From Geothrix edaphica (lineage in GTDB: Bacteria; Acidobacteriota; Holophagae; Holophagales; Holophagaceae): DNA of 64,000 nucleotides. The notes under the pieces were generated by a model. That model ran no database searches. It saw only the letters and a program-made list of their open reading frames with translations, and was not told where the DNA came from. The position numbers and the translations under genes were made by a program. The stretch lies in assembly GCF_030268045.1 (NCBI RefSeq), contig NZ_BSDC01000002.1, positions 558,001 to 622,000 of the forward strand. Reading direction: 5' to 3'. Positions 1 through 64,000 of this stretch are shown here, piece after piece. Each line of letters starts with the position of its first letter. Positions within the stretch are counted from its first letter, which is position 1.

Positions 1-1610
1 ACCACATAGGTCCCGGCGGGCAGGCTGGTTCGGTTGATGACGCCATTGCCGCTGCTGGAGGCCTCGGCCCAGGTCAGCAGGCCAAAGGTGTCGAAGAGCT
101 CCATCAGGAGGCCGCTGCCCGGGGTGGTGAGGGTCAGGGTCCGGGGGCCCGCGGCGCCCTGGACGAAGCGGAAGGCCTGCGCGGTGTCCCAGTCATAGAA
201 GTAGCCCAGGGCGGGTCCGTTGGTGGAGAAACTGCCGGAAGCGCTGATGGGGAGCGGGGACACCGTCCACAGCGCCGGGCCGTTCAGGTAGATGGAGGAG
301 GTGGGGTCCGTCCCGTTCCCCACGTTCTCCAGGGCCAGCTCGTTGGCGAGGGGCGTCGCGGCGGCGAGGCCAGCCAGGCGCTTGAGGCCCGTGAGGTAGG
401 TGGGATAGCAGGCCAGCGGGGTCTTCCCGAATTCATAGTCGTTCGGGGTGAAGGCGGGGTTGGTGGCCTTCCACATCGTCTGCAGACCGGCCTGGGTGCC
501 GTTGAAGATGGCCGGGTTCTTCCAGATGCCCCACAGGGTGCGGGCCACGGAGCCCGGGTAGAACTCGCCGCCGCCCGTGGGAGTGAAGCCCGTGTGCTGG
601 TCCAGGCGGAAGACGGTGGGGAGGCCACCGCCCACGGGGATGTCGTAGGAGGCCGGATCATTGCGGAAGGCGCTGGACAGGAAGCTGCTGAAGCCGCTCA
701 CGAAGGCGATGGCCGGCTCGGACGGGTCGGCGGGCAGGACGAACGCGTTGTCGTTGTCGCGCCGGACGATGGTGCCGTAGGTGCCGTTGCCGTAGGCCAG
801 GCTGCCATCAGCGAAGAGCAGGCGGGCGAAGGCCTCCTGCAGGGCGCTGTCGTTGTAGGCGTCGGCCCCGCGATCTGCCGCGGCAGGAGCGGCGTACCGC
901 ACACTGTGCTGGAAGATGGCCCGGCCGCCCAGGGCCGAGCTCTGCGTGAGCATGGTCGTGCCGCCGGGGCCCAGGGCCGCGGTGGGATAGGAGGTGGCGG
1001 TGGTGCCCGTCATCCAGAAGGCATAGAGCTCGGGGAGCTGGAGGGTCGGCTCGAGGCCGCGCATGCCCAGGGCGAAGGTGGCCATCTGGTCGGCGATGGC
1101 GAAGGCGGCCCCTTCACCGGTGGCGTCCAGGGCGCGCAGGGCGAGGGTTCCACTGGTGTTGGCGGAGACGTCGGCGCTGATCGTCGTCCAGGGGGTGATC
1201 TGGTTGAAGGCTTCAGCGCTGGCATAGGTGGCCATCGGGACGGCCTTCTTCACTTCCCCGTAGAAGTAGAAGCCGCTGCCGGAAGTGGTCGGGACCTCGA
1301 TGCTGGCGTAGAGGGCCACGTAGAAGGTGATGCCCTTGGGCACGGTGAACGTGCCCGTGCCGGCACCATCGAGGGTTCCGGAGGCCACCACCTGGCCCGA
1401 GCTGCTGTTCACCACCTGGGCATAGCTGTAGCGCGTGGGGAGGGTGGTGGTCGTGCCGACACCCGAAGCGGACAGGGTCCGCTTCTCGTACTGCCCCTGG
1501 ACCGTGACCGTGACGGCGCTGGGGCCGTCGGAGCTACCCCCACCGCCGCAAGCGGCCATGAGCAGGAGGCCGAGGAGGCCGGTGGAGACTCGCCAGATGG
1601 GTAGGCGCAT
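1..1610 (-). CDS. Large secreted lipoprotein of unknown function (C-terminus outside window)
   Basis: The frame is open from an ATG at 1610 to the window edge (about 536 codons seen), so the protein is truncated here. The N-terminus is a type II signal peptide: MRLPIW, a Leu-rich stretch, then a lipobox LMAAC with Cys21, followed by a Gly/Ser linker. The mature part is rich in Thr, Ser, Gly and Ala, with aromatic beta-type stretches, and I recognise no domain. It should be a lipid-anchored envelope protein. GGAG lies about 8 nt before the start. It follows ribD on the same strand after a 79-nt gap and may be a separate unit. Confidence 0.75.
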   Translation of the reverse strand, partial: MRLPIWRVSTGLLGLLLMAACGGGGSSDGPSAVTVTVQGQYEKRTLSASGVGTTTTLPTRYSYAQVVNSSSGQVVASGTLDGAGTGTFTVPKGITFYVALYASIEVPTTSGSGFYFYGEVKKAVPMATYASAEAFNQITPWTTISADVSANTSGTLALRALDATGEGAAFAIADQMATFALGMRGLEPTLQLPELYAFWMTGTTATSYPTAALGPGGTTMLTQSSALGGRAIFQHSVRYAAPAAADRGADAYNDSALQEAFARLLFADGSLAYGNGTYGTIVRRDNDNAFVLPADPSEPAIAFVSGFSSFLSSAFRNDPASYDIPVGGGLPTVFRLDQHTGFTPTGGGEFYPGSVARTLWGIWKNPAIFNGTQAGLQTMWKATNPAFTPNDYEFGKTPLACYPTYLTGLKRLAGLAAATPLANELALENVGNGTDPTSSIYLNGPALWTVSPLPISASGSFSTNGPALGYFYDWDTAQAFRFVQGAAGPRTLTLTTPGSGLLMELFDTFGLLTWAEASSSGNGVINRTSLPAGTYV

Positions 1611-1689
1611 GGAAACTCCAGGGGAGGGAATCCCAGTATGACTCAAGGGTCGTGCCAGGAAGGGGTGGGGGCCAGTCCTGGACAGGCTT

Positions 1690-2817
1690 CTAGCGCCAGA
1701 CTTCCCAGCGGCCGCCCGCCCACCGGGCCCGGGCCCGGAGCTGCCAGGCCGGCGGGAGGGGCAGCTCTAGCGCGGTTCCCCCGGCGGGAAGGTCGCTCTG
1801 GAAGCGGTGGAATTCGTCGCCGAGCCCCTGCTCCAGGAAGGCCTGGACCAGGGTGCCGCCCCCCTCCACCAGCACCCGCCCCACACCCCGGGCGGCGAGT
1901 TCGTGCAACAGGTGCCGCAAACTGCATCCCCGCGGACCCGGGGGCAGGCGGAGATCCTCCACGCCCCGCAGGGGTTCGGGATCGCCCGTGACGGCCCGCA
2001 GGGCGGGCTGTCCCGCCAGGGGCTGCCAGACCCGGGCCCCGGCAGGCACCTGGCCGGCATTGTCCATGACCACCCGGTGGAAGACCCGGTGGGGCGCGGT
2101 GGAGGCGGACCAGCGGTCCGTGAGCTGGGGATCGTCCACCTCGGCGGTGTGGCGGCCCACCACGATGGCCTCCGCGGCCCGGCGCAGGGCGTGGCCCAGG
2201 CGCTGGACCGCCGGCGGCGTGATGGGGGTGGTGCGCCCGGCGGGCCCCAGGGAGCCATCGGAGCCCAGCGCCAGCTTGAGGCTCACCCAGGGCAGGCCCG
2301 TGTGGATGAGCTTGAAGAAGGGGGCGTGGAAGCGGGCGCAGGCCTCGCCCAGGACGCCCTCCTCCACGGCCACGCCCTGGGCGCGCAGGATGGCCAGGCC
2401 GCCACCATCCACCCGGGGGTTTGGATCGCGGACACCCACCACCACCCGGGCCACGCCCGCCTGGAGCAGGGCCAGGGTGCAGGGACCCGTGCGCCCCTGG
2501 TGGCAGCAGGGCTCCAGGGTGACGTAGGCCGTGGCGCCACGGACCTCCTCGTCCCGGGCTTCGGCGTCCCTCAAGGCCATGATCTCGCCGTGGGGATCCC
2601 CGGCCCGGGTGTGGACGCCCGCCCCGATCACCCGGCCCCCTTGCACCAGCACGCACCCCACGGGCGGATTCGGGCTGGACAAGCCCACGCCCTTCAACCC
2701 CTTCCGCAGGGCCAGGGCCATGAAGCGAGCATCGCCGGATTGGCCTTCTGGCTCGGGCCAGGGGCCGCCCGTGGCCAGGGCCCAGGCGACCTCGGGAGTC
2801 AGATCCAGGTCAGGCAT
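1690..2817 (-). CDS. ribD: Bifunctional riboflavin biosynthesis deaminase/reductase RibD
   Basis: RibD deaminates and then reduces the pyrimidine intermediate in riboflavin synthesis, in the cytoplasm. The deaminase domain (about residues 30-170) has the zinc/catalytic motifs HGE at 76-78 (usually HAE) and LEPCCHQGRTGPC at 101-113. The C-terminal reductase domain (about 175-375) contains VVGRHTAEVDDPQLT and the VLVEGGG motif. Length (375 aa) is normal. I chose the ATG at 2817, which overlaps the ftsY stop by 8 nt (ATGCCTGA) and implies translational coupling; an upstream in-frame ATG at 2871 would lie deep inside ftsY. No other rib genes are nearby. Confidence 0.93.
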   Translation of the reverse strand: MPDLDLTPEVAWALATGGPWPEPEGQSGDARFMALALRKGLKGVGLSSPNPPVGCVLVQGGRVIGAGVHTRAGDPHGEIMALRDAEARDEEVRGATAYVTLEPCCHQGRTGPCTLALLQAGVARVVVGVRDPNPRVDGGGLAILRAQGVAVEEGVLGEACARFHAPFFKLIHTGLPWVSLKLALGSDGSLGPAGRTTPITPPAVQRLGHALRRAAEAIVVGRHTAEVDDPQLTDRWSASTAPHRVFHRVVMDNAGQVPAGARVWQPLAGQPALRAVTGDPEPLRGVEDLRLPPGPRGCSLRHLLHELAARGVGRVLVEGGGTLVQAFLEQGLGDEFHRFQSDLPAGGTALELPLPPAWQLRARARWAGGRWEVWR

Positions 2818-3727
2818 CCAGAAGCCCGTCCACGAAGGCCCCGGCGTCGAACGGGATGAGGTCGTCCACACCCTCGCCCACGCCCACGAAGGCGATGGGG
2901 AGCTTCAGGCGATCCAGGATGGGGACCACCACGCCCCCCTTGGCGCTGCCGTCCAGCTTCGTGAGCACCAGGTCCGTGACGCCGGCGACCCGGGCGAACA
3001 CCTCGGCCTGCTGCAGGCCGTTCTGGCCCGTGGTGGCATCCAGCACCAGCAGCACCCGATGGGGGGCCTCGGGGATCACCTTCTGGAGGCTGCGGCGGAT
3101 CTTGTCCAGCTCCTTCATGAGGTGGTCCTTGGTGTGGAGCCGTCCCGCCGTGTCGATGAGCACCCAGGGCGTGCCCTTGGCCAGGGCGCTGGTGGCCCCG
3201 TCGAAGGCGATGGCGGCGGGGTCGCCCCCCATCTGGTTGCGGATGACGGGCACCCCGGCCCGCTCGCCCCAGCGCTCCAGCTGGTCGATGGCCGCGGCCC
3301 GGAAGGTGTCCCCCGCCACCACCAGAGCGCCCTCGCCCCGGGCCTTGAGGAAGGCGGCCAGCTTGCCCAGGGTGGTGGTCTTGCCCACGCCGTTGACGCC
3401 CACCAGGAGCACCACCTGGGTGTCCGAGGCCACGAAGGGGCGGGCCGGACGCTGCCGGAGCAGCTTCAGCAGCTCGTCTTTCAGCACGGCCTTGGGGTCG
3501 ATCTCGGACCCGCCCCGGAGCTCGAAGCGGAGCCGGGCCATGAGCTGGTCCACGGCCCTAACCCCCAGGTCCGCCTGGAGCAGCAGGTCCTCCAGCTCCT
3601 CCAGCTGGTCCTCGTCTAGGCGCCGGAGGCCGAGGAGGCGGCCCATGGGCGCCAGCACCAGCTCCTGGGTGCGCTTCAGTCCCTGCTTGAACTTGTCGAA
3701 CAGACCGCCCAGAAGCCCCACGCCCAC
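2810..3727 (-). CDS. ftsY: Signal recognition particle receptor FtsY
   Basis: FtsY is the membrane-associated SRP receptor GTPase that delivers ribosome-nascent chain complexes to the Sec translocon. The 305-residue protein is a compact FtsY with a short N-domain and no long acidic A-domain. GTPase motifs are in order: GVNGVGKTTT (G1, about 111-119), DTFRAAA (140-146), DTAGR (192-196) and TKLDGSAKGG (about 256-265). It is co-transcribed with downstream ribD (8-nt overlap). A parS-like palindrome sits about 50 bp upstream of its start. Confidence 0.95.
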   Translation of the reverse strand: MGVGLLGGLFDKFKQGLKRTQELVLAPMGRLLGLRRLDEDQLEELEDLLLQADLGVRAVDQLMARLRFELRGGSEIDPKAVLKDELLKLLRQRPARPFVASDTQVVLLVGVNGVGKTTTLGKLAAFLKARGEGALVVAGDTFRAAAIDQLERWGERAGVPVIRNQMGGDPAAIAFDGATSALAKGTPWVLIDTAGRLHTKDHLMKELDKIRRSLQKVIPEAPHRVLLVLDATTGQNGLQQAEVFARVAGVTDLVLTKLDGSAKGGVVVPILDRLKLPIAFVGVGEGVDDLIPFDAGAFVDGLLDA

Positions 3728-3779
3728 CTCGCGGCTCCAGTCTACCGAAGGGGAGGGGTTTCCCGGCCCCCAGAACAGC

Positions 3780-3793
3780 GTTCCACGTGGAAC
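3780..3793. promoter_or_regulatory. parS-like ParB binding site (perfect 14-bp palindrome)
   Basis: GTTCCACGTGGAAC is a perfect palindrome in the gap between ftsY and the upstream small ORF. It fits the ParB-site consensus GTTNCACGTGNAAC known from chromosomal ParABS systems, and this exact core is the type described for Myxococcus. Other CACGTG hexamers I found in the window do not have the flanking GTT/AAC. If real, it would place the region in the origin-proximal part of the chromosome. Confidence 0.7.
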
Positions 3794-3800
3794 AACCGGC

Positions 3801-4181
3801 CTAGAGTCGAGGATTTGCCCAGGAGGTCGCCGGCGAGAAGGGCGAGACCGGAGGGGTGGCCAAGCCCGGATTCCGCTCAGGCCAGGTGCGGAAATCCACC
3901 GTTCCGCCGGTGCTCGAGGCCCATCCCGCCAGCACGAAGAGCAGCAGGAAGTCCGCCAGGGGGTTCACCAGGTGCTTCGGTTCCTGGGGGCGCAGGCCGC
4001 GCGGGTCCATGGCGACCCGCGTGGACCACAGGGGTCGTGGCGCGGGCGGCGACCAGGGGCGCCCCAGCTCACCGATGCGGCAGGTCAGCTCCCGGGGGGC
4101 CTGGAAACCACGGGGTGGCGGGGCCTCGTTGAAGGCCAGGGGCGGCAGCTGGAGGACGAGGGCGAAGGCTTCAGTGAGCAT
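3801..4181 (-). CDS. Hypothetical protein with one hydrophobic segment
   Basis: A 126-codon frame lies between the TPR gene and ftsY on the same strand. It encodes a Pro/Arg-rich protein with one hydrophobic stretch (LADFLLLFVLAGWA, about residues 75-88). No domain is recognised. The position within a same-strand run favours it being real, but the start lacks a convincing ribosome-binding site and overlapping plus-strand frames exist, so it remains tentative. Confidence 0.4.
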   Translation of the reverse strand: MLTEAFALVLQLPPLAFNEAPPPRGFQAPRELTCRIGELGRPWSPPAPRPLWSTRVAMDPRGLRPQEPKHLVNPLADFLLLFVLAGWASSTGGTVDFRTWPERNPGLATPPVSPFSPATSWANPRL

Positions 4182-4229
4182 GGGAACCCCGGGACAGCAT
4201 GGGTTCCCGGAGCCGTGGGGACAAGCGCC

Positions 4230-5087
4230 TCAGGGCTCCTGCGGATAGGCGGCCGCCATCTTCTCGGCCTGGCGCAGGTTTTCCTGGAGCACCGGATCGC
4301 CGGGCCGCAGGGCCAGGGCGGCCTTGAAGTCATCGCGGCTGGCGGCGTACCGCTTCAGGTTGAACTGGGCGATCCCGCGGTTGAACAGGGCCTCCAGCTG
4401 GCCCGGCGCCAGCTTCAGGGCCTGGTCGAAGGCCGCCTTGGCCTCGGGCCAGGCCTTGTGCTGCAGGGCCGCGCGGCCCAGGTTGTTCCAGGCGTAGGCG
4501 GCCTTGGGATCGGCCTGCACCGCCTGCCGGAGGACCGTGGTCGCCTCGTCGAAGCGCCCCAGGTGGGCCAGGGCCTCGCCCTTCCAGCCCAGGGCCTCGG
4601 CATCCCCGGGCTTGCGGGCGAGCAGGGTGCCCGCGTGGGCCAGGAGGGCCTTCCAATCCCCGGCCAGCTGGGCTTCGACGCAGGCGTTGGCGTAGCCTTC
4701 GGGCTGGCCCAGCCGGCCGTTCTCGGCGTGGGCCGCCATGGCCTCCCGGTGCCGGCCGAGCTGGCTGAGGGCCTGGGCCCGGTAGAGCCGGTAGGTACCG
4801 AGGCGGGGCTTCCCCCGGCCCTCGATCTGGGGCGTGAGGGCCTTGCAGGCGTCCGCCAGGCGGGCCCAGCGCTGGCTGCGATTCAGGGCCTGGAGCCAGT
4901 ACTCGTAGTGCTGCCGGCGCACCTTGGGGGAGGCCTTCTCGAACCAGTCCGCCAGCCCCGGCCAGTTGTCGGCCTGGAGGAGGCTCTCGGCCGCGGGGGG
5001 CAGGGCCTGGGCGGCCCCCGCTTCGACGACATGGGCCCGGGCAGTCGGGGGCTTGGGCGGGGGGACCGCGGCAAAGGGCATCAGCAT
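4230..5087 (-). CDS. Tetratricopeptide repeat protein
   Basis: A 285-residue soluble protein. Its C-terminal half is a run of TPR units (about residues 130-275), with typical spacing of Gly/Ala/Tyr and Pro, for example LGRFDEATTVLRQAVQADP and WPEAKAAFDQALKLAP. TPR solenoids mediate protein-protein contacts; the partner is unknown. The N-terminus is Pro/Ala-rich with no clear signal peptide. It starts 7 nt after lon stops, so it is probably translated from the lon transcript. Confidence 0.8.
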   Translation of the reverse strand: MLMPFAAVPPPKPPTARAHVVEAGAAQALPPAAESLLQADNWPGLADWFEKASPKVRRQHYEYWLQALNRSQRWARLADACKALTPQIEGRGKPRLGTYRLYRAQALSQLGRHREAMAAHAENGRLGQPEGYANACVEAQLAGDWKALLAHAGTLLARKPGDAEALGWKGEALAHLGRFDEATTVLRQAVQADPKAAYAWNNLGRAALQHKAWPEAKAAFDQALKLAPGQLEALFNRGIAQFNLKRYAASRDDFKAALALRPGDPVLQENLRQAEKMAAAYPQEP

Positions 5088-5094
5088 GGGGACC

Positions 5095-7512
5095 TCAGCG
5101 CCGGGATTTGACTTTGGATTTGGGTTTGGCGGCCGGGGCTCCGGGCCGCTTCCAGCCCACCAGGGCCTGCTCGAAGACCTCCTCCACGTGCTTCACGGGA
5201 TGGAAGCGCAGCTGCTTCCGCAGCTCGGGATCGATCTCCTCCAGATCCTTCTGGTTGGCGTGGGGGATGAGGATGTCCTTGATGCCGAGCCGGAGCGCCG
5301 CCAGGGCCTTCTCCTTGAGGCCGCCGATGGCCAGGGCCTCGCCGCGGAGATCGATCTCCCCGGTCATGGCCAGGGTGTTCCGCACCGGGACATCCTTGAG
5401 CACCGAGAGCAGCACAGTGGCGATGGCCAGGCCCGCGCTGGGGCCGTCCTTGGGAATGGCGCCTTCGGGGAAGTGGATGTGGAGATCCTGCTTCTGGAAG
5501 ACCTCGGGGTCGATCTGGAAGGCCTCGCCCCGGCTGCGGATGTAGCTGAGGGCCGCCTGGGCGCTCTCCTTCATGACATCGCCCAGCTGGCCCGTGAGGA
5601 TGAGGCCGCCCTTCCCCGGCATCTTGAGGGCTTCGACGAAGAGGACGTCGCCGCCCACGGAGGTCCAGGCCAGGCCCGTCACCACGCCCACCCGGGGCGC
5701 CTTCAGCCGCTCGTCCTGGAGGAGCTTCACGGGGCCCAGCAGCTCGTGGATGCCTGCGTCCGTGAGCACGAGTTTCTTCTTCAGCGTGCCCTCGGCCACC
5801 CGCCGGGCCACCTTGCGGCAGACGGCGCCGAGCTCGCGCTCCAGCTGGCGCAGGCCCGCCTCGCGGGTGTAGCCCGTGATGATGGCCTTCAGCGCCCTCC
5901 TGGGGATGGACAGCTGCTGCCGCGTGACGCCGTGCTTCTCCAGCTGCTTGGGGATCAGGTGCTGCTCGGCGATGCCCAGCTTCTCCTCCAGCGTGTAGCT
6001 GTTGAGGTGGATGATCTCCATGCGGTCCTTGAAGGCCGGGTGGATGGGGTCCAGCTCGTTGGCATTGGCCAGGAAGAGCACCTGGCTGAGGTCCAGGGGC
6101 ACGTTCAGGTAGTGGTCGCGGAAAGTGTGATTCTGCTCGGGATCGAGCACCTCCAGCAGGGCGGCGCTGGGGTCGCCGCGCATGTCCCGGCCGATCTTGT
6201 CGACCTCGTCGAGCATGATCACGGGGTTCATGCTCTTCACCTGGTGGAGGGCCTGCACGATGCGGCCCGGCATGGCGCCCACATAGGTGCGGCGGTGGCC
6301 CCGGATCTCGCTTTCGTCATGGACGCCGCCGAGCGAGATGCGCGAGTACTTGCGTCCCAGGGCCCGGGCGATGGACTTGCCCAGCGAGGTCTTGCCCACA
6401 CCCGGGGGCCCCACGAAGCAGAGGATGGTGCCGCGGAGGTCGGGCTTCAGCTTGCGCACCGCCAGGAACTCCAGCAGGCGGTCCTTGATCTTCGCCAGGC
6501 CGAAGTGGTCCTCGTCCAACACCGTCTGGGCCTGCTTGAGGTCCAGGTTGTCCTCGGTGAAGGTGCCCCAGGGCAGCTCGGTCATCCACTCCAGGTAGGT
6601 CCGCGTCACGGCGGTCTCGCTGGAGTCCGGGTGCATGCGCTCCAGCTTCTTGAGGTTGCGCTCGATCTCGACCAGCGGTTCCTCGGGCACCTTCATCTTC
6701 GCCAGCTTGTCGCGGAAGGCCGTGACCTCCTCGGCCAGCTCCGAGCCCTCGCCCAGCTCCTGCTGGATGGCCTTGAGCTGCTGGCGGAGGTAGTACTCCC
6801 GCTGGCTCTTGTCCATCTCGCCGCGGGCCTCCATGGTGATCTTCTGCTGCACCTCCAGCAGCTGGATCTCCCGCTGGAGCAGCTCGTTCACGCGCTTCAG
6901 GCGCAGGCCGGGGTGGGCGATCTCCAGCACCTCCTGGGTCTGCGCCAGCTTGAGGTCCAGGTTGGAGGCCACCAGGTCCGCCAGGCGGCCCGGATTGTCG
7001 AGGTTGCCCGCGATGACCAGGACCTCCTGGGGCAGCGTCTTGCCCAGGGCCACGGCCTTCTCCAGCGTCTGCTTCACGCTGCGCAGGAGGGCGTCCTGCT
7101 CCAGGTCCGGCGATTTCATCTCGGGCTCGCCCAGGGGCTCCACCCGGGCCTTGAAGAGGTTCTCCGTCTCGGTGAAGTACTCCACACGGACCCGCTGCAG
7201 ACCCTGCACCAGGGCCCGGATGCGGCCGTCCGGCAACTTCAGCACGCGCATGATGAGGGCCGCGGTGCCCACCTGGTACAGGTCCTCTGGCTTGGGGTTG
7301 TCCATCTCCGTCTGCTTCTGGGACAGCAGCAGGATCATGCGGTTCTCCACCAGGGCCGTGTCCACGGCCCGGATGGACTTCTCCCGGCTGACGCTGAGGG
7401 GGAGGATCACGTAGGGATAGACCACCACGTCCCGCAGGGGCAGGACCGGCAACTCTTCGGGCAGCTTGGGCTGTTCCTCGGTGGGGGTGGGCAAAAGAAC
7501 GTCGTCGGCCAC
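5095..7512 (-). CDS. lon: ATP-dependent protease La (Lon)
   Basis: Lon is a cytoplasmic homohexameric AAA+ serine protease that degrades misfolded and regulatory proteins. The 805 residues show the N-terminal substrate domain and coiled coil (about 1-350), Walker A GPPGVGKTS (about 368-376), Walker B MLDEVDKIG, and the C-terminal protease domain with the catalytic serine in PKDGPSAG and the lysine in a GGLKEKALAA helix. The C-terminus is a basic Lys/Arg tail (KPKSKVKSRR). The start ATG at 7512 lies just beyond a structured inverted-repeat element that would form the leader of a nrdR-lon read-through transcript. Confidence 0.96.
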   Translation of the reverse strand: MADDVLLPTPTEEQPKLPEELPVLPLRDVVVYPYVILPLSVSREKSIRAVDTALVENRMILLLSQKQTEMDNPKPEDLYQVGTAALIMRVLKLPDGRIRALVQGLQRVRVEYFTETENLFKARVEPLGEPEMKSPDLEQDALLRSVKQTLEKAVALGKTLPQEVLVIAGNLDNPGRLADLVASNLDLKLAQTQEVLEIAHPGLRLKRVNELLQREIQLLEVQQKITMEARGEMDKSQREYYLRQQLKAIQQELGEGSELAEEVTAFRDKLAKMKVPEEPLVEIERNLKKLERMHPDSSETAVTRTYLEWMTELPWGTFTEDNLDLKQAQTVLDEDHFGLAKIKDRLLEFLAVRKLKPDLRGTILCFVGPPGVGKTSLGKSIARALGRKYSRISLGGVHDESEIRGHRRTYVGAMPGRIVQALHQVKSMNPVIMLDEVDKIGRDMRGDPSAALLEVLDPEQNHTFRDHYLNVPLDLSQVLFLANANELDPIHPAFKDRMEIIHLNSYTLEEKLGIAEQHLIPKQLEKHGVTRQQLSIPRRALKAIITGYTREAGLRQLERELGAVCRKVARRVAEGTLKKKLVLTDAGIHELLGPVKLLQDERLKAPRVGVVTGLAWTSVGGDVLFVEALKMPGKGGLILTGQLGDVMKESAQAALSYIRSRGEAFQIDPEVFQKQDLHIHFPEGAIPKDGPSAGLAIATVLLSVLKDVPVRNTLAMTGEIDLRGEALAIGGLKEKALAALRLGIKDILIPHANQKDLEEIDPELRKQLRFHPVKHVEEVFEQALVGWKRPGAPAAKPKSKVKSRR

Positions 7513-7539
7513 GGAAACCTCGGCCCCCAGGATACCCTC

Positions 7540-7808
7540 AGAGTGCCCAACAAAACCCCGCGGCGCCGCGCGAGGGGTGCCGGGCGAGCGAGGCGAGGAA
7601 CGCGAGTCGAAGCGTAGCGGGTACTACGCGCGACGAGCGTGACGCGGCATCGCGACGCCCGCCACCCCTCGCCCGGAGGGATGAAACCAGCCGGGCGCCC
7701 CGCGGCGTCAGGGCCCTTGAACAACGAACCACGTTGCCCTGCGGGCCCCTCCTTACGGAGCACCCGGCTGGCTTCATCGCGGCATCGTCGGGTTTTGTTG
7801 GGCACTCT
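7540..7808. repeat. 269-bp intergenic element with 19-bp terminal inverted repeats and nested hairpins
   Basis: The gap between lon and nrdR is filled by one element bounded by perfect 19-bp inverted repeats (7540-7558 and 7790-7808, AGAGTGCCCAACAAAACCC). Nested pairs are visible inside: 7570-7586 with 7656-7672 (16 of 17), a GCGTAG/CTACGC hairpin at about 7612-7629, 7680-7695 with 7763-7778 (15 of 16), and CTCC-TTAC-GGAG at 7749-7760. One end abuts the nrdR stop codon. No transposase frame and no clear target duplication are seen. It could be a miniature mobile element or a multi-branched leader RNA. Confidence 0.7.
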
Positions 7809-8383
7809 TACTTCCTGCGGGTCCTCAGCACCGGGGCCTCGGCCTCGCCGGGAAACAGGGCCGGGGAGATGGGTTTGGCGGGCTCCGGCGCCGCCATCGC
7901 CCCGCCCCGCTCCACCGCCTCTTTGTGGGCCTCCTTGTGCATGAGGCCCTCCAGGGCCTTCACGAAGTCGGGCAGGTCCTTGAAGTCGCGGTACACGCTG
8001 GCGAAGCGGACATAGGCCACCTGGTCCAGGGCCTTCAATTCGTCCATGACCAGCTCGCCCAGCTCGCGGCTGCGGATCTCGCGGTCGGGCCGCTCCATGA
8101 GCCGGGCGTGCACATCCGCGACCAGCTCCTCGATGCGGGCCAGGGACACGGGCCGCTTCTGGCAGGCCAGCAGCAGCCCCTTCATGAGCTTCTGCCGGTC
8201 GAAGGGCTCGCGCCGCCCGTCCTTCTTGAGGATCACCAGGGGCACCTCCTCCACCCGCTCGTAGCTGGTGAAGCGGCGGGTGCAGGAGAGGCACTCCCGG
8301 CGGCGGCGGATGGAATCGCCCTCGCGGGACTCGCGGGAGTCCACCACCTTGTCCTCGAGGTGCCCGCAGAAGGGACAGCGCAC
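7808..8383 (-). CDS. nrdR: Transcriptional repressor NrdR
   Basis: NrdR senses ATP/dATP and represses ribonucleotide reductase genes. The N-terminal zinc ribbon has CPFC at 3-6 and CLSC at 31-34, with [12 protein letters not shown] typical of the family. The ATP-cone follows (about 49-140). The family is usually about 150 residues; this one has 191 because of a Pro/Ala/Glu-rich tail after residue 150. No nrd genes are in the window. The stop codon touches the inverted-repeat element before lon. Confidence 0.94.
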
Positions 8384-8388
8384 GGAAG

Positions 8389-8835
8389 CTAGACCTCCAC
8401 GACGCGGGGTTCCATGACCACCTCGCAGGTGACGGAATTGGCCACGAAGCAGTACTTGTGGGCCTTCTCGAAGAGCTCCACCACCTTGGCCATGCTGGTG
8501 CCGCGGGGCACGCGGATGGCCGGGCGCAGGTGCACCTGGGTGATGCGCGTGACCTTGTCCACGGTGTCGAGCACGGCCTCGGCGTGGTCCTCGTAGCCCA
8601 CCACGTCGACCTTGGCTTTGGCGCAGAGGGCCAGGAAGGTGAGCATGTGGCAGGTGGCGAGCGCCGAGCCCAGCAGATCCTCAGGATTCCAGCGGCCGGC
8701 GTCGCCGGCGTATTCCGCCGCGCTGCTGACGGCCAACGGGTGCTTGCCGGGGGTGGTGACGGTGGCATTGCGGGAGTAGCTGGCGTCGTGGGTGCTGCCG
8801 GTCCAGGAGAGGGTGAGGGGATAGTGGTGGGCCAT
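8389..8835 (-). CDS. OsmC/Ohr-family peroxiredoxin-like protein
   Basis: A 148-residue OsmC-fold protein, probably a thiol-dependent organic hydroperoxide reductase. It has the two family cysteines, one in LATCHMLTF and one in ANSVTCEV. The ATG at 8835 is preceded by AAGGAG at good spacing, which decides the start against a much longer open frame that extends upstream opposite the methyltransferase gene. It ends 5 nt before nrdR, so the two are likely co-transcribed. Confidence 0.88.
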
Positions 8836-8923
8836 GGGGTTCTCCTTGGAAAGCCTGCGCCCAGGATGCCACACCCCGCCCTGCCCTTCGCCCCGCCGGC
8901 CTTTCCAGCGATGATGGGAGTCC

Positions 8924-10213
8924 ATGCCGACCCCCGCCCGCCTCCACGTCGCCCACGCCCTCCATGAAGTCTTCGGGGAGAAGGGCCGGGTGCCGGACAT
9001 CTGGGATCGCGACCTGGGCGAGGATGCCCATCTGGCCCAGGCCCTGCTGGGCCTCTGCCTGCGCCGCTGGGGCCGCCTCCAGGCCTGGGTGAAGCCCAAG
9101 CTGAAGGATCCCGCCCGGGGCGTGCCCCTGGGCACCCAGGTGGCCCTGGCCATGGGCCTCGTGCAGCTGGCCTGGCTGCCCGGCGTCAGCGACCACGCGG
9201 CCGTGAACGAGGCCGTAGAGCTGGCCGCCACCCGCGACCTGGGTTTCGTGCCCCACAAGGGGCTCGTGAACGCCATCCTGCGGCGGGCGGCCAAGGACCG
9301 CGCCGGCCTTGCCGCCGAGTTGGAGGCCCTGCCTGCGGCCCTGGATCGCACACCCGCCACCGAGCGGGCCCTGAAGGCCGCCCTGGCCCCGCACGGGGCG
9401 GAGGCCGGGCTGGAGGAGCTCTGGGCCCGGCTCCAGCAGCCCCCCAGGCCATCCTTCCGGGTGCTGACGGGGGAACCTCCCGAAGGACTGGAACCCGACG
9501 CGGACCTGCCGGGCTGCTTCCGCCTGGCGGAGGAGGCGCCCTTCCCCCGCCCCTGGCTGGAAGCGGCCCAGGGCATGGTGCAGGACCGCAGCTCCCAGGC
9601 CCTGCTGGCCTACTCCTGGGACCGCCCCGTGGCCCGCATCCTCGACGCCTGCGCCGCCCCCGGCGGCAAGACCACCACCCTGGCCCTGCGCCACCCGGGG
9701 GCCGAGCTCACGGCCCTGGAGGTGCATCCCCGGCGCGTCGCCCGCCTGCGGCAGACGCTCCAGCAGCGGGGGCTCAGCGCCCAGGTGATCCAGGCCGACG
9801 CCGCCGAGTGGCTGGAACGCAGCGACACGGCCTTCGACCTCATCCTGCTGGATGCTCCGTGCAGCGGCAGCGGAACGCTCCAGAAGCATCCCGAGTGGCC
9901 CTGGCTGGTCCATGACGACCTGCCCCGCCTCACCGGCCTCCAGCGCCGCCTCCTCACCGCCGCTGCGGACCGCCTGGCCCCGGGCGGCCTGCTCATCTAC
10001 GCGGTCTGCTCCTGGCTGCCCGAGGAGGGCGCGGCCCACCGCGACTGGCTGGCGGAGGCCCGTCCCGGGCTGCAGCCGGCCGCGGTGTGGCCCGCGGACC
10101 GGGGGGCCCCGGCCGACGCGGAGGGGGGCCGCACGGCCTTCTTCCGGCCCCACCCCCTCCGCTGGGAGGGCGAGGGCTTCCAGGCCTTCGCCGTGGCGCG
10201 CGCGGCCCGTTAA
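8924..10213 (+). CDS. rsmB: 16S rRNA cytosine-C5 methyltransferase, RsmB/NOL1-NOP2-Sun family
   Basis: SAM-dependent m5C rRNA methyltransferase, expected to act on 16S rRNA. Residues 1-140 form the NusB-like helical domain of RsmB. The Rossmann domain has the SAM motif DACAAPGGKTT, and the catalytic cysteine motif LDAPCSGSGTLQKHP. The second motif is AVCSWLPEEG, where the family usually has TCS. The order matches RsmB, with 429 aa. It is divergent from the OsmC gene and converges on the acetyltransferase gene with 4 nt between stops. Confidence 0.9.
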   Translation: MPTPARLHVAHALHEVFGEKGRVPDIWDRDLGEDAHLAQALLGLCLRRWGRLQAWVKPKLKDPARGVPLGTQVALAMGLVQLAWLPGVSDHAAVNEAVELAATRDLGFVPHKGLVNAILRRAAKDRAGLAAELEALPAALDRTPATERALKAALAPHGAEAGLEELWARLQQPPRPSFRVLTGEPPEGLEPDADLPGCFRLAEEAPFPRPWLEAAQGMVQDRSSQALLAYSWDRPVARILDACAAPGGKTTTLALRHPGAELTALEVHPRRVARLRQTLQQRGLSAQVIQADAAEWLERSDTAFDLILLDAPCSGSGTLQKHPEWPWLVHDDLPRLTGLQRRLLTAAADRLAPGGLLIYAVCSWLPEEGAAHRDWLAEARPGLQPAAVWPADRGAPADAEGGRTAFFRPHPLRWEGEGFQAFAVARAAR

Positions 10214-10217
10214 TCCG

Positions 10218-10742
10218 CTAGGACAGCCGGAGCCGGAAGCCGAACACCGGCAGGTCCCCCTGCCTGAAGTCCAGGTCCTCCGAGCGCTGGAAGCCCAGGC
10301 TTTCGTAGAGGGCCCAGGCCACCCGCATGGCCTGGGTGGTGTGGAGGATGACCTGGGCGTGGCCCCGCTCCCTCGCCCGCTCGATGCAGGCGTGGGTCAG
10401 GGCCTTACCCACCCCCTGGTTCCTGAACCGGGGATCGACTCCCAGCAGGCGGATGCCCGAGGCATTCCTGACGGCCGTCGCCGTCCCCCCCGATCCGTAG
10501 GCCGCCATGTCGCCGAAATAGACCACCCCGCCCATCAGGTCGCCGTCCGGGGCGACCGCCGCGAGCACGCTGGCGTCCTTCTTTTCGGAAAAGGCGCCGA
10601 TGTTGGCCAGCAGCGCGTAGTAGGCGGGCTGCTCGTCCGGGGTGGGGAAGCCCTCGAGGTTCGAGTACACCTCCACCATCAGCTGGCCGAGGGTTTCGAA
10701 CTCGTCCCTCCGGAGCTCACGGACGCGGACAGGTGGGTTCAT
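10218..10742 (-). CDS. GNAT-family N-acetyltransferase
   Basis: A 174-residue GNAT protein. The acetyl-CoA loop appears as LLGVDPRFRNQGVGKALTHA (R/Q-x-x-G-x-G/A type), followed by the C-terminal ALYESLGFQRSED signature. The substrate cannot be deduced. It is the last gene of a minus-strand operon, 7 nt after the AmgK-like kinase, so a role on an amino-sugar or cell-wall metabolite is possible but is only inference. Confidence 0.85.
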   Translation of the reverse strand: MNPPVRVRELRRDEFETLGQLMVEVYSNLEGFPTPDEQPAYYALLANIGAFSEKKDASVLAAVAPDGDLMGGVVYFGDMAAYGSGGTATAVRNASGIRLLGVDPRFRNQGVGKALTHACIERARERGHAQVILHTTQAMRVAWALYESLGFQRSEDLDFRQGDLPVFGFRLRLS

Positions 10743-10749
10743 GGGGGCC

Positions 10750-11733
10750 TCATCCCTTGAGGAGCCGGTCCTCCGCCAGCCGCAGCATATGCTCCGTGGC
10801 GAGGACGCCGTCCTGGTGGTTCATGCGCTGGAAGTGGCCGCGCAGGTGGCGCAGGGTGCGGGGGATGGCGGGGGCGAAGTGGGCCTTGTGGCGGTGGACG
10901 ATCTGGTGGCCGAAGGTGCCCAGGGCCTTGAGGTTGCGCTGGAGGGCGCTGAGGTTCAGCTCCTCCAGCAGGGCCTCGTGGTTCCAGCCCAGCTCGTGCT
11001 GGAGGGGGCCCACCAGGGCGTGCCCCGCCTCCCGGGACCAGTCCCAGTAGCCGTCGTAGAGGATGCTGGCCAGGTCGTAGGTGGCGGCGCCCCGGCGGGC
11101 ATCCTGGAAGTCGATGACCACCAGCCGGTCGCCGTGGACCATGAGGTTGCGCACGTGGAAGTCGCGGTGGGCGAAGAAGTGCGCCCGGGTCTCCAGGCTG
11201 GCGTGGGCCTCCTCCATCATGCGGTCCAGCCAGCGGGGCGGATCCTTCTGGAGGAAGTCGCGGAAGAAGTTCGCGCGGCAGTAGTCCCACTCGAACTGGA
11301 ACTTGGCCTGGTCGAAGGCCCGCCCCATGAAGAAGGCGTGGGCCGGGGCGCCCAGGGTGAGCGGCCCGGCCAGCGTGGCCAGCAGCCAGCCGGCCTGCCC
11401 GGCCCAGAAGACCTCCTCTTCGGGATGCTCCACCAGGCGGCGCTCCAGGGAGGTATCGCCCAGGTCCTCCACCAGCAGGCAGCGGTCCCCCTCATCGCGC
11501 TGGAGGATGGTGGGCACTCGCAGCACGGGGTCCAGGTAGGCCTGGAGGGCCTGGAACTCGAAGTAGCTCTCGTCGGGCTTCTCCGGCGTGTCCAGGGGAT
11601 GGAGCACCACCAGGGCCGTGCCCAGCTGGGGATGGGCCACGCGGGTGTACTGCCGCGCCCCCGCGTCCCCCGCCAGGGGATGCGGATCCGACAGGTGCCA
11701 GCGCTCCAGGGCGCGGAGAAGGCGGGGATCCAT
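10750..11733 (-). CDS. amgK: AmgK-like amino-sugar (MurNAc/GlcNAc) anomeric kinase
   Basis: Member of the aminoglycoside phosphotransferase fold. The catalytic loop is HRDFHVRNLMV and the metal site is VIDFQDARRG, both close to AmgK, which phosphorylates MurNAc/GlcNAc at C1 in the MurU-dependent wall-recycling bypass. The adjacent nucleotidyltransferase (gap 4 nt) is the expected partner MurU. I chose the ATG at 11733 (327 aa); an upstream in-frame start would overlap the previous gene. The exact substrate is inferred from family and neighbour. Confidence 0.8.
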   Translation of the reverse strand: MDPRLLRALERWHLSDPHPLAGDAGARQYTRVAHPQLGTALVVLHPLDTPEKPDESYFEFQALQAYLDPVLRVPTILQRDEGDRCLLVEDLGDTSLERRLVEHPEEEVFWAGQAGWLLATLAGPLTLGAPAHAFFMGRAFDQAKFQFEWDYCRANFFRDFLQKDPPRWLDRMMEEAHASLETRAHFFAHRDFHVRNLMVHGDRLVVIDFQDARRGAATYDLASILYDGYWDWSREAGHALVGPLQHELGWNHEALLEELNLSALQRNLKALGTFGHQIVHRHKAHFAPAIPRTLRHLRGHFQRMNHQDGVLATEHMLRLAEDRLLKG

Positions 11734-11737
11734 GGCT

Positions 11738-12595
11738 TCAGGGTAATCCCAGCCGCACCTGGTTGCCGCCCTCCTCGAACCAGAGGGCGTCGGCATCGGT
11801 GATGGCGGGGGGTGGCGCGGCGCCGGGACCCAGGATGCAGCGGGTGAGGCGGCCTGTGGGGTTGGCGGCGGGCTTCGCGGCGGGATGCACGTAGCTGCCG
11901 GACAGGCGGCCCTCCTGGTCTGGCGCCACCTCCGCCGCGGCGCTGATGAGGGCGTCGGCGGTGCCCACCTCGCGCCAGGGGAAGGGTTCCGTCACCACGC
12001 CCAGGTGGCCCGCGGGGAGGGCGGCCAGCCGGGGCCGCAGGTCGTTCACCTCGCTGGGGCCCTCGGGCAGCAGGGCCAGGGCCTCCGGCGACCAGGCGGC
12101 AGCGCCGGTGAAGTGGTAGGGCCCCCAGGGGCCGGTCACGCCCTTGGGCAGCACGCGGCCCTCGTGATCCATCCACACGGGGTTCCAGCCCCCGCCGGGA
12201 TGGGGCACCAGCAGCCAGCTGAGGGTGGCCCCGGCCTCGCGGTGGCGGGCCCGCAGGAGGTCGAAGGGCACCTCGTCCGCCCAGATGTCGGCGTTCCACA
12301 CCAGCAGCTCGGCCCCGACCCTGCCCCGGGCGTGCAGCAGCCCGCCGGCGCTGCCCAGCAGCTCTGGCTCTCCGAAGACCTCCAGGCCGCCGGCCACCGG
12401 CCGCAGGCGCTCCGGCAGCAGGTGGGCGTTGCAGCCGAGGCGGTGGGCTCCGGCGGCGCGCAGGGCATCGGCGCCCCACTGTAGCAGGGGCCTCTCTCGC
12501 AGGGTCCAGGCGGGCTTGGGCAGGCAGGCGCTGAGGGGTCCCATGCGCGTGCCCAGGCCCGCCGCCAGGAGGAAGCCCTCCAGGGGTTCAGGCAT
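11738..12595 (-). CDS. murU: MurU-like sugar-1-phosphate nucleotidyltransferase
   Basis: NTP-transferase of 285 aa with the signature LAAGLGTRMGPLS and PKPAW, and a metal-binding Asp in VWNADIW. With AmgK it would make UDP-MurNAc from recycled MurNAc-1-P, bypassing the fosfomycin-sensitive MurA step. Its start overlaps the stop of the upstream CorC-like gene by 8 nt (ATGCCTGA, the same junction as ftsY-ribD). The C-terminal third is poorly conserved Pro/Gly-rich sequence. The alternative is a generic mannose/glucose-1-P nucleotidyltransferase. Confidence 0.78.
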   Translation of the reverse strand: MPEPLEGFLLAAGLGTRMGPLSACLPKPAWTLRERPLLQWGADALRAAGAHRLGCNAHLLPERLRPVAGGLEVFGEPELLGSAGGLLHARGRVGAELLVWNADIWADEVPFDLLRARHREAGATLSWLLVPHPGGGWNPVWMDHEGRVLPKGVTGPWGPYHFTGAAAWSPEALALLPEGPSEVNDLRPRLAALPAGHLGVVTEPFPWREVGTADALISAAAEVAPDQEGRLSGSYVHPAAKPAANPTGRLTRCILGPGAAPPPAITDADALWFEEGGNQVRLGLP

Positions 12596-13919
12596 CGCCG
12601 TCTTCCGGAGGACGGGGCGCTGGCGGCAGCGGCTTCAACAGGAACTGGCCCGGGGCCAGGCCGCGCATGGACAGCACGCGGATCCGCCAGCCCTGGAGCC
12701 GCAGCTCGTCGCCGGGGCGCAGCACGCGGCCCAGGCGCTCCTGGAAGAAGCCGCCCAGGCTCACGGAGCCCGCCTCGGCCACCAGGTCCAGCCGCAGGTG
12801 ATCCACCAGCTGCTCCAGCATGACGTCGCCCTGGGCCAGCCAGGCCCCCCCGCGGGTCTTCCGCAGCTGGATGGCCTCGCGGTCGAACTCGTCCTGGATC
12901 TCGCCCACCAGCTCCTCCAGCACGTCCTCCAGCGTGACCAGGCCGTCCACGCCGCCGTGCTCGTTCACCACCAGGGCCAGGTGCTGCTTGCGCTGCTGGA
13001 ATTCCAGCAGCAGGCCCTGGATGGGCTTCATCTCCGGCACGAAGAAGGCCGGCCGCGCCAGGGCCCGGAGGTCCACGGGGCCGGGGCTGTCCTGCAGGGC
13101 CCAGAGCAGCTCCTTCAGGTGGATGACGCCCACGATGTGGTCCAGGTCCCCCTCCACCAGGGGGATGCGGGTGTGGGTGGTGCTGCGGGCCACGGTGAGG
13201 TTGGCCTCCAGGCTGCGGTGGAGGTCGAAGGACACCACCTGGGCCCGGGGCACGGCGATCTCCTTGACCGTGCGCTTGCTGAAGTCGAAGAGGTTCTCGA
13301 TGAGCTCCTTGCGGTCCAGCTCCAGGTGCCCCTCGGCCTGGCTGCGCTCGAGCATGCGGCGGAACTCGGCCTCGCTGGGCAGCAGGTCCTCGGCGTCGGC
13401 TTCGGGCTGGACGCCGAGGGCCCGCAGGACCAGGTGGCTCAGGCGGGTGAGGACCCAGGTCAGGGGGCGGACCAGGCGCGACCAGGCCAGGAGTGGCGTG
13501 GCGGTGCGGAGGGCCCAGGGCAGGGCGGCCCGGATGGCGAGGCTCCGCGGCACCAGCTCCGCCAGCACCACGTCCAGGGTGGTCATCACCAGCAGGGCGA
13601 GGCCGGAGCTCAGGGGCGCCACCAGGGCCGGCCAGGGCAGATGTCCGAACACGCCCCGGAAGGCGTGGCTGAACAGCTCCTCGCCCACGGCGCCGAGGGC
13701 CAGGGCGCACAGCACGATGCCGGCCTGGATGGACGAGAGGTGGTGGCCCAGGCCGCGGTGGACCTCCAGGGCCGCGGCCGCCCGGGGATCGGTGTCCGCC
13801 AGGGCTTCCAGCTGGGTGGACCGCACGCGCACGGCGGCGAATTCCGCCATCACGAAAAAGGCGCTGGCCAGGAGGAGGACGATGCAGATGAGGGCTGCCG
13901 CCAGGGTCACGGCCGTCAT
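12588..13919 (-). CDS. CNNM/CBS/CorC-HlyC domain membrane protein
   Basis: A 443-residue inner-membrane protein of the hemolysin C/CorC family, linked to Mg2+/Co2+ export or ion homeostasis. The N-terminal CNNM region (about 1-170) holds several membrane segments (ALICIVLLLASAFFVMAEF). A CBS pair follows (about 200-330), with the second containing VVNEHGGVDGLVTLEDVLEE. The C-terminal CorC_HlyC domain ends at about 430. It overlaps the FrzS-like gene by 4 nt and murU by 8 nt, so this is a tightly coupled operon. Confidence 0.88.
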   Translation of the reverse strand: MTAVTLAAALICIVLLLASAFFVMAEFAAVRVRSTQLEALADTDPRAAAALEVHRGLGHHLSSIQAGIVLCALALGAVGEELFSHAFRGVFGHLPWPALVAPLSSGLALLVMTTLDVVLAELVPRSLAIRAALPWALRTATPLLAWSRLVRPLTWVLTRLSHLVLRALGVQPEADAEDLLPSEAEFRRMLERSQAEGHLELDRKELIENLFDFSKRTVKEIAVPRAQVVSFDLHRSLEANLTVARSTTHTRIPLVEGDLDHIVGVIHLKELLWALQDSPGPVDLRALARPAFFVPEMKPIQGLLLEFQQRKQHLALVVNEHGGVDGLVTLEDVLEELVGEIQDEFDREAIQLRKTRGGAWLAQGDVMLEQLVDHLRLDLVAEAGSVSLGGFFQERLGRVLRPGDELRLQGWRIRVLSMRGLAPGQFLLKPLPPAPRPPEDGDA

Positions 13920-15235
13920 CCCTTCGTGAGGTCAGAACCGCGGCGCAGGTGCTCCTGGATCTCCTGAAGCAGGCCATCCAGGTTCTGAAGGCGGTCGCGG
14001 TGCTCGGACAGCTGGCCGAGGGCGGCCTGCTTCTCCCGCTCCAGGGCCGCGAAGGTCTCCCGCTGCTCCGCCAGCGCCTGCCGGGCCCGGGCCAGCTCGG
14101 CATCCTTCTGGTCCAGCCCGTTCATCAGCTCCAGCCGCTCGCCGTCATGCTGGACGGTGGTCTCGTCGAGCTGCTGGCGCAGGCTCGAGACCTGGGCCGT
14201 GAGCCGGACCAGCTCCTCCTGGCGCCCCTGAAGCTGCTCCTGGAGGGCCTGGACCCGCTGTTCCCCCTCCAGGGCCCGGGCGCGGCTGGCCTCGAGCTCG
14301 GCCTCCGCCTGCCTCAGGCCGGCGCCGAGCTCGCTCAGATCGCGCTCCTGGCCCTGCATGGCGATCTCGAGACCGGCGAGGTTGAGCTGGAGGACGTGGC
14401 CCTTCTCCTTGTGATCCGCCAGCTCCTGCTCCCGCTTGGCCAGGGCCGCCTCGGCTTCGGCCACGCGGGTCTTCAGGGCCTGGATCTCCCGTTTCGAGGC
14501 GGCCGTGTCATCCAGGTTCTGGGTGACGGACCCGACCTGCCGCTGAAGCTCGCCCTCGGCCTCGCGGAGGCGCAGGTCCTTCGTGTGCAGTTCCTCGCGC
14601 AGGGCGTCGATCTGCGCCTCGAGGAGGCGGGCCCGGGGCGTGTCCGTGGGGGCAGTGGCCCGGGTCTCCAGTTCCGGTGCGGGACTGGTGGCCGGGGTGG
14701 GGGGTGGGGCTGGTGCCGGGGTGGGTGCAGCCGGAATCGGGGTGGGCGGGGCCGGCGCCGGAGGTGGCTGTGGCGGTTGCGCGCCCCCCTTCAGCACATC
14801 GAGCCAGTCATCCCCCAGCTCCGTGTCCATCAGGTCGCCCAGGGGGTTGTCGGGATCCACGATGCGGCCGGGCACCAGGGGTGCCAGGGCGGCCACGAGG
14901 GTGCTGGGGGCGATGGGCTTGTTCAGGTAGAGATCCGCACGGCCCTTGAGGCTCTGATGCCGGCGGTACTCCTCCTCCGTGGCCTTGGCGCTGATGAGGG
15001 CGATCTTCAGGTGGCCGAGGGAGGGCTGCTTCCGGAGGGTGGAGCACAGGGCGTACCCCTTGTTGTCCGCCACCTCGACGCAGATGAGCGCCGCCGCGAA
15101 GTCCCCCTGCTCCAGGCGCGCCACCACGCCTTCGGGCGACTTGGCCACCTCCAGATCGAAGGCCGCTTCCAGGCTGACCTGATGCTCCTTGAGGAAGCTC
15201 CGGTCGCTGTCCACAAGAAGGAGGCGCTGGCCCAT
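13916..15235 (-). CDS. FrzS-like pseudo-receiver and coiled-coil protein
   Basis: Residues 1-120 form a response-regulator receiver fold with acid-pocket residues D9/D11 and the conserved Lys106 (LYLNKPI). At the expected phospho-Asp position there is Glu54 (ALICVEVADNKGYALC). The strand order and the NKGYALCSTLRK segment resemble the receiver of Myxococcus FrzS, a polar gliding-motility protein. A Pro/Ala-rich linker (about 150-200) leads to a long coiled coil (about 205-430). It is probably a scaffold or localisation protein and not a transcription factor. It is the first gene of the CorC-MurU-AmgK operon. Confidence 0.75.
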   Translation of the reverse strand: MGQRLLLVDSDRSFLKEHQVSLEAAFDLEVAKSPEGVVARLEQGDFAAALICVEVADNKGYALCSTLRKQPSLGHLKIALISAKATEEEYRRHQSLKGRADLYLNKPIAPSTLVAALAPLVPGRIVDPDNPLGDLMDTELGDDWLDVLKGGAQPPQPPPAPAPPTPIPAAPTPAPAPPPTPATSPAPELETRATAPTDTPRARLLEAQIDALREELHTKDLRLREAEGELQRQVGSVTQNLDDTAASKREIQALKTRVAEAEAALAKREQELADHKEKGHVLQLNLAGLEIAMQGQERDLSELGAGLRQAEAELEASRARALEGEQRVQALQEQLQGRQEELVRLTAQVSSLRQQLDETTVQHDGERLELMNGLDQKDAELARARQALAEQRETFAALEREKQAALGQLSEHRDRLQNLDGLLQEIQEHLRRGSDLTKG

Positions 15236-15284
15236 GGTCGATCCTTACCCTGGTTGAACCTTGAAGTTTACCCCGAAACGGCCA

Positions 15285-15306
15285 GAGCCCCGGCGGACCG
15301 GGGCTC
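15285..15306 (-). terminator. Probable terminator after the HtrA gene
   Basis: Perfect 9-bp inverted repeat (GAGCCCCGG, 4-nt loop, CCGGGGCTC) 18 nt past the protease stop, in front of the next minus-strand operon. On the minus strand it is followed by a short TTT. Confidence 0.6.
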
Positions 15307-15324
15307 CGGGAACGGCCGGGGCGG

Positions 15325-16830
15325 TCAGCGGGGGGGGATGGCCAGGGTGACCTTCTGGCTGCCGTTGGGGCTCTGGATGAAGAGCAGCAGGGTCTTGCCG
15401 CCGGCCTTCTTCACCTGGGCGTTGAACTCGGTCAGGTTGTTCACGGCCTGGCGACCCACCTCGGTGATGACCATGCCGGGGGCCATGCCGCGCTCGGCGG
15501 CGGGGGAGCGGGGATCCACGGAGGTCACCACCACGCCCTTGAGCCGGTGCTTCAGGTCCATGGGCTCCACGGTGAAGCCGTAGGTCTTCTCCAGGTTGAC
15601 GCCCTTCACATCCCCCTGGGGCTTCGGGCTGCCCTCATCCTCGGGCTCCTCGCCGGAGTCGCGTCGGCGCTGCGCATCGAGGGCTTTGCGGTCGCCCAGG
15701 GTGACCGTGAAGGTGAGGGTCTTCCCGTCCCGCCAGACGGAGAGCTTGACGGTCTCGCCGGCCCGGCGGCTGGAGATCACGCTCACCAGCTCGTCCTGGC
15801 TGCGCACAGGCTGGCCGTCCACGGCGGTGATCACGTCCAGTCGCAGCACGCCGGCCTTGTCCGCCGCCTGCCCCTTCTCGACCGTGCTGACCACCACGCC
15901 TTCCCTGACGCCCAGGGCGTCCTGGTAGGCCTGGTCCAGGTCGGTGGGGCCGACGCCGAGGTAGCCCCGGCTCACGGGCTTGCCGCTGCGGAGGTCCTTG
16001 AGGATGCGGTTCACCTGGCTGATGGGCACGGCGAAGCCGATGTTCTGCCCCGCGGGGTTGATGGCGGTGTTGATGCCCACCACCTCACCCTTCAGGTTGA
16101 GCAGGGGGCCGCCGGAGTTGCCGCGGTTGATGGCCGCGTCGGTCTGGAGGAAGGAGCTCACGCCCGTATCCAGCTTGCGGCCCTTGGCGCTGATGATGCC
16201 CTGGGTGACGGTGTGCTCCAGGCCGAAGGGGTTGCCGATGGCCACCACCCACTCGCCGATGCGGAGCGAATCCGACTCGCCCAGCTTGGCGAAGGGCAGG
16301 TGGGCCGCATCGATCTTGATGAGGGCGATGTCCAGCTCCTTGTCCTTGCCCAGCACCGCGGCCTTGAAGCTCCGGCCGTCGGAGGTCTTCACCTCCAGGG
16401 CGTTGTCGCCCTCGCCCATGCTGGCGATGACGTGGTAGTTCGTGAGGATCTCACCCTGGGGGCTGATGATCACGCCGGAGCCGCCGGACACGGCCCGCTG
16501 TTCGCCGTCATTGCCGCCCCGGGGCGTGCGCCGCTGCTGCGGCCCCCCGGGACCGAAGAAGAAGTCGAAGAAGTCATCGCCCCCGATCTGGGGGTGCTGG
16601 AAGCGCTGGTTCTTCACGAAGCTGGTGTTGGTGATGGCCACCACCGTTGGGTTCAGCTTCTCCGCCACGTCGGCGATGGGTGGCAGGCGGTCCATGCCCT
16701 TCGCCTCCACCATCACCGGCTTCTCTTCCTGTGCCTGGGCCTGCCAGCCGTGGCTGAGCCCCATCCCCAGGGCCATGCACCCGGCCGCGAAGGCCGACAA
16801 CCCCAAGACCTGCTTCACCTGACGATTCAT
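15325..16830 (-). CDS. degP: Periplasmic serine protease, DegP/HtrA (Do) family
   Basis: A 501-residue Deg protease/chaperone for envelope quality control. The N-terminal signal segment reaches about residue 35 (LGLSAFAAGCMALGMGLSHG, processing near AQAQ). The trypsin domain has the triad His133 (NYHV), Asp167 (LDIALIK) and Ser239 (GNSGGP). Two PDZ domains follow (about 295-385 and 425-495). An insert FFDFFFGPGG sits before the His, like the LA loop of DegP. The start ATG at 16830 has GAGGG upstream. It is divergent from tRNA-His. Confidence 0.93.
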   Translation of the reverse strand: MNRQVKQVLGLSAFAAGCMALGMGLSHGWQAQAQEEKPVMVEAKGMDRLPPIADVAEKLNPTVVAITNTSFVKNQRFQHPQIGGDDFFDFFFGPGGPQQRRTPRGGNDGEQRAVSGGSGVIISPQGEILTNYHVIASMGEGDNALEVKTSDGRSFKAAVLGKDKELDIALIKIDAAHLPFAKLGESDSLRIGEWVVAIGNPFGLEHTVTQGIISAKGRKLDTGVSSFLQTDAAINRGNSGGPLLNLKGEVVGINTAINPAGQNIGFAVPISQVNRILKDLRSGKPVSRGYLGVGPTDLDQAYQDALGVREGVVVSTVEKGQAADKAGVLRLDVITAVDGQPVRSQDELVSVISSRRAGETVKLSVWRDGKTLTFTVTLGDRKALDAQRRRDSGEEPEDEGSPKPQGDVKGVNLEKTYGFTVEPMDLKHRLKGVVVTSVDPRSPAAERGMAPGMVITEVGRQAVNNLTEFNAQVKKAGGKTLLLFIQSPNGSQKVTLAIPPR

Positions 16831-16938
16831 GCAACCCTCACTCCGCCGGATCCTCCGGCATGCCATTCGATGACCGCAGTCCCCCGAAGGTTCCCGCTGG
16901 CCTTCCCGGGCCGACCAGGATAATCTGAGCAGTCCAAC

Positions 16939-17016
16939 GGCGGCTGTAGCTCAGTTGGTTAGAGTACTGGATTGTGATTCCAGGTGTCGCCGGTTCGAGT
17001 CCGGTCAGCCGCCCCA
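16939..17016 (+). tRNA. tRNA-His (anticodon GTG)
   Basis: Full cloverleaf. There is an extra 5' G-1 (16939) opposite C73, typical of tRNA-His, a 7-bp acceptor stem GCGGCTG/CAGCCGC, anticodon loop ATTGTGATT with GTG, T-arm GCCGGTTCGAGTCCGGT, and encoded CCA (17014-17016). A GATAAT/TAATCT-like -10 lies at 16919-16926. The CCA end is part of the stem of the immediately following palindrome. Confidence 0.97.
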
Positions 17017-17056
17017 GATTGAAAAGGCCCCCGCACGGGGGCCTTTTCAATCTGGG
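17013..17056. terminator. 21-bp perfect palindrome overlapping the tRNA-His 3' end
   Basis: Arms 17013-17033 and 17036-17056 are perfect reverse complements with a 2-nt centre. The left arm begins with the tRNA's own C73-CCA, so folding of the read-through transcript would sequester the tRNA 3' end. It resembles a bidirectional terminator with A-rich and T-rich outer stem segments. Confidence 0.7.
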
Positions 17057-17062
17057 ACACCT

Positions 17063-17347
17063 GGACTCGAACCGGCGACAGTGGGCTTGCGGAGGCCCTC
17101 CGGGGGAGGGCCGGGAGCAAGACCGGCAGCCCGCGCAGCGGGCTGCGGCCGGTTCGAGTCCGGTCCGGGTGGGTCGAGATCTTCTTCTTACCCAAGAACC
17201 GGCGACAGTCGCGACTGCCGGGTGACGCAGCCGGGTTCGGGGAACCCTGCCGAGTCGGGTCCCGGCGAAGAGCGAGCCCTTGCGGAGGCCCTCCGGGGGA
17301 GGGCCGGGAGCAAGACCGGCAGCCCGCGCAGCGGGCTGCCGGCCGGT
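17063..17347. repeat. tRNA-His tail: inverted and direct T-arm copies plus a 61-bp direct repeat
   Basis: This otherwise gene-free stretch starts with an 18-bp exact inverted copy of the tRNA-His T-arm (17063-17080; tRNA 16985-17002). It contains an identical 61-bp direct repeat at 17086-17146 and 17279-17339. Each copy is followed by a sense T-arm-like sequence (GGCCGGTTCGAGTCCGG at 17147 on, GGCCGGTTCGGG at 17341 on). Another antisense fragment (GAACCGGCGACAGTCGC) is near 17206. No coding potential is evident. Compare the tails of tRNA-Arg and tRNA-Pro. Confidence 0.8.
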
Positions 17348-17368
17348 TCGGGCGGTTCGGACACCAAG

Positions 17369-17402
17369 AAGCCAAGGGCCCCACCGGGGGGCCCTCGGCC
17401 TT
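17369..17402 (+). terminator. Probable terminator closing the tRNA-His tail
   Basis: GC-rich inverted repeat (AGGGCCCC, short loop, GGGGGCCCT) flanked by an imperfect outer AAGCC/GGCCTT pairing and ending in TT. It lies between the tRNA tail and the convergent lipoprotein gene. Confidence 0.5.
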
Positions 17403-17406
17403 CTGG

Positions 17407-17423
17407 GAACCCCGCCGGGGTTC
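17407..17423 (-). terminator. Small hairpin downstream of the CHRD lipoprotein gene
   Basis: GAACCCC and GGGGTTC arms with a 3-nt loop, 10 nt past the minus-strand stop codon. There is no T-run, so termination is only suggested. Confidence 0.4.
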
Positions 17424-17432
17424 GCCCTGCTC

Positions 17433-18668
17433 CTAGTACCCCCCGCCCCCGGTCCCGCCACCCGTGCCGCCGCCGGTGCCGCCGCCGAGCTGGCCGCGGA
17501 TCTCGCCACTGGGGTAGGTCGTGCTGTGGACGTTCACATAGAGGCCGCCGGTCCGCCAGCTCGTGAACTGGCCGCTCGTGAGCCGGGTGCCCAGGGGAAC
17601 AGTCCAGGTTCCGCTGCCGCCATCGCCGAGGGGCACGATGATGGGTCCGGCGGTGCCCACCGCGCCTTCATGGATGTGGGCCCCGGTGCCCGTGATCCCC
17701 GAGGTGGACAGGCCGCCGCTCAGCTGGAGGGTGACGGGGTTGACGCTCACCGCGCCCGTGCCCGTGGCGGTCGAGGGCGTCGCCGGGACCTCGCTGGCGC
17801 CGGCCAGCGTGGCGGACTGGGTGACCGGCGCGCTGAGGTTCAGCTGGCCGCGGATCTCGCCGGCGGGGTAGGCGGCGGAGTGCACGTTCACGTACAGGCT
17901 GCCGCTCTGCCAGCTGGCCACCTGGGCGCTGGTGAGTGTCGCGCCCGGAGCCACGGTCCAGACCCCGCCCCCGGCGTCGGTGAGGGGGATGAGGATCGGT
18001 CCGGCCACCCCGGCGGCCCCTTCGTGGATGTGGGCGGCGGTCCCCGTGATGCCCTCCGTCACCACCGTGCCCTGGATGGCCCCCGTGAGGGCGTCCACGG
18101 CCAGGGAGCCGAACCCCGTGGCCGTGCTCGGCGTGGCGGTGGCCTCCTGGGCGCCCGTGAGGCTCCCGAAGCTCACCCGCAGCGCGATCTGGCCCCGGAT
18201 CTCACCGGCCGTGAAGGCGGCGCTGTGGACGTTGACGTAGTAGGCGTTGGCCTGGAGGGCCGCGTACTGGGCGTCGGTCAGCACGGTGTTGGCCGGGACG
18301 GTCCACACGCCCCCGGGCCCGCCACTCAGCGGGATCACGATCGGCCCCGCGCTCCCCGCCGCACCCTCGTGGATGTGCGCGGCCACCCCGGCGATGCCCG
18401 AGGTGGTCACGGTTCCCGTCAGGACCTTCGTGCTCGGGTTCACCGAGAAGGTCGCGGCCCCGGCAGCCGTGGAGGCGTTGGTCGGCACCTCGGCGGCGCC
18501 CGAAAGCGCGGCGTAGCGGACCAGGGGGGGCGGGGGCGGAGGGGCGACGGTGGCGCCGCCGCCACCCCCGCCGCCGCCACAGGCGGCCGCCATCAGTGCG
18601 AGAAGGGAGAGGGCCAGGGCGCCGAAGGCTCGCGGCCCGGATCGGGGGTTCAGGTGGGGGGATCTCAT
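17433..18668 (-). CDS. Lipoprotein with three CHRD domains
   Basis: A 411-residue protein with a lipobox (LALMAAACGGGG) after an N-terminal hydrophobic segment, so it should be lipid-anchored in the envelope. Three tandem CHRD units of about 115 residues follow, each with the signatures AHIHEGAAG or AHIHEGAVG, a Trp-Val/Thr-Val-Pro segment and YVNVHS..YP.GEIRGQL. CHRD domains occur in chordin and many bacterial secreted proteins; their ligand is not established. The C-terminus is a (GGGT)n tail. The ATG at 18668 has GAGCAGGAG upstream and was preferred over an upstream in-frame start at 18710. Confidence 0.88.
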   Translation of the reverse strand: MRSPHLNPRSGPRAFGALALSLLALMAAACGGGGGGGGATVAPPPPPPLVRYAALSGAAEVPTNASTAAGAATFSVNPSTKVLTGTVTTSGIAGVAAHIHEGAAGSAGPIVIPLSGGPGGVWTVPANTVLTDAQYAALQANAYYVNVHSAAFTAGEIRGQIALRVSFGSLTGAQEATATPSTATGFGSLAVDALTGAIQGTVVTEGITGTAAHIHEGAAGVAGPILIPLTDAGGGVWTVAPGATLTSAQVASWQSGSLYVNVHSAAYPAGEIRGQLNLSAPVTQSATLAGASEVPATPSTATGTGAVSVNPVTLQLSGGLSTSGITGTGAHIHEGAVGTAGPIIVPLGDGGSGTWTVPLGTRLTSGQFTSWRTGGLYVNVHSTTYPSGEIRGQLGGGTGGGTGGGTGGGGY

Positions 18669-18783
18669 GGGCTGCTCCTGCTCAGGGGGACTCCCCTGTG
18701 GGCCCAACATGGGACCCCGGCCGGGGCCGAAGCAGATCCGGTCTGGAATTGGGGACCCCTCCGGTGGAGGCCCCGCACCGCCC

Positions 18784-20937
18784 TCACACCCGCGAGGTGC
18801 CCCCGCCGCTGGTCGCCAGCATCTTCAGGATCTCCACCACCTCCGCCGCGGATTGCGGGCGGTCCGCCTGGCGCTTGGCCATGAGCCGGCCCACCAGGGC
18901 GCCGAGGTCGGCGGGCAGGTCCGGCAGGGCGTCCGCGAGGGCGGGCACGGGCGCCTCGAGGTGCAGGGCGAGGAGGTCGTTGATATTGGGGCTGTCGAAG
19001 GGCGGCAGGCCCGAGCACAGCTCGAACAGCATGATCCCCAGGGCATAGAGGTCGGTCCTGGCGTCCACCGGCCCCCCCTGGATCTGCTCCGGGGACATGT
19101 AGCGGGGCGAACCGATGAGGTTCCCGGATTCCCGGGCGATCACGGCCGCGACCGGGGCGGCGAGGCCGAAATCCATGATCTTGGCGTCGCCCCGCACATC
19201 GAACAGGACGTTCGCCGGCTTGATGTCCCGGTGGACCACCCCGACCCCATGGGCCGCCTCCAGCCCCTCCGCGACCTGACGGGCGATGCGCAGCGCCAGC
19301 GCCAGCGGCAGGCGCCCCCGCCCCTCCAGCAGGCTCCGGAGGGTGATCCCCTTCAGGTACTCCATGGTCACGTAGGGGATCCCGTCGCATTCCCCGAAGT
19401 CGTGGGTCCGGAGGACGTAGCGGTGCGTGATCTTCCGGGCCAGGCGGATCTCCTGCTTGAGCAGGGCCAGGAACGCGGGATCCGAGGCCAGACCCGCCCG
19501 GACGACCTTCAGGGCGACCTCCTCGTCCAGCTGGAGGTCCCGCACCTTCAGGACCACGCCCATCCCGCCACGGCCCAGCAGCTCCTCCACCCGGTACCGG
19601 CTCGCGAAGACGGCGCCGGCCTGGAGGGCGGCGGGGAGGGGCTCGGCCGCCTCGGCCGCACCTGCCGGCCGCAGGCGCCGCGTGGCCTCCTCCGCGGTCG
19701 GAGGCGGGAGGGGGCTCGGGAGGACCCAGGGCCCCGCCCCCTTCCGGGTCGTTTCGAGCAGGGCCAGCAGGTCATCCTTGGCCCTCAGCTCGGCGAGCAT
19801 GGACCGGAAGGTCCGGGTGAGCAGTCCCACCTCGTCCTGCGTGGGCACAAGGGCGAGGGTCTCGGGCGGTTCGCCTTCCGCCAGGGCCTGGGCGGCGGTG
19901 GCCAGGGCCTCGAGGGGGGCCGTCACCTTCCGGGCGGAGCGGAGGCTCAGGGCCAGCGCGGCCAGGAGCCCCGCGACCCCCACGGCCAGGATGGCCTTCT
20001 GCAGGTTGCGGAAGGGTGCCAGCAGGGGGTCCATGGGCATCAGCAGGACATCCGCCATCTCCAGGTCCAGGGCGTTCACGCCCCGCAGCGGGGACACCAT
20101 CCCCAGGTAGTTCCGCCCGGCGACCTTGAAGGACAGCACCTGGGACCGCTGGCCATCCAGGACCTGGGCCCGGACCGCGAGGAAGGCCGGTTCCCGCGCC
20201 AGGAGCCGGTCCAGGGCCTCCGCCTCCGGGAGGGTCGTCCCCAGGGTCCGGAACTGGCTCAGCAGGGCCAGGTGGGCGGAGGGATCGCCGCGCTGGGGCC
20301 CGGCGATGGCCAGCCGCCGGAGGTCGCCGGCGGCCCGGTCATCCACCCGCGTCCCCACCAGCATGGCCCCCAGGGGGCTCCCCCCGGGCGAGGTCAGGGG
20401 CCGCGCCACCGCGTGATAGACCCCCGGCCGGTCCCCCCAGTCCACCCGGAGGAAGCCCCGGTAGGAGGGGCCCGGGTGGCGCTCCGATCGGGCGTCCTCC
20501 GGGGCCAGGGCCATCTGGAGGATCCCCGCGTCCGGGAAGGCGGGGCGCGCGCCCCTGGCCGTGGCGGCCAGGAGGGTGCCGTCCGGCTTCACGACGAGGG
20601 CCACCTCCGCGCTCAGCCGGGGCAGGTTCTCCACCAGGGTGTCCGCCAGGCTGGTGGAGGCGCCCGTCTCCAGGGCCTGCTCCACGAGGGCGAGGTTGCC
20701 CGAGTACTGCGCGAAGACCTCCAGCCCCGCATCCATGGACCGGCCCTGCTGCTCGAAGGCCCGGTCCAGGACATAGCCGCCCGCGGAGAGGCTGTCGCTC
20801 GCCATGGCCCGCGCCCCCCGCTCGGCCTCGCTGTACGCCACCCAGAGGATGATGGACAGGAGCGCCAGGAGGGCCGCCGCCTGCCGCGTGAAGAAGGTCC
20901 ACGCCAGCGTCCGGTACCAGCTGATGGGTGGCGGCAT
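18784..20937 (-). CDS. Membrane receptor Ser/Thr protein kinase (PknB-type)
   Basis: A 717-residue inner-membrane kinase. It has TM1 at about residues 16-34, a periplasmic sensor region of about 270 residues (Cache-like by position), TM2 (AILAVGVAGLLAALALSL, about 307-325), a HAMP-like helix pair, a Pro-rich linker, then a C-terminal Hanks kinase domain (about 435-700). Kinase motifs are complete: GRGGMGVV, VALKVV, HRDIKPANVL, DFGLA and GSPRYMSPEQ. GAGGAAGG precedes the ATG at 20937. It is divergent from the cupredoxin gene (53 nt between starts), so the two may share a control region. The signal is unknown. Confidence 0.88.
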   Translation of the reverse strand: MPPPISWYRTLAWTFFTRQAAALLALLSIILWVAYSEAERGARAMASDSLSAGGYVLDRAFEQQGRSMDAGLEVFAQYSGNLALVEQALETGASTSLADTLVENLPRLSAEVALVVKPDGTLLAATARGARPAFPDAGILQMALAPEDARSERHPGPSYRGFLRVDWGDRPGVYHAVARPLTSPGGSPLGAMLVGTRVDDRAAGDLRRLAIAGPQRGDPSAHLALLSQFRTLGTTLPEAEALDRLLAREPAFLAVRAQVLDGQRSQVLSFKVAGRNYLGMVSPLRGVNALDLEMADVLLMPMDPLLAPFRNLQKAILAVGVAGLLAALALSLRSARKVTAPLEALATAAQALAEGEPPETLALVPTQDEVGLLTRTFRSMLAELRAKDDLLALLETTRKGAGPWVLPSPLPPPTAEEATRRLRPAGAAEAAEPLPAALQAGAVFASRYRVEELLGRGGMGVVLKVRDLQLDEEVALKVVRAGLASDPAFLALLKQEIRLARKITHRYVLRTHDFGECDGIPYVTMEYLKGITLRSLLEGRGRLPLALALRIARQVAEGLEAAHGVGVVHRDIKPANVLFDVRGDAKIMDFGLAAPVAAVIARESGNLIGSPRYMSPEQIQGGPVDARTDLYALGIMLFELCSGLPPFDSPNINDLLALHLEAPVPALADALPDLPADLGALVGRLMAKRQADRPQSAAEVVEILKMLATSGGGTSRV

Positions 20938-20990
20938 GGGCCTTCCTCGGGGTCGGTATACTTGCCTCGAATCTACCCTGGATGCCAAGC

Positions 20991-21665
20991 ATGTTCCGAA
21001 CCCCCGCTCACGGTCTGCCCGTCCTGGCCCTGACCGTGCCGTTGCTTGCCGGGAGCGTCCAGGGCCCGGTGCGGCTCCGGGAGAAGGACGGCCGGTTCCG
21101 GGCCTCACTGAAGGACTGCGTGGCCATCCTGGAGCCCATCGAGGCCCCGGTCCCGGCGGCGGGGCCGTCGAAGCCCCTCGTCATCCGCACGGTGGGGAAG
21201 GAGTTCCACCCCCGCGTCTCCATCGCCACGCCCGGCACCGACGTGACGTTCCCCAACCTGGACCACATCCTCCACAACGTGTTCAGCGTGACCCAGGGGA
21301 ACCGGTTCGACACCGGACAGTACCGGCCCGGGGACGCACCCAGGGTCAAGGTGGCGAACCCTGGCCTGGTGAAGCTCTACTGCAACGTCCACCACCAGAT
21401 GAACGCGTTCCTGTGGGTGGTCAGCACCCCCTTCGCGCAGGTGCTCGACGGCCGGTCGGGCGTGCGGTTCGACCGGGTGCCCGCGGGCACCTACCGGCTC
21501 CGCCTCTGGCATCCCGAGGCCGGCGACCGGACCTGGACGGTGGCGGTCGGCGATGGCCCCACCCAGGGGGCCTGGGAGCTCGAGGTCTCCCTGCCCGCCC
21601 TCGAGCCCCACAAGAACAAGTTCGGCCGGGACTACGCCCCCCCGGCGGACGACCGGAACTACTAG
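20991..21665 (+). CDS. Secreted cupredoxin-domain protein (type 1 copper)
   Basis: About 224 residues with an N-terminal signal peptide (VLALTVPLLAGSVQG). The cupredoxin fold is supported by ligands His in LHNVFS and Cys-x2-His-x2-Met in YCNVHHQM. A beta-sandwich C-terminal part (VPAGTYRLRLWHPEAGDRTW) resembles carboxypeptidase-regulatory-like domains of methylamine-utilisation-type proteins. It likely acts in periplasmic electron transfer or copper binding. Two ATGs (20982, 20991) are possible, neither with a strong RBS. TATACT at 20957-20962 could be a -10. It ends 4 nt into the convergent OMP gene. Confidence 0.78.
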   Translation: MFRTPAHGLPVLALTVPLLAGSVQGPVRLREKDGRFRASLKDCVAILEPIEAPVPAAGPSKPLVIRTVGKEFHPRVSIATPGTDVTFPNLDHILHNVFSVTQGNRFDTGQYRPGDAPRVKVANPGLVKLYCNVHHQMNAFLWVVSTPFAQVLDGRSGVRFDRVPAGTYRLRLWHPEAGDRTWTVAVGDGPTQGAWELEVSLPALEPHKNKFGRDYAPPADDRNY

Positions 21666-22726
21666 AACCGCTTCATGAGAACCAGCATCGTCCGGGTGAT
21701 CCGGTACTCCTCGCCGTCCGTCCGCTGCCGGAGGTACACGACGGAGACGATCCACTGCCCCGGGAGCGGCAGGGCGACGTCCAGCCGCGGGCCCCGGGCC
21801 CGGCGGTAGAACCACCACTCGTCCCCGTTCACCGGATAGAGCGTGCCCGTGGAGGAGAGGCGCTGCCAGGTGAGGGACACCTGCGGCCAGTAGACCCGCT
21901 CGCGGCTGCCGGCGGTGGCCTGCACCTCCTCGCTGGTCTCCCGGGTCTCCCGGTTGCCCGACCGGAACCAGCGGATCTCCCACGGGAAGACCGTGTTCCA
22001 CTTCGCGGCGGCGCCGCCCGCGTCTACCCGCATCCGCTGCCGCTCCGTGGGGCTGTGGCCGGGCAGGCGGCGGAGGCGCTCGTCGGCCGGATCCCAGGCA
22101 AGGTCCCAGCGCCCCACGTGGGCCGTCCAGGACCAGGGCCCGGTGTCCAGCTTCAGGACCACCTGGGCTGCGGCGAGATCCACCTGGCCGCCCAGGATGG
22201 TCCGGACCCGGCCCGTCATCCCGCGGAGGCTGGCCTCCTGGAGCGCCCCTCCGGGGCCGCGGACCCCGGCGGTGCCGCCGGCGCCCAGCAGGCGGAGATC
22301 CCGGTCCCACAGGGCCTGGGAGGACAGCAGCCGGCTCTCCTGCAGCCCCAGGTCCAGGGTGCCGAAGGTCCGCGCCGTGACCCAGGAGAGCGCCGCGTGG
22401 GCCACGTCCAGCTGGGTTCCATTCGAGGGCTGCTGGTCCCAGCGGGGCGGATTGAGGCGATTCCCGTCCGAGCCCAGGGCCGAGCGGCTGCCGGCCTCCA
22501 GGTGTAGCGCCGGCAGGTCCCAGGACCAGCGGAGCCGGAGCTGGGCCCCCGCGCGGCGGAAGGACTCCGTGGCCTGGCCCGGATCCGAGAGCTGGTCGCC
22601 CCGCAGCGTCAGCTCCCAGGCGGGCTGCCAGAATCCGGGTGGCTCCTGGGGGAAGGGCGCGGCCTCCTGGCCGAAGGCGAGGGCGGCGACCAGGTGTAAT
22701 GTCCAGCGGCGGATCGGAAGCATCAT
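21662..22726 (-). CDS. Predicted outer-membrane beta-barrel protein, unknown function
   Basis: A 354-residue protein with a signal peptide (RRWTLHLVAALAFGQ). The mature part is built of alternating amphipathic strands with regular Arg/Trp/Leu and turns, for example LQLRWSW-type stretches, consistent with a barrel. The C-terminus ends ...MLVLMKRF, with the terminal Phe typical of outer-membrane proteins. I do not recognise the family. It is convergent with the cupredoxin gene (4-nt overlap at the stops) and divergent from the MocR gene. The double ATG at 22721-22726 makes the start ambiguous by one codon. Confidence 0.65.
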   Translation of the reverse strand: MMLPIRRWTLHLVAALAFGQEAAPFPQEPPGFWQPAWELTLRGDQLSDPGQATESFRRAGAQLRLRWSWDLPALHLEAGSRSALGSDGNRLNPPRWDQQPSNGTQLDVAHAALSWVTARTFGTLDLGLQESRLLSSQALWDRDLRLLGAGGTAGVRGPGGALQEASLRGMTGRVRTILGGQVDLAAAQVVLKLDTGPWSWTAHVGRWDLAWDPADERLRRLPGHSPTERQRMRVDAGGAAAKWNTVFPWEIRWFRSGNRETRETSEEVQATAGSRERVYWPQVSLTWQRLSSTGTLYPVNGDEWWFYRRARGPRLDVALPLPGQWIVSVVYLRQRTDGEEYRITRTMLVLMKRF

Positions 22727-22862
22727 CCGGGGGCTCGGGGTTTCCGTGGATGGTAGTCCAGTGCCCTGGAATGGCGAAGGTCGTCGCGGCCGCAACTGCT
22801 CCGGCCCGCCTTGACGGGGCCCGCCCGCAATCGGATCCTGGCCCGAGCCACGGAGGTCCAGG

Positions 22863-24368
22863 TTGGGCAGCTGGGATCTTGCCATCGCGCTGGATCGAAC
22901 CAAGGCGGAGCCTCTGTACCTCCAGTTGGTGAAGGCCCTCGAGGAGGGCATCCGGCACGGCCGCTTCAAGCCCGGGGATGCCCTGCCGGGGACCCGGGCC
23001 ATGGCCGACCAGCTCGGCGTGAACCGGAACACCACCCTGGCCGCCTACCGGGAGCTCGAGGCGGAGGGGTGGATCGAAGTCGCCCCGGACCGGGGCACCT
23101 TCGTGGCCCGGAAGCTGCCCTTCGTCCTGGAGGTCGCTGCGGGGATCTCCGCGCAGGATTCGGCCTCCTGGAAACGCGCCACGCCCCGCGGCGGGCCCTT
23201 CTTCCAGCCGGGGGCCCCGGCCCTGGAATCCTTCCAGCTGATCCCCGACACGACGGACCTGCGGCTCGCGCCCACGGACGCCATCCACCGGGCCTACGGC
23301 CGGGTGCTCAAGCTGCACCCCGAGCGGCTGCTGCAGCCCGGCTGGGATCCCCGGGGGCTGCTGGACCTGCGGAGCTCCCTTTGCAAGATGCTGCGCGACA
23401 TGCGCGGCCTGTCCGTGGAGGCCGGCAACCTCCTGCTCACCCGCGGCCTGATGAGCACCCTGAACCTCGTCTCCCGCGTGCTCTTCGCCCCCGGGGATGC
23501 CGTCGCCGTGGAGAACCCGGGACTCTTCCGGGTGGCCGAGGCCTTCCGGGCCGCCGGCGCCCGGCTGTTTCCCGTCCCCGTGGACGCCCACGGGCTGGAT
23601 GTGGAGGCCCTCGAGGCGCTGCTGATCCAGGAGCCCATCCGCCTGCTCTACCTCACCGCCAGCCCCCAGCACCCCACCCAGGTGACGCTGGATCCCGCCC
23701 GGCGCCGGCGCCTCCTGGAGCTGTCCGCGGCGCATGGCTTCCGCATCCTGGAGGGCGACCCGAGCCTGGGCTTCCACCGGGAGAAGAACCCCAGCCTGCC
23801 CCTGGCCAGCGAGGATCCCCAGGGCCGGGTGCTCTACTTCAGCAGCTTCGAGCAGATCCTCGCGCCGGGCCTGCAGGTGGGCTTCCTGGCGGGGGAGGCG
23901 GGCCTCATCAAGGCCCTGGCCCAGCAGCGGCAGCTGGTGGACTGGCCCGGGAACCTGGTCCAGGAGACCACCATCGAGGAGACCCTGCGCGATGGCGAGA
24001 TCGTCCGGCACCTGCGGCGCATCCGGAAGCTCACCGAAGAGCGGCGGGAGACCATGGTGGATCGCCTCCTGCTCCACCTCCATCCCGCCATCTCCGTGAA
24101 GAACCCGCGGGAGGGCCTGTCCCTCTGGGTGCGCGTGGCCGAGGAGGTGCCGCTCGAGGCCTGGACCGAGCGCTGCCTCGCCCACGGGGTGGTCTTCTAC
24201 CCCGGGGCCCTCTACGACCTGCACCGCCGGACGCTTCCCCACATCTGCCTGGGGTTCGCGGCCCACAGCCTCGACGAGCAGAACGAAGCCTGCGCCCGCA
24301 TGGCCCTCGCGCTGAAGGAGGTGCGCCCCGGCGGCGCGCTCCCCCGGGGCGGCGGCCCCCAGGGATGA
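22863..24368 (+). CDS. MocR/PdxR-type GntR regulator with degenerate aminotransferase domain
   Basis: A 501-residue fusion of a GntR winged helix (about 10-85; PGTRAMADQLGVNRNTTLAAYRELEAEGW) and a fold-type I aminotransferase domain (about 110-480). In MocR proteins PLP binds a Lys in a (T/S)FSK-x-L-x-P-G-L-R-x-G-Y motif. Here the motif reads SSFEQILAPGLQVGF, so Lys becomes Gln331 and the phosphate-contacting Arg becomes Gln. The EDDYD segment is EGDPS. It therefore probably does not bind PLP covalently and may sense another ligand or act constitutively. The target could be the divergent OMP gene. Confidence 0.85.
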   Translation: MGSWDLAIALDRTKAEPLYLQLVKALEEGIRHGRFKPGDALPGTRAMADQLGVNRNTTLAAYRELEAEGWIEVAPDRGTFVARKLPFVLEVAAGISAQDSASWKRATPRGGPFFQPGAPALESFQLIPDTTDLRLAPTDAIHRAYGRVLKLHPERLLQPGWDPRGLLDLRSSLCKMLRDMRGLSVEAGNLLLTRGLMSTLNLVSRVLFAPGDAVAVENPGLFRVAEAFRAAGARLFPVPVDAHGLDVEALEALLIQEPIRLLYLTASPQHPTQVTLDPARRRRLLELSAAHGFRILEGDPSLGFHREKNPSLPLASEDPQGRVLYFSSFEQILAPGLQVGFLAGEAGLIKALAQQRQLVDWPGNLVQETTIEETLRDGEIVRHLRRIRKLTEERRETMVDRLLLHLHPAISVKNPREGLSLWVRVAEEVPLEAWTERCLAHGVVFYPGALYDLHRRTLPHICLGFAAHSLDEQNEACARMALALKEVRPGGALPRGGGPQG

Positions 24369-24467
24369 GGTTCCCGGCGTCACGACCGTTTTTTCCCTGC
24401 TGCAATCCATTCCTCCTGGCACGTTCCGGATTCGTGGCTTAGGCTTTAACTGCCATCTGGAGCCCAT

Positions 24468-25979
24468 TTGCCGAACGAGCGCCCCCACGGTCTGGATCTC
24501 AGGGGCTTCATGCTCAAGATCGACCGTCTCGATGCGATCGGGCGCCTCCGCAACGCGGAACGGCGCATCAACGCCCTGGAGCAGCGGGTGTCGGAACTGA
24601 GCCTGCTCGATGCCGTCACCGGGCTGCCCAACCATCGCCACTTCGAGGACCGGCTCTCCCAGTCCCTGCTCGTGGCCCAGCGCCATGGGCATATCGTCGC
24701 CTTCCTCCTCATGGATCTCGACCGGTTCAAGCGCGTGAACGACCTGCTGGGGCACTCGGGCGGCGACGAGGTGCTGAGGCTGGTGGGCCAGCGCCTCCAG
24801 GAGGCCCTGCGCCAGGGCGACACGCTGGCCTGCATGGGCGGCGACCGGTTCCTGGTCCTGCTCCCGGAGATCAAGGATGTGGTGGCGGCGGCCCGGGTGG
24901 GCCAGAAGCTGCTGGAGGCCCTCCAGGCGCCCTTCCGCGCCGGGTCCCGGGAGCTGGATCTCACCGCCAGCATCGGGGTCTGCGTCTACCCCAACGACGG
25001 CATGGATCCGCACGTGCTGGAGGCCCACGCGGAGTCCGCCCTGGTCCGCGCGAAGGAGCGCGGCGGCGGTCGCATCGAGTGCTTCACCAGCACCCTCAAC
25101 GAGGTCTCGTTGGAGCGCCAGGAGCTGGAGAGCTGCCTGCGGTCCGCCCTGCAGAACGGCGAGCTGCAGATGTACTACCAGCCCCAGTTCTTCATGGACG
25201 GCCGCCTGGCCGGCGCCGAGGCGCTCATGCGCTGGAACCATCCCCTCCTGGGATCGGTTCCTCCCGTGAAGTTCATCCCCCTGGCCGAGGAGAGCCGCCT
25301 CATCCTGCCCATCGGCGAGTGGGCCCTCCGTGAGACCTGCGGCCAGATGGCCAAGTGGCAGGCCATCAGCCCCTCGCCGCTCCTCCTCGCGGTGAATGTG
25401 TCCGTCCTCCAGTTCGCCAACGGGGACTGGGATGCCTGCGTAGCGCGGGCCCTGGCGGACACGGGCCTGGATCCCGGCTGCCTGGAGCTGGAGCTCACGG
25501 AAAGCATGGTGATGCGCCAGGGCCACGAGGACCTGGCGCCGCTCCACCGGCTGCGCGAGATCGGCACCCGGATCGCCATCGACGACTTCGGCACGGGCTA
25601 CAGCTCCCTGGGCTACCTCCAGCGCCTGCCGATCACGACCCTGAAGCTCGACCAGTCCTTCATCGCGGCGCTGACCTCCGAGGACCCCGGGCTCTCGTCC
25701 GAGGCCATCGTGCGGGCCGTCATCCAACTAGCCCACAGCCTCAACCTCACCGTGGTGGCCGAAGGCGTGGAGACCGAGGGTCAGCGGGACATGCTGGAGC
25801 TGCTGGGCTGTGACTGCCTGCAGGGCTTCCTGCTGGGCCGGCCCCTGCCCGCGGACGCCTTCGAGGCCATGCTGGAGTTCATGTCCACGAAGCAGTTCCT
25901 CAAGAAGGCCGCGCGCGGGCAGGAGGAAGTCAAGGTCGTCCGGGCGGTCCCGGCGGGCCGGGGACGCGGAGCCCGGTAG
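24468..25979 (+). CDS. Hybrid GGDEF/EAL protein, probably a c-di-GMP phosphodiesterase
   Basis: Cytoplasmic protein of up to 503 aa with no membrane segment. The GGDEF domain (about 47-205) carries GGDRF instead of GGDEF (Arg127), which should abolish cyclase activity. The EAL domain (about 230-480) keeps EALMRW, NVSVLQF, ELTES, DDFGTGYSSL, LDQSFI, AEGVE and QGFLLGRPL, so phosphodiesterase activity is expected. A short coiled coil (about 25-45) precedes GGDEF. The TTG start at 24468 has GGAG 6 nt before it; the ATG at 24510 is an alternative. It follows the MocR gene by 99 nt. Confidence 0.87.
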   Translation: MPNERPHGLDLRGFMLKIDRLDAIGRLRNAERRINALEQRVSELSLLDAVTGLPNHRHFEDRLSQSLLVAQRHGHIVAFLLMDLDRFKRVNDLLGHSGGDEVLRLVGQRLQEALRQGDTLACMGGDRFLVLLPEIKDVVAAARVGQKLLEALQAPFRAGSRELDLTASIGVCVYPNDGMDPHVLEAHAESALVRAKERGGGRIECFTSTLNEVSLERQELESCLRSALQNGELQMYYQPQFFMDGRLAGAEALMRWNHPLLGSVPPVKFIPLAEESRLILPIGEWALRETCGQMAKWQAISPSPLLLAVNVSVLQFANGDWDACVARALADTGLDPGCLELELTESMVMRQGHEDLAPLHRLREIGTRIAIDDFGTGYSSLGYLQRLPITTLKLDQSFIAALTSEDPGLSSEAIVRAVIQLAHSLNLTVVAEGVETEGQRDMLELLGCDCLQGFLLGRPLPADAFEAMLEFMSTKQFLKKAARGQEEVKVVRAVPAGRGRGAR

Positions 25980-26185
25980 CGGCCCCGGTGCTCCTGGGCC
26001 TCCGCCGCAGAGGCCGGCCCCCGCCTGGGGGGCTTGTAAAAAACAAAATGTGACATTGGCCTGCCCGCGGGCACGGAAGAATCAAGGTGTCCCTGTGCCT
26101 CCGGACCGTACGGACCCTTCCCCGGGCCCCGGAGATCGGCGCATTCCCATGGCGCTTCGGCAGGGTCCCACCCATCGAGGCCCCC

Positions 26186-27466
26186 ATGCAGCGCCGCACC
26201 ATCGACGTCGACGAACGCCTGCCCCTGCTGCAGACGGTGCCCCTGAGCCTCCAGCACCTGTTCGCCATGTTCGGCGCAACAGTGCTGGTGCCCTTCCTCT
26301 TCAAGGTGAACCCGGCCACCTGCCTGCTGATGAACGGCGTGGGCACGCTGATCTACCTGGTCGTGGCCAGGGGCCGCATCCCCGCCTACCTGGGCTCGAG
26401 CTTCGCGTTCCTCTCGCCGGTCTTCGCCGTGCTGGCGGCAGGCCTCAGCTACTCCGCCGCCCAGGGCGGCTTCATCGTCTTCGGCCTCATCTTCATGCTG
26501 CTCTCCCAGGTGGTGCGCGTGGCGGGCACCCGGTGGATCGACATCATCTTCCCCCCGGCCGCCATGGGCGCCATCGTGGCCATCATCGGCCTGGAGCTGG
26601 CTCCCGTGGCCACCAACATGGCGGGCCTCACGGCCGGCCCCGCCGTGCTGGGCATGCCGCTGCGCCTGGCCCTGGTGGTGTCGCTGTCCACCCTGGCGGT
26701 GACCATCCTGGCCTCCATCCTCCTGCGCGGGTTCCTGGCGGTGATCCCCGTGTTGCTGGGCGTCATCGCGGGCTACGTGATCGCCCTCGGCCTCGGCGTG
26801 GTGGACTTCCAGTCGGTGCGCCTGGCGCCCTGGTTCCAGGTGCCCACCCTCTACGCGCCCACCTACAACCTGCAGGCCATCCTCATCATCCTGCCCGCGG
26901 CGCTGGTGGTGCTGGCGGAGCATGTGGGCCACCTGGTGGTGACCGGGAACATCGTGGGCAAGGACCTGATGAAGGATCCCGGCCTGCACCGCTCCCTGCT
27001 GGGCGACGGCATCTCCAACGTGCTGTCGGGCCTGGTCGGGGCCACGCCCAACACCACCTACGGCGAGAACATCGGCGTCATGGCCATCACCAAGGTCTAC
27101 AGCGTGTGGGTCATCGGCGGAACTGCCATCATCGCCATCCTGGTGTCCTTCTCCGGCAAGCTGGCGGCCCTCATCCGCAGCATCCCCGTGCCCGTCATGG
27201 GGGGCGTCTGCATCCTGCTCTTCGGCGTCATCGCCGCCGCGGGCATCCGCATGCTCATCGAAAAGAAGGTGGACTACACCCAGTCCCGCAATCTGATCCT
27301 CACCTCGGTGGTGCTCATCAGCGGCATCAGCGGCGCGGCCGTGAAGCTGGGCACCGTGGAGCTCAAGGGCATGGCCCTGGGCACCGTGGTGGCCATCGCC
27401 CTCAGCCTGCTCTTCTGGGCCCTCGACCACCTGGGCCTCAGCAACGACACCGAAACCCAGTCCTGA
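26186..27466 (+). CDS. uraA: NCS2-family uracil/xanthine permease (UraA-like)
   Basis: A 426-residue inner-membrane proton symporter for uracil or a related nucleobase. It is hydrophobic throughout, with about 12-14 membrane segments, and has the NCS2 signatures AEHVGHLVVTGNIVG and PNTTYGENIGVMAITKVYSVWV. The N-terminus (DERLPLLQTVPLSLQHLFAMFGATVLVPFL) is typical of UraA. The ATG at 26186 has GAGG upstream. It leads a three-gene operon with a purine permease and a Tsx-like channel, a complete nucleobase/nucleoside uptake route. Confidence 0.92.
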   Translation: MQRRTIDVDERLPLLQTVPLSLQHLFAMFGATVLVPFLFKVNPATCLLMNGVGTLIYLVVARGRIPAYLGSSFAFLSPVFAVLAAGLSYSAAQGGFIVFGLIFMLLSQVVRVAGTRWIDIIFPPAAMGAIVAIIGLELAPVATNMAGLTAGPAVLGMPLRLALVVSLSTLAVTILASILLRGFLAVIPVLLGVIAGYVIALGLGVVDFQSVRLAPWFQVPTLYAPTYNLQAILIILPAALVVLAEHVGHLVVTGNIVGKDLMKDPGLHRSLLGDGISNVLSGLVGATPNTTYGENIGVMAITKVYSVWVIGGTAIIAILVSFSGKLAALIRSIPVPVMGGVCILLFGVIAAAGIRMLIEKKVDYTQSRNLILTSVVLISGISGAAVKLGTVELKGMALGTVVAIALSLLFWALDHLGLSNDTETQS

Positions 27467-27494
27467 TCCCTTCACCCCTTTCGAGGAGTACCGC

Positions 27495-28913
27495 ATGGAA
27501 CGGTTTTTCGGCCTGAAGGCCAAGGGCACGACGGTGGCCACGGAGGTGCTCGCGGGCACCACCACCTTCATCTCGATGGCGTACGTAATCTCGCTGATCC
27601 CGAACGCCTTCCTCAAGGTGGCGGGCATTGCGCCCAATGTGGGCTTCACGGCCTTCGTGGTCTGCGCCATCCTTTCGACCCTCATCGGCGCCTTCTACGC
27701 GAACCTGCCCATCGCCTTCGCCTCGGGCATCGGCCTCTCGGCCTTCTTCGCATTTACTGTTTGCGCCCCGGCCAACCAGGGCGGCATGGGCTACACCATC
27801 CAGGTGGCCCTCACGGCCCTGCTGCTGGAAGGCCTCGTCTTCATCGCCCTCAGCGCCATGAAGGTGCGCGAAGCCTTCATGGACGCCATTCCCTTCTCAC
27901 TGAAGAAGGGCATCTCCGTGGGCATCGGCCTCTTCATCGCCATCATCGGCTTCGTGGATTCCGGTGTGACCCAGGTGGGCCTGAAGTTCGAGCCCGACAC
28001 CATCTTCCCCGTGCTCAAGAACGATCCCGCGGCCCTCTTCGGCCTGCATGACGTGAACAACCTCTTCATCGCGAAGTTCTTCGACCACGGCCACCTCACG
28101 CCCGCCTTCTGGTCCGTGGTGGGGCTCTTCCTCATCGCCGTGCTCGTGGCCAAGCGCGTGAAGGGCGCCATCCTCCTGGGCATCCTGGCCATCACCCTGG
28201 CGGGCCTGCTGCCCGTGAGCCTGGGCGGCGGCTTCACCCACCTGCCCAAGGGCACGATCTTCCAGCTGCCCAGCTGGCCCAGGATGTTCCAGTACGACTG
28301 GAGCTGGACGAAGTCCCTGGGCGGCATGATCAACATCTTCATCATCCTGTTCACCCTGCTCTTCGTGGACATGTTCGACACCATCGGCACGCTCATGGGC
28401 ATCGGCGCCCAGGGCAAGCTGCTGGACAAGGACGGCAAGTTCCCCGGCGCGTCGAAAGCCTTCATGGCCGATGCGGTGGGCACCACCTTCGCTTCCATGT
28501 TCGGCACCACGGCCATCACCGCCTACATCGAAAGCGCCTCGGGCGTGGCCGAGGGCGGCAAGACGGGCCTCACGGCTCTCGTCGTGGCGGGCTGGCTGGC
28601 CCTGGCGCTGTTCCTGTCGCCCCTCTTCCTCATGGTGCCGCTCCAGGCCACGGCCCCGGCGCTCATGATGATCGGCTTCTTCATGCTGTCGGAGATCAAG
28701 GAGATCAAGTTCGACGACGTCACCGACGCCATCCCCGCCTACCTGGCCGTCATCGTCATGCCCTTCACCTTCTCCATCGTGAACGGCATCGCCCTCGGCA
28801 TGATCGCCTACACCGTGCTGAAGGCCGCCACCGGGCGCTTCAAGGAGATCAACCCGATCATCCTCGTGCTCTCGGTGATCTTCCTCCTCAAGCTCCTCTT
28901 CCTGTCCGCCTAG
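27495..28913 (+). CDS. AzgA-type purine (adenine/guanine/hypoxanthine) permease
   Basis: A 472-residue NCS2-like permease of the AzgA/GhxP branch. It shows EVLAGTTTFISMAYVISLIP at the N-terminus, the SGIGLSAFFAFTV segment, FSLKKGISVGIGLFIA and LFVDMFDTIGTLMGIG, all characteristic. It imports purine bases by proton symport in the inner membrane. It starts 28 nt after uraA with GAGGAG upstream, so they are co-transcribed. Substrate preference among purines cannot be read from sequence alone. Confidence 0.92.
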   Translation: MERFFGLKAKGTTVATEVLAGTTTFISMAYVISLIPNAFLKVAGIAPNVGFTAFVVCAILSTLIGAFYANLPIAFASGIGLSAFFAFTVCAPANQGGMGYTIQVALTALLLEGLVFIALSAMKVREAFMDAIPFSLKKGISVGIGLFIAIIGFVDSGVTQVGLKFEPDTIFPVLKNDPAALFGLHDVNNLFIAKFFDHGHLTPAFWSVVGLFLIAVLVAKRVKGAILLGILAITLAGLLPVSLGGGFTHLPKGTIFQLPSWPRMFQYDWSWTKSLGGMINIFIILFTLLFVDMFDTIGTLMGIGAQGKLLDKDGKFPGASKAFMADAVGTTFASMFGTTAITAYIESASGVAEGGKTGLTALVVAGWLALALFLSPLFLMVPLQATAPALMMIGFFMLSEIKEIKFDDVTDAIPAYLAVIVMPFTFSIVNGIALGMIAYTVLKAATGRFKEINPIILVLSVIFLLKLLFLSA

Positions 28914-28938
28914 GACCCCGCCCCAACCTGGAGAACCC

Positions 28939-29772
28939 ATGACCAAGCTCGCCCTCGCCCTCCTCGTGGCGGCCGCCCTGCCCCTCGGCGCCGCCGACTG
29001 GAGCGACACCTTCATCGGCTACCGCACCGGCACCCAGTTCCGCGAGCCCGGCATCGACGGCACCGTGAAGAAGAACATCCTCCAGCTCGGCCACGTCAGC
29101 GGCTGGGCCTACGGCACCAACTTCTTCAACGTGGACATGCTCATGTCCGACCGGAACGACCCCACCGCCAGCGGGAACAGCGGCGCCAACGAGGTCTACG
29201 CGCTCTACCGCGGCTCCCTAAGCCTCGGCAAGCTCACGAAGACCGATCTCGGCTTCGGCCCCGTGCGCGACATCTCGCTCACCGCCGGCTTCGACTTCAA
29301 CGCCAAGGACAACGCCTTCGCCTCCAAGAAGCGCTTCCTGGTGGCCGGCCCCACCTTCCACTTCAAGGTGCCGGCCGGCTTCTTCGACCTGGGCCTCCTC
29401 GCCTGCCACGAGCAGAACTACAACGGCATCGTGGGCCGGTCCGTGGATTACAAGACCACGTACTACCTCACCGCCGCCTGGGGCATCCCCTTCCAGATGG
29501 GCGGGGTGGGCGCCGAGTTCAAGGGCTACGCGAACTACGAGGGCCCCAAGGGCAAGGATGGCTTCGGCGTCGAGACCAAGCCCGAGACCCTCGCCAACCT
29601 CTCCCTGATGTTCGACATCAGCCCCCTCTTCGGCACCAAGAAGAAGGTCTACGTCGGCCCCGGCTTCGAGTACTGGAACAACAAGTTCGGCGGCCCGAAC
29701 CACGACGGCCCCGCCCCCGCCACGAACAAGCGCGTCACCGCCCCCATGGCCCAGCTGCAGATCCACTTCTGA
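28939..29772 (+). CDS. Tsx-like outer-membrane nucleoside channel
   Basis: A 277-residue barrel with a signal peptide (LALALLVAAALPLGAA, cut near ADWS). The segments WSDTFIGYRTGTQFREPG, HVSGWAYGTNFFNVD and NEVYALYRGSLSLGK match the Tsx/OmpK family of nucleoside-specific channels. The C-terminus is AQLQIHF with terminal Phe. Following uraA and azgA by 25 nt, it would bring nucleosides or bases across the outer membrane for the two permeases. Confidence 0.82.
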   Translation: MTKLALALLVAAALPLGAADWSDTFIGYRTGTQFREPGIDGTVKKNILQLGHVSGWAYGTNFFNVDMLMSDRNDPTASGNSGANEVYALYRGSLSLGKLTKTDLGFGPVRDISLTAGFDFNAKDNAFASKKRFLVAGPTFHFKVPAGFFDLGLLACHEQNYNGIVGRSVDYKTTYYLTAAWGIPFQMGGVGAEFKGYANYEGPKGKDGFGVETKPETLANLSLMFDISPLFGTKKKVYVGPGFEYWNNKFGGPNHDGPAPATNKRVTAPMAQLQIHF

Positions 29773-29791
29773 GCCGCTTCGGAGGTCAGGA

Positions 29792-29811
29792 AGGGGGCCT
29801 CTCGGCCCCCT
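29792..29811 (+). terminator. Rho-independent-type terminator after the nucleobase uptake operon
   Basis: Perfect inverted repeat AGGGGGCC-TCTC-GGCCCCCT followed by ATT, 19 nt past the channel gene's stop. It separates it from the convergent membrane-protein gene and probably acts for both. Confidence 0.75.
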
Positions 29812-29818
29812 ATTCCGT

Positions 29819-30421
29819 TCACCCCAGGAGCTTGGCCATCAGGTCGGAGTGCAGGTTCCAGTGGAGGAACCCAGCCAACCCGAAGATGAAACCGATGCTG
29901 GCAAAGACTCCGGCCACGGCGAAGAGCCACCGCTTGCGGGTGAGGGCCGTGACGCCCGCCAGTGCCACGGCCACGCTCAGGCAGGCCTCGGCGAGGTCGA
30001 ACTGGTCGTCATGGACGTTCATCGCGTCGTAGTCCTTGGCAGCCTGCTCCGCCTGCGCCCGGATCTGCTCCTTCTCTTTTTCGTACTTCTTCCCGGCCGC
30101 CTCCTGGGCGGCGATCCGGGCCTCCACCTTCGCGCGCAGGTCCGGCTTCAACCCCGGACTCATGTCGAGCTGGACCCTCAGCATCTCCACCGCGTTCTCG
30201 GCGATGTGCTGCTTGGTGCTCTTGCTCTGGTAGTAGGCCCATTGGTCCACCGCCTTGGCCTGGGACTGCTGCATCGCCTGGACGACGTTGCCGTCCTTCA
30301 CGTTGCACAGGGCCATGAAGGTGGCCACCACCGCCACGAAGAGGGCGATGAACCCGTTGAAGCGGCTATCTGCCGCGTGGTCCTGCACCGCATCCTGGAT
30401 GGGGTCGAGGGTCTCCGGCAT
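29819..30421 (-). CDS. DUF4337-like membrane protein
   Basis: A 200-residue protein. TM1 is at about 23-42 (FNGFIALFVAVVATFMALCNV), followed by a long charged helical region (about 55-140) with QSQAKAVDQWAYYQSKSTKQH, then two C-terminal membrane segments (about 145-190). The QWAYYQSKS motif and topology fit the DUF4337 family, whose function is unknown. It is convergent with the Tsx-like gene and divergent from tRNA-Arg. Confidence 0.8.
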   Translation of the reverse strand: MPETLDPIQDAVQDHAADSRFNGFIALFVAVVATFMALCNVKDGNVVQAMQQSQAKAVDQWAYYQSKSTKQHIAENAVEMLRVQLDMSPGLKPDLRAKVEARIAAQEAAGKKYEKEKEQIRAQAEQAAKDYDAMNVHDDQFDLAEACLSVAVALAGVTALTRKRWLFAVAGVFASIGFIFGLAGFLHWNLHSDLMAKLLG

Positions 30422-30489
30422 GGCGGTCTCCTTGAGGCCCCCAGTCTAGGACAAGGCCCGCCAGCCGGACCCGCTAGACTATCCCTCGC

Positions 30490-30566
30490 GCGCCTATAGC
30501 TCAGGTGGATAGAGCAACGGCCTTCTAAGCCGTAGGTCGCTGGTTCGAGTCCAGCTAGGCGCACCA
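30490..30566 (+). tRNA. tRNA-Arg (anticodon TCT)
   Basis: Full cloverleaf: acceptor GCGCCTA/TAGGCGC with A73 and encoded CCA, anticodon stem-loop ACGGC-CTTCTAA-GCCGT (TCT), T-arm GCTGGTTCGAGTCCAGC. A TAGACT -10-like hexamer ends 9 nt before the gene (30475-30480); tRNA-Pro has the same hexamer at a similar distance. The 3' 28 nt (30537-30564) form the left arm of a hairpin with the following repeat. Confidence 0.97.
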
Positions 30567-30567
30567 A

Positions 30568-30890
30568 GTGCGCCTAGCTGGACTCGGACCAGCGAGAAAC
30601 ACCTGCGGCCCGGTAGGCCATAGGCAGAGGGCCGACTTGATGTCGGCCCGGCGCCGTCGTGGCCGGGGCCAGCAGGTGGCGGTTCGAGCCCAGCGTGAAG
30701 TGGGTCGGCGCCCACCCGTGCGCCTAGCTGGACTCGGACCAGCGAGAAACACCTGCGGCCCGGTAGGCCATGGGCAGAGGGCCGACTTGATGTCGGCCCG
30801 GCGCCGTCATGGCCGGGGCCAGCAGGTGGCGGTTCGAGCCCAGCGTGAAGTGGGTCGGCGCCCACCCGTGCGCCAGCTGGACCCGCGACC
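30568..30890. repeat. Tandem 150-bp tRNA-tail repeats after tRNA-Arg
   Basis: Two nearly identical 150-bp units (30568-30717 and 30718-30867, about two differences) and a partial third (from 30868). Each unit starts with a 28-bp inverted copy of the tRNA-Arg 3' end (T-arm plus acceptor strand; one G/T mismatch). It continues with a hairpin GGGCCGAC-TTGAT-GTCGGCCC (30629-30649, 30779-30799) and then carries a sense T-arm-like GCGGTTCGAGCCCAGC (30679 on, 30829 on). There is no credible gene inside. Confidence 0.9.
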
Positions 30891-31346
30891 TCAGGCCGTA
30901 TGAAGGGTCTTCAGGCAGCCCGCCATGGCCAGGTCCGACTCGCAGATGTGCTGGTCCAGCCACTCGGCGACCAGGGCGACCGCCTCCAGGCCCAGGTCCT
31001 GCCCCTTCGCCCGCCGGTAGTGGAGGTCGCGCACCCGGAGGACCAGGTCCTGGTGCTGGTTCGCGTGGACGATGCGATCGGCGAACCCTGCTTCCTTCAT
31101 GAGGGTCTCTTCGGTCTGGCAGTGCTTGATGAGGTGCCGCGCCAGGGCGGCCAACCCCTCGTCCAGCTGGTGCTTCGGTGCGTCGGATTCGAAGTCGCTG
31201 GCCAGCCGGGCCAGCGCATCGAAGAGCTCCCGGTGCTGCTGGTCGATGGTCGCCAGCCCGGTTTCGAGCTGGCGGCGCCAGCGCACGGGAGGGCGCGCGC
31301 TTCGAATGGCAGGGGTGGGCTTCACACCCAAAGAATACCAGGGCAT
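30891..31346 (-). CDS. Bacteriohemerythrin
   Basis: A 151-residue hemerythrin-domain protein that binds O2 at a non-heme di-iron centre. All ligand motifs are present in order: His in DQQHRE, His and Glu in HLIKHCQTEETLMKE, two His in HANQHQD, and His/Asp in WLDQHICESDLAM. It is likely cytoplasmic, for oxygen storage, delivery or sensing. I chose the ATG at 31346; the longer open frame upstream is opposite the next gene. Its 3' end abuts the tRNA-Arg tail repeats. Confidence 0.88.
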   Translation of the reverse strand: MPWYSLGVKPTPAIRSARPPVRWRRQLETGLATIDQQHRELFDALARLASDFESDAPKHQLDEGLAALARHLIKHCQTEETLMKEAGFADRIVHANQHQDLVLRVRDLHYRRAKGQDLGLEAVALVAEWLDQHICESDLAMAGCLKTLHTA

Positions 31347-31430
31347 CGGGAAGACTCGCCCCGGGACGGGCCCTCGGCCTTCGCTCGTCGGCCCCACCCG
31401 CGGATGAAGATTGGATAAAATCATCCCCCC

Positions 31431-31955
31431 ATGCCGGCCCACCCGACCCTCCAGCTCGATCCAGACCTGGCCCGCTTCATCGCGGGCGGCGTCTCCATCA
31501 ACGCGGGCTCGGCGAGCGCCACGGGCGTCCCCAGCCTCTGCCGCGCCTTCGGCTGCCGTGTGGAGCCCGATGCGGGCCGCATCACCGTCTTCTTCGCCGC
31601 GCCCCAGGCCGCGGACCTGGTCCGGGACGCCACGCGGAGCGGGGCCCTGGCCGTGGTCTTCAGCGAGCCCCCCACCCACCGCACGGTCCAGATCAAGGGC
31701 CGGGACGCCCGGCTCGCCCCTCTGGGCGAGGGCGACCTCGCCTGCGTCAACGCCTACCGCGCGGCCTTCGCCCAGTGCCTGGTCTTCCTGGGCTTCACGG
31801 AAGTCATGGTCCGGACCCTGCTCGATTGCCCCGACGAGGCCCTGGTGGCCCTGACCTTCACGCCCTCGGCCCTCTTCAACTCGACACCGGGGGCCCAGGC
31901 TGGAACACCCCTGATCCCGGCCCTGATGCCCCCTCCGGCGGCGGGGGCCCCATGA
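31431..31955 (+). CDS. PNPOx-like split-barrel protein
   Basis: A 174-residue protein resembling the pyridoxamine-phosphate-oxidase-like FMN/heme-binding split barrel (GRITVFFAAPQAADLVRDA, LAVVFSEPPTHRTVQIKG). The C-terminal half is helical and ends in a Pro/Ala tail. Substrate and cofactor are unknown. It overlaps the next gene by 4 nt (ATGA), and that gene also begins with a PNPOx-like domain, so they probably work together. It is divergent from the hemerythrin gene. Confidence 0.65.
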   Translation: MPAHPTLQLDPDLARFIAGGVSINAGSASATGVPSLCRAFGCRVEPDAGRITVFFAAPQAADLVRDATRSGALAVVFSEPPTHRTVQIKGRDARLAPLGEGDLACVNAYRAAFAQCLVFLGFTEVMVRTLLDCPDEALVALTFTPSALFNSTPGAQAGTPLIPALMPPPAAGAP

Positions 31956-33298
31956 TCCCCGTCCGCGCCCTCCGCGACTGCCTGGATGGCGTCATTCCTG
32001 GCGTCGTCTCCACCTGCGCCCCGGACGGCACGCCCAACGTGGCCTACATGTCCCAGGGGCAGTACCTGGACGACCGCCACTTGGCCCTCTCCTACCAGTT
32101 CTTCAACCGCACCCACCAGAACCTGCTCGCGAATCCGCGGGTCACCCTGGGCCTCATCCACCCCCAGACCGCCCAGCAGTACCGGGTCCACCTGACCTAC
32201 CAGCGCACGGAGAGCGAAGGGCCGATCTTCGAATCCATGAAGGCCAAGCTGGCGGGGATCGCGTCCCACACCGGGATGAGCGGCGTGTTCCGCCTGCTGG
32301 GCTCTGACATCTACCGCATCGAGCGGGCGGAGGTGGTGCCGGGCAGCACGCTGCCGGCCCCGCTCCCCGCCGTGGATCCCCTCCTGGCCCTGCGCACCTG
32401 CATGGAGCGGCTGCCCCTGAGCCCCGATGCCGAGTCCCTCCTGGATGCGATGCTGGACGGCCTGCAGGCCCACTTCGCCATCGAGCAGGCCCTGGTGATG
32501 ATGCTGGATCCCGGCCGGGACCGGCTCTACACCGTGGCCAGCCGGGGCTACCCGACCTCGGGCGTGGGCTCGGAGCTCCAGGTGGGCGACGGCGTCATCG
32601 GCGTGGCGGCCCGGGAGCGGGTGCCCATCCGCATCTCACATGTCACCTCCGAGTATGCCTACGGCCTCGCCATGCGGGAGGGAGCCGAGCGGCAGGGCCT
32701 CGGCGACCGGCTGGAGACGGAGATCCCCTTCCCGGGCTTGGCGGCCCCAGGCAGCCAGCTGGCGGTGCCCATCCCCGGAGCCCGCGAGCCGCTGGGCGTG
32801 CTGTTCGTGGAGAGCCCCACGGAGATGCGGTTCACCCACGCGGACGAGGATGCGCTGGTGGCCCTGGCCACCCAGGTGGGGGGCCTCTTCCGTCTCTTCC
32901 TGGCGGAGCTCGAACTGGCCGACGAGGCTCAGTCCGGGGTCCCCCGCGACCCTCCGCCCGCCGGCCCCCCCCTGCGGGTGCGGCACTACGCCGCCAACGA
33001 CAGCATCTTCCTGGGGGACGACTACCTCATCAAGGGCGTGGCTGGGAACATCCTCTGGACGCTCCTGCAGGACTACCAGGCCCTGGGCCGCACCCAGTTC
33101 AGCAACCGCGAGCTGCGGGCCGATCCGCGGGTGCGCCTGCCGGACCAGAGCGACAACCTGGAGGCCCGTCTCGTGCTGCTCCATCGCCGCCTGGCGGAGC
33201 GTCAGGCCTGTGTGCAGCTGGAGAAGACGGGCCGGGGCCGCTTCCGGCTGCTGGTGGGCCGGCCCCTGGAGCTGGAGGATATGGATCTCGGCACCTGA
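31952..33298 (+). CDS. PNPOx-GAF sensor protein with C-terminal winged-helix-like region
   Basis: A 448-residue protein with three parts. Residues 1-140 are a PNPOx-like split barrel (NVAYMSQGQYLDDRHLALSYQFFNRT). Residues about 160-330 are a GAF domain (ALVMMLDPGRDRLYTVASRGY, GVLFVESP). The C-terminal part of about 100 residues (GVAGNILWTLLQDYQ, FSNRELRADPRVRLP) resembles a winged helix. It is probably a redox, oxygen or small-molecule sensor; target genes are unknown. It is translationally coupled to the preceding PNPOx-like gene. Confidence 0.72.
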   Translation: MIPVRALRDCLDGVIPGVVSTCAPDGTPNVAYMSQGQYLDDRHLALSYQFFNRTHQNLLANPRVTLGLIHPQTAQQYRVHLTYQRTESEGPIFESMKAKLAGIASHTGMSGVFRLLGSDIYRIERAEVVPGSTLPAPLPAVDPLLALRTCMERLPLSPDAESLLDAMLDGLQAHFAIEQALVMMLDPGRDRLYTVASRGYPTSGVGSELQVGDGVIGVAARERVPIRISHVTSEYAYGLAMREGAERQGLGDRLETEIPFPGLAAPGSQLAVPIPGAREPLGVLFVESPTEMRFTHADEDALVALATQVGGLFRLFLAELELADEAQSGVPRDPPPAGPPLRVRHYAANDSIFLGDDYLIKGVAGNILWTLLQDYQALGRTQFSNRELRADPRVRLPDQSDNLEARLVLLHRRLAERQACVQLEKTGRGRFRLLVGRPLELEDMDLGT

Positions 33299-33312
33299 CC
33301 CTGGACCTGCCA

Positions 33313-33356
33313 CTTCTTAAAACCTTCTTAAAGGCTTGCTAATTCTTTCTTAAGGG
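33313..33356 (+). promoter_or_regulatory. Array of four 11-bp-spaced direct repeats (OmpR/PhoB-type operator)
   Basis: CTTCTTAAA at 33313 and 33324, CTTGCTAAT at 33335 and TTTCTTAAG at 33346 repeat with exactly 11-bp period in an AT-rich island upstream of the cytochrome genes. Winged-helix OmpR/PhoB-family regulators bind such head-to-tail repeats one helical turn apart. A possible -10 (CATATA) is at 33391-33396. Confidence 0.6.
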
Positions 33357-33441
33357 TGGAAAAAACAAATAAACCATTCGTCATCGGTGGCATATATCCC
33401 TCATCGGGTTTCGAGTCCCGACCTTCCTGATGAGGCACACC

Positions 33442-34011
33442 ATGACCCTGAACCGCTCCTTCCCCCTGGCCGCCCTCGGCCTCCTCCTCGGCGCCAGCCT
33501 GGCGCAGGCCGCGGCCCCCGCCCAGCCGAAGCTCATCCGGCGCGGCGCCTACCTGGTCTCGATCGCGGGCTGCCACGACTGCCACACGCCCCTGAAGATG
33601 GGCGCCAAGGGCCCCGAGCCGGACATGACGCGCATGCTGTCCGGCCACCCCGACACCCTGAAGATGCCCCCGGCGCCGAAGCTGCCGGAGGGGCCCTGGG
33701 GCTGGGCCGGCTCTCTCACCATGACCGCCTTCACCGGGCCCTGGGGCGTGAGCTACTCCGCCAACCTCACGCCCGACAAGGAGACCGGCCTGGGCAGCTG
33801 GACCGAGGCCCAGTTCCTCCAGATGGTGCGCACGCGCCGCCACCTGGGCCAGGGCCGCCCCATCCTGCCCCCCATGCCCGTCCAGAACCTCCAGCTGGTG
33901 AGCGAGCCGGACCTGAAGGCCATCTTCGCCTACCTGCAGTCCATCCCGGCCGTCCACAACCGCGTGCCCGTGCCCATCGAGCCGGCCGCCACGCCCATCC
34001 CCATGCACTGA
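33442..34011 (+). CDS. Periplasmic mono-heme c-type cytochrome
   Basis: A 189-residue secreted protein with a signal peptide (LNRSFPLAALGLLLGASLAQA). One heme-attachment motif CHDCH lies in YLVSIAGCHDCHTPLKMG. Met residues near the C-terminal third (PILPPMPVQNL) can give the distal ligand. It resembles cytochrome c subunits found with membrane dehydrogenases. The ATG at 33442 has GAGG upstream and is preferred over 33430. It is the first gene behind the 11-bp repeat array; the di-heme gene follows after 13 nt. Confidence 0.85.
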   Translation: MTLNRSFPLAALGLLLGASLAQAAAPAQPKLIRRGAYLVSIAGCHDCHTPLKMGAKGPEPDMTRMLSGHPDTLKMPPAPKLPEGPWGWAGSLTMTAFTGPWGVSYSANLTPDKETGLGSWTEAQFLQMVRTRRHLGQGRPILPPMPVQNLQLVSEPDLKAIFAYLQSIPAVHNRVPVPIEPAATPIPMH

Positions 34012-34024
34012 GCCGGACCCTGCC

Positions 34025-34999
34025 ATGCGCGCCCTCCTCCTTCCGGTCCTGGCCCTGACGCCTGTGTGGGCGAAGGCGCCAGCCCCGCCCCGCCTGCTCT
34101 CCCAGACCGGCCTCTACGCCGCTCCGGGCGTGGTAGCGGCCCGGAACCTGGCCTACGCGCCCCAGTACCCGCTGTGGACCGACGGCGCCGCCAAGGCCCG
34201 GTGGATCCACCTGCCGGCGGCCATCGACGGCCGCGACGAGGCGGGCTGGGTGTTCCCCGTGGGCACCAAGGCCTGGAAGGAGTTCGCCTTCGGGGGCCGC
34301 AAGGTGGAGACGCGCCTGCTCTGGAAGACCGGGCCCAGGACCTGGGTCTTCGCCAGCTACGCCTGGAACGAGGCGCAGACAGACGCCGTCCTCGTGCCCG
34401 AAGGCGGGCTGCCGGATGCCGCCGAGGTGGCCCCGGGCCTGCGCCATGGCATCCCCTCGCGGGCGGACTGCCGGGACTGCCACGGTCAGGAGCGGGTGGA
34501 GGTCCTGGGCTTCACGGCCCTCCAGCTCTCCCCGGACCGGGACCCCGGGGCCCTCCACGGGGAGCCCCTCCGCCCCGGCATGGTCACGCTGAAGGAGCTG
34601 GTGGCCCGACGCCTCCTCCAGGGCGCCCGGCCGGACCTCCTCACCCGGCCGCCCCGCATCGAGGCGGAACCCGCCACCCGCACGGCCCTGGGCTACCTCC
34701 AGGCCAACTGCGCCACCTGCCACCGGGCGGACCGGCCCATCCCGGGTTTGGACCTGGACCTGCGCCCCCAGGCCGCCCTCCGCACGGCCCTGGCGCCCGG
34801 CAGCTTCCCCGTGCCCGGCCAGCCCGAGAGCCGCATCCTCAGCCCCGGCCACCCGGAGCGCAGCGCCCTGCTCCACCGCATGGCCTCGCGCAACCCCGTG
34901 GCCCAGATGCCGCCCCTGGGCACCGTGCGCGTGGACCGGGCCGCCGTGGACCATGTCCGCCGCTGGATCGCCGACCTGCCCCTCGTACCGTCCCACTGA
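34025..34999 (+). CDS. Secreted di-heme cytochrome c family protein
   Basis: A 324-residue protein with a short signal peptide (ALLLPVLALTPVWA) and two c-type heme motifs, CRDCH (SRADCRDCHGQ) and CATCH (QANCATCHRAD). The N-terminal half (YPLWTDGAAKARWIHLP) resembles the region found in large secreted proteins with a C-terminal cytochrome module. It probably takes part in periplasmic electron transfer with the preceding mono-heme protein. Substrate is unknown. Confidence 0.82.
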   Translation: MRALLLPVLALTPVWAKAPAPPRLLSQTGLYAAPGVVAARNLAYAPQYPLWTDGAAKARWIHLPAAIDGRDEAGWVFPVGTKAWKEFAFGGRKVETRLLWKTGPRTWVFASYAWNEAQTDAVLVPEGGLPDAAEVAPGLRHGIPSRADCRDCHGQERVEVLGFTALQLSPDRDPGALHGEPLRPGMVTLKELVARRLLQGARPDLLTRPPRIEAEPATRTALGYLQANCATCHRADRPIPGLDLDLRPQAALRTALAPGSFPVPGQPESRILSPGHPERSALLHRMASRNPVAQMPPLGTVRVDRAAVDHVRRWIADLPLVPSH

Positions 35000-35048
35000 C
35001 GCCCCTCTCTCCCAACCGCCCTTCCCACCCCCCGTCCCGGAGGTCCGC

Positions 35049-36020
35049 ATGAGCCTGTCCACCACCCCCCAACCCGGCCCCACCCGCCCGGAGCTGCTCG
35101 CGGCCATGCTGCGCATCCGGGCCTACGAAGAGAGGATCGTGGCCTTCCACGCCGCGGGTCCTTTCCCCAATGTCTGCACCTCCGTGGGGCAGGAGGCCGC
35201 TGCCGTGGGCGTGGTCTCCGCGCTGCGCACCGAGGACCAGATCCTCACCAACCACCGCAGCGCCGGCCACCTGCTGGCCCGCGGCGCCGACCCCGGCCGC
35301 ATGCTGGCCGAGGTCATGGGCCGCAGCACGGGCTACTGCCAGGGCCGCAGCGGCACCCTGCACATCTCCGTGAAGGAGCTGGGCGTGGTACTCACCTCCA
35401 CCATCGTGGGCGGCGAGCTGTCCCTGGCTCCGGGCGTGGCCCTGTCCCGCGCCATGCTGGGCGGCGAGGGCATCGTCGTCTGCTTCTTCGGCGATGGGGC
35501 CGCCTGCGAGGGCATCTTCCACGAATCGCTGAACCTGGCGTCGGTCTGGAACCTGCCCGTGCTCTACGTCTGCGAGAACAACCAGTGGCAGGCCTTCGTC
35601 CACCGGAAGGAGACCATGGTGGGCGACCACGTGGCCCCCTGGGCCGCGCCCTACGGCATCGACAGCCTCACCGTGGACGGCAACGACGTGGAGTCCGTGC
35701 GCAAGGCCGCCCTCCATGCCGCGGCCCAGGTGCGCGAGACGCGCCGCCCCTTCCTGCTGGAGGCCTGGACCTACCGCCAGCGCGGCCACATGGAGCCCCA
35801 CGACCAGTCCTACGTGGACCCCGCCGAGCTCGAGGCCTGGATGGCCAAGGACCCCATCAGCCGCCTGGAGGCCCGCCTCCTGGCCGACGGCGAGCTGACC
35901 ACAGCCGATCTCGAAGTGCTCCATGCCGAGGCCCGCCGCGCCATCGACGAGGCCGCCGAGTTCGCCTCCACCTCCCCCTATCCCGATCCTTCCGACCTCG
36001 CCGCCGGCGTCTACGCCTGA
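35049..36020 (+). CDS. TPP-dependent dehydrogenase E1 component, alpha subunit
   Basis: A 323-residue E1-alpha of the pyruvate/acetoin/branched-chain dehydrogenase type. The TPP-binding motif is GDGAACEGIFHESLNLASVWNLP with ENNQW following. TNHRSAGH and the phosphorylation-loop-like HMEPHDQSYV are present. It pairs with E1-beta 11 nt downstream to form the alpha2beta2 decarboxylase. No E2 or E3 gene is nearby, so those must come from elsewhere or the substrate is unusual. The ATG at 35049 has GGAGG; an upstream in-frame start at 34953 lies inside the cytochrome gene. Confidence 0.9.
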   Translation: MSLSTTPQPGPTRPELLAAMLRIRAYEERIVAFHAAGPFPNVCTSVGQEAAAVGVVSALRTEDQILTNHRSAGHLLARGADPGRMLAEVMGRSTGYCQGRSGTLHISVKELGVVLTSTIVGGELSLAPGVALSRAMLGGEGIVVCFFGDGAACEGIFHESLNLASVWNLPVLYVCENNQWQAFVHRKETMVGDHVAPWAAPYGIDSLTVDGNDVESVRKAALHAAAQVRETRRPFLLEAWTYRQRGHMEPHDQSYVDPAELEAWMAKDPISRLEARLLADGELTTADLEVLHAEARRAIDEAAEFASTSPYPDPSDLAAGVYA

Positions 36021-36031
36021 GGAGCCGATCC

Positions 36032-37015
36032 ATGACCCAGATGACCTTCCACGACGCCGTCGAAGCCGCCCTCCACGAGGAGATGGCCCGCGACCCCCGC
36101 GTGCTCATGTTCGGCGAGGGCACCGCCACCAAGCGCAAGGGCCTGCTCAAGGCCTTCGGGCCTCAGCGCGTGCGCAACACGCCCCTGGCCGAGGGCATCA
36201 TCGCCGGCACCGCGGCGGGCGCCGCCGCCACGGGGCTGCGCCCGGTGGTGGACCTGCTCTTCGCGCCCTTCCTCTGCTTCGCCATGGACGAGCTGGTGAA
36301 CAGCGCGGGCAAGCTGCGCTACATGTCCGGCGGCCAGTTCTCCTTCCCCATGGTGGCGCTGGCCATGACCGGCGGCGGCTGGAGCGTCGGCGCCCAGCAC
36401 AACCACAACCTGGAGGCCTGGTTCGTCCACGCCCCCGGCCTCAAGGTGGTGATGCCGTCCACGCCTGCCGACGCCAAGGGCCTCATGAAGGCGGCCATCC
36501 GCGACGAGAACCCGGTGCTCTTCTTCATGGACATCGGCCTGGCCTTCGCGCCCGGCGAGGTGCCCGAGGACGAGGCGCTGATCCCGCTGGGCCAGGCCGC
36601 CATCCGCCGCGAAGGCAGCGACGTCACCCTCATCTCCTACGCCAAGACCGTCCACACCTGCCTGGCCGCCGCGGAGGCCCTGGCGGAGCAGGGCGTCTCC
36701 GCGGAGGTCCTCGACCTGCGCACCCTCAAGCCCCTAGACGAGGCCACCATCCTGGCCTCCGTCCGCAAGACGGGTCGCGTCGTCATCGTCCACGAGGCCA
36801 GCCGCCTCTGCGGCGTGGGCGCCGAGGTGGCCGCCCTGATCTCCGAGCAGGCCTTCGAGGCCCTGCGGGCCCCCATCATCCGCCTCACGGGACCCGACGC
36901 CCCGGCCCCCGCCAGCTATCCCCTGGAGCAGGCCTTCGCCCCCCAGGCGGACGCCATCGTCGGGGCCGCGGCCGGGCTCGTGGCCCGGACCCTGGAGGCG
37001 GCGCCGATCTGGTGA
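36032..37015 (+). CDS. TPP-dependent dehydrogenase E1 component, beta subunit
   Basis: A 327-residue E1-beta. The N-terminal transketolase-type pyrimidine-binding domain has MFGEGTATKRKGL, RVRNTPLAEGIIAGTAAGAAATGLRP and SGGQFSFPMV. The C-terminal domain has EVLDLRTLKPLDEATI. It forms the active site with E1-alpha. GAGGAG precedes the ATG at 36032. The acetoin- or 2-oxoacid-type assignment is open because no E2 is linked. Confidence 0.9.
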   Translation: MTQMTFHDAVEAALHEEMARDPRVLMFGEGTATKRKGLLKAFGPQRVRNTPLAEGIIAGTAAGAAATGLRPVVDLLFAPFLCFAMDELVNSAGKLRYMSGGQFSFPMVALAMTGGGWSVGAQHNHNLEAWFVHAPGLKVVMPSTPADAKGLMKAAIRDENPVLFFMDIGLAFAPGEVPEDEALIPLGQAAIRREGSDVTLISYAKTVHTCLAAAEALAEQGVSAEVLDLRTLKPLDEATILASVRKTGRVVIVHEASRLCGVGAEVAALISEQAFEALRAPIIRLTGPDAPAPASYPLEQAFAPQADAIVGAAAGLVARTLEAAPIW

Positions 37016-37075
37016 GGTGGTTCCGAGCCGGTGCCTTCGGCTGTGCCACACCCGGAAGGCATCGGGAGGCCTGAC

Positions 37076-37339
37076 TCAGTGATCCGCTGGTCCAGGATGC
37101 AGGATGGGCCCCAGCGACAGGAGGATCCGATGGAGCCGATTGCCGGTTCCGAGCAGATCGCCGCGGCAATCCCGCATCTCGTTGGTCTTGGGGTTGTAGT
37201 GGGCGAGGAGGCGGCCGAATCCGTCGCGCGCTTCGATGACTTGATCACTGCGGCGGGTGATCAGCCTTGGCTGGGAAAACAGCCGTGTTCTGGTTTCTCC
37301 CCTCTTGGACCCGGCCTGGGCCCCCTCGACGAGCTTCAT
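37076..37339 (-). CDS. Small protein with a C-terminal G-R-x-L-x-x-Y-x-P motif
   Basis: An 87-residue basic protein. The core ARDGFGRLLAHYNPKTNEM followed by CRGDLLGTGN resembles a short repeat pattern (GR.LG.Y.P.TN.T.D..G...G.GN) that I associate with small uncharacterised bacterial proteins. Function is unknown. I chose the ATG at 37339, which has GAGG at good spacing; the frame extends upstream to 37402 without an RBS. It sits in a lower-GC stretch between the E1-beta gene and the tRNA-Pro tail, on the opposite strand. Confidence 0.5.
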   Translation of the reverse strand: MKLVEGAQAGSKRGETRTRLFSQPRLITRRSDQVIEARDGFGRLLAHYNPKTNEMRDCRGDLLGTGNRLHRILLSLGPILHPGPADH

Positions 37340-37441
37340 GTCTGACCTCGAGCGGTTGAGAGGGGAAGGTTCGGCATCCAGGCAGATGACCGTCAGGCCC
37401 ATTATCGAACCGGCTCAATGTAGGTATTGTGTTAATTCTTG

Positions 37442-37705
37442 TTAAGTTTGGGTTCGCCCTGGGCGGGATTCGAACGGTGCCAGGCTTCGCCAGCCGCTGG
37501 TCTTGCTCTGGCGCTCCTACTAAAGGTGGCTTCAACACTCAGCCGCCTGCCGTTCTCCGTATTTCGCGCCGACTCACCAGGGCGCGATTCGAACTGCGTC
37601 TGGCTTTGCCAGCCGCCGGCCTTTCTACGGCAGGACATCAAGTCCTGCCTTCGAAAGTCCACTCGCGAGTTCGAATCTCGCCGACAGGCGGTTGTTGGAA
37701 CCCAT
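37442..37705. repeat. tRNA-Pro tail: inverted T-arm copy, conserved hairpin and two T-arm-like repeats
   Basis: Reading in the tRNA (minus) direction, there is a 21-bp exact inverted copy of the tRNA-Pro T-arm (37663-37683; tRNA 37715-37735). Next comes a hairpin GGCAGGAC-TTGAT-GTCCTGCC (37629-37649). Two related units of about 43 bp follow (37577-37619 and 37458-37500), each with GGCTGGC-AAGCC and a sense T-arm-like GTTCGAATC. The spacing of the two units is about 119 bp. No coding sequence is supported. Confidence 0.85.
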
Positions 37706-37782
37706 TGGTCGGAGCGGCGAGATTCGAACTCGCGACCCTCTGCTCCCAAAGCAGATGCGCTACCAGGCTGCGCCACGCTCCG
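37706..37782 (-). tRNA. tRNA-Pro (anticodon TGG)
   Basis: Full cloverleaf on the minus strand: acceptor CGGAGCG/CGCTCCG, A73 and encoded CCA, anticodon stem-loop CTGCT-TTGGGAG-CAG (TGG), T-arm GCGAGTTCGAATCTCGC. A TAGACT -10-like hexamer (37791-37796 on the complement) lies 8 nt upstream, just past the stop of the preceding minus-strand gene. Confidence 0.97.
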
Positions 37783-37797
37783 ATGGGTCCAGTCTAC

Positions 37798-38919
37798 TTA
37801 CTTTCCGCCGATGGCGACGCTGCGGAGGTTGAGGCCGGCGCGCTGGAGGTCGAAGATCCGGGAGGCGAGGCCCACCATGAGCTGGATCTCCAGGTCCTCG
37901 CGGCCGCGCTTGGTGGCGCCGGCGGGGGGGATGGCGATGAGCTCGTTGGGGGTGCGGGTCTTGGACCAGGCGAGATCCATGGCGAAGGAGACCTTCTTGT
38001 CCTGGCTGGCCAGCTCGCCGGCGACGTGGGACATGAGGCCGTCGCCGCCGTAGCCCAGGCGGAGCCAGCCCGGCCCCTCCATGCCGCGGCTGCTGTTGGA
38101 GATGTTGACGGCCTGGAGCTTGTTGCCGGCGCCGTAGCTGAAGTCCATGCGGGTCTGGACGCCCTGCTCGTCGTTCCGGAAGTCCAGGCGCTGGGGCATC
38201 TGCGTGGCCTTGTCCACGAGGACCTCCAGGCGGCCGCGCTTCCAGAAGCCCAGGCTCTGGGCCATGCTCTGCTCCCGCCGCTTGGCGTCCCAGGGCTTGG
38301 TGGGGGCGTTGAAGACGAGGCGCTGGAGGGTCCGGCCCCCGCTGGTCTCTTCCCCGGCCACGCTCGCCTTGAAGGTGGGGGCGTCGATGTAGACCGCCTT
38401 GATGTCGTTCAGGGTCTGGCGGAACCAGGCCATGTAGGTGCGGGGCGCGTCGGAGGGGGGCAGGTCCACGCGGGTGGTGTAGGCGTTCTGCTCCTTGCTG
38501 TAGAGGAAGCCCCGGGTGCCGCGGCGGGTGTAGAGCAGGGTGCCGAAGTCCCCGGCCAGGTCCGTACGGAAGTCGCCGTTGGCGAAATAGGTGCCCTTCA
38601 CCCGCAGGTTGGCCTGGCCGCCCTGGCTGTTGCCCTTCACCTGGCCCTGGCTGAGGCTGTCCACCTTCTGGTTCACGGCCGCGCCGCTCAGGCCGATGCC
38701 AAGGGTGCCCTGCATCTCCACGGAGGTGATGCCCTGGTAGGGCTGGCCGAACCAGCCGGCGTCCACCGCGTCGAGCACCTGGAGGAAGACCCGGCGGGCG
38801 GTCTCGGAGGTGGGTTCGGTCTTGGCGGCGGCCTTCGGGGCCGCGGGCTTGGGGGCGGGGCCCTGGGCGGGCAGCAGGGAGGCGGTGACCAGCAGGGGAA
38901 GGAGGAGGGCGACGCGCAT
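37798..38919 (-). CDS. Secreted protein of unknown function
   Basis: A 373-residue protein with a cleavable signal peptide (MRVALLLPLLVTASLLPAQG) and an Ala/Pro/Lys-rich segment to about residue 40. The rest looks like alternating beta strands, with VEMQGTLGIGLSGA, GTYFANGDFRTDLAGDFG and QMPQRLDFRNDEQGVQTRMDFSYG, reminiscent of LolA/outer-membrane-lipoprotein-sorting-like folds, but I cannot assign a family. GGAG lies 10 nt before the ATG at 38919. It follows the zinc-ribbon gene by 16 nt and precedes tRNA-Pro. Confidence 0.7.
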   Translation of the reverse strand: MRVALLLPLLVTASLLPAQGPAPKPAAPKAAAKTEPTSETARRVFLQVLDAVDAGWFGQPYQGITSVEMQGTLGIGLSGAAVNQKVDSLSQGQVKGNSQGGQANLRVKGTYFANGDFRTDLAGDFGTLLYTRRGTRGFLYSKEQNAYTTRVDLPPSDAPRTYMAWFRQTLNDIKAVYIDAPTFKASVAGEETSGGRTLQRLVFNAPTKPWDAKRREQSMAQSLGFWKRGRLEVLVDKATQMPQRLDFRNDEQGVQTRMDFSYGAGNKLQAVNISNSSRGMEGPGWLRLGYGGDGLMSHVAGELASQDKKVSFAMDLAWSKTRTPNELIAIPPAGATKRGREDLEIQLMVGLASRIFDLQRAGLNLRSVAIGGK

Positions 38920-38935
38920 CAGAAGGTCTCCTGGC

Positions 38936-39340
38936 TCATGAACGGGAATGCCGGGGAGGGGCCTTGGGTTCCGGCCGTTCCTTGGCAAAGCAGGCCCGGC
39001 AGAGGGCCTTGGCGGGCTCCTCGGGGATGAAGGGCAGGTACTCCTGGGCGCCGCAGGCCGCGCAGGTGATGTGGGTCAGGACCCGGGCGGCGTCCTTCCC
39101 CCCCTTCCGCTTGTAGGAGAAGGAGCGGCGGTAGCAGTCGGGGCAGAGGTAGAACTTCTGGCCGGTTTCCACCTTGAAGCGCAGGCCGCACTCGGCGCAG
39201 ATCTTCTCCCGGGGCGCCTTGGGGTCCGGGGGGACGACAGGGGCCCGCTTGGTGAGCCGGACGGGGGGCCTGGCCGGCGAAGCCTCCGGCGTCGCGTCCC
39301 CGGAGGCAGGGTCATGGGAGGGTTTCAGCCCTTTGATCAT
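38936..39340 (-). CDS. Small double zinc-ribbon protein
   Basis: A 134-residue protein with a disordered Pro/Lys-rich N-terminus and two zinc ribbons: CAEC...CPDC (about 48-69) and CAAC...CRAC (about 93-116), spaced as in the probable zinc-ribbon (DksA-like/zf-trcl) families. It is likely a nucleic-acid or protein-binding cytoplasmic factor; the role is unknown. AGGA lies about 9 nt before the ATG at 39340. It is divergent from meaB. Confidence 0.72.
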   Translation of the reverse strand: MIKGLKPSHDPASGDATPEASPARPPVRLTKRAPVVPPDPKAPREKICAECGLRFKVETGQKFYLCPDCYRRSFSYKRKGGKDAARVLTHITCAACGAQEYLPFIPEEPAKALCRACFAKERPEPKAPPRHSRS

Positions 39341-39442
39341 CGTTGATGGTCCTACTGCGGCCCGGGCCGGAAGGGTTAGGGTACCGCAACCAGATCCGGC
39401 CTGCGAGTTTCCGTCCTGCCGGGGTGCTGGCATCCTGGGCCC

Positions 39443-40381
39443 ATGCCTTCCTGTTCCGATCTCCTGGAGCCCCTGCGCCGCGGGGAGCCGCGGGCCCTGG
39501 GCCGGGCCATCTCCTGGATGGAAAATGGCCACCCCGAAGCCCGCGATCTGATGGCCCGGCTCTGGCCCCACCTGGGCGGGGCATCGGTGATCGGCATCAC
39601 AGGCCCGCCGGGGGCCGGGAAGAGCACCCTCACGGACCAGCTGGCCCGGACGCTGCGGGCCGAGGGCCAGAAGGTGGGCATCCTCGCCGTGGATCCCACC
39701 TCGCCCTTCAGCGGCGGTGCCATCCTGGGCGACCGCATCCGCATGCAGCGCATCGCGGCGGATCCGGGCATCTTCATCCGCAGCATGGCCACCCGCGGGG
39801 CCCTGGGCGGGCTGGCGCGCGCCACCCAGGACGCCATCGACCTGCTGGACGCGGCGGGCTTCGACACGGTGATCGTCGAGACCGTGGGCGTGGGGCAGGA
39901 CGAGGTCGACGTGGTGGCCTGCGTCCAGACCTGCTGTGTGGTGCTGGTGCCGGGCATGGGCGACGAGATCCAGGCCATCAAGGCCGGCATCATGGAGGTG
40001 GCGGACCTCTTCGTGATCAACAAGGCCGACCGCGATGGGGCCGATCAGGTGGAACAGGAGCTGACGGCCATGAAGTCCATGGCGGCCACGCGGCCCTGGG
40101 ATCCGCCGGTGCTCCGCACCGTGGCCCAGCGGGGCGAGGGCGTGGCGGAGCTGCTGGCGCAGGTGCGCGGGCACGGCGCCTGGCTGCGGGCCCACGGCGG
40201 CCTGGCCCGGAAGGCCCGGGAGCGGGCCCGGCTGCGCTTCGAGTCCCTGCTGGCCGAGGCCGCCCTGCGCCGGGCCCGGGCCCAGGCCGGCCCCGCCCGG
40301 CTCGAGGCGGCCATCCAGGCCATCGCCGACCGCAGCCTGGATCCTTACACGGCCGTGGCCGACATCCTCGGCGAAGGCTGA
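39443..40381 (+). CDS. meaB: MeaB/ArgK-type G-protein chaperone
   Basis: A 312-residue P-loop GTPase that protects and reloads adenosylcobalamin-dependent acyl-CoA mutases. Motifs: GPPGAGKSTLTDQLA (Walker A, about 54-68), AVDPTSPFSGGAILGDRIRM, ETVGVGQDEVDV (Walker B region) and NKADRDGADQ (guanine specificity). The C-terminal helical dimerisation arm is present. No mutase gene is in the window, so its client is elsewhere. Confidence 0.92.
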   Translation: MPSCSDLLEPLRRGEPRALGRAISWMENGHPEARDLMARLWPHLGGASVIGITGPPGAGKSTLTDQLARTLRAEGQKVGILAVDPTSPFSGGAILGDRIRMQRIAADPGIFIRSMATRGALGGLARATQDAIDLLDAAGFDTVIVETVGVGQDEVDVVACVQTCCVVLVPGMGDEIQAIKAGIMEVADLFVINKADRDGADQVEQELTAMKSMAATRPWDPPVLRTVAQRGEGVAELLAQVRGHGAWLRAHGGLARKARERARLRFESLLAEAALRRARAQAGPARLEAAIQAIADRSLDPYTAVADILGEG

Positions 40382-40398
40382 CCTCCCAGGCGTCCGGT

Positions 40399-41268
40399 TC
40401 AGGCCTGGGTGATGATGCCGTAGAGCTCCGGTCGGCGGTCCCGGAAGAAGCCGAAGGAGGCGCGGTTGCGGCGGATCTCGTCGAGATCCAGGTCTGCCGT
40501 GATCACCCCGGATTCCCTGCGGCCCAGCTCGGCCACCTTGTCGCCGCGATGGTTTGCGATGAAGGAGTGGCCGTAGAAGGTCTGGTCGCCTTCCAGGCCG
40601 ATGCGGTTGGCGGCCACCACGGGCACCACGTTGGACACGGCGTGGCCGATCATGGCCCGCTGCCACAGATCCTTGGTATCCAGCTCGGGGTTCTCGGGCT
40701 CGGTGCCGATGGCCGTGGGGTAGAGCAGGATCTCTGCGCCCAGCAGCATCATGGCCCGGGCGCACTCGGGGTACCACTGGTCCCAGCAGATCCCCACGCC
40801 CAGCTTCCCGAAGCGGGTCGGCCAGACCTTGAAGCCGGTGTTGCCGGGCCGGAAGTAGAACTTCTCCTCGTAGCCCGGACCGTCGGGGATGTGGCTCTTG
40901 CGGTAGACGCCGAGCAGGGCGCCGTCCGCATCCACCATGGCCAGGCTGTTGTAGAAGGCGTGGCCGTCCCGCTCGAAGAAGGAGACGGGGATCACCACGC
41001 CCAGCTCCTTCGCCAGGGCCTGGAACCGGGCGAGGGTGGGATGGCCCGCCACGGGCTTCGCCCAATCGAAGAAGGCGTCCTTCTCCTCGCGGCAGAAGTA
41101 GGGGCCCTCGAACAGCTCCGAAGGCAGGATGACGTGGGCGCCGGTGGCTGCCGCTTCGCGGACGAGGCCCTCCACCCGGGCGACATTCTGCTCGAGGCTG
41201 TCGGTGAAGGCGCACTGGAGGGCGGCGACCCGGACGAGGCTCGCCGGCTGGCTCCTGGATTCGCTCAT
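40399..41268 (-). CDS. aguB: N-carbamoylputrescine amidase
   Basis: A 289-residue nitrilase-superfamily enzyme that converts N-carbamoylputrescine to putrescine, CO2 and NH3. The catalytic triad positions are visible: Glu in LPSELFEGPYFC, Lys in VYRKSHIPDGPGYEEKFYF and Cys in GICWDQWYPE. The substrate assignment is supported by the 4-nt overlap with the agmatine deiminase gene just upstream, giving the two-step agmatine-to-putrescine route. Confidence 0.93.
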   Translation of the reverse strand: MSESRSQPASLVRVAALQCAFTDSLEQNVARVEGLVREAAATGAHVILPSELFEGPYFCREEKDAFFDWAKPVAGHPTLARFQALAKELGVVIPVSFFERDGHAFYNSLAMVDADGALLGVYRKSHIPDGPGYEEKFYFRPGNTGFKVWPTRFGKLGVGICWDQWYPECARAMMLLGAEILLYPTAIGTEPENPELDTKDLWQRAMIGHAVSNVVPVVAANRIGLEGDQTFYGHSFIANHRGDKVAELGRRESGVITADLDLDEIRRNRASFGFFRDRRPELYGIITQA

Positions 41269-42290
41269 CGTACCTCCGGCTGCTGCTGGGTGATGCAGTG
41301 GAAGGCGCCGCCCCCGCTGAGGATGGCACGGGCGGACCGGCCGAGGACGCGATGGTTGGGGAAGAGCGGCGCCAGGGCTGCCACCGCCTCGTCATCGTAC
41401 GCCGTGCCGTAGGTGGGCACCACCACGCTGCGGTTGCCGATGTAGAAGTTCACGAAGCTGGCGGGCATCAGCTCACCATCCTCGTCCCGTACCACGCCAG
41501 GCGAGGGGATGCACACCACCTGGAGCCGCCGGCCCCGGGCGTCGGTCAGGGCTCCCAGGTCCGCGGCCAGGCGGTCCAGGGTGGCGGCGTTGGGATCGCC
41601 GGGCTCCTGCGCCTCCATGCAGACCACCACGCCCGGGGCCACGAAGCGGGCCAGGGTGTCGATGTGGCCGTCCGTGTGGTCGTTCAGCAGGCCCTCGTCG
41701 AGCCACAGCACCTTCTCGGCGCCGAGGCCGTCGCGCAGGGCGGCCTCGATCTCGGTCTGGTCCAGGCCGGGATTGCGGTTGGGATTGAGCAGGCACTGGC
41801 GGGTGGTGAGCACCGTGCCCTCGCCATCCACCTCCACGGACCCGCCCTCGAGGATCCAGGCATGGTCGATCCGGGGGGCGCCGCTGAGGGCCGCCACGCG
41901 GCCCGCCACCCGGTCGTCGTCGGGCAGCAGGTACTTCCGGCCCCAGCCGTTGAAGCCGAAGCAGGCCGCGTGCAAGGTGCCGGCCCCATCCTCCACGAAG
42001 ATCGGCGCCGTGTCGCGCAGCCAGATGTCCCCCACGGGCACCCGATGGAAGCGCACCTGGCCCAGCACGGGGGCCAGGGCGGTGCCCGCCTCGGCCTCGG
42101 CGGCGGCGTCCTGCACCAGGATGTCCAGGGCCTCGTCGCCGGCCTCGGCGATGGCCAGGCAGAGGGCCGCCCACTCCGCCCGGGCCGGGGCCAGGTTCTC
42201 CTGCCAGAGGTGGCCGTGGCTGGGCCAGGCCAGCCAGCAGGCGCTGTGGCGGGCCCACTCGGCGGGTTGTCGGTAGGTCGGCTGGGACAT
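41265..42290 (-). CDS. aguA: Agmatine deiminase
   Basis: A 341-residue member of the guanidine-modifying (PPAD-type) superfamily that hydrolyses agmatine to N-carbamoylputrescine and ammonia. Key motifs: GDIWLRDTAP, EGGSVEVDG, NDHTDGHID and the catalytic cysteine in GGAFHCITQQQP near the C-terminus. It is the first gene of the aguA-aguB operon for putrescine synthesis. An arginine decarboxylase is not seen here. Confidence 0.94.
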   Translation of the reverse strand: MSQPTYRQPAEWARHSACWLAWPSHGHLWQENLAPARAEWAALCLAIAEAGDEALDILVQDAAAEAEAGTALAPVLGQVRFHRVPVGDIWLRDTAPIFVEDGAGTLHAACFGFNGWGRKYLLPDDDRVAGRVAALSGAPRIDHAWILEGGSVEVDGEGTVLTTRQCLLNPNRNPGLDQTEIEAALRDGLGAEKVLWLDEGLLNDHTDGHIDTLARFVAPGVVVCMEAQEPGDPNAATLDRLAADLGALTDARGRRLQVVCIPSPGVVRDEDGELMPASFVNFYIGNRSVVVPTYGTAYDDEAVAALAPLFPNHRVLGRSARAILSGGGAFHCITQQQPEVR

Positions 42291-42464
42291 GGCGCGGAAC
42301 CCCTGGATAGGATGCGGCTCCCGATGGAAGCACCCTCCAGTTCAGCAAAAGGGCCTTCTCCCGTCGAGGCTTATTGCGCCTCGGCAGACCTTATTGCTGC
42401 AAGGACAGGACCCCCCCGGAGGCCCTTCATGCCGCTTATCATGATGCCTCGCCCCGGAGCCTCC

Positions 42465-44375
42465 ATGTCCCTGATCCGCGCCCTGCGCGCCGCGCTCGTC
42501 CCGGTTCTCCTTCTCGGCGCGGCGAGCGCGCCGGCCCAGGATGCGGCGGCGGGGCCCGCCGAGGTGCGCGCCCAGTACACCAAGCGCGAGGTCCAGATCC
42601 CCATGCGGGACGGCGTGAAGCTCTTCACGGCCATCTACACGCCTAAGGACACCACCCGCACCTACCCCTTCCTCCTCCAGCGCACGCCCTACAGCGTGTA
42701 CCCCTACGGCGCCGACGCCTTCCCGGAGCACCTGGGCCCCTCGGCCCCCTTCCAGAAGGAGGGCTTCATCTTCGTGTACCAGGACGTGCGCGGCCGGATG
42801 ATGTCCGAGGGCGAGTTCGTGAACATGCGGCCCCAGCGCGCGGTGAGCGGGGCCGCCGTGGATGAGAGCACGGACACCTACGACACCCTCGACTGGCTGC
42901 TGAAGCACGTGGAGGGGAACAACGGCCGCGCCGGCCAGTGGGGCATCAGCTATCCCGGCTTCTACACGGCCGTGGGCATGCTGTCGGGCCATCCGGCCCT
43001 CAAGGCCGTGTCACCCGAGGCCCCCATCACGGACTGGTTCGCGGGCGACGACTTCCACCGCAACGGGGCCCTGTGGTTGCCCCATGCCTTCAACTTCATG
43101 GTGAGCTTCGGGCAGCCCCGGCCCAAGCCCACGGCGGAATGGCCCCGGCCCTTCCACCACGGCACCTCGGATGGCTACGGGTGGTTCCTGCGCCTGGGCC
43201 CCACGGGCGACACGCGGCAGTACACGAAGGATGTGCCCTTCTGGAACGAGATGCTGGACCACCCGGACTACGACGCCTTCTGGCAGGCCCGCAACCCGCG
43301 GCCCCAGCTCAAGGACGTGAAGCCCGCCGTGCTGACCGTGGGCGGCTGGTTCGACGCGGAGAACCTCTACGGCACCCTCCAGGTGTTCAAGACCCTGGGC
43401 CGCCAGAGCCCCGCCACGGACAGCCGGCTGGTCATGGGCCCCTGGTTCCATGGGGGCTGGGAGCGCAGCAAGGGCGACCACCTCGGCCCCGTGCAGTTCG
43501 GGGCCGACACCTCCTCCTGGTTCCAGACGGAAGTCCTCTTCCACTTCTTCATGCAGCACCTGAAGGAGGCGAAGGCCCCCGCCCTGGCCAAGGCCACCGT
43601 CTTCGAGACCGGCGCCAACCGCTGGCGCCAGCTGGAGGCCTGGCCGCCGAAGCAGGCCCGGGAGGCGAAGCTCTACCTTCAGCCCGAGGGCGGTCTCTCC
43701 CTGGCGCCGCCGGCGCCCGGCGGCGGCGCCGATAGCTTCAGCTCGGATCCCGCCAAGCCCGTCCCCTTCACGGAACAGGTGGCCATCGGCATGCCCAAGG
43801 ACTACATGGTCGCCGACCAGCGCTTCGCCGGCCGCCGGCCGGACGTGCTGGTGTTCCAGACCGAACCCCTGGCTGAGGACCTGACCCTCGCCGGCCCCCT
43901 GCGACCGGAGCTCTTCGTGGCCACCACGGGCACCGACGCCGACTGGGTGGTGAAGCTCATCGATGTCTACCCGGACGACTTCCACAACCCGGACTTCAGG
44001 GAGAGCGGCCTCCCCTGGGATCGCACACCCAACCCCATGGGCGGCTACCAGCAGCTGGTGCGGGGCGAGGTCATGCGCGGCAAGTTCCGCGACAGCCTGT
44101 CCACGCCCGCGCCCTTCGTCCCCGGCCAGCCCACCCGCGTGGCCTGGTCCATGAACGACATCTTCCACACGTTCAAAAAGGGACACCGCGTCATGGTGCA
44201 GGTCCAGAGCACCTGGTTCCCCCTCATGGACCGCAATCCCCAGGTGTTCATGGACATCAACAAGGCCAAGGCCGGCGACTACCAGAAGGCCACCCACACC
44301 GTCTTCCACGATGCCGCGCGGCCGAGCGGGGTGTCAGTGGGCCTGCTCGATCTTGCGCGGCCCCCAAGGCAGTAG
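42465..44375 (+). CDS. Secreted CocE/NonD-type alpha/beta hydrolase (X-Pro dipeptidyl-peptidase S15 family)
   Basis: A 636-residue hydrolase with a signal peptide (ALRAALVPVLLLGAASAPAQ). The catalytic domain has the nucleophile Ser in GQWGISYPGF, Asp in VGGWFDAENLYG and His in GPWFHGGWER. The C-terminal jelly-roll X-Pro domain follows (about 400-636). Relatives include cocaine esterase and glutaryl-7-ACA acylase; the natural substrate is probably an ester or amide in the periplasm. GGAG precedes the ATG at 42465; the longer frame upstream is opposite aguA. Confidence 0.9.
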   Translation: MSLIRALRAALVPVLLLGAASAPAQDAAAGPAEVRAQYTKREVQIPMRDGVKLFTAIYTPKDTTRTYPFLLQRTPYSVYPYGADAFPEHLGPSAPFQKEGFIFVYQDVRGRMMSEGEFVNMRPQRAVSGAAVDESTDTYDTLDWLLKHVEGNNGRAGQWGISYPGFYTAVGMLSGHPALKAVSPEAPITDWFAGDDFHRNGALWLPHAFNFMVSFGQPRPKPTAEWPRPFHHGTSDGYGWFLRLGPTGDTRQYTKDVPFWNEMLDHPDYDAFWQARNPRPQLKDVKPAVLTVGGWFDAENLYGTLQVFKTLGRQSPATDSRLVMGPWFHGGWERSKGDHLGPVQFGADTSSWFQTEVLFHFFMQHLKEAKAPALAKATVFETGANRWRQLEAWPPKQAREAKLYLQPEGGLSLAPPAPGGGADSFSSDPAKPVPFTEQVAIGMPKDYMVADQRFAGRRPDVLVFQTEPLAEDLTLAGPLRPELFVATTGTDADWVVKLIDVYPDDFHNPDFRESGLPWDRTPNPMGGYQQLVRGEVMRGKFRDSLSTPAPFVPGQPTRVAWSMNDIFHTFKKGHRVMVQVQSTWFPLMDRNPQVFMDINKAKAGDYQKATHTVFHDAARPSGVSVGLLDLARPPRQ

Positions 44376-44557
44376 GGCAATCAGGCAGGAAGCACCTGGT
44401 CTGGCTCGGGGGTCGGGTTGACGCGTGGCGAAGAACCAGTGACACTCGACCGTGATTTCCCGATTTATGCATCATCTTTCGTGCATCCGAGGCCAGGAAC
44501 ACCTTTTTCGATCGGGTCCAGACTCATTGATTTCATGCTCAGCCTTGGGAGTGATCC

Positions 44558-45103
44558 ATGCCCCGTGTTTTCCTCAGCCTGGTTTCCCTGGTGGTTCTTC
44601 AATCCTCGGGATGGGCTCAAACGCCCGTGACCCCTCCCAGCCCTCAGCCTGAGGAGAACCCCTATGAGCTGGTCCCGGTGGCCGATGACCAGACGGTCAT
44701 CGAAGCCAAAAGCCTGATCCTCCAAACGGGGGTGCTTGGCACGGCTCAATCCCAGACCCTGCCAGGGCAACGCCCCTTGGGCCCGGGATCCGGCATGGCC
44801 GATCTGGCCGCCGAGATGCCCAATGCCTTCCGCTGCTATGGATTCATCCTGGGGGCCGGGGAGAAGCTGCGCCTGCGCCTCCAAGGACAGACAGGCGGCC
44901 GCATCTTCATGAAGTTTTTGCCCAAGCGACCTGCCGATGCCATGGCCTCCCAGGTGCGGCGGGCGAACCTGATGCCGGCCCCCTCCCGCGCCGCCAGGAT
45001 CGAGATCACCAACGTTACAGACAAACCCTATCAGGTTGCCCTGATGCTGTATGGTCAGGCCAACTACCCCTATACCCTGGTGATTGAGCGAACTAAGAAA
45101 TAA
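44558..45103 (+). CDS. Small secreted protein of unknown function
   Basis: A 181-residue protein with a signal peptide (MPRVFLSLVSLVVLQSSGWA) and a Pro-rich segment. The C-terminal part of about 100 residues (RCYGFILGAGEKLRLRLQGQTGGRIFMKFLP, ARIEITNVTDKPYQVALMLYG) looks like a beta-sandwich. GGGAG precedes the ATG. The surrounding sequence (about 44.4-45.2 kb) is visibly less GC-rich than its neighbours, with codons such as AAA, TAT and TTT, which hints at recent acquisition. No family is recognised. Confidence 0.65.
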   Translation: MPRVFLSLVSLVVLQSSGWAQTPVTPPSPQPEENPYELVPVADDQTVIEAKSLILQTGVLGTAQSQTLPGQRPLGPGSGMADLAAEMPNAFRCYGFILGAGEKLRLRLQGQTGGRIFMKFLPKRPADAMASQVRRANLMPAPSRAARIEITNVTDKPYQVALMLYGQANYPYTLVIERTKK

Positions 45104-45158
45104 TAAAGACTCGATCCCGGTCTGGTTCTTCAGCCTCGCTGACGCCCGCGGCCCGGAT

Positions 45159-45185
45159 GGCTCTTCAATCAGCCATTGAATAGCC
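45159..45185. terminator. Hairpin between convergent genes
   Basis: GGCTCTTCAAT and ATTGAATAGCC arms around a 5-nt loop (one mismatch) lie between the stops of the secreted-protein gene and the convergent methyltransferase gene. It is a plausible bidirectional terminator. Confidence 0.45.
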
Positions 45186-45211
45186 TTCGAATGGAGCGGA
45201 AAACCTGGGTT

Positions 45212-46267
45212 TCAACCCTTCCAGCCCTCCAACACCCTGAACCGGCTGCCCATCATGTCGGGCAGGGTGAGTTGGAGGAGGTTCTCGGTGCGCTTCATGC
45301 GCTCGGGGGCCGGCAGGGCCATCCAGCCGGCGCCCCACTGGTCCAGGGGGGCGTGGGTGCGGATCCACTTGCTCAGCTCCAGGTGGCTGAGGTCCGACAG
45401 GCCTTCACCTTGGAGCAGGGCGGCCAGCCGGGTGAAGTCGACATCCACTGTCAAGTCGGCCTCCCCCAGGTCCTCGTGCCAGTTGCCGTCCACGCTGTGG
45501 GCCTTGAAGCGGCGCAGGTCCGCGCCCTTGGCCAGCAGGCGGCTGGCGGGCTCGCCGTAGTCCACCGCCAGGAAGAGGCCCGCCTGCAGGGGCGCCGCCA
45601 GCTCGTGGATGAGGCCCGGCAGGCCCTCGCACCAGATGCTGCCGTCCCGGGGCTCCAGGCCATCGGTCTGAGCCGCGAACCAGGCGCCGGCCTCGCCGGG
45701 ATCCGCGGCCTGCCACTGGGGACCGGCAGCGGTCAGCACCTCGCGGGTCCACTGTCCGCCATCCCAGCGCCAAGGTTGCGCGGGCAGGGCGTCGAAGAAC
45801 TCGTTGCTGAAGATGGCGCCGGTGAAGGGCTCCAGAGGTTCGTTCTCAGCGGCGAAGCGCGCGCGATTCGCCGTCAGGAAAGGCGCCAGGGCGTCTTCCG
45901 CGGCCCGGCGGGCGGCGGGGTTGTCGTCACGGTGGATATAAACCAGGGCTTCGGCGAAGGGGCCCGTGACGGCGTTCAGCACATCCCGGCCCAGCCAGCC
46001 GCGACCGGCGCCGGGCTCCAGGGCCGTGAAGACCGCCGGTCGGCCCAGGCGCTCCCAGGCCGCCTCCAGGCGCAGGGCGATGGTCTGGCCCAGCAGGGGC
46101 CCCAGGTCCAGGGCCGTGTAGTAGTCCTTGCCCGCGAAGCCCCAGGGACCTTCGGAACGCCGGTAGTAGCCGTGCTCCGGGTGGTAGAGGCCCAGGGCCA
46201 TCACCTCCGCGGCGGGCACGGGGCCTTCGGCGAGGCGGGTCTGCAGCAGGTCGGTCAGCGGGTTCAC
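45212..46267 (-). CDS. MidA/NDUFAF7-like SAM-dependent methyltransferase
   Basis: A 351-residue protein of the DUF185/MidA type. The N-terminal motif YHPEHGYYRR, the SAM loop EPGAGRGWLGRDV and IFSNEFFDALPAQ are characteristic; the eukaryotic member methylates an arginine of complex I. The start is GTG at 46267, overlapping the MMPL stop by GTGA, with GGAGA upstream, so translation is coupled. The bacterial substrate is unknown. Confidence 0.85.
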   Translation of the reverse strand: MNPLTDLLQTRLAEGPVPAAEVMALGLYHPEHGYYRRSEGPWGFAGKDYYTALDLGPLLGQTIALRLEAAWERLGRPAVFTALEPGAGRGWLGRDVLNAVTGPFAEALVYIHRDDNPAARRAAEDALAPFLTANRARFAAENEPLEPFTGAIFSNEFFDALPAQPWRWDGGQWTREVLTAAGPQWQAADPGEAGAWFAAQTDGLEPRDGSIWCEGLPGLIHELAAPLQAGLFLAVDYGEPASRLLAKGADLRRFKAHSVDGNWHEDLGEADLTVDVDFTRLAALLQGEGLSDLSHLELSKWIRTHAPLDQWGAGWMALPAPERMKRTENLLQLTLPDMMGSRFRVLEGWKG

Positions 46268-48816
46268 TTCTTCTCCAAGGGCCACTTCTCCAGCAGCACG
46301 GGCAGCAGCCACTGGGTGAGGAGGAGGGCCAGGGCCACACCGCCCAGGCAGGCCAGCCCGAGGCCCCGCAGGCCGCGGTAGCCGCTGAACACCATGCCGC
46401 CGAAGCCGGCCAGCGTGGTGCCGGCGCAGACGGCGTTGACGCGGGCCACGCGCTGGGGGGCATCGGCCTCGCCCCGGGCCCGGTGCAGCAGGTTGAAGGC
46501 CGTGTCCACGCTGACGCCCAGGGCGATGGGGATGGCCATGAGCGAGAGGAAGGTGAGGGGCTCGCCGCCCCAGCCCAGGGCGCCCAGGGCGCCGGCCTGG
46601 CTGGCCAGCAGGGGCACCAGGGCGAACAGCGCGAAGCGCAGGCTGCGGCCGAAGAGGGCGATGACGGCGAAGATCCCTGTCAGGGCCAGGAGAACGGCCT
46701 GCTGGACCGCCTCCCGCGCGATGCCCTTCACCACGCGGAAAAGCGGCTGGGTGCCGACGAAGCGCCCTCCCGCCGCCTCGACCTCCGGGGTGAGCCGGAG
46801 GAGGGAGGCCTCGTCCAGCCGGATGGGGACCGTCAGGGCCGTGGGCAGCGGAGCGAGGGTCCGTCCGCGGTGCAGGCGATCCCAGAGCGTCCAGCGGCGG
46901 GCCTCCTCGGGCGGCTGGGCGGCCCGGGGCAGGAGGGCCTGGAGGGCCCGCACGGGCTCGCCCGGATCCGCCGCCGCGGAGGCCAGGGCGGCCAGGGGCC
47001 CCTCCAGGCCCGCGGGATCCAGGCCCGCCCTGGCCGCGGCCTCCAGCACCTGGCGCCGCCAGGTCTCGGAGCCCAGGGCGTGGCGCAATTCGGGATCGAG
47101 GCTCTGCCAGTCGGGCACGGGCAGGCCCGCCTCGCGGAGGATGGGGCTCAGCTTGTTCCAGCGGGCCGGCAGGCGGTCCGGATCCTCCAGGGGGATCTGG
47201 AGCGCCAGGGGCTGGAGGCTGGCGCCGAGGGTCTTCGTCAGCCGCGTCTGGAGGGTGAGGGCGGGATTGCCCTGGGCCCGGAAGCGGCGCAGGTCCTCCT
47301 CCCAGCGGGTGCGGGGTGCGCCCAGGAGCGCCAGGACCAGCAGTCCGAGGGCGGCCCAGGGGGCCCAGGCGCGGCGGCGCGGCAGGGGCGGTGGCGGCCC
47401 CGGGGCGAAGGTGCCCTTGCCCCGGTCCAGCCAGAGCAGCAGGGGCGGCATCACCAGGAAGGTGGCGGCGAGGCAGGCCAGTAGGCCCAGGCCCGTGGTG
47501 AGGCCCAGGTCGCGGATGCCGGGGAAGGGGGCGAAGGCCAGGGCCAGAAAAGCCAGGGCTGTGGCCAAGGCACCGGCCACCACGCCGGGTCCCGTGCCGA
47601 GCAGCGCCGCACGCAGGGCCCGGGCCTTGACCCGGCCCGCCCGGCGCTCCTCGCGGTAGCGGCTGAAGAGCAGGATGCCCACGTCGTCGCCCACGCCCAG
47701 CAGCACGGCGCCGAAGCCCGCGGCCATGAGGTTCACACGCCCCAGGATCCAGCCCGTGAGCCCCAGGGCCCACACCATGCCGATGAGGAGGGGGCCCATG
47801 ACGAAGCCGTAGCCGGCAAGGGTGCGGAAGCCCAGCCAGTACACCAGGCCGATGAGGACGAAGCTGAGGGCCAGGCTGAGGAGCACCTCGAGGGTGAGCC
47901 GGTGGGACTCCCAGGCGGTGATGGCATGGGCGCCGGTGGCCTGGAGGGGGAAGGCGCGCTCGGCCTGGGGCGCCAGCGCGGCCTCGACCGCCTTCAGGGT
48001 GGCGGCCTCGGGCAGAGGGCCCTCGGCCCCGCGGCCCAGCCAGGCCAGGGCGCGGGTGGTGGCCTTCACCTCCGTGGCCGGGAAGCCCGCCACCAGGGGC
48101 AGCAGGACGAAGCGGCCGTCCTTGGTCTCCAGGTAGCCCGTCCGCATGCGCAGGGTGAAGGCGCGGCCCAGGGCCTGGGCCCTGGCCATGCCCTCGCCGG
48201 TCTGGGGGGCCAGGTCCCGGAGCCCCAGGGGATCGAGGCGGGCCAGGGCCGCGGGGAGGGGCTCGGGCGAGGCCAGGGCGCGGGCCGTGGCCTGCAGGCG
48301 CCGCTGGACTTCCGCGGGCTCCTTCAGGGGGGCCAGCCGGTCCCCCAGCCAGGCGGGGGCCAGGGCGTAGAGGGTCTCCGTGGTGAGGCGGCTCACGGCC
48401 GCGTCGCCCTCGGTGATGGCGCCCACGGCCAAGAGTGCCGGCCAAGGGCTCAGGCCGCCGGGGCCGGGCACCGGCACGGGATCGGACAGGCGGCCCTCGG
48501 CGGCCAGGCCGTTGAGGGGCAGACCGCCCTTCGTGAGGAGCCGGTCCACCAGGCCCTCAGCCCAGGCGCGGCGGGCCTCCAGGTCGGCCTCGCTGCCCTC
48601 CGCCACCAGCCAGAGCAGCTCCTGCTGGCCGACGCCCGCCTCCAGGTTCGCCCGCACGGCGGGGTGTTCCGCCGGCAGCAGGCTCATGAGGTCCAGGGCC
48701 CGCTCCACGCGCAGGGTGCCCCAGCCCAGCACCAGGGAGAGGCCCGCCGTGAGGAGCCAGAGCCCCGGGGACCGGGACAGGTGCAGGCGGAGGAGGCCGC
48801 GGAGCAGAGCCTTCAT
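46264..48816 (-). CDS. MMPL/RND-family membrane transporter
   Basis: An 850-residue inner-membrane protein with two repeats of one membrane helix, a large periplasmic domain and a five-to-six-helix bundle. RND signatures occur in both bundles: LGVGDDVGILLFSRYREERR and PIALGVSVDTAFNLLHRARGE. Relatives export lipids, hopanoids or other hydrophobic molecules. No membrane-fusion or outer-membrane partner is adjacent. It is coupled to MidA-like (4-nt overlap) and lies 3 nt after the DnaC-like gene. Confidence 0.88.
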   Translation of the reverse strand: MKALLRGLLRLHLSRSPGLWLLTAGLSLVLGWGTLRVERALDLMSLLPAEHPAVRANLEAGVGQQELLWLVAEGSEADLEARRAWAEGLVDRLLTKGGLPLNGLAAEGRLSDPVPVPGPGGLSPWPALLAVGAITEGDAAVSRLTTETLYALAPAWLGDRLAPLKEPAEVQRRLQATARALASPEPLPAALARLDPLGLRDLAPQTGEGMARAQALGRAFTLRMRTGYLETKDGRFVLLPLVAGFPATEVKATTRALAWLGRGAEGPLPEAATLKAVEAALAPQAERAFPLQATGAHAITAWESHRLTLEVLLSLALSFVLIGLVYWLGFRTLAGYGFVMGPLLIGMVWALGLTGWILGRVNLMAAGFGAVLLGVGDDVGILLFSRYREERRAGRVKARALRAALLGTGPGVVAGALATALAFLALAFAPFPGIRDLGLTTGLGLLACLAATFLVMPPLLLWLDRGKGTFAPGPPPPLPRRRAWAPWAALGLLVLALLGAPRTRWEEDLRRFRAQGNPALTLQTRLTKTLGASLQPLALQIPLEDPDRLPARWNKLSPILREAGLPVPDWQSLDPELRHALGSETWRRQVLEAAARAGLDPAGLEGPLAALASAAADPGEPVRALQALLPRAAQPPEEARRWTLWDRLHRGRTLAPLPTALTVPIRLDEASLLRLTPEVEAAGGRFVGTQPLFRVVKGIAREAVQQAVLLALTGIFAVIALFGRSLRFALFALVPLLASQAGALGALGWGGEPLTFLSLMAIPIALGVSVDTAFNLLHRARGEADAPQRVARVNAVCAGTTLAGFGGMVFSGYRGLRGLGLACLGGVALALLLTQWLLPVLLEKWPLEKK

Positions 48817-48819
48817 CGC

Positions 48820-49707
48820 CTACCCGCGCTCCATGCGCTCGATCCAGGGCTTCAGGGCCGGCACCATCTCCACTCGCTCGGCGCCGCGCAGCCGCTCCAG
48901 GAGGCTGCCATCCTCCAGGCGGGCCAGGGGGTGGTTCTCGCGACGGTCCAGGGCCTCGGGGGGGCCCGCGGAGGTCAGGATGGTGGGCAGCTCCTCGCTG
49001 TAGCGGTGATCCAGCAGCTGGGCCAGGGCCGCGGCCACGCGGAGGTCCGAGTCCATGCGGTCCCAGTCGTCCAGCACCAGGAGGGGCGGATCCTGGAGGG
49101 GCTCCACCAGGTCGCGCACGCTCTGGAAGGCCTGGTTTTGGAAGCTGCGCACGTCGTAGTAGGCGTCCTTGATGGCCTGGCTGAGCGTCCGCACGGAGAC
49201 GAACCGGCCGCCCTTGCCCGTGCGCTCGGTCCAGGCCCGCAGGGCTGCAGCAGCCAGGGTGCTCCGGCCGCTCTGGGCGGGGCCGTGGATCCACCACAGC
49301 TCCCAGCCGTGGCGGAACTTGTGCTTGCCGTTGGAGGCCCACTGGAAGAGGGAGTCAGCACCGGCGGGCCGGATGCCGTGCTCCGGGCGGCGCTTGAGGG
49401 CGGCGAGGAGCTTCACGAGATCGTCGCGGCCCTCCAGGTCGCCCACCTCGTCGACGGGCCTCGCCAGCAGGTCCTCCAGGTCCGCCACGCGGTCCAGGAG
49501 GGCGCGGGCGTGGCAGGCCTGGACGTTGTTCCACCACTTCCAGAAGCGGGCGAAGTCGGCTTCCCGGTAGCGGGCGGGCAGGCCGAGGGTTTCCGCGTCC
49601 GGGGCCACATCCGCCGTGCAGCCGCAGACCAGCACCGGCTTCTGGGGATCGGGATCGAAGATGAGTCCCTGGCCCTGGCAGCGGGGACAGTCAGGACGCC
49701 CTTTCAT
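48820..49707 (-). CDS. DnaC/IstB-like AAA+ protein with altered Walker A
   Basis: A 295-residue protein. The N-terminal cysteine cluster (CPRCQGQG near 7-14, CGC near 28-30) suggests zinc binding. The C-terminal half resembles the AAA+ core of helicase loaders, with Walker B LLVLDDWDRM and a sensor-1-like TILTSAGPPE. Walker A reads HGPAQSGRST, so the invariant Lys is Arg148. ATP binding may be weakened. The start overlaps the sigma-factor stop by 4 nt (ATGA). The role could be replication restart or stress-related loading; unproven. Confidence 0.7.
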   Translation of the reverse strand: MKGRPDCPRCQGQGLIFDPDPQKPVLVCGCTADVAPDAETLGLPARYREADFARFWKWWNNVQACHARALLDRVADLEDLLARPVDEVGDLEGRDDLVKLLAALKRRPEHGIRPAGADSLFQWASNGKHKFRHGWELWWIHGPAQSGRSTLAAAALRAWTERTGKGGRFVSVRTLSQAIKDAYYDVRSFQNQAFQSVRDLVEPLQDPPLLVLDDWDRMDSDLRVAAALAQLLDHRYSEELPTILTSAGPPEALDRRENHPLARLEDGSLLERLRGAERVEMVPALKPWIERMERG

Positions 49708-50570
49708 GGCCCGTCTCCGCCCCGCAGGAAGCCGCCCAGCACCTCGCGGCGGCGCTCGCGGATGCGGGAGAAGGCCCGCTCCTCCAGCTGGCGCACGCGC
49801 TCCCGGGAGATGGGCGGATCGAACTGCTTGCCGATCTGCTCGAGGGTCAGCGGCTCATGCCCGCCCAGACCGAAGTGGAGGGCGATGATCTTGCGCTCCT
49901 TCTCGCTGAGGGTCTGCAGGCTCGCCTCGATCTGTTCCAGGAACGCCTCCTGGTCCAGCGTGTGCATGGCGGAGGGCTCCACCTCCTGCTCCAGGCTGTC
50001 GCCCACGGTGAGGTCCGAGTCACCCAGGCCCTGTTCGGTGGAGACCGTGGAGGTGGTCTGCTGGAGCAGCTGGAGCCGCTCCACCTCCTCCACGGTGAGG
50101 TTCGCGGCGGTGGCGATCTCCTGCAGCATGGGCACCCGGCCCAGGGACTGGCTGAGCTTCTGGGTGACGCGGTTCAGCTGCACGAGGTGGCCCGCCACCT
50201 TCTGGGGCAGGCGGATCTTGTTCCCGTGTTCGGCCAGGGCGTGGAAGATGGCCTGCCGCACCCACCAGGAGGCGTAGGTGAGGAACTTGTTCTGTCGCTC
50301 GGGATCGAAGCGCTTGGCGGCCTCGATGAGGCCCAGGTTGCCCTCGCTGATGAGGTCCAGCAGATCGAGGCCCATGCCCTCGAACTTCCGCGCCTCCTTC
50401 ACCACGAAGCGGAGGTTGCCCTCGACGAGCTTGCGGAGGCCTTCGGGGTTGCGGTCGTTCTGCCACAGGCGCCCGTTGATGCGCTCCTCCTCTGCCGTCA
50501 GCAGGGGCAGGTGGCGGATGGAGTCGAAGTACTTGTCGAGCGAACGCTCTTCGAGATGCCGGAGGGGCAC
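49704..50570 (-). CDS. Group 2 sigma-70 family sigma factor
   Basis: A 288-residue sigma factor with regions 1.2, 2, 3 and 4 but no region 1.1. Region 2.2-2.4 includes LLDLISEGNLGLIEAAKRFDP and FLTYASWWVRQAIFHALAEHG. Region 4.2 includes LTLEQIGKQFDPPISRERVRQ, with a short insertion in the helix-turn-helix. It is close to RpoD/RpoS in core-binding and -10 reading parts. The start is GTG with AGGTG upstream. It lies next to hspR-dnaJ-dnaK, so a stress role is likely but only inferred. Confidence 0.85.
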   Translation of the reverse strand: MPLRHLEERSLDKYFDSIRHLPLLTAEEERINGRLWQNDRNPEGLRKLVEGNLRFVVKEARKFEGMGLDLLDLISEGNLGLIEAAKRFDPERQNKFLTYASWWVRQAIFHALAEHGNKIRLPQKVAGHLVQLNRVTQKLSQSLGRVPMLQEIATAANLTVEEVERLQLLQQTTSTVSTEQGLGDSDLTVGDSLEQEVEPSAMHTLDQEAFLEQIEASLQTLSEKERKIIALHFGLGGHEPLTLEQIGKQFDPPISRERVRQLEERAFSRIRERRREVLGGFLRGGDGP

Positions 50571-50632
50571 GGATCACCTAGGGAGAAGGATCAGCATAGC
50601 AAGCGATCCGCGCCGCTTGCGAAGCCTCGTGT

Positions 50633-51010
50633 TCAGCTGCGCTTGCGCAACCCGTGCGAGGCGAGCTTCACGAGGCCCGTGCCGCTGACGGGCCGGGGCA
50701 CGTCCTTGACGCCGGCGGCCTCCAGGGCCTGGGCCAGCCGCTCCAGGTCCTCCTGCATGCGGTTCAGGCGGTCCCGCAGGGTGAGGACCACCTCCACCCC
50801 GGCCAGGTTCACGCCGAGGTCGCGGGTGAGGTTGAGGATGAACTCCAGGCGCTCCAGGTCGTCATCGCTGTACAGGCGGGTCTTGCCCTCGGTGCGGCTG
50901 GGCGTGAGCAGGCCCTCGCGCTCGTAGAGGCGCAGGGTCTGGGGGTGCACGCCGTAGCGCATGGACACCACGCCGATCATGTAGGCGCCGAGTCTCGGGT
51001 CCTTAGCCAT
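50633..51010 (-). CDS. hspR: MerR-family heat-shock repressor HspR
   Basis: A 125-residue MerR-type regulator with an N-terminal winged helix ([26 protein letters not shown]) and a C-terminal helix for dimerisation. This is the HspR signature, and it follows dnaK-dnaJ as in other HspR operons, where HspR with DnaK represses the operon at HAIR sites. I see no clear HAIR sequence in front of dnaK or dnaJ. The ATG at 51010 overlaps the dnaJ stop by 8 nt; a GTG at 51019 is an alternative. Confidence 0.88.
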
Positions 51011-52070
51011 GGCTCGCACTCCGTTGCTTCCGCACGTCCGCGTCGTTCAGCTCCGCCAGCTCCCGCAGGAGCTCCTTGCTGCGCTCGTCCTGGATCTGGG
51101 GCGTCACCACGGCCACTTCCGCGATGAGGTCGCCCCGCTGGCTGCCCCTCGGGATGGGCATGCCCTGGCCCTTGAGCCGGAGCCGGGCCCCGGTCTGGGT
51201 GCCCGGGGGCACCTTGATGGTCTGCTGGCCCTCGGGGGTGGGCACGTCCACTTTCGCCCCCAGGGCGGCTTCCGAAAAACTGATGGGCAGCCGGACATAG
51301 AGGTTCGGCCCCTTGCGCTCGAAGCGCGCGTCCGCCTCCATGCTGATCTGCAGGTAGAGGTCGCCGGGCCCGCCACCGCGGCGGCCCGCCTCGCCCTTGC
51401 CCGCCACCCGCAGGCGCGCCCCGTCCTCCACGCCCGCGGGGATGGCGATGGTCACGGTCTCCTGCCGGGGATGCCGACCGGCGCCGCCACACTCGGGGCA
51501 AGCCGGGGCGCGCATCCCCCGGCCCTGGCAGTCGGGACAGGTGCGGCCGAAGGAGAGAAAGCCCGAGCCCCCGCCCACCTTGCCCTTGCCCCCGCAGGTG
51601 CGGCAGGGCTCCTGCTTCTTGGCGGCCTCGCCGGTGCCGCGGCAGGCCATGCAGGGCTCGGAGCGGTTCACGCGCAGGTTGAGCCGCGTGCCCTCGAAGG
51701 CCTCCCGGAAGCCCAGGCGCACGGTGTGGACCAGGTCCTCGCCGCGCTCGGGCCCGTGGCGCATGGGACGCCCGCCGAACCCCGCGAAGATGTCCTCGAA
51801 GGAGAAGCCCGCGTCCGGCTCGAAGCCCGGCGGGACCTGGGCCCCGGGGCCGCTGGGATCGCCGTAGGTGTCGTAGTTCTTCCGCTTCTCGGGGTCCGAC
51901 AGGACATCATTGGCCTCGGCCAGCTTCTTGAACTCCGCCTCGGCCTTGGCGTCGCCCGGGTTCAGGTCCGGGTGGTGCTTTCGCGCCAGCTTCCGGTACG
52001 CCTTCTTGATGTCCTCCTCCGAGGCCGTCCGAGGCACGCCCAGGATCTTGTAGTAGTCGGGATGGGGCAT
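51003..52070 (-). CDS. dnaJ: Co-chaperone DnaJ
   Basis: A 355-residue class A J-protein that stimulates the DnaK ATPase. The J domain (1-70) has the HPD motif in [12 protein letters not shown] short Gly/Phe segment follows ([13 protein letters not shown]). The zinc-finger domain has four CxxCxGxG motifs ([32 protein letters not shown]). The C-terminal substrate domains are complete. It is separated from dnaK by a strong palindromic terminator, so it may need its own promoter or read-through. Confidence 0.94.
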
Positions 52071-52108
52071 GGGTTTAGTCTAAAGCACTCAGATTTGTCC
52101 AAGGCACA

Positions 52109-52138
52109 AAAATGGGGAGCCCGCGGGCTCCCCATTTT
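52109..52138. terminator. 30-bp perfect palindrome between dnaK and dnaJ
   Basis: 15-bp arms (AAAATGGGGAGCCCG and complement) form a strong hairpin ending in TTTT on either strand, 10 nt past the dnaK stop. It should attenuate transcription from dnaK into dnaJ-hspR, giving excess DnaK over its co-chaperone. Confidence 0.85.
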
Positions 52139-52148
52139 CGTGCCCAGG

Positions 52149-54041
<1,893 letters not shown>

Positions 54042-54070
54042 GGGGTCGCTCCTTCTGAGGGTGGCTGCTG

Positions 54071-54104
54071 GGGGACAGGCCGGGCTGCGCCCACCCTGTC
54101 CCCC
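54071..54104 (-). promoter_or_regulatory. 5'-UTR hairpin of dnaK
   Basis: GGGGACAGG and CCTGTCCCC arms (about 9-10 bp) around a GC-rich loop start at about the predicted transcription start and end about 15 nt before the ribosome-binding site. It leaves the Shine-Dalgarno free, so it may stabilise the mRNA 5' end more than act as a thermometer. Confidence 0.5.
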
Positions 54105-54105
54105 T

Positions 54106-54133
54106 AGGATAGAGGAAAGGAACCTTCCGTCAA
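54106..54133 (-). promoter_or_regulatory. Sigma-70-type promoter of dnaK
   Basis: On the minus strand, TTGACG (54128-54133) is followed after 16 nt by TATCCT (54106-54111). The predicted start is near 54099, giving a leader of about 58 nt. An imperfect repeat GGAA-CC-TTCC lies in the spacer. Confidence 0.6.
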
Positions 54134-54205
54134 TACGATCTTCTAAAAACGACTCATATTTTCTTCTTGTTTGATGGTGTTGTCAAAATGGATATGCTGA
54201 CAGCC

Positions 54206-54394
54206 ATGACGCTTCGCCCCTGCCCCACCTGCCGCACCCCCACCTCCTGGGAGGGCAACCCCTTCAAGCCCTTCTGCTCGGAGCGCTGCCAGCTCCGGGA
54301 TCTGGGGGCTTGGGCCAGCGAAAGCTACCGCATCCCGGAAAAGCCGCAGGAGGAGGACGGCGAGGGCTGGAGCGGCGAGGGCGAAGAGGGCTGA
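54206..54394 (+). CDS. yacG: DNA gyrase inhibitor YacG
   Basis: A small zinc protein of 62 residues that binds GyrB and inhibits gyrase. It has the four-cysteine pattern CPTC...FCSERC followed by [16 protein letters not shown], the YacG signature, and an acidic Gly/Glu tail. Upstream in-frame ATGs at 54188 and 54194 are alternatives; no strong RBS decides. It is divergent from dnaK and convergent with the lyase gene (7-nt gap). Confidence 0.85.
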
Positions 54395-54401
54395 TGCGGC
54401 C

Positions 54402-55364
54402 TCAGGCCTCAGCCCGGGCCCTGATGGCCTCCAGGCTGGCGGGCACCGGATGCAGGTCCTGGCTGCGCCCTGCATGCAGCACCTGACCCGGGACGTCATG
54501 GCCCACCAGCTCGGGCAGGCCCCGGGCGGCGGCCAGGAGTCGCGGCAGGTCCACGGCCACCGGAACCCCCATGGCCTGGAACAGGTGGACTAGGTCCTCA
54601 GTGCAGACGTTCCCGGTGGCGCCCGGCGCGTAGGGGCAGCCCCCCAGGCCGCCCAGGGAGGCATCGAAGCGGACGACCCCGGCTTCCACCGCCGCCAGGG
54701 CGTTCGACAGGCCCAGGCCCCGGGTGTTGTGGAGGTGGGCCGTGAGCTCGGCCTCCGGGAACCGCGCCCGGAAGGCCCCGCAGAGGGAGGCCACCTGGCC
54801 CGGATGGGCCATGCCCGTGGTGTCGCAAAGGGTGATGCCGCCCACGCCCCGGGCCAGGAACCGCTCCGCGAGGCCCAGCACCGTGGCCTCGGGGACCGCG
54901 CCTTCCATGGGGCAACCGAAGGAGGTGGAGATCGACACGTTCAGGGCCGCGCCGGTTCCCCGCGCCAGGTCCACCACCTTCAGCAGCCGCGCCACGGACT
55001 GCTCCCGGGTCATGCGGAGGTTGAGCAGGTTGTGGGTCTCGCTGGCGGACATCACCAGGTTCAGCTCGTCCGTGTTCGCGGCGAGGGCCCGCTCGGCGCC
55101 CCGGAGGTTCGGCACCAGGGCCGTGTAGACCACGCCGGGGACGCGCCGGATCCCGCGCATGACCTCGTCGGCGTCGGCCAGGGCGGGGATGGCCTTGGGC
55201 GAGGTGAAGGAGGTGACCTCGATCTTGGCCAGGCCGCAGAGGCTCAGGGCATCGATCAGATCGATCTTGTCGGCCGTGGGGATAAAGCAGTCCTCGATCT
55301 GGAACCCGTCGCGGGGGCCCACTTCCTGGATGAGGATGGGATGAGAGGAGCGGTGCTCGAACAT
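54402..55364 (-). CDS. HMG-CoA lyase-like enzyme (DRE-TIM metallolyase)
   Basis: A 320-residue enzyme of the 3-hydroxy-3-methylglutaryl-CoA lyase family, cleaving HMG-CoA or a related 3-hydroxy-acyl-CoA (for example citramalyl-CoA type) into acetyl-CoA and a keto acid. Motifs: VGPRDGFQIED, HLHNTRGLGLSN (metal ligands) and the catalytic loop GGCPYAPGATGNVCTED with its cysteine. GAGGAG precedes the ATG at 55364. The CoA-transferase gene ends 8 nt upstream, so the pair probably activates and then cleaves one organic acid. Confidence 0.88.
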   Translation of the reverse strand: MFEHRSSHPILIQEVGPRDGFQIEDCFIPTADKIDLIDALSLCGLAKIEVTSFTSPKAIPALADADEVMRGIRRVPGVVYTALVPNLRGAERALAANTDELNLVMSASETHNLLNLRMTREQSVARLLKVVDLARGTGAALNVSISTSFGCPMEGAVPEATVLGLAERFLARGVGGITLCDTTGMAHPGQVASLCGAFRARFPEAELTAHLHNTRGLGLSNALAAVEAGVVRFDASLGGLGGCPYAPGATGNVCTEDLVHLFQAMGVPVAVDLPRLLAAARGLPELVGHDVPGQVLHAGRSQDLHPVPASLEAIRARAEA

Positions 55365-55372
55365 GGGACTCC

Positions 55373-56566
55373 TCAGATCACGCCCTTGGCGCGCAGTTCC
55401 GTCATGGCCGCCTCGGACACGCCCGCCCGGCGCAGCACGGCTTCCGTATCCGCCCCCAGGGCCGGCGCGGGGCGCTCCACCTGGCCCGGCGTGAGGCTCA
55501 GCTTGGGCACGATGCCCGGGACCTCGATGGCCTGGCCGTCGGGCAGGCGGGCCTGGAGGATCATGTCGCGGGCCCGGAAGTGGGGATCCTCGGCGATGTC
55601 CCGGGCGTTGTAGATGCGTCCCGCGGGCACTCGGGCCTCGTCCAGGGCCGCAAGCACCTCGTCCAGGGACCGCGTGGCCGACCAGGCGCCGATGGCCGCA
55701 TCCAGCTCCGCGGCGCGGGCGGCGCGGCCGTCGTTGCCCGCCAGCCCAGAATCCTCGGCCAGGTCCTCCCGGCCGATGCAGACCATGAGGCGCTTGAAGA
55801 TGCCGTCGCCGTTGCCCGCGATGAGGGCGTAGCCACCGTCCGCGCAGCGGTAGGCATTGGTGGGCGCGATGCCCGGCAGGGCGCTGCCCGAGGGCTCGCG
55901 CACCACGCCGAAGGCGCTGTACTCGGGCAGCAGGCTCTCCATCATGTGGAAGACGGCCTCGTAGAGGGCCACGTCGATGACCTGCCCTTCGCCACCATTC
56001 ACCTTCCGGTGGTAGAGGGCCAGCAGCACGCCGAGGGCCCCGTGCAGGCCCGCCAGGGAGTCGCCGATGGACACGCCCACCCGCACGGGTGTGCGCCCAG
56101 GTTCGGCCGTGAGGTGGCGCAGGCCGCCCATGGCCTCGCCGATGACGCCGAAGCCCGGGCGGTCCCGGTAGGGCCCCGTCTGGCCGTAGCCGGAGATCCG
56201 CAGCATCACCAGGCCGGGGTTGAGGGCGTGCAGGTCCTCCCACCCCAGGCCCCAGCCTTCGAGGGTGCCCGGCCGGAAGTTCTCGATGAGGACGTCCGCC
56301 TCCTTCGCCAGGTCCCGGGCGATCGCCTGGGCCTCGGGCTTCCGCAGGTCCAGCTCCACGGACTGCTTGTTGCGCGACTGCACCTGCCACCAGACGGAGG
56401 TGCCGTCCTTCAGCAGGCGCCACTTGCGCAGGGGATCGCCCGCGCCCGGCGGCTCGATCTTGATGACCTCCGCCCCGAACTCGCCGAGGATCTTGGCCGC
56501 GAAGGGCCCCGCGATGAGCTGGCCCAGTTCGAGGACGCGGAGGCCGCTGAGGACGGAGGGCTGCAT
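55373..56566 (-). CDS. Class III CoA-transferase (CaiB/BaiF family)
   Basis: A 397-residue family III CoA-transferase. The N-terminus LSGLRVLELGQLIAGPFAAK and the catalytic Asp169 in GVSIGDSLAGLHGALG match formyl-CoA transferase relatives. It moves CoA from a donor such as succinyl-CoA to a free acid. Its coupling to an HMG-CoA-lyase-like gene resembles SUGCT-type use of 3-hydroxy-3-methylglutarate or itaconate/citramalate routes. The exact acid is not shown by the sequence. Confidence 0.9.
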   Translation of the reverse strand: MQPSVLSGLRVLELGQLIAGPFAAKILGEFGAEVIKIEPPGAGDPLRKWRLLKDGTSVWWQVQSRNKQSVELDLRKPEAQAIARDLAKEADVLIENFRPGTLEGWGLGWEDLHALNPGLVMLRISGYGQTGPYRDRPGFGVIGEAMGGLRHLTAEPGRTPVRVGVSIGDSLAGLHGALGVLLALYHRKVNGGEGQVIDVALYEAVFHMMESLLPEYSAFGVVREPSGSALPGIAPTNAYRCADGGYALIAGNGDGIFKRLMVCIGREDLAEDSGLAGNDGRAARAAELDAAIGAWSATRSLDEVLAALDEARVPAGRIYNARDIAEDPHFRARDMILQARLPDGQAIEVPGIVPKLSLTPGQVERPAPALGADTEAVLRRAGVSEAAMTELRAKGVI

Positions 56567-56591
56567 GGAGGGCTCGCGAGAGGGGCGGGGT

Positions 56592-57179
56592 CTAGACCGC
56601 GCCGAGGATGCCGAGGAGCGCGCCGGCCGCCAGGAGCCAGAGCACGTGGAGCCGCGTGCGCCAGACCAGCAGGGCCGTGGCGGTGGTCAGCAGCCAGAGG
56701 GGCCAGGCCGGGCCGGCATCGTGGGCCGTGCGGGCCAGGATCCAGCCGGTGGCCAGCATGAGGCCGATGACGACGGGGGCCATGCCCTGCTTGAAGGCCC
56801 GCACCGCGCGGAGGTGCCGGTTCCGGTGTCCCCACTGGGAGGCCAGGTGCGTGACGATGGTGCTGGGCAGCAGGATACCGGTCAGGGCGAGGGCCACCCC
56901 GGCCAGCGCCAGCAGCGGCCCGCCGGAGTTCATGCCCAGGTTCCAGCCCAGGAGGGCCACGAAGAGGATGTTCGGGCCCGGCGCCGCCTGCGCGAGCGTG
57001 ATGGAGCTGCTGAACTGGGTCTCGCTGAGCCACCGCTGCTGGAGCACCAGGTAGCGGTGCATCTCCGGCGCCGTGGTGAGGGCGCCGCCCACGGACAGCA
57101 GCGACAGCAGGAGGAAGTGGCCGAAGAGCTGCAGCCAGTCCCAGCCGTGCAGAGGGAAGGCTCCCGGGGCGGCCGTCAC
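56592..57179 (-). CDS. Short-chain ChrA-family transporter, second half
   Basis: A 195-residue membrane protein with a single CHR domain. It starts with a GTG at 57179 overlapping the preceding stop (GTGA). It shows LFGHFLLLSLLSVGGALTTAPEM and ITLAQAAPGPNILFVALLGWN, the CHR-domain signatures. Short CHR proteins work as pairs; together with the gene just upstream it should form one ChrA-like exporter. Chromate export is the family label, but the position among organic-acid genes leaves the substrate open. Confidence 0.82.
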   Translation of the reverse strand: MTAAPGAFPLHGWDWLQLFGHFLLLSLLSVGGALTTAPEMHRYLVLQQRWLSETQFSSSITLAQAAPGPNILFVALLGWNLGMNSGGPLLALAGVALALTGILLPSTIVTHLASQWGHRNRHLRAVRAFKQGMAPVVIGLMLATGWILARTAHDAGPAWPLWLLTTATALLVWRTRLHVLWLLAAGALLGILGAV

Positions 57180-57763
57180 GGGTTCAGCCTCGCGTAGGTG
57201 GCCAGGCAGGCCACGCTGCCGAGCCCCAGCAGGACGAAGGGCATGGGCCAGTGCAGCAGCACCACCCCGCCGAAAGCGGCCACGGCCAGGGCCCCGCAGG
57301 CGAGGGCGCCGAGAGGGTGGCCCTTCAGGCCCCCGGAGAGGCGGAGGCCCGCGGCCATGATCAGGCCCGCGGCCACGGCGCCCATCCCGCGCAGGGCCCG
57401 AACCACGGCGGGATGCTGGCCCAGCCGGCCGTAGGCCACGGCCAGCAGCAGGACCAGCAGCAGCGGCAGCGCGAGCATGCCGGCCATGGCGGCCAGAGCG
57501 CCCCGCCAGCCGAAGCGCCGGCCGCCGATGACCAGCGAGAGGTTCATGACGTTGGGGCCGGGCATGATCTGGGCCACGGCCCATTCCTCGACGAAGGCGG
57601 CCTGGGTGAGCCACCGCTTCCGCTCGACCAGCTCCCGGTGCGCCACGGCCATGACGCCGCCGAAGCCCTGCACGGCCAGCCAGGTGAAGGTGAGGAAGAG
57701 CTCCGTCAGGGACCGGGGCCCTGGTTGATCCTCGAGAAGGGTCTCGCGCTCAGTCATGGTCAT
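57176..57763 (-). CDS. Short-chain ChrA-family transporter, first half
   Basis: A 195-residue membrane protein with one CHR domain: TWLAVQGFGGVMAVAHRELV, EEWAVAQIMPGPNVMNLSLVIGGRRFG and several hydrophobic helices. It pairs with the overlapping downstream gene. ATGs at 57763 and 57757 are both possible. It follows the DASS permease by 65 nt on the same strand. Confidence 0.82.
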   Translation of the reverse strand: MTMTERETLLEDQPGPRSLTELFLTFTWLAVQGFGGVMAVAHRELVERKRWLTQAAFVEEWAVAQIMPGPNVMNLSLVIGGRRFGWRGALAAMAGMLALPLLLVLLLAVAYGRLGQHPAVVRALRGMGAVAAGLIMAAGLRLSGGLKGHPLGALACGALAVAAFGGVVLLHWPMPFVLLGLGSVACLATYARLNP

Positions 57764-57828
57764 CCACGGGAAACAGGAAGGGCAAAGGGGGACCTACGCC
57801 CGGCAGGTCCCCCTCGCTGACTGCGAAC

Positions 57829-59583
57829 CTACCAGAGGTGCAGCACCTTCCACCAGGCGCCGCCCACGACCACCCAGATGAGGATGTTCACGACGCTGAC
57901 CATGAAGCCCAGGCGCCACCAGGTGCCGATGGGCACGTAGCCCAGGCCGAACATGGCCGGGGCGGGGCCCGTCCCGTAGTGGGTCATGCTGGCGTGCAGG
58001 TTGGAGAAGAAGCAGAGCACCAGCGCGGCGAGCATGGGTGGCGCCCCGAGGGTGATGGACACGCCCAGGAAGGCCGCATACATGGCGCCGGCGTGGGCCG
58101 TCATGCTGGCGAAGAAGTAGTGGGCATAGAAGTAGGTCACGGCCAGGACCAGGAAGCCGAAATGCCAGCCGTGGCCTGCCATGGAGGCGCCCACCACCTT
58201 GCTGAACCAGGGGATCATGCCCAGCTTGTTGAGGAAGCCCGCCATCATGATCAGGCCGCCGGTCCAGATGAGCACGTCCCAGGCATTGTGCTCCTCCAGG
58301 ACATCCTTCCAGGTCAGCACGCCCGTGAGCAGTAGCAGGGCCAGGCCCAGCAGCGCCGCGGTGGTGCCGTCGATGCCGAAGGCCTTCTCGCCGATGACCC
58401 AGAGCACCAGCACGAAGCTGAACACGGCGACCATCAGCCATTCGGACATGGAGGGGCGCCCCATCTCCTTCAGCTTGGCCGTGGCCATCTCCACCGCCTC
58501 GGGCGTCTCGGTGATCTCGGGCTTGTAGAGCTTGTAGAAGAAATAGGGGATCACCAGCAGGCCCACGAGGCCGGGCACGATGGCGGCCACGAACCAGCTG
58601 TTCCAGGTGATGGTGATGCCGAAGTCCGCGGCGAACTTCTGGGTCATGGGGTTGGCGGCCATGGCCGTGAGGAACATGGCGCTGACGATGAGGTCCAGGT
58701 TGAAGCAGGTCATGGTGAGGTACGCGCCGATCTTGCGGGCGGTGCCGTCCTCGGGGTTGCTGCCGTAGGCCCGGGCCAGGGAACGCATGATGGGCATGAT
58801 GATGCCGGCCGTGCGGGCGGTGTTGCTGGGCACCACCGGCGCCAGCACGAACTCGGTGGCGGCGAAGCCGTAGGCCAGGCCGAGGGTGCGCTTGCCCAGC
58901 AGGCGCATGAAGAAGTAGGCGATGCGGGTGCCGAGGCCCGTCTTGATGAAGCCTCGGGCGAACATGAAGGCCACGATGATGAGCCAGAGGGTCTTTTCCG
59001 CGAAGCCGCTGAGGCTGTCGCCGATGGGCAGGGTGCCCGTGATGGCCGTGAGGCCCACGCCGATCATGGCCACGGCGCCCATGGGCAGGGGCCGGAGGAT
59101 GATGCCCAGGATGGTGGCCACGAAGATGGCGAAGAGGTGCAGCCCGCGGATCCAGTCCGCCTGGCGGACCTTCTCGGCCTCGGCTTTCGCCTTAGCGTCC
59201 GCCTCCGCCTTCACCTTGGCCTCGGCGTCCGCCTTGGCCTTGGCGGCGGCCTCGAACTTGACCTTGGCCTCGGCCTCGATGCGCTGGACTTCGAGCTCCT
59301 TCGCGCTCGGCTTCTTGGCGGAAGCCGCAGCTTTGGGTTCAGCGGCCTTGGCCTCCGCGGGCTTGGGCTTGTCGGCGGGCTTGGCCACCTTCTCGCCGGG
59401 CTTCGCGGCCTTGTCGCCGGGTTTGGCCTTGGCGGCGGCCGTGCCCGCGAAGAGCTTGGCGTCGGGCACCGGCGCGACGCGCGGCAGGATGAAGTAGAGG
59501 AGACAGCCGACGGCTAGGGTGACCAGGAGCTGCATGGGCTTGGCGCCCTGCCAGCCGCGGCCCTTGGGATCTGGGTTCGACAT
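57829..59583 (-). CDS. DASS/SLC13-type anion permease with a TolA-like helical insert
   Basis: A 584-residue inner-membrane transporter related to 2-oxoglutarate/malate or other di- and tricarboxylate carriers. DASS features include FVLAPVVPSNTARTAGIIMPI and the C-terminal SMTAHAGAMYAAFL/SMTHYGTGPAPAMFGLGYVP (both Ser/Asn-Thr/Pro hairpins). Unusually, after TM1 (about 18-36) there is a stretch of about 95 residues of Ala/Lys/Glu/Pro repeats (about 48-140), ending in a highly charged helix of AKA(D/E)AEAK type. It lies 11 nt after the porin gene, so the two form an uptake operon. Confidence 0.88.
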   Translation of the reverse strand: MSNPDPKGRGWQGAKPMQLLVTLAVGCLLYFILPRVAPVPDAKLFAGTAAAKAKPGDKAAKPGEKVAKPADKPKPAEAKAAEPKAAASAKKPSAKELEVQRIEAEAKVKFEAAAKAKADAEAKVKAEADAKAKAEAEKVRQADWIRGLHLFAIFVATILGIILRPLPMGAVAMIGVGLTAITGTLPIGDSLSGFAEKTLWLIIVAFMFARGFIKTGLGTRIAYFFMRLLGKRTLGLAYGFAATEFVLAPVVPSNTARTAGIIMPIMRSLARAYGSNPEDGTARKIGAYLTMTCFNLDLIVSAMFLTAMAANPMTQKFAADFGITITWNSWFVAAIVPGLVGLLVIPYFFYKLYKPEITETPEAVEMATAKLKEMGRPSMSEWLMVAVFSFVLVLWVIGEKAFGIDGTTAALLGLALLLLTGVLTWKDVLEEHNAWDVLIWTGGLIMMAGFLNKLGMIPWFSKVVGASMAGHGWHFGFLVLAVTYFYAHYFFASMTAHAGAMYAAFLGVSITLGAPPMLAALVLCFFSNLHASMTHYGTGPAPAMFGLGYVPIGTWWRLGFMVSVVNILIWVVVGGAWWKVLHLW

Positions 59584-59594
59584 GTTGCTGCCCC

Positions 59595-60872
59595 CTAAAG
59601 CGCAGAGATCCGCAAGCCGAGGCCGTACTCGGCCTGGCCCTGGCGGGTGTTGATGTAGTAGGCGTCCTTCAGCTTCAGGTAGTCGTAGACGGCGTAGGCC
59701 TCGATCTTCTTGCTGAGGTGGCGCCGCACCGCGCCGTAGATGGAGTCCTTGCCGCCTGTGGTGTAGAAGGCGGCGTTGGCGCCATTGGTGAAGGCATTGG
59801 GGATGCCGCCCGTGGCAGTGGCCATGCCTGCGTTCTCGACCCTGATGGACTGGAGACCGGCGTACAGGGTCCACTTCGGGTTCAGCTTGTACGAACCGGA
59901 CAGGGTGTAGGCGTTGTCGGAGCGGTCCGGGTGGCCCGGGCCCTGCTCGGCGGTGTAGTGGAAGTAGCCCGCATTGATCTTCAGCGCGGGAGTCAGGTTG
60001 ACGTTGCCCCCGAAGGACATGGACTTCTGGGTGTAGCCGGTGGGGGCCGTGGCGAAGGTGGCGCTGGTGGCCGTGCTGCCGGCGTTGTTGGCTTCGGTGT
60101 AGAAGCCGGACACGTGCCAGGTGCGGGCGTTCCAGCCCAGGGCGAACGAGGCGGTGGAGTTGCGGACCGAGGTATTGGGTTCGTAGTTCATGTCGAAGGC
60201 CGCGCCGAGGCAAAGGCCCTCCCCGTTCGCCTTCTTCCACACGATGCCCTTGTCCATGCGGGTCTGGGCGGGGCCGCCGTTGACAGGGCTGACGCTGACG
60301 CCACCGGCGTAGTAGACCAGGGACTTGAAGTTGGAGTTGTTGGTCCAGCCGCCCTCGTCGTAGTTCACTTCGGCGTGGTTGAAGGGATCGCAGTAGATCA
60401 CGGCGAAGTCCCGGGCCAGGGTGTTCTGGCGCCCGATGGTGATCTTGCCGAAGGACTTGCCGCTGATGCCGATCCAGGCGTCGCGGTTGAACAGGGTGTT
60501 GCTCTTGCCCTGCTCGCCGTCGAAGAGGAAGTACTCGCTCTCCAGCTTGTAGATGATATCCAGCCCATCGATGTTGGTCTTGAGCAGGCCCTTCAGGCCC
60601 CAGCGGCTCCCGCTGAAGAAGGGCTCGCCGATGTCCACCTTGGTCCGGCCATCGGCGGTGGCGTTGGACTTGCCCACCACGGTCAGGTCGATCAGCACGT
60701 AGGGAGTCAGGCCCTCGGGGAAGGCCAGGGGGGCGCTCTCGGCCTTGGGGCCGGCCTTCTTCTCCAGTTCGGCGAGACGCGCGTTCTGCCGGGCGAGCTC
60801 GGCCTGGACGTCGACCTCCTGGGCCGGGAGGAGGGTGGCCGCGATCAGGCAGGCCAGGGTGCGGAGGTGCAT
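59595..60872 (-). CDS. Outer-membrane porin (gram-negative general porin type)
   Basis: A 425-residue porin with a signal peptide (LRTLACLIAATLLPAQ) and a short coiled-coil segment (VQAELARQNARLAELEKKAG) before the barrel. Trimeric porin features: TPYVLIDLTVVG start, GSRWGLKG, AWIGISGKSFGKITIGRQNT and a C-terminal barrel strand GLGLRISAL (Leu instead of Phe at the end). AAGGAG precedes the ATG. It likely admits the substrate of the downstream DASS permease. It is divergent from the binding-protein gene. Confidence 0.88.
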   Translation of the reverse strand: MHLRTLACLIAATLLPAQEVDVQAELARQNARLAELEKKAGPKAESAPLAFPEGLTPYVLIDLTVVGKSNATADGRTKVDIGEPFFSGSRWGLKGLLKTNIDGLDIIYKLESEYFLFDGEQGKSNTLFNRDAWIGISGKSFGKITIGRQNTLARDFAVIYCDPFNHAEVNYDEGGWTNNSNFKSLVYYAGGVSVSPVNGGPAQTRMDKGIVWKKANGEGLCLGAAFDMNYEPNTSVRNSTASFALGWNARTWHVSGFYTEANNAGSTATSATFATAPTGYTQKSMSFGGNVNLTPALKINAGYFHYTAEQGPGHPDRSDNAYTLSGSYKLNPKWTLYAGLQSIRVENAGMATATGGIPNAFTNGANAAFYTTGGKDSIYGAVRRHLSKKIEAYAVYDYLKLKDAYYINTRQGQAEYGLGLRISAL

Positions 60873-60995
60873 GGAGACTCCTTGGTGTGAGGGATGGGTA
60901 CAGCGGGATCGAGAGGGATGGGCAGCCGGAGGCCGCCTCCCGGGAGAGGGATCGGGGCGAAGCGGGATGGTTCACTGGAAATCTAGGAGCCCAAC

Positions 60996-61014
60996 CTTTC
61001 AGCCAGCTTTCAGC
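60996..61014. promoter_or_regulatory. 11-bp-spaced direct repeat, probable OmpR-family operator
   Basis: Two exact CTTTCAGC copies start at 60996 and 61007, 11 bp apart, in the 232-bp control region between the porin operon and the binding-protein/two-component operon. The arrangement fits tandem binding by the OmpR-type regulator encoded at 62045-62719. Confidence 0.65.
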
Positions 61015-61104
61015 GGCTCCTGATGTGCGTACGGTCACGCGGGGCCTCCGGACCGCCCCGGTGCGATCATCCTGGAAGACCCACGAACCCGGTCCGGAGC
61101 CGCC

Positions 61105-62022
61105 ATGACGCGCCCATCCAGATCCCTCGCCCTTGCCGCTGTCCTGCTGGCGGCAGCCGCCTGGCCAGGGCGCGCCGCCGAGCGCATCGTCCTGATGGTG
61201 GGCGGCATCGAGAAGATCATCTATCTGCCCGTGAAGCTGGCCCAGCAGCTGGGCGGGGCCCAGGGCGTGGTCGGGTTCTACGACCACACCGTCTACATGC
61301 AGACCCAGGGCAAGGCCGTGGTGTCGGTGGTCCAGTTCTCGCAGGCCCCGGGCGAAGTGGAGCTGGTGTCTGCCCGGCTGCCCAAGGTGCGCACCATGGC
61401 GGACCTCGGCGGCCAGACCCTCGGCGTCACCGGACTCGGCTCGTCCACCCAGTTCCTCTCCCGCTACCTCACCCTGTCGGCGGGGCTGCGGCTGAACCAG
61501 GTGACCTTCAAGCCCGTGGGCACGGGTGATTCGTTCATCGAAGCGATGTCCAGTGGCGCCATCGGCGCCGGCATGACGACCGAGCCCACCGCATCGCGGC
61601 TGCTCGCCAGCGGCAAGGCGCGGGTGCTGGTGGACCTGCGCACCCCGGAAGACACAGCCAGGGCGCTGGGCGGCCCCTATCCGGCCTCCTGCCTCTACAT
61701 GCAGACGGCCTGGGTGAACCGCCACAAGCCCGAAGTTCAGAAGCTCGTCAATGCGCTGGTGAAGGCCCTCCGCTACATCCAGGGCCACACGGCGGCCGAG
61801 ATCGCCGCCCATGTCCCCGCCGACTACTACGGACAGGACAAGGCCATCTACATCAGGGCCCTGGCGCGCAGCAAACCCATCTTCATCCCCGACGGACGGA
61901 TGCCCGCCAACGGCCCCGCCAACGTCCTTCGCATCCTGACCCACACGGAGCGTTCCCTCCAGGGGAAGGCCGTGGATCTCACCAGCACCTATACCCTGGA
62001 ATTCGTGAACGCCGTCAAGTGA
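61105..62022 (+). CDS. NMT1/NitT-TauT-type periplasmic binding protein, internally shortened
   Basis: A 305-residue secreted protein with a signal peptide (ALAAVLLAAAAWPGRAAE). It belongs to the ABC-type substrate-binding fold (IIYLPVKLAQQLG, GFYDHTVYMQTQGKAV, KTMADL-like LPKVRTMADLGGQTLGVTGLGSSTQFL). Between LAQQLG and GFYDHT only about five residues remain, where relatives have roughly 30 covering the GLDVE..GG..AL.ALL..G.VD segment. No permease or ATPase gene is adjacent; a two-component system follows after 22 nt. It may serve as a sensory co-receptor and not as part of an importer. Confidence 0.78.
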   Translation: MTRPSRSLALAAVLLAAAAWPGRAAERIVLMVGGIEKIIYLPVKLAQQLGGAQGVVGFYDHTVYMQTQGKAVVSVVQFSQAPGEVELVSARLPKVRTMADLGGQTLGVTGLGSSTQFLSRYLTLSAGLRLNQVTFKPVGTGDSFIEAMSSGAIGAGMTTEPTASRLLASGKARVLVDLRTPEDTARALGGPYPASCLYMQTAWVNRHKPEVQKLVNALVKALRYIQGHTAAEIAAHVPADYYGQDKAIYIRALARSKPIFIPDGRMPANGPANVLRILTHTERSLQGKAVDLTSTYTLEFVNAVK

Positions 62023-62044
62023 CCCTCCCTGGAATCCGCCGCCC

Positions 62045-62719
62045 ATGAAACTTCTGCTGGTCGAGGACAACCGCGCCCTCTCCGAGTGGCTGGCCCGGAC
62101 CCTGAGGGCGGACAAGTACACGGTGGAGTGCGCCCAGGACGGCCTGGAGGCGGATGGCCTCCTCCGCACGGAGGTCTACGACCTGGTGATCCTGGACCTC
62201 GCCCTCCCGGGGCTGGATGGCCGGGAGATTCTCAAGCGCCTCCGGAGCCGGCGCAATGCCGTGCCGGTGCTGATCCTCACGGCCTTCGACGCCACCCGGG
62301 ACCGGGTGGAGGGCCTCGATTTCGGCGCCGACGACTACATGGTCAAGCCCTTCGAGGTGCACGAGCTGGAGGCCCGCATCCGGGCCCTGCTCCGGCGCGT
62401 CAACCAGCAGAAGAACCCGGTGTTCGCCTGCGGCTCCCTGGTCTACGACAGCAACCGCCGCGAGTTCACCCTGGCGGGCGCGCCCCTGGCCCTGACGCCC
62501 CGGGAGCACGCCGTGCTGGAGGGGCTGATGATGAAGGCCGGCCGGACGGTGAGCAAGAAGGCCCTGGCCGAGAGCCTGTACTCCCTGGACCAGGACGTGA
62601 ACCCGGACGCCATCGAGATCTACGTCCACCGGCTCCGCAGGAAGCTCGAGCCGGGCGATGCGGTGATCGTGACGCTCCGGGGCCTCGGCTACCTCCTGAA
62701 GCCGCGCCATGAGGTCTGA
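62045..62719 (+). CDS. OmpR-family response regulator (TctD/QseB-like)
   Basis: A 224-residue regulator. The receiver domain (1-115) has acidic residues E8/D9, phospho-acceptor Asp51 (LVILDLALPGLDG) and Lys in DDYMVKPFEVHEL. The C-terminal winged helix (about 128-220) ends VYVHRLRRKLEPG-like and VTLRGLGYLLKP. It overlaps the kinase gene by 11 nt. The probable target is the 11-bp direct repeat at 60996-61014, controlling the porin-permease operon and itself. Confidence 0.93.
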   Translation: MKLLLVEDNRALSEWLARTLRADKYTVECAQDGLEADGLLRTEVYDLVILDLALPGLDGREILKRLRSRRNAVPVLILTAFDATRDRVEGLDFGADDYMVKPFEVHELEARIRALLRRVNQQKNPVFACGSLVYDSNRREFTLAGAPLALTPREHAVLEGLMMKAGRTVSKKALAESLYSLDQDVNPDAIEIYVHRLRRKLEPGDAVIVTLRGLGYLLKPRHEV

Positions 62720-64000
62720 CCGCGCTCTCAGCCTCCGGGCCCGCCTGCTGCTGTGGCTGCTGGTGCCCCTGGGTGGCCTGGCCCTCATGAACCTCGCCCT
62801 GGCCCGGCGGGAGGCGCGGCGGACGGCCGACATGGTGCAGGACCGCCTGCTGCTGGGTTCGGCCCGCATCATCGCCCAGCAGATCCGGTTCGAGGACGGC
62901 CTGCTGGACGTGGCCATCCCGCCCGCGGCCCTGGAGCTCTTCCAGTCCGGGGCCCAGGACCGCGTGTACTACCGCATCGCCTCGCCCCAGGGCGTGCTCC
63001 TCTCGGGCTACGCGGAGCTGCCCTCCCCGGCGGAAGCGCCCCGACCGGAGGAGTCGGTGTACTTTCAGACCGAAGTCCGCGGCGAGCCCGTCCGGGTGGT
63101 GGCCTACGCGCAACCCGTCTTCGCGGCTCCGGCGGAGGGCCCGGTGATCATCGAGGTGGCCCAGACCCTCCAGGACCACGACCAGCTGGCCCGCAAGCTC
63201 TGGACCACCACCCTGCGGCAGGACCTGTGGACCCTGGCCCTTGCCGGCCTCCTGATCTGGTTCGCCCTGCGGCGGGGCCTGAAGGACATCCTCCGGCTCC
63301 GGGATGAAGTCGGGCGGCGTACGCCCGGGTCCCTCGAGCCGCTGCGGTCCGGCCCCATGCCTCAGGAGCTCCAGCCCCTGGTGGGGGCCCTCAATGGCTA
63401 CATCCAGCGCCTGGACGCCCAGATGGCCGTCCGCAGTCGCTTCATCGCCAACGCCTCCCACCAGCTCCGTACCCCCTTCGCCGTGCTCCAGACCCAGGCC
63501 AGCCATGGCCTGCGCAGCGCCGATCCGGCCCTCAAGGACGAAGTCCTGGAGGCCATGTCCGGCAGCGTCCGTCAGGGGACCCGCCTGGTGAACCAGCTGC
63601 TCGCCCTGTCCCGGGCCGAGGCTGGGACCTTGGCCCACCGGCCCGGCGAGCGGGTGGACCTGGCGGACCTCGCCCAGCGGGTGCTCGAGGAGCAGGCGAC
63701 CCTGGCCCAGTCCCGGAACATCGACCTGGGCTTCGACCGCCCCGAGGGACGCCTGGATCTGGCCGCCCCGTCCGCCATGCTCCACGAGCTGGTGGCCAAC
63801 CTCGTGGACAACGCCCTCCGCTACACCCCTCCTGGCGGGCGGGTCACCCTCGCACTCCGGAGGGCGGATGGGGCCCCGGTCCTGGCCATCGAGGACAACG
63901 GGCCCGGCATCCCCCCCGCCGATCGGGTCCGGGTGTTCGAGCGGTTCTGCCGGCTCGGCAACGACGACACGCCCGGGTGCGGCCTGGGGCTGTCCATCGT
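62709..64000 (+). CDS. Sensor histidine kinase (TctE-like), C-terminus outside window
   Basis: The frame is open from an ATG at 62709 to the window edge (about 430 codons). TM1 is at about 10-30, followed by a periplasmic domain of about 140 residues, TM2 at about 172-188, a HAMP-like linker, then the DHp helix with phospho-acceptor His251 (SHQLRTPFAVLQTQ). The ATPase domain follows with N box LVDNALRYTPPGG, G1 EDNGPGIP and G2 CGLGLSIV at the edge. It is coupled to the response regulator by an 11-nt overlap and should sense an extracytoplasmic organic acid, perhaps through the binding protein. Confidence 0.92.
   Translation, partial: MRSDRALSLRARLLLWLLVPLGGLALMNLALARREARRTADMVQDRLLLGSARIIAQQIRFEDGLLDVAIPPAALELFQSGAQDRVYYRIASPQGVLLSGYAELPSPAEAPRPEESVYFQTEVRGEPVRVVAYAQPVFAAPAEGPVIIEVAQTLQDHDQLARKLWTTTLRQDLWTLALAGLLIWFALRRGLKDILRLRDEVGRRTPGSLEPLRSGPMPQELQPLVGALNGYIQRLDAQMAVRSRFIANASHQLRTPFAVLQTQASHGLRSADPALKDEVLEAMSGSVRQGTRLVNQLLALSRAEAGTLAHRPGERVDLADLAQRVLEEQATLAQSRNIDLGFDRPEGRLDLAAPSAMLHELVANLVDNALRYTPPGGRVTLALRRADGAPVLAIEDNGPGIPPADRVRVFERFCRLGNDDTPGCGLGLSI

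Follow-up and report, generated by a model that had tools for sequence, protein, structure and literature searches.

The tandem repeats behind tRNA-Arg(UCU) in the window (the whole 64,000-nt stretch of the Geothrix edaphica genome analysed here) belong to a larger group of repeats at tRNA 3′ ends, which have a characteristic layout, a conserved structure and a changing copy number, share cores between different tRNAs, and carry arms that follow the tRNA gene in front of them. The explanation that we favour, and to which we give an even chance, is that these are gene-less, structured, non-autonomous repeats specific to the Holophagaceae, with arms that are copied anew from the host tRNA.

At tRNA-Arg(UCU), the tRNA stretch 30537–30564 recurs in inverted orientation after a gap of 3 nt (28 nt, 96% identity, a single G/T mismatch), the 150-bp unit starting there is repeated in tandem (99% identity), and each unit contains a sense T-arm-like sequence, GGTTCGAGCCCAGC, as the preliminary description of this DNA had reported (Table 1). 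The inverted copy, T′, covers the acceptor strand, the T-arm and 3 nt of the variable loop, and reads CTCGGAC where a faithful copy would have CTCGAAC. Each unit runs from T′ through a folded core to the sense copy (T*) and a tail hairpin; the tail motif GTGGGTCGGCGCC is found again 3′ of T* at other tRNAs. When both strands are folded, the whole unit is one long imperfect palindrome, and model R2 matches unit 1 with 135 bits over 30575–30697. The preliminary description mentions neither this palindrome nor the elements at two other tRNAs of the window, nor the spread of the group across the family. By our estimate about 1e-9 such inverted repeats would be expected by chance per 64 kb, and the 411-nt region folds 11 s.d. 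below shuffled sequence. The neighbouring genes are ordinary: upstream lies one for a DUF4337 protein, and downstream a convergent one for hemerythrin. Across genomes this site holds 0 to 4 copies, and their class also varies.

Table 1. Host tRNAs and repeat features in the window (window coordinates). T′, inverted copy of the tRNA 3′ end; T*, short sense copy of the T-arm; R1, class B covariance model.
Feature	Position	Strand	Basis
tRNA-His(GUG), host of class B array	16940..17016	+	tRNA call
Terminator-like palindrome behind tRNA-His	17017-17052		tRNA flank inspection
Class B element behind tRNA-His, T′ CTGGACTCGAACCGGCGAC	17058..17167	+	R1 72.9 bits, E 4.9e-13
Second class B copy behind tRNA-His, decayed	17253..17356	+	R1, E 8.8e-5
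tRNA-Arg(UCU), host, CCA encoded, 3′ end copied	30490..30566	+	ARAGORN; Rfam RF00005 73.4 bits
T′ of unit 1, inverted tRNA 3′ end	30568..30595	+	Inverted-repeat search, 96%
Unit 1, class A element and tail	30568..30717	+	Direct repeat; model R2
Unit 1 apical hairpin GGGCCGAC-TTGAT-GTCGGCCC	30629..30649	+	Fold; stem covaries in family
T* of unit 1, short sense T-arm copy	30681..30694	+	Sequence, folds; pairs with T′ of unit 1
Unit 1 tail hairpin GTGGGTCGGCGCCCAC	30700..30715	+	Folds, tRNA-flank comparison
Unit 2, second tandem copy	30718..30867	+	Direct repeat; model R2 135 bits
T* of unit 2	30831..30844	+	Sequence
Third T′, decayed, ends array	30868..30889	+	Sequence
Class B element behind tRNA-Pro(UGG)	37579..37683	-	R1 105.4 bits, E 1.6e-20
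tRNA-Pro(UGG), host	37706-37782	-	

The general order is tRNA, usually a terminator, T′, a conserved folded core and T*, often in tandem, and three classes are distinguished here under names of our own. Class A (the Arg-UCU array of the window, Val-GAC and Met) reads GAGAA-CA-GGCGGCCCGGTAG ... GGGGCCAGC. In class B, T′ is followed by GAGTGGG, a stem P2, a variable apical hairpin P3 and a second hairpin (GGCGCAGCC), and then by T* and the tail GTGGGTCGGCGCC; class C differs from class B by one additional hairpin after T′. R1 matches the class A units of the window weakly (E 0.006–0.009); classes A and B are likely of common descent, although this is not proven. Among the 116 class B copies that were aligned, standard pairs fill 96.0% of the paired cells (81.9% after shuffling), 24 of 28 pairs have changed on both sides yet still pair, and the covariation score is 0.412 against 0.05–0.08 in slid controls, in an alignment fitted to the covariance model, which favours the model structure; a structure-free MAFFT alignment of 18 sequences gives 15 pairs with changes on both sides. 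Solo T′ arms that have no core are common. The element of tRNA-Thr(CGU) in this genome (G000:C1:1007176-1007331, L046) carries a long hairpin-rich insertion in its apical stem, and the flanks of tRNA-Ser (CGA, GCT, TGA) and tRNA-Glu(CTC) hold truncated, core-less inverted T-arms with a similar TCGAARTCAC end, perhaps a second element class or remnants.

Two other tRNAs of the window host class B elements, and a second, decayed copy behind tRNA-Pro(UGG) (37430–37530, minus strand) ends in CGTTCGAATCCCGCCC. Elsewhere in the same genome, a DNA search located a second array at tRNA-Val(GAC), with that tRNA's own inverted T-arm. The preliminary description had proposed looking for such self-specific copies behind other tRNAs, and 14 of the 45 tRNAs of this genome have one: their downstream flanks score 13.5–25.5 for an inverted copy of their own 3′ end, lying 2–76 nt behind the tRNA, compared with an average of 7.7 and a 99th percentile of 13.1 when tRNAs are set against the flanks of other tRNAs. 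Away from tRNAs, no full-length copy was found in this genome, save an array behind a displaced tRNA 3′ end.

An ordinary dispersed repeat, with units at many non-tRNA sites, had been considered at the outset and is rejected: a same-strand tRNA lies upstream of 98 of the 116 class B copies (median 48 nt), and 17 more, at eight loci, adjoin a tRNA 3′ fragment or a contig edge. These eight are found at contig starts (L021, L093, L100) or behind a tRNA 3′ half or end (L107, L117, L131, L114, L146); the eighteenth copy, at a ninth locus (L135), has no upstream tRNA, tRNA fragment or contig start. Orientation is always tRNA-sense. L131 is the displaced array of this genome, whose tRNA-Pro(GGG), adjoined by a phage integrase, is about 38 kb away. 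An island of about 38 kb occupies this tRNA (G000:C1:372300-411500; L159, L160), with the native array at its far end; we infer that the entering island displaced the array, which would therefore be older than the island. In another genome, one contig (G009:C40; L161 1000-1700) reads as a long, perfect palindrome around a central terminator-like hairpin and carries the element in each of its arms; the assembly has probably folded back on itself here.

The class B covariance model detects elements in 44 of 47 genomes of the genus (1–17 copies each) and in four further Holophagaceae genera, where some matches are weak or single, and none in the two other families of the class. At the level of the phylum, 29 of 396 genomes carry class B, every one of them Holophagaceae, and the model has no match in the roughly 350 phylum genomes beyond that family. 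Class A is present in 42 of 77 family genomes and 7 of 11 genera. Two genomes that are 93–96% complete (G016 and G065) have neither class, which indicates that the element is dispensable. About a dozen kinds of tRNA act as hosts within the family, with their own arms at each. Matches to the core pattern in Geothrix fermentans, limicola, rubra, oryzisoli, paludis, campi and fuzhouensis are confirmed by the class B model and lie behind tRNAs; those in Myxococcales, Verrucomicrobia, Stenotrophomonas and others have no covariance-model match. A search for phage, plasmid or viral carriers of the core yielded none, two viral core-pattern matches being dismissed as chance, with no model match.

The arms of the element track the host. 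Where orthologous tRNAs differ in their tails, 40 of 46 minority cells in T′ have the letter of the tRNA alongside, a count that ignores shared ancestry among genomes; three of the remaining cells keep the majority letter and three have another. T′ follows its tRNA also where a terminator precedes it, and since RNA pairing is unlikely there, the sequences suggest that the arms are copied at the DNA level. The variable stem P3 contains 4 GU and 4 CA among about 730 cells, and wobble as rare as a CA mismatch is more in line with copying of DNA than with gradual compensation in RNA. Of 99 cores, 46 have their nearest relative at a different tRNA and 53 at the same tRNA in another genome, an approximate split that includes four loci with unassigned tRNA; given the latter number, movement of the element may be rare.

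Under the favoured explanation, the element would spread non-autonomously from tRNA to tRNA. After its arrival, copying by fold-back (template-switch) replication would keep the arms matched to the local tRNA, and unequal recombination between T-arm copies would build the tandem arrays. Template switching has been described as a mutation process in RNA hairpins, which it both creates and maintains (PMC8794818). No recombinase or transposase tracking the element was found (Y1 occurs in 2 of 9 genomes searched, and attC sites are unmatched). Repeats next to tRNAs are usually interpreted as scars left by integration. In this bacterial family, a structured element occurs almost exclusively at tRNA 3′ ends, and its arms track the tRNA even across a terminator. 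If our explanation is correct, the ends of this element are not its own but are rewritten from whichever tRNA gene precedes it, which bears on how frequently hairpins are rewritten by fold-back in bacteria.

A role of the RNA for the host is the main rival and is most credible at Arg-UCU. It would make the repeats a beneficial trailer RNA, a maturation switch or processing signal in which T′ pairs with either the tRNA 3′ half or T*, and we consider it rather unlikely. The constant tRNA-sense orientation and the strong covariation agree with it, as do the RNA signals at Arg-UCU described below. However, a terminator-like hairpin stands between tRNA and T′ at 57 of 61 loci of other tRNAs, so that, for most copies, tRNA and repeat probably do not share a transcript, and the part in tRNA processing or maturation that had been suggested for the trailer finds no support as a general rule. 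Moreover, presence, class and number differ among close relatives, and some genomes have no element at all.

tRNA-Arg(UCU), with a terminator before T′ in 0 of 25 loci, is the sole common host without one intervening. For this tRNA with one unit, the predicted folding energy is −147.2 kcal/mol when free and −121.7 kcal/mol with the cloverleaf enforced; for a 107-nt transcript in which T* is not yet made, it is −72.9 versus −38.8 kcal/mol. The long hairpin proposed earlier as a competitor of the cloverleaf is hence the predicted winner by about 25–34 kcal/mol at equilibrium, the state to which these energies are confined. Once T* is present, the predicted difference falls from about 34 to 25 kcal/mol; during co-transcriptional folding, the tRNA would have the advantage first. 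Mismatches in T′ bear on the same hairpin. Overall, 68 keep wobble on the tRNA-sense strand, against 11 mirror transitions and 24 transversions, but the split is 36, 2 and 1 at Arg-UCU (39 in total) and 32, 9 and 23 behind terminators (64 in total), counts that are not independent because closely related genomes share changes. This difference is why T′/tRNA pairing in RNA looks constrained at Arg-UCU. The AGA codon is absent from 1471 codons in five genes of the window, which also favours a trailer RNA. Both the conserved core motifs and the wobble bias at Arg-UCU (36 versus 2) could reflect a host RNA function, and they count against the favoured reading.

The two ideas can be combined, in a mobile element with host-templated termini that at the rare-codon tRNA-Arg(UCU) also serves as a cis anti-tRNA switch with T* as a decoy, a possibility that we likewise consider rather unlikely. 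If it is true, T′ pairs there with either the tRNA 3′ half or the decoy T*. The favoured explanation itself includes the milder view that, with no terminator seen before T′ at this site, the trailer there probably pairs with the 3′ half of the tRNA as a hairpin, which lasts until T′ is taken over by T*. The locus thereby bears on a wider question, namely whether the maturation of a tRNA can be influenced by a trailer that is antisense to it.

Remnants of site-specific integration, i.e., minimal attP-like units that tyrosine recombinases from islands or phages would have stacked at an attB in the T-loop, are an improbable origin. Integration into tRNA T-loops is established (PMC1762012), the hosts are island sites, as at the tRNA-Pro(GGG) array with its phage integrase, there are five displaced loci in all, and some tandem units include the whole tRNA 3′ end. 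Direct copies of tRNA 3′ ends flank the Val-GAC and some Arg-UCU arrays; T′ is inverted. Against this origin, ordinary integration yields direct rather than inverted copies. The core, in addition, has no genes and no match in phages or plasmids, and the displaced arrays lie outside the island, which argues that they are older than the islands. Least probable of all is a mutational by-product with neither mobility nor function, in which tRNA–terminator palindromes are extended by fold-back replication: the tRNA 3′ end, terminator and T′ frequently form one continuous dyad, core-less solo T′ is common and the apical stem is highly variable yet almost free of wobble, but the conserved core motifs common to different tRNAs and the restriction to one family are left unexplained.

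Several known systems resemble these repeats in part. REP and REPIN sequences with RAYT transposases (PMC3116915, PMC2817692) are likewise short gene-less hairpins with several copies per genome; the present elements differ in being confined to tRNA 3′ flanks and in having host-matched arms. A REP/RAYT system was rejected, as general intergenic dispersal is lacking and the Y1 transposase (PF01797) is missing from most genomes searched (seven of nine: G000 and six of eight others). In one genome, an IS200-like Y1 transposase (G067:C1:2191948-2192586) and a tRNA-Met element are separated by about 180 bp.

Integron attC sites are also imperfect palindromes of about 100 nt with conserved structure and variable sequence, but the present elements have no R″/R′ boxes, and their P1 is CTCGRAC/GTTCGAG, not RYYYAAC/GTTRRRY. 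Descent from attC sites of a resident integron was set aside: the integrons are real, but the attC-like repeats of five integrase regions have no R1 match below E 0.1. True integron integrases exceed the TIGR02249 cut-off in 29 of 47 Geothrix genomes (loci include G000:C3:557586-558482 (L180), L179, L181 and L182), and three genomes have many 125-nt repeats, probably attC sites, arrayed beside the integrase. A tmRNA near an integron integrase (L183 11263-11790) has a 26-nt exact direct repeat (11630-11655 and 11767-11792).

A known RNA family was considered and rejected, Rfam giving none for the repeat; Y RNA-like (YrlA) reaches 19.1 bits against a gathering threshold of 69, through the T-arm hairpin only. 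The enterobacterial tRNA 3′ trailer (3′ETS) RNAs are trailer fragments that sponge sRNAs, and here too the sequence behind a tRNA could act as RNA, but it is a repeated structured element, usually behind a terminator. A further parallel, already drawn in the preliminary description, is E. coli rtT (Rfam RtT), tandem repeats of 150–180 bp behind tyrT that each include part of the tRNA 3′ end. The likeness stands insofar as the present repeats also lie directly behind a tRNA and contain pieces of its 3′ end, but it does not extend to the sequence model, for which no match was obtained at gathering or up to E=5. In contrast with rtT, the main tRNA copy is here inverted and up to 28 nt long, it comes with a core that is conserved and covaries, and the hosts comprise about a dozen kinds of tRNA, each with its own arms. 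The literature searched gave no account of such elements; tRNA-linked tandem repeats (rtT) and palindromic repeats are already known, and what is new is the tRNA-matched arms.
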